Source: Methanomicrobiaceae archaeon UBA436
GTDB taxonomy: Archaea; Halobacteriota; Methanomicrobia; Methanomicrobiales; Methanoculleaceae
NCBI GenBank assembly: GCA_002497965.1
Contig: DAFR01000158.1
Span: forward strand, 1-7,366
Direction of reading: 5' to 3'
DNA: 7,366 bases
This document shows, piece after piece, positions 1-7,366 of the stretch (the stretch's first letter is position 1; each line of letters opens with the position of its first letter). The position numbers and the translations under genes were made by a program. Under the pieces are notes generated by a model. It saw only the letters and a program-made list of their open reading frames with translations, did not search any database and was not told the origin of the DNA.

Positions 1-840
1 GGAGAGTGTGTTGGGACTCCTGAGCCAACAGATCTGAATGGCATTGCCTATAATCTGTTAAAACTTTCAGATGGTACCCTTATGGTTTATTTCAGTGGAT
101 GGAATGAAGGGATAACTTGTAAATCTTCATTAGATGGAAATATCTGGAATTGGGAGCAGGGCTCTTGTCTTGATACAGGTACCTCATCCTCCAGACTTCT
201 CACCGAACCCTGGGTCTTTCCACTGTCAGAGGGGGGATACAGGATGATATACAGGCAGAGTGATGGGAAACAGCACCAGTACTACTCTGCTTACTCTCCT
301 GATGGGTATTCATTCCAAAAAGAAGATAGAATTGTTTTCAATGATACTGCAGGTTCGGTGCTAACCGGGGGAGATATTTCTGTACCAACCGGTATTGTCT
401 ATCCGGATGGTACAATCAGGATGTACTATACTACTCCGGGATCAGGGATTAACAGTGCAGTTTCATTTGATAATGGGTTAACCTGGGCTTTCGAGGAGGG
501 AAGCAGGATAATACACGGAACCGATCCGACATCTGTCCTCCTTTCAGATGGAAGAACCGGATTATTATATGTGGATCTTACTCCAAAATCTAAAGGTCAC
601 CGGATTTTCTTCTCATTATCAGAAGACGGAATTGATTTCTCTCTTTTTGGTAAGGTTCTCATTATGGAGACGATAGAACCTGGTGTATGGCTGATGGATC
701 CTGAACTTGTGAAAGAAGGTGACCAGATAAAACTTTATTTTTCAGTGGTCGGGGTTAATGCGATGCAAAGCCATGATCCGTCAGGAATCCTGAAAAGTGT
801 GGTAAACTTGAATTGTCTTGCAGAAAGAACTTCCCTGTAA
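1..840 (+). CDS. Beta-propeller protein with Asp-box-like repeats, sialidase/glycosidase-like (5' end outside window)
   Basis: The reading frame is open from base 1, so the gene begins upstream of the window; 279 residues are visible. Four Asp-box-like turns of the S-x-D-G-x-x-W/F type are seen at about 124-147 (SLDGNIW), 295-315 (SPDGYSF), 463-486 (SFDNGLTW, the best match) and 619-639 (SEDGIDF). Each is preceded by a strand like MVYFS, RMIYR, RMYYT or LLYVD. This periodicity is typical of five- or six-bladed propellers in sialidases and GH43-like enzymes, and of non-enzymatic extracellular propellers. No catalytic residues can be assigned from this fragment, so enzyme activity is unproven. 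Base composition is clearly lower in GC than the rest of the window (bases 61-120 have 22 G+C of 60), with many AGA, TTA and AAA codons, which suggests transfer or a different gene class. An in-frame ATG at 82 is internal, not the start. Confidence 0.6.
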   Translation, partial: GECVGTPEPTDLNGIAYNLLKLSDGTLMVYFSGWNEGITCKSSLDGNIWNWEQGSCLDTGTSSSRLLTEPWVFPLSEGGYRMIYRQSDGKQHQYYSAYSPDGYSFQKEDRIVFNDTAGSVLTGGDISVPTGIVYPDGTIRMYYTTPGSGINSAVSFDNGLTWAFEEGSRIIHGTDPTSVLLSDGRTGLLYVDLTPKSKGHRIFFSLSEDGIDFSLFGKVLIMETIEPGVWLMDPELVKEGDQIKLYFSVVGVNAMQSHDPSGILKSVVNLNCLAERTSL

Positions 841-844
841 GGGG

Positions 845-855
845 TTTTCGTTTTT
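845..855 (+). terminator. Oligo-T terminator after the propeller gene
   Basis: Directly after the TAA stop the plus strand reads GTTTTCGTTTTT. Archaeal RNA polymerase terminates at such T-runs without needing a hairpin. The T-runs are on the plus strand, so they serve the propeller gene rather than the convergent tRNA. Confidence 0.45.
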
Positions 856-856
856 A

Positions 857-928
857 TGGACCCAGCGGGATTTGAACCCGCGGCCTCTGCGTTGCGAACA
901 CAGCGATCTACCCCTGATCTACGGGCCC
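857..928 (-). tRNA. tRNA-Ala, anticodon CGC
   Basis: Seventy-two bases on the minus strand fold into a full cloverleaf. The acceptor stem is GGGCCCG/TGGGTCC, the anticodon stem is CTGTG/CGCAG, and the 7-base loop TTCGCAA places anticodon CGC at positions 34-36. The T stem-loop is GCGGG-TTCAAAT-CCCGC and the discriminator base is A. The third acceptor pair is G:U, the classic alanine identity determinant, which agrees with the anticodon (codon GCG). No CCA is encoded. There is no intron. The gene begins only 11 nt after the tfb stop codon on the same strand, so it may be cut out of the tfb transcript. A weak TATA-like TAGATATT inside the tfb 3' end (about 27 nt upstream) could instead give it its own promoter. 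Confidence 0.95.
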
Positions 929-939
929 GTGATATGAGA

Positions 940-1953
940 TCAGAGTATGATCTCAATATCTAGTTTCTCTGCCAGTTCCTTATATCTGTTCCTGATCGTG
1001 ACCTCGGTCACGCCGGCCACCTCGGCCACCTCGCGCTGGGTGCGCCTCTCGCCGCCCAGGATCGAGGAGATGTAAATTGCGGCCGCTGCAACACCCGTCG
1101 GGCCCCTGCCGCTCGTAAGTTCGCGTTCGCCTGCCTGCCGGAGGATCTCGACCGCCCGGCTCTGGACCTCGCCCTTCAGGTTCAGCCCCGAGCAGAAGCG
1201 CGGTACGTAGTCGATCGGCGACGTCGGCAGGAGTTTAAGGCCGAGCTCGCGTGAGATGAACCTGTAGGTACGCCCTATCTCCTTCCTCGAGACACGGGAG
1301 ACCTCGGCGATCTCATCGAGTGTCCTAGGAACGCTGCACTGGCGGCACGCCGCATACAGCGCCGCCGCTGCAACACCCTCTATACTCCGGCCGCGGATCA
1401 GGTTCTTCTCCACGGCGTCACGGTAGACGACCGCGGCGGTCTCGCGCACGTTCCTCGGCAGACCAAGAGCCGAGGCCATCCGATCCAGTTCCGAGAGGGC
1501 GAACGCCAGGTTCCGCTCTGTGGCGTTTGAGACCCGGATACGCCGCTGCCACTTCCTGAGGCGGTAGAGCTGCGCCCGGTTCTTGCTTGAGATGGCGCGG
1601 CCATATGAATCCCGGTTCCTCCAGTCGATCATCGTCGAGAGACCCTTGTCGTGGATGGTGAAGGTCATCGGCGCACCGACACGTGACCTCTTCATGCGCT
1701 GGTCGTGGTCGAACGCCCGCCACTCAGGACCGCGGTCGATGAACTCCTCGTCGAGGACAAGACCACAACTCTGACATACAAGTTCAGCACGCTCGTAGTC
1801 ATGGACAAGCTGGTGGCTGCCGCACTCCGGGCAGACGGACTCCACACTCTCTTCGGGGCGCGTCTTCTCGGTCTCCTTGACTTTCTGCTCCTCCCTTTTT
1901 TTAAGGGCCTCGCGCTGCAACTGCAGTTGTTTTAACTTTTCCACTTCAGCCAT
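940..1953 (-). CDS. tfb: Transcription initiation factor IIB (TFB)
   Basis: This is the archaeal general transcription factor that binds the TBP-TATA complex and the BRE, recruits RNA polymerase and helps open the promoter. The 337-residue protein shows the full architecture. A charged Lys/Glu/Gln-rich N-terminal extension (about 1-35, probably helical) precedes a zinc ribbon with C41, C44, C60 and C63. A B-reader/linker region follows at about 75-110, then two cyclin folds at about 145-240 and 245-335; the second ends in a helix-turn-helix ([20 protein letters not shown]) that contacts the BRE. The ATG at 1953 is supported by an AGGTG Shine-Dalgarno at 1962-1966, 8 nt upstream and overlapping the gar1 stop region. 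The gene follows gar1 by 11 nt and leads into tRNA-Ala, so the three are probably one transcription unit. No key residue appears to be missing. Confidence 0.97.
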
Positions 1954-1964
1954 TGATTATACAC

Positions 1965-2189
1965 CTATTTCGCAAAGACTTTCTCGCCAGTCTGCACAGG
2001 GCAGCCATTGTAGCAGAGGACTACAGCATATGGCGATGATATATTCCCGAATATCTCGACTACCTTTCCCAGGGGTTTTAACCGGCGATCCACAACCTCA
2101 CCGTAGAGGCGGGGCAGTTGTGCAGCATCGCATCGCAAGATTAACAAACGATTGCTGCAAACACCTAAAGAGTGACCGATTAACCGCAA
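1965..2189 (-). CDS. gar1: H/ACA ribonucleoprotein component Gar1
   Basis: Gar1 is a small beta-barrel protein of the archaeal H/ACA RNP that binds Cbf5 and aids guide-directed pseudouridylation of rRNA. The 74-residue product carries the family core: EVVDRRLKPLGKVVEIFGN at about 31-49, followed by SSPYAVVLC. The annotated start is TTG at 2187-2189. It is supported by GAGGT at 2196-2200, 6 nt upstream, and by the position of the conserved VCSNRLLILRCD segment; no better in-frame ATG lies upstream. The gene is the first of the gar1-tfb-tRNA unit. Its sequence is less GC-rich than the srp19/PHP genes next to it. Gar1 next to tfb is, to my knowledge, a recurrent arrangement in methanogens, but I could not check this. 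Confidence 0.85.
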   Translation of the reverse strand: MRLIGHSLGVCSNRLLILRCDAAQLPRLYGEVVDRRLKPLGKVVEIFGNISSPYAVVLCYNGCPVQTGEKVFAK

Positions 2190-2235
2190 CCTGCTACCTC
2201 TGGACAGTGATATTGCTAGAAATATTTAGTAACGA

Positions 2236-2264
2236 ATATATATTTATCATAGATCTATAAAAAA
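2236..2264 (-). promoter_or_regulatory. Candidate TATA region for gar1-tfb-tRNA
   Basis: The AT-rich gap between the PHP gene and gar1 holds, on the minus strand, AAAACTTTTTTATAG (TATA core at 2256-2261, preceded by an A-rich BRE-like stretch) and a second TATA-like ATATATAT at 2236-2243. They would place transcription starts near 2232 or 2213, giving a 24-43 nt leader that contains the GAGGT ribosome binding site. The T-run at 2259-2264 may also terminate transcription from the upstream PHP gene. Confidence 0.5.
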
Positions 2265-2291
2265 GTTTTGCTAAATTATAAATACAATATC

Positions 2292-2939
2292 TTATTTTCG
2301 AAGGAACTCAAGTACGTCCAGGGAGAGAATCTGCCGGGATTCCTCTTCCGTCAACCCCGCGCCAACCGTAAGCGCCCACCTCACCTCCCTTGACATCAGA
2401 TCGGACGGATTATGCGCATCAGAATTCACCACAAGCCGGCACCCTGCCTTCTGCGCCACCCTCACCACGTGGCCGTTGGTGCGGTTGTGCCCGGTGCGTG
2501 CGGTTATCTCGAGCGCCACCCCGTGCTCCGCGGCCGCGCGCGCATCGTCGAGCGTCACGAGCCCGGGGTGGGCGAGCACGTCGACATCATCGCAGTTGCA
2601 GGCGGTGCGGTTCGTCCCCGGGGCGACCGGCTCCATGACAGACTCGCCGTGGACGACAACTATATCGGCGCCAAGCCGTTTTGCTTCTCGTGCGGCCGCC
2701 GGGATCATGGATGGCGGGAGGTGCGTGATCTCCACCCCCACAAGAAGGTTCACGCCGTAACACTCCGCCGGTTCCCGGCACCTGCTCACCGCCTCCACCA
2801 GGTATGCCAGGTTGGAGGTGTCCGCGTGGTCGGTGATGGCGATGGTCTTATAGCCGAGGACGGCGGCGCGGCGGACGAGTTCTATGGGCAGGAGTTCGCC
2901 GTCAGAGAGGATGGTATGGGTATGAAGGTCGTACATCAT
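2292..2939 (-). CDS. PHP-domain metal-dependent phosphoesterase (histidinol-phosphatase-like)
   Basis: This is a PHP-family hydrolase of 215 residues, predicted to cleave a phosphoester with a metal cluster in the cytoplasm; the substrate is not known. All expected metal ligands of the family are visible: H6 and H8 (DLHTHT), D13 (SDGE), H38 (ITDH), E70 (GVEIT), H97 (VVHGES), H124 (LAHPG) and D174/H176 (NSDAH). The frame stays open upstream into srp19, but the family start motif DLHTHT fixes the start at ATG 2939 or the adjacent ATG 2936. The strong GGAGGGGTG just upstream fits either. The ATG overlaps the srp19 TGA (ATGA), so the two are probably translationally coupled. Related archaeal proteins are often labelled histidinol-phosphatase domain proteins. 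A role in histidine synthesis is not shown by the neighbourhood and remains uncertain. Confidence 0.85.
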   Translation of the reverse strand: MMYDLHTHTILSDGELLPIELVRRAAVLGYKTIAITDHADTSNLAYLVEAVSRCREPAECYGVNLLVGVEITHLPPSMIPAAAREAKRLGADIVVVHGESVMEPVAPGTNRTACNCDDVDVLAHPGLVTLDDARAAAEHGVALEITARTGHNRTNGHVVRVAQKAGCRLVVNSDAHNPSDLMSREVRWALTVGAGLTEEESRQILSLDVLEFLRK

Positions 2940-3214
2940 GCACCCCTCCGCCCGGATAGACCGGTGGCAACCTTCCGTATCAGGTCCTCTTTGCTCCCTT
3001 TCCATTCCACAACGACCCGGCCTTCACGCTCCACCCAGCGGGCGGGGTGGTGGTGCTCCTCCAGTCGGTGCGGCAGGTTCATCTTTCGCAGAACGGTCGC
3101 GATGGCAGAGGTATCGGGTGACTTCACTGCGAGGTTTCTGGCGACGCGGCGCCCCTCCCGCCGCCTGAGTGCCGCGTCAAAGTAGCATGGGTAGAGGATG
3201 CGTTCAGCGCTCAT
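2936..3214 (-). CDS. srp19: Signal recognition particle protein SRP19
   Basis: SRP19 binds the tips of helices 6 and 8 of 7S RNA and prepares it to receive SRP54, so secretory and membrane proteins can be targeted. The 92-residue product is of normal archaeal length. It has the family signatures ILYPCYFDAALRRREGRRV near the N-terminus, AVKSPDTSAIATVLRKM in the middle, HHHPARW at about 54-60 and a terminal SKEDLIRKVA helix; basic residues are abundant, as expected for RNA binding. The ATG at 3214 lies about 28 nt downstream of a TATA element and has no convincing Shine-Dalgarno sequence, so the mRNA is probably leaderless. Its stop overlaps the start of the PHP gene. Confidence 0.92.
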   Translation of the reverse strand: MSAERILYPCYFDAALRRREGRRVARNLAVKSPDTSAIATVLRKMNLPHRLEEHHHPARWVEREGRVVVEWKGSKEDLIRKVATGLSGRRGA

Positions 3215-3239
3215 TGCTCTATGATCTTCGCGGTTAACC

Positions 3240-3245
3240 TATAAA
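3240..3245. promoter_or_regulatory. Shared TATA element of the divergent srp19/hypB promoters
   Basis: The 56-bp gap between the two start codons contains one TATA-like core: TATAAA on the plus strand, TTTATA on the minus strand. Its centre (3242.5) is exactly midway between the first bases of the srp19 (3214) and hypB (3271) start codons, 28.5 nt from each. That is the spacing expected for leaderless transcripts in both directions. No other AT-rich hexamer of similar quality is in the gap. Confidence 0.6.
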
Positions 3246-3247
3246 CA

Positions 3248-3257
3248 GATCATGATC
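3248..3257. promoter_or_regulatory. 10-bp perfect palindrome in the srp19/hypB gap
   Basis: GATCATGATC reads the same on both strands and lies between the shared TATA core and the hypB start codon, where a bound protein could block hypB. It may be an operator, but it is short and no regulator can be named. A chance occurrence is quite possible. Confidence 0.25.
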
Positions 3258-3270
3258 ACAGTAATGTACC

Positions 3271-3918
3271 ATGCATCAGATCGACATCCACCTGGAGAAG
3301 GATATATACGAGGCAAACAACCGTCTGGCAGATGCCAACGCCGCTCACCTCCGGGAACACGGGGTTCGGGCGTTTGACCTTCTCGGCGCCATAGGCTCCG
3401 GGAAGACCGCCCTCATCGAACGGCTGGTGCCGCTGATCCGCAAACGCGGTCTTCGCCCCGGTGCGATCGCCGGTGATGTCTATGGTGACGACGATTTCCG
3501 GCGGATCGTCGCCCTCGGGATCCCGGCCTACAACGCAAACACCGGGAAAGAGTGCCATCTTGATGCCCACCTGGTCGAACACGCCCTCGAACACATGCCG
3601 CTTGACGAGATCGATATACTCTTCATAGAGAATGTCGGCAACATGGTCTGCCCGACCGATTTCCGGCTTGGCGCTGAGAAGAGGATCGTTGTTGTCAGTT
3701 CGACCGAGGGCGACGACGTGGTGAACAAACATCCTATGATGTTTCGCGGCGGAGACATAGGTATCATCAACAAGATCGATCTCGCACCGTTTGTCGGCGC
3801 CAACCTTGACCGGATGGAGTCGGATATCCGCCGCTACAACCCGGGGATGAAGGTCTTCCGGACGAACCTGAAGACGGGGGACGGGCTGGAGGGGCTGCTG
3901 GACACGATCCTGGAGTAA
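3271..3918 (+). CDS. hypB: Hydrogenase nickel incorporation GTPase HypB
   Basis: HypB is a SIMIBI-class GTPase that works with HypA to deliver nickel to the large subunit of [NiFe]-hydrogenases. These enzymes are central to hydrogenotrophic methanogenesis. The 215-residue protein has a P-loop GAIGSGKT (39-46), a switch region with GDVYGDDD (68-75), the metal site C95-H96 (KECHLD) and C127 (GNMVCP), and the guanine specificity motif NKID (167-170). C95, H96 and C127 coincide with the metal ligands known from the Methanocaldococcus protein. The N-terminal CxxCxxC nickel motif and the histidine-rich stretch of some bacterial HypB proteins are absent. The ATG at 3271 has no Shine-Dalgarno and sits about 28 nt from the TATA core, so a leaderless mRNA is likely. 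No hypA is next to it in this window. Confidence 0.95.
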   Translation: MHQIDIHLEKDIYEANNRLADANAAHLREHGVRAFDLLGAIGSGKTALIERLVPLIRKRGLRPGAIAGDVYGDDDFRRIVALGIPAYNANTGKECHLDAHLVEHALEHMPLDEIDILFIENVGNMVCPTDFRLGAEKRIVVVSSTEGDDVVNKHPMMFRGGDIGIINKIDLAPFVGANLDRMESDIRRYNPGMKVFRTNLKTGDGLEGLLDTILE

Positions 3919-3978
3919 GCAGCAGAATTAAATATCCTGCTCTCGTACATTTATAGCACTTTAGCGAGAGACTGCTGC
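3919..3978. repeat. Nested inverted repeats flanking the rps8e TATA element
   Basis: GCAGCAG (3919-3925) is complementary to CTGCTGC (3972-3978). Inside it CTCTCG (3940-3945) is complementary to CGAGAG (3965-3970), and the TATA core sits in the central loop. The outer left arm can also pair with CCTGCT at 3936-3941. This could be an operator around the promoter, or a structure in hypB read-through RNA. No function is established. Confidence 0.4.
3950..3955 (+). promoter_or_regulatory. TATA element of rps8e
   Basis: TTTATA at 3950-3955 lies in the 109-bp gap after hypB. It would place the transcription start near 3979 and leave a leader of about 48 nt. The element lies inside nested inverted repeats (3919-3978). 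Confidence 0.5.
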
Positions 3979-3992
3979 CCCCGGAGTCGGGG
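3979..3992 (+). promoter_or_regulatory. Hairpin at the expected 5' end of the rps8e leader
   Basis: CCCCG-GAGT-CGGGG forms a perfect 5-bp stem with a four-base loop. It begins about where transcription should start if the TATA core at 3950-3955 is used. It could protect the mRNA 5' end or bind a ribosomal protein in autoregulation. The function is inferred only from position. Confidence 0.35.
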
Positions 3993-4027
3993 AATCGCGT
4001 CCTCAACAGAAGTATTTCGGTGGTCAC

Positions 4028-4405
4028 ATGTTGTGGCAGGGAAGATCAGTAAGAAAGCCGTCTGGCGGGCGTTACCACACCTGCCGGGGCAAGAAGAGAG
4101 TGGAGATCGGGAGATCTCCGGCAGAGACGCACATAGGTGAAGACCGCAGGAGGATCATCCGCACCTACGGTGGCAACCGGAAGGTCCGGGCGCTCCGGGT
4201 GGAATACGCGAGCGTGGCAGACCCGGCAACCGGCGAGATCAGAAAAGCAAAGATCGAGACGGTCGAGGAGAACCCCGCCAACCCCAACTACGTCCGCCGG
4301 AACCTCCTGACCAGGGGTGCAATCATCAGGACAGAGGCAGGGCGCGCGCGGATCGTCAGCAGGCCAAGCCAGGACGGCGTCGTCAACGCCGTCCTGCTCT
4401 CATAA
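4028..4405 (+). CDS. rps8e: 30S ribosomal protein S8e
   Basis: This is a small-subunit ribosomal protein found in archaea and eukaryotes (S8e/eS8) that binds 16S rRNA. The 125-residue product matches the archaeal family along its whole length: [14 protein letters not shown] at the N-terminus, [50 protein letters not shown], and a C-terminal [13 protein letters not shown]. It is highly basic, as expected. The ATG at 4028 is supported by GGTGGT at 4019-4024, 3 nt upstream, and by the family N-terminus. It is read on its own, downstream of hypB and its own TATA element, rather than inside a large ribosomal operon. Confidence 0.95.
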
Positions 4406-4410
4406 TATAC

Positions 4411-4415
4411 TTTTT
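4411..4415 (+). terminator. Oligo-T terminator after rps8e
   Basis: A five-T run begins 6 nt after the rps8e TAA stop. It is followed by two hairpin-forming segments that may add to 3'-end formation. Short T-runs are weak evidence on their own. Confidence 0.35.
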
Positions 4416-4433
4416 CACTTGCTCTGGCAGGCT

Positions 4434-4467
4434 GCAGGACACTCCTGCCTGTGTGGGGCCGTGCCCC
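4434..4467 (+). other. Two tandem hairpins in the rps8e-downstream gap
   Basis: In the 245-bp gap between rps8e and the next gene, GCAGGA-CAC-TCCTGC (4434-4448) and GGGGC-CGT-GCCCC (4455-4467) each form perfect stems with three-base loops, 6 nt apart. The first can alternatively pair as GGCAGG (4426-4431) with CCTGCC (4444-4449). They may shape the 3' end of the rps8e mRNA or belong to a small RNA. The rest of the gap (4468-4618) shows no convincing gene; frames open there lack start signals and family resemblance. Confidence 0.35.
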
Positions 4468-4619
4468 GGAATGGGGTGATGCGTATCGGGGGAAAGGAGC
4501 TTCCCTCCTCTCTCTCCATCTCAGGTTGAACGTCTTTTGCGCAACACCCCAGCCGCCCGGCCGCTCACCACGTCCCGCTCCGTCTCCCCCTGGGGGGTGC
4601 TCTGCAAGGGATCAGATCC

Positions 4620-4625
4620 TTTTTA
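4620..4625 (+). promoter_or_regulatory. TATA-like element before the 140-residue protein gene
   Basis: TTTTTA at 4620-4625 is centred 28.5 nt before ATG 4651, the same spacing as seen at hypB and srp19. This suggests a leaderless transcript for the gene pair that follows. The match to a TATA consensus is only moderate. Confidence 0.4.
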
Positions 4626-4650
4626 CGTTCCGCGGGCGTCAGTTCTAGTG

Positions 4651-5073
4651 ATGCGCAGGATATATTACCGGTTTCCCCAATCAATTGACCTGGACTTTGA
4701 GATCGCCCGGCCGTTCCGGGAAGTCCTGGCCTGCATAGCGCGGCTGAACAACACCCATAACACCCGACGCGGCCCCGGGGGTCTCATCAAGGAGCGGGTC
4801 GTCATCCAGATCGCGGAAGGTCGGACGCGGTTTGGGGATCTCGATAACCTATCGCCGCTTGAGGAGACGGTCGCCGAGACCGCGGACTTCAGGGTCGACC
4901 TTCAGAAGACCCTGCTAACGCCGGATAAACGGCTTCCGGTCTCAGAGAACGTCTTCTACCTCCGGATCGTCGATAAAGGGGCGGTGACCGAGTGCTACGT
5001 TGCGAAGGAGGGTTCGCACGGCGACCTTGATGCAATCGATCTGCGAACGATACTCAAGGGTGCCTGCGAGTGA
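4651..5073 (+). CDS. Conserved-looking hypothetical protein, 140 aa, paired with DUF2240
   Basis: I do not recognise a named family. The soluble 140-residue protein has no membrane segment and no signal peptide. It begins MRRIYYRFPQSIDLDFEIARP and contains a distinctive LNNTHNTRRGPGGLIKERV stretch (about 32-50), then FGDLDNLSPLEE, ENVFYLRIVDKG and the C-terminal EGSHGDLDAIDLRTIL. The GPGG turn with flanking Arg/His looks like a possible anion or nucleic acid contact, but that is speculation. The frame is open back to 4537, but that upstream part is low-complexity and lies over the TATA-like element. ATG 4651 (or GTG 4648) is chosen because it lies 28 nt from TTTTTA and begins the protein-like sequence. 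Its TGA overlaps the GTG of the DUF2240 gene by 4 nt, which indicates co-translation and probably related roles. Confidence 0.75.
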   Translation: MRRIYYRFPQSIDLDFEIARPFREVLACIARLNNTHNTRRGPGGLIKERVVIQIAEGRTRFGDLDNLSPLEETVAETADFRVDLQKTLLTPDKRLPVSENVFYLRIVDKGAVTECYVAKEGSHGDLDAIDLRTILKGACE

Positions 5074-5537
5074 GTCTTGAGATTGCCGTTGCCGCACCGT
5101 TCAAGCATATGCGCAAGGAGCGGCTGCAGAAGAGCGAGTTTATCTTCTACGTTGCCATCGACCGGAAATGGATGAACAAGGAGCAGGCGAACCTGCTCCT
5201 TGAGCGGGCGGTGGAAGAAGGGCTGGTCGAGATGGAAGGGGGAACCATCCGGCCGCTCTTCGATCTCGCCACGGTCGAGATACCGCTCGGGTTCAAGCCC
5301 ACATCCGATCTCCTGACAGGGGCGGCGACCCCCTGCGACGAACTGATAGCCCGGATCGCTTCCGCGACCGGTAAGCCGGTCCGGGAGATCGCCGCCGAGA
5401 TCAACCAGGTCATCGACAGCGGCTTTGACGGCAACCTCCGCCTTGAGGCGGCGGTGGTCATAGTCGCGAAGAGGTACGGGGTGCGGTTTGAGGACAAACT
5501 GCCCGCCCTGGAGAAGTCGGTTGCAAAGAAGCGGTAG
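5070..5537 (+). CDS. DUF2240 family protein
   Basis: The 155-residue protein resembles the archaeal DUF2240 family, whose function is unknown. The N-terminal part MSLEIAVAAPFKHMRKERLQKSEFIFYVAIDRKWM is followed by an EQANLLLERAVEEGLVEMEGG segment that looks like a winged-helix-like fold (about 36-58), then EIPLGFKPTSDLL. The C-terminal half is helical (about 85-150), with ELIARIASATGKPVREIAAEINQ and LRLEAAVVIVAKRYGV. It starts with GTG at 5070 inside the GTGA overlap with the previous gene. An AAGGGTG sequence near 5055-5062 could act as ribosome binding site. The winged-helix reading is an inference from residue pattern and suggests a DNA-linked role. It converges on the minus-strand operon, with 18 nt between stop codons that contain the palindrome CCGGCCGG (5538-5545). 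Confidence 0.82.
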   Translation: MSLEIAVAAPFKHMRKERLQKSEFIFYVAIDRKWMNKEQANLLLERAVEEGLVEMEGGTIRPLFDLATVEIPLGFKPTSDLLTGAATPCDELIARIASATGKPVREIAAEINQVIDSGFDGNLRLEAAVVIVAKRYGVRFEDKLPALEKSVAKKR

Positions 5538-5555
5538 CCGGCCGGTCTCTCCGCA

Positions 5556-5831
5556 TCACCCCTTCGTTTTCCTGTACTCCGCCAGCAGCGCGTCGCCGTA
5601 TGCCTCGCGCTTCTTTGTCGGGATGTAGTTGAACTCACCCGCCCACCGGAGGAGTTCAGCGCGGATCGCGGCGTCGTCCTTCAGGTTGAGTTTTCGCACG
5701 CCATCCATGATGAAGTCCAGCTGGTTTATGCCAGTATCCTTGCCGTCCACCGGGATCGTCCTGATCTTTATGGCGTCGGGCCGGATCCCGCCGCAGATGG
5801 TGCAGTAATCACCCTCTTTCTCGTTTGTCAT
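5556..5831 (-). CDS. Small CxxC protein of unknown function
   Basis: The 91-residue soluble protein has one N-terminal Cys pair, C10 and C13 (YCTICGGI), then IKIRTIPVDGKDTGINQLDFIMDGVRKL and a C-terminal FNYIPTKKREAYGDALLAEYRK segment. One CxxC can be half of a metal site (completed by a dimer) or a redox-active pair; only two cysteines are present. It reads like a conserved methanogen protein, but I cannot name its family. It is last in the four-gene operon, 7 nt after the second cupin gene. GGAG at 5842-5845 precedes the ATG at 5831 by 10 nt and overlaps the end of the cupin gene. The operon context suggests a redox or sensing role. Confidence 0.78.
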   Translation of the reverse strand: MTNEKEGDYCTICGGIRPDAIKIRTIPVDGKDTGINQLDFIMDGVRKLNLKDDAAIRAELLRWAGEFNYIPTKKREAYGDALLAEYRKTKG

Positions 5832-5838
5832 CTCATGC

Positions 5839-6174
5839 TCACTCCCTGATCATCGTGAGCGACATCTTGAACCGGGTTATGGCCGAGAGCGCGTGAGGGA
5901 CGTTTGCCGGGAAGATGATCGTATCCCCCTCACGCATCTGGTACGTCTTGCCCGCAACCCAGACCTCACACTCGCCGTCAAGGATGGTCACCACCGCGTC
6001 ATACGGCGCGGTGTGCTCCGAGAGCCCTTCGTTCTCGTCGAACGAGAATATGGTGATGCTCCCTGCCGGTTTGTTGATGATCATCCTGCTTGCAACGGTT
6101 CCTTCCTGGTATGCGACAAGGTCCGCCAGGCGGATGACCTTGCCCCGCAACTCTGCACGTTTAGCATCTGGCAC
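5839..6174 (-). CDS. Small single-domain cupin protein (second of two)
   Basis: This 111-residue single cupin barrel has motif 1 around SEHTAPYDAVVTILDGECEVWVAG (52-75) and motif 2 as EGDTIIFPANVPHALSA (82-98). Candidate metal ligands are H54 and H94. The usual HxH pair of motif 1 is reduced to one histidine, so metal binding and catalysis are uncertain; ligand binding or sensing is equally possible. The start is GTG at 6174, chosen because GAGGTGA (6182-6188) lies 7 nt upstream. It follows the NapH-like gene by 19 nt and precedes the CxxC gene by 7 nt, so it is clearly inside the operon. It shares little with the first cupin beyond the fold, so a recent duplication is unlikely. Confidence 0.85.
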   Translation of the reverse strand: MPDAKRAELRGKVIRLADLVAYQEGTVASRMIINKPAGSITIFSFDENEGLSEHTAPYDAVVTILDGECEVWVAGKTYQMREGDTIIFPANVPHALSAITRFKMSLTMIRE

Positions 6175-6193
6175 TCTTTTTCACCTCGAGATC

Positions 6194-6952
6194 TTAATCT
6201 TTGCCGCCTCCCCGGGCGTAGACAAGCGCCCCCTCCACCGGGCAGGCCTCGGTGCACCTGCCGCAGAGGTAGCACTCGCCGAGTCTGGCGTCCGGGTCGG
6301 CCGCCCCTGTGGGGCACGCCCGTTCGCACTTCCCGCAATTGATGCAGGCATCCGTCCGCCGCAGCCGGTAGACCGCCCGTGACGAGACCGGGGCGAGCAG
6401 GGCGCCGTAGGGGCAGATGTAGCGGCAGAACGGCCGGTAGAAGAATACCGAGACGAGCAGGATGGCAAGGAAGATGACGAAGGGAACGCTTGCGACCCGG
6501 AGGTTGAAGAAGGCCCGGAGACCAAGGCGTGCGAGGAGGTTCACCGAGAACCCCGCTCCGGCGACCAGGATGACGAGAAAGACCCCCGCCCTGATCGCCA
6601 CCTGCCTCCGGTTTGCGGTGTGGCGGTGTTTCTTAACCGGGATCAGGTAGACGAGTTCCTGAACGGCACCCACAGCGCAGACCTGGCCGCAGATTATCCG
6701 GCCCGCGAGGAAGACAAGGACGATGAATACAACCAGCCCTATGAGCACCGGCAGGTTCCCGAGGACGACCTCCTGCACCATGAATGGGAAGACCGGTGCA
6801 AAGACCAGGAACCCGAGAAGCGCCGATGCTGCCAGGAAGACCAGCGCTCGCCGCCTTGTGAACCGCCTGGAGTACCAGAGCAGGGCGAGGACGGCGAAGG
6901 CAAGGTAGGCGTAGACCACTCCTGTGATCATCGGGATTGATCCGGAAGGCAT
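6194..6952 (-). CDS. NapH-like membrane protein with two C-terminal 4Fe-4S clusters
   Basis: This 252-residue protein is a predicted membrane electron carrier of the NapH/NosR-C/CcoG type. About five membrane helices are visible (roughly 9-27, 36-54, 64-83, 119-140 and 155-173). Between or after them are two cysteine pairs typical of the family, C88/C92 (CGQVCAVG) and C176/C180 (CRYICPYG). A soluble tail holds two classic ferredoxin motifs, C203-C206-C209-C213 and C227-C230-C233-C237, for two [4Fe-4S] clusters. The first pair lacks the proline that usually follows the second cysteine. ATG 6952 is supported by GAGGAGG at 6961-6967, 8 nt upstream. It sits between two cupin genes. The electron donor and acceptor are unknown. 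Bacterial NapH oxidises quinol, but in a methanogen the partner is more likely ferredoxin or methanophenazine, or a substrate handled by the cupins. Confidence 0.9.
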   Translation of the reverse strand: MPSGSIPMITGVVYAYLAFAVLALLWYSRRFTRRRALVFLAASALLGFLVFAPVFPFMVQEVVLGNLPVLIGLVVFIVLVFLAGRIICGQVCAVGAVQELVYLIPVKKHRHTANRRQVAIRAGVFLVILVAGAGFSVNLLARLGLRAFFNLRVASVPFVIFLAILLVSVFFYRPFCRYICPYGALLAPVSSRAVYRLRRTDACINCGKCERACPTGAADPDARLGECYLCGRCTEACPVEGALVYARGGGKD

Positions 6953-6965
6953 ACCCGCTGCCTCC

Positions 6966-7304
6966 TCACAGGAGCCTGGTTTCGCTCGCCGGCCGAGGGG
7001 CCTTTACGACGAGCACCCGGAATGGACGGTCGCTCTCGTTGATCCAGCGGTGCGGGATCTTTGCCGGGCTCTCGACAAGGTGGTCGCGGCCGACGGTTGC
7101 TCGCTCGTCGCCTATCTCGACGACCCCTGTCCCTTCGAGGACGTAGAAGAAGACATCCACCGGGGTTATGTGCTTCTTTAACGCCTCGCCGGGCGCAAGG
7201 GTTATCACCACCGCTGTCGCGTGCTCGGTGTCATAGACCTTCCTGGCGTCGACATGGTGGGGGTTTTCGTTTACAGGCTCTTTTGATACGTCAACAATCT
7301 TCAT
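6966..7304 (-). CDS. Small single-domain cupin protein (first of two)
   Basis: This 112-residue cupin barrel contains LAPGEALKKHITPVDVFFYVLEG (about 36-58) and GRDHLVESPAKIPHRWINE (about 72-90). H45 and H85 are the likely metal ligands; the second histidine of motif 1 is replaced by Thr. Three in-frame ATGs lie close together at 7313, 7310 and 7304. I chose 7304 because AGGAG (7314-7318) is 9 nt away, while it abuts the first ATG; the TATA centre at about 7335 also puts transcription start near 7308. It is the first gene of the minus-strand operon and ends 13 nt before the NapH-like gene. The ligand is unknown; candidates include a metal, a small carboxylate or a modified sugar, none favoured by the sequence. 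Confidence 0.85.
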   Translation of the reverse strand: MKIVDVSKEPVNENPHHVDARKVYDTEHATAVVITLAPGEALKKHITPVDVFFYVLEGTGVVEIGDERATVGRDHLVESPAKIPHRWINESDRPFRVLVVKAPRPASETRLL

Positions 7305-7332
7305 CTTCATCATCTCCTGATGGTGTTCAACC

Positions 7333-7338
7333 TTTATA
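7333..7338 (-). promoter_or_regulatory. TATA element of the cupin/NapH-like operon
   Basis: On the minus strand ACAAATTATAAAGG contains TATAAA at 7333-7338, preceded by an A-rich BRE-like stretch. Transcription should start about 26-28 nt downstream, at 7307-7310. That would give a leader of only a few bases before ATG 7304 and would leave the AGGAG motif outside the mRNA, so the transcript may be effectively leaderless. The sequence upstream to the window end (7345-7366) shows nothing else. Confidence 0.6.
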
Positions 7339-7366
7339 ATTTGTCCAGTAGTTTGCGAGGCTCTCC

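Follow-up and report, generated by a model that had tools for sequence, protein, structure and literature searches.

A cupin, NapH-like protein, and CxxC protein gene row of a methanogen as a candidate part of an Hcp and alSir neighborhood

Four tightly packed minus-strand genes in the window (the whole 7366-nucleotide stretch of DNA that was analyzed) encode a cupin (cup1), a NapH-like iron-sulfur membrane protein, a second cupin (cup2), and a small CxxC protein. On balance, we favor the view that this row is the Methanoculleus version of an Hcp/alSir gene neighborhood and likely a stress system that reduces toxic oxides of nitrogen or sulfur (for example NO, nitrite, or sulfite). Our confidence is moderate because we infer the function, including how the system is regulated, which substrate and electron path it uses, which side of the membrane its clusters face, and whether the cupins bind metal. 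Many genomes of the order have both alSir and Hcp close to these cupins and the CxxC protein, and in some the NapH-like protein is close as well; there are therefore named candidate partners, and the questions of electron donor and physiological role become directly testable. The order of Methanoculleus makes much methane in digesters and wetlands. The genomic context alters the meaning of the row, and the first observation of it was real but incomplete.

Results

The gene row and its two cupins

The four ORFs (7313-6966, 6952-6194, 6174-5839, and 5831-5556) are separated by 13, 19, and 7 nt, and their coordinates bear out the packing described in the original prediction. The named close relatives of these genes are from Methanoculleus, among them NapH, cup2, and CxxC homologues in M. 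chikugoensis, and the closest genome match to the window (G059, a 2.0 Mb genome) has a NapH-like protein with 99% identity.

The first gene, cup1 (6966..7313, minus strand), encodes a single-domain cupin resembling TTHA0104, and cup2 (5839..6174, minus strand), with a GTG start, encodes another. Both match Cupin_2 (PF07883) above the Pfam gathering cutoff of 27.2 bits, cup1 with 61.5 bits (E = 6.1e-17) and cup2 with 50.5 bits (E = 1.7e-13). In cup1, His48, Thr50, and Asp53 (codons at 7172, 7166, and 7157) are present in 100% of 45 relatives and His88 (codon at 7052) in 97%, while in cup2, His54 and His94 (codons at 6015 and 5895) are found in 100% of 62 relatives and Asp59 (codon at 6000) in 98%. 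The motif H-x-x-P-x-D ... H is therefore common to the two proteins. They had been described as two unrelated small cupins; the cupin assignment stands for both, and because they have this one motif in common they are less dissimilar than that description stated. The classical metal-binding cupin set is HxH...E...H, with two histidines and a glutamate in motif 1 and one histidine in motif 2. A check of the sequence motifs found this classical set in neither cup1 nor cup2, and their H-x-x-P-x-D ... H residues are a putative 2-His-1-Asp metal set.

The true start of cup1 is more likely the ATG at 7304 (MKIVDV...) than the one at 7313, because the methionine at 7304 is invariant in 45 of 45 relatives. 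This codon lies 9 nt behind a GGAG, which the ATG at 7313 touches. The likeness of the two cupins to proteins of known structure consists of sequence matches with E values from 3e-11 to 2e-28, namely of cup1 to 1v70 (TTHA0104; E = 3.4e-11) and of cup2 to 3rns (E = 2.1e-28) and 1yhf (SPy1581; E = 8.6e-20). The PDB lists these three as hypothetical, conserved-barrel, or probable proteins, and we know of none that works with NapH or alSir. Two neighbor families (F24 and F19) were discarded as antisense frames over cup1 and cup2.

The NapH-like and CxxC proteins

The NapH-like protein (6194..6952, minus strand) matches PF12801 and PF12838 and combines Fer4_5 with two 4Fe-4S motifs. Its first CxxxC motif (Cys88 and Cys92; 6677..6691, minus strand) has Ala93 after it in place of the proline found in 99% of relatives, and its second is a CxxxCP motif (Cys176 and Cys180; 6413..6427, minus strand). 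The two ferredoxin-type 4Fe-4S motifs (Cys203-Cys213 and Cys227-Cys237; 6242..6346, minus strand) complete a set of 12 cysteines that are found in 100% of 113 relatives. The AlphaFold model, of modest confidence (mean pLDDT 66), has five long helices, which together with the two 4Fe-4S motifs agrees with the earlier description of a five-helix membrane protein bearing two ferredoxin clusters. Membrane helices, two CxxxC(P) motifs, of which the first lacks the proline in the window, and two C-terminal 4Fe-4S motifs behind the helices are likewise the architecture of the NapH/MauN family (TIGR02163). However, the window protein scores 59.1 bits against the curated TIGR02163 cutoff of 213, and its partners are cupin, CxxC, alSir, and Hcp genes. 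Neither napA nor napG of the periplasmic nitrate reductase chain is named among the annotated neighbor families. NapH-like genes occur in 140 of the 232 genomes searched in the order of Methanoculleus sp. FWC-SCC1, which we take to be Methanomicrobiales.

The small CxxC protein named in the original prediction is present as the last gene of the row (5556..5831, minus strand), with 91 residues and with Cys10 and Cys13 at 5804-5793. Cys10, Cys13, Gly14, Gly15, and 13 further positions are invariant in 24 sequences. No Pfam or NCBIfam model matched the protein, four relatives likewise had no Pfam match, and the family is unnamed in Pfam. Its structural model comprises two strands and three helices (pLDDT 81), and a fold search with this model returned no PDB match with an E value under 0.001.

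Neighboring alSir, Hcp, and regulator genes

Just outside the window, the sister genome (L079) carries alSir and a divergent TrmB regulator. This alSir (L079:3212-3964) is a small protein consisting of NIR_SIR and NIR_SIR_ferr domains only. It has C-x5-C and C-x3-C, the siroheme-4Fe-4S cysteine pairs, and no extra ferredoxin domain, and thereby fits group I Dsr-LP as defined in the available text of PMC3448663. Its best matches are the NirB model in NCBIfam and an F420-dependent sulfite reductase in the PDB.

In relatives, Hcp, HxlR, and ferredoxin-type genes adjoin the same cupin and CxxC genes. The regulator found beside these genes is either TrmB or HxlR. The Hcp of one such locus (L093) matches NF003658 with 797 bits against a cutoff of 367. 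Class I Hcp proteins have the cubane spacing CX2CX7-8CX5C, and those of class II have a four-residue insertion. When 23 loci of relatives were scanned, all 17 Hcp frames found had the class I cubane motif without the class II insertion, and the motif string scan gave no matching frame in the other 6 loci.

Arrangement of the NapH loci

We compared 110 NapH loci out of 150 listed places (the approximately 40 omitted were mostly the lowest scoring or second copies), in many of which the flank is just 1.5 kb or stops at a contig end. Their partners are cup2 in 62 loci, the CxxC gene in 48, cup1 in 46, TrmB and DUF2115 in 29 each, alSir in 18, and Hcp in 6; in 36 loci, not one of the 13 other query families is present. 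The original prediction had named a NapH-like gene found without the cupins in most relatives as evidence against itself; the counts for cup2, cup1, and partnerless loci come close to that situation and fall short of it.

The order DUF2115-cup1-NapH-cup2-CxxC is found in 26 of the 110 loci (G059 included), and a TrmB gene frequently diverges from it. In the 26 genomes that share this order with the window, alSir lies within 5 kb of cup1 in 17 and is absent there in 9, and Hcp occurs somewhere in the genome in 12 and within 10 kb of cup1 in none. Both Hcp and an adjacent alSir are found in 4 of these genomes, alSir alone in 13, Hcp alone in 8, and neither in 1 (p = 0.003). This apparent complementarity failed a kinship test (three supported independent pairs, sign test p = 1) and is regarded as a lead only.

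Elsewhere, NapH-cup2 or NapH-cup2-CxxC is kept, in some loci with cup1 divergent. An alSir gene on the same strand follows NapH-cup2-CxxC in L107, L122, and L153, and in L103 and L104 a cup1-alSir-ferredoxin-HxlR group is divergent from Hcp-NapH-cup2-CxxC-Zn ribbon. Hcp lies upstream of NapH in L093, L095, L103, L104, and L126 and upstream of DUF2115-cup1-NapH in L074. Another 20 loci were chosen for the proximity of cup1 and cup2 or alSir; Hcp is present and divergent from HxlR in 10 of them, once only as a fragment. Among the searched genes, Hcp is the neighbor of cup2 in 8 of the 10, with SnoaL in between in one, and the CxxC gene and a Zn-ribbon gene are each present in 9. Outside the order, cup1 is adjacent to alSir, with HxlR and a ferredoxin-type protein near, in 2 of 20 alSir loci, and the other 18 are without it.

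Linkage and kinship

Linkage was defined as lying within 5 kb and is given per genome listed for both genes; the place lists hold about 150 entries, and genome totals are higher. Among the matches listed, cup2 and the CxxC gene are linked in 106 of 112 genomes, cup1 and alSir in 65 of 101, and cup1 and cup2 in 58 of 106, and the NapH-like gene is linked to cup2 in 41 of 93 and to cup1 in 43 of 97. For Hcp, again among the matches listed, the fractions are 36/73 with cup2, 28/66 with the CxxC gene, 18/69 with cup1, 13/63 with alSir, and 5/66 with NapH. For the eight pairs for which random placement was estimated, fewer than one linked genome would be expected in each case, and the linkage is far beyond chance. 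Around the 150 listed cup2 places, Hcp without NapH is near in 34, NapH without Hcp in 36, both in 4, and neither in 76.

A FastTree phylogeny built from 114 NapH rows requires the cup2 label to change 13 times, and the cup2-NapH link has therefore been made or lost several times. In 500 shuffles of the labels on this tree, none was as low for the larger label groups, and 32 were as low for the label of cup1 alone. By genome, alSir and NapH co-occur more often than expected (84 genomes against an expected 71; p = 0.0008 without a correction for kinship). With kinship likewise not removed, NapH and Hcp show no such association (69 seen versus 71 expected, p = 0.59), and neither do Hcp and alSir (63 seen versus 60 expected).

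Discussion

Proposed function and alternatives

Alongside the observed gene content, gene order, linkage, and conserved ligands, we consider the following mechanism. The divergent TrmB, or HxlR in the Hcp versions, would switch the row on. The NapH-like protein would be held in the membrane, its clusters facing the cytoplasm, and would accept low-potential electrons and hand them on to alSir or to a different reductase of the cytosol. The two cupins may bind metal through their His-Asp-His set and act as sensor or cofactor-handling proteins, and the CxxC protein, whose gene accompanies cup2 in nearly every case, may be a small thiol or metal carrier. The conserved ligands and the linkage agree with the original prediction, in which cupins that bind metal belong to a redox module at the membrane. 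The hints to its purpose lay just outside the window (alSir and TrmB, seen in the sister genome) or beside the cupin and CxxC genes of relatives (Hcp, HxlR, and ferredoxin-type genes). The favored reading draws support from the conserved ligands, from linkage well above chance, and from the NO-induced cupin and hcp gene pair published for Desulfovibrio.

As a more specific and tentative extension of this reading, which we think more likely wrong than right, the NapH-like protein as a dedicated membrane-anchored Fe-S input, the two His-Asp-His cupins, and the CxxC carrier of the order's methanogens could power both alSir and class I Hcp and thus be their missing partner set. Several observations count against the favored reading itself: the NapH loci without any partner (36 of 110), the failure of NapH to track Hcp and of Hcp to track alSir by genome, the presence of Hcp near NapH in only 5 of the 66 listed genomes and near cup1 in 18 of 69, the absence of Hcp within 10 kb of cup1 from all 26 genomes with the gene order of the window and of alSir within 5 kb from 9 of them, the cup2 places with neither Hcp nor NapH near (76 of the 150 listed), and the rarity of alSir with cup1 outside the order (2 of 20).

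The row may instead be a general oxygen or redox-stress module in which the NapH-like and CxxC proteins repair or protect Fe-S enzymes, with Hcp and alSir as neighbors only because they are stress genes; we consider this rather unlikely. In its favor, the available text of PMC10210160 describes Hcp as being produced during oxidative stress and as acting as a peroxidase. In a Thermoplasmatota locus (L003), a NapH-cup1 pair adjoins a DUF438-hemerythrin-PAS gene, and NapH is mostly distant from Hcp. Against it stands the pairing of cup1 with alSir in 65 of 101 genomes among the matches listed, and siroheme enzymes of the alSir kind reduce oxyanions. Peroxiredoxin and rubrerythrin are, moreover, absent among the annotated neighbor families (by the annotation list, as opposed to a dedicated search).

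The frequency of partnerless NapH loci raises the further question of whether the NapH-like protein is a passenger with a general ferredoxin-linked membrane role of its own, the working units being cup2-CxxC and cup1-alSir, both of which are linked more tightly than any NapH pair among the matches listed (106/112 and 65/101). Such an arrangement seems improbable to us given the NapH-cup2 link, which was seen in 41 of 93 genomes among the matches listed against about 0.6 expected and which recurs in several arrangements on scattered branches.

Least probable is a role in siroheme or haem metabolism, with the cupins handling siroheme or iron and the NapH-like protein feeding radical SAM haem enzymes: near NapH there are indeed members of family F10 in 8 loci and of family F21 in 6, four of the F10 proteins resemble the radical SAM proteins AhbC/AhbD/NirJ (below curated cutoffs), one F21 member is AhbB (above its cutoff), and one F10 gene is 0.75 kb from alSir in the sister genome, but the F10/F21 genes are missing from most NapH loci drawn, and their loci besides L075 and L079 come from related genomes that group together as a single cluster in the NapH phylogeny.

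Relation to known systems

Our search of open-licence papers found no description of this gene set, in keeping with the earlier statement that no described system with this set was known; the alSir and Hcp neighbors nevertheless called for that statement to be revised. A published parallel is in Desulfovibrio desulfuricans, where a cupin gene beside hcp belongs to an NO-induced pair (Ddes_1828-1829; log2 change of 4.4 and 3.2) in the available text of PMC5701242. A supporting-figure legend in PMC4287179 also lists a cupin_2 gene at Desulfovibrio hcp loci. The likeness is one of gene position, as Hcp adjoins cup2 in relatives of the window. Compared with that locus, the archaeal loci add CxxC, NapH, and alSir genes and have TrmB or HxlR instead of a Crp-type HcpR.

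Hcp is reported as a NO reductase in bacteria in the accessible parts of PMC10210160. According to section 4.3 of this 2023 study of methanogen Hcp, class I hcp frequently stands alone, without neighbors that would point to a partner, the donor to class I Hcp is unknown, and the lack of conserved neighbors is a possible argument for a general donor. For alSir, which reduces sulfite and was assayed in 1982, the available text of PMC6286981 calls the physiological role unclear. The portions of the published accounts of alSir and group I Dsr-LP that we consulted describe no cupin, NapH, TrmB, or HxlR neighbors.

The upstream DUF2115 gene and the TATA string

The row does not begin with cup1. At 7327..7366 (minus strand), the window contains the 3' end of a co-directed DUF2115 gene, whose frame ends in ...ESLANYWTNYKG*, that is, ...LANYWTNYKG followed by the stop codon at 7329-7327, with identical DNA in L079. 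A complete relative in FWC-SCC1 (L001:3859-4638) matches PF09888 with E = 3.5e-42, and the neighbor family F4 contains a real DUF2115 gene; in G059, the DUF2115 frame is interrupted. In the original prediction, the four genes stood behind one TATA element. The string is present (7342-7331), but it coincides with the DUF2115 codons for Asn-Tyr-Lys, within the last codons of that gene. A fifth co-directed gene therefore precedes the four, and in relatives the row is made up of at least five co-directed genes.

We had taken the string as mere codons, a reading that was softened because the codons there lean to AAT TAT. In 28 related loci, the region upstream of cup1 contains the exact ATTATAAAG in 3, TTATAA in 14, and TATAA in 20. 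Among 25 loci encoding NYWTNYKG, AAT TAT spells the second Asn-Tyr in 14 and the first, a few codons earlier, in 0 (p = 1e-5, with kinship left in), a bias that favors some selection. Given this codon lean, it is possible that the TATA string also acts as an internal promoter.

Residue and copy variants of the NapH-like protein

The NapH-like membrane Fe-S protein encoded in the window carries an alanine, Ala93 (positions 6674-6676), at the place of the proline that follows the first CxxxC motif and is 99% conserved in relatives, and this alanine is common to the window and its sister genome, G059. In one genome, two NapH-like genes stand in tandem behind the genes for the small cupin cup2 and the CxxC protein (L114:4018-5814). 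The NapH-like proteins of loci L093 and L095, from the distinct genomes G135 and G161, are identical, and the gene rows of this pair are alike, in the order Hcp (hybrid cluster protein), SnoaL, NapH, cup2, and CxxC. Possibly the genes were transferred recently, the two strains are closely related, or the sequences stem from one bin that both genomes share.

Paralogue and neighbors of the CxxC protein

A paralogue of the core domain of the CxxC protein, with a CC pair, is encoded in G059 (L160:1486-1923), where the gene for an ArsP-type permease (PF03773) lies on one side and that for a Thioredoxin_3 protein on the other. This core domain could act generally as an adaptor for metalloids or thiols. 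In two related genomes, an extra gene separates the CxxC gene from that of the NapH-like protein; one (L129:3630-3980) matches PemK/MazF, and the other (L144:3514-3894) belongs to the same neighbor family.

Other genes near the NapH-type loci

AhbB-like and NirJ/AhbC/AhbD-like radical SAM genes, which belong to the siroheme-to-haem path and were called from the annotation of five members, recur close to L115, L118, L122, L130, L145, L153, L075, and L079. In one Thermoplasmatota locus (L003:3180-6143), a NapH-cup1 pair adjoins a DUF438-hemerythrin-PAS gene on the opposite strand.

Comparison of the window with its sister genome

G059 carries an insertion (L079:8895-10490) with a TnpA-like and a TnpB-like ORF, both named by eye, flanked by ribosomal L34e-like and HypB genes, whereas the window has no such insert at the matching site. 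The DUF2115 gene upstream of cup1 (L079:4840-5526) has a broken frame in G059 and an open one in the Methanoculleus sp. FWC-SCC1 locus. The window also encodes a tRNA-Ala (CGC) on the minus strand at positions 857-928.
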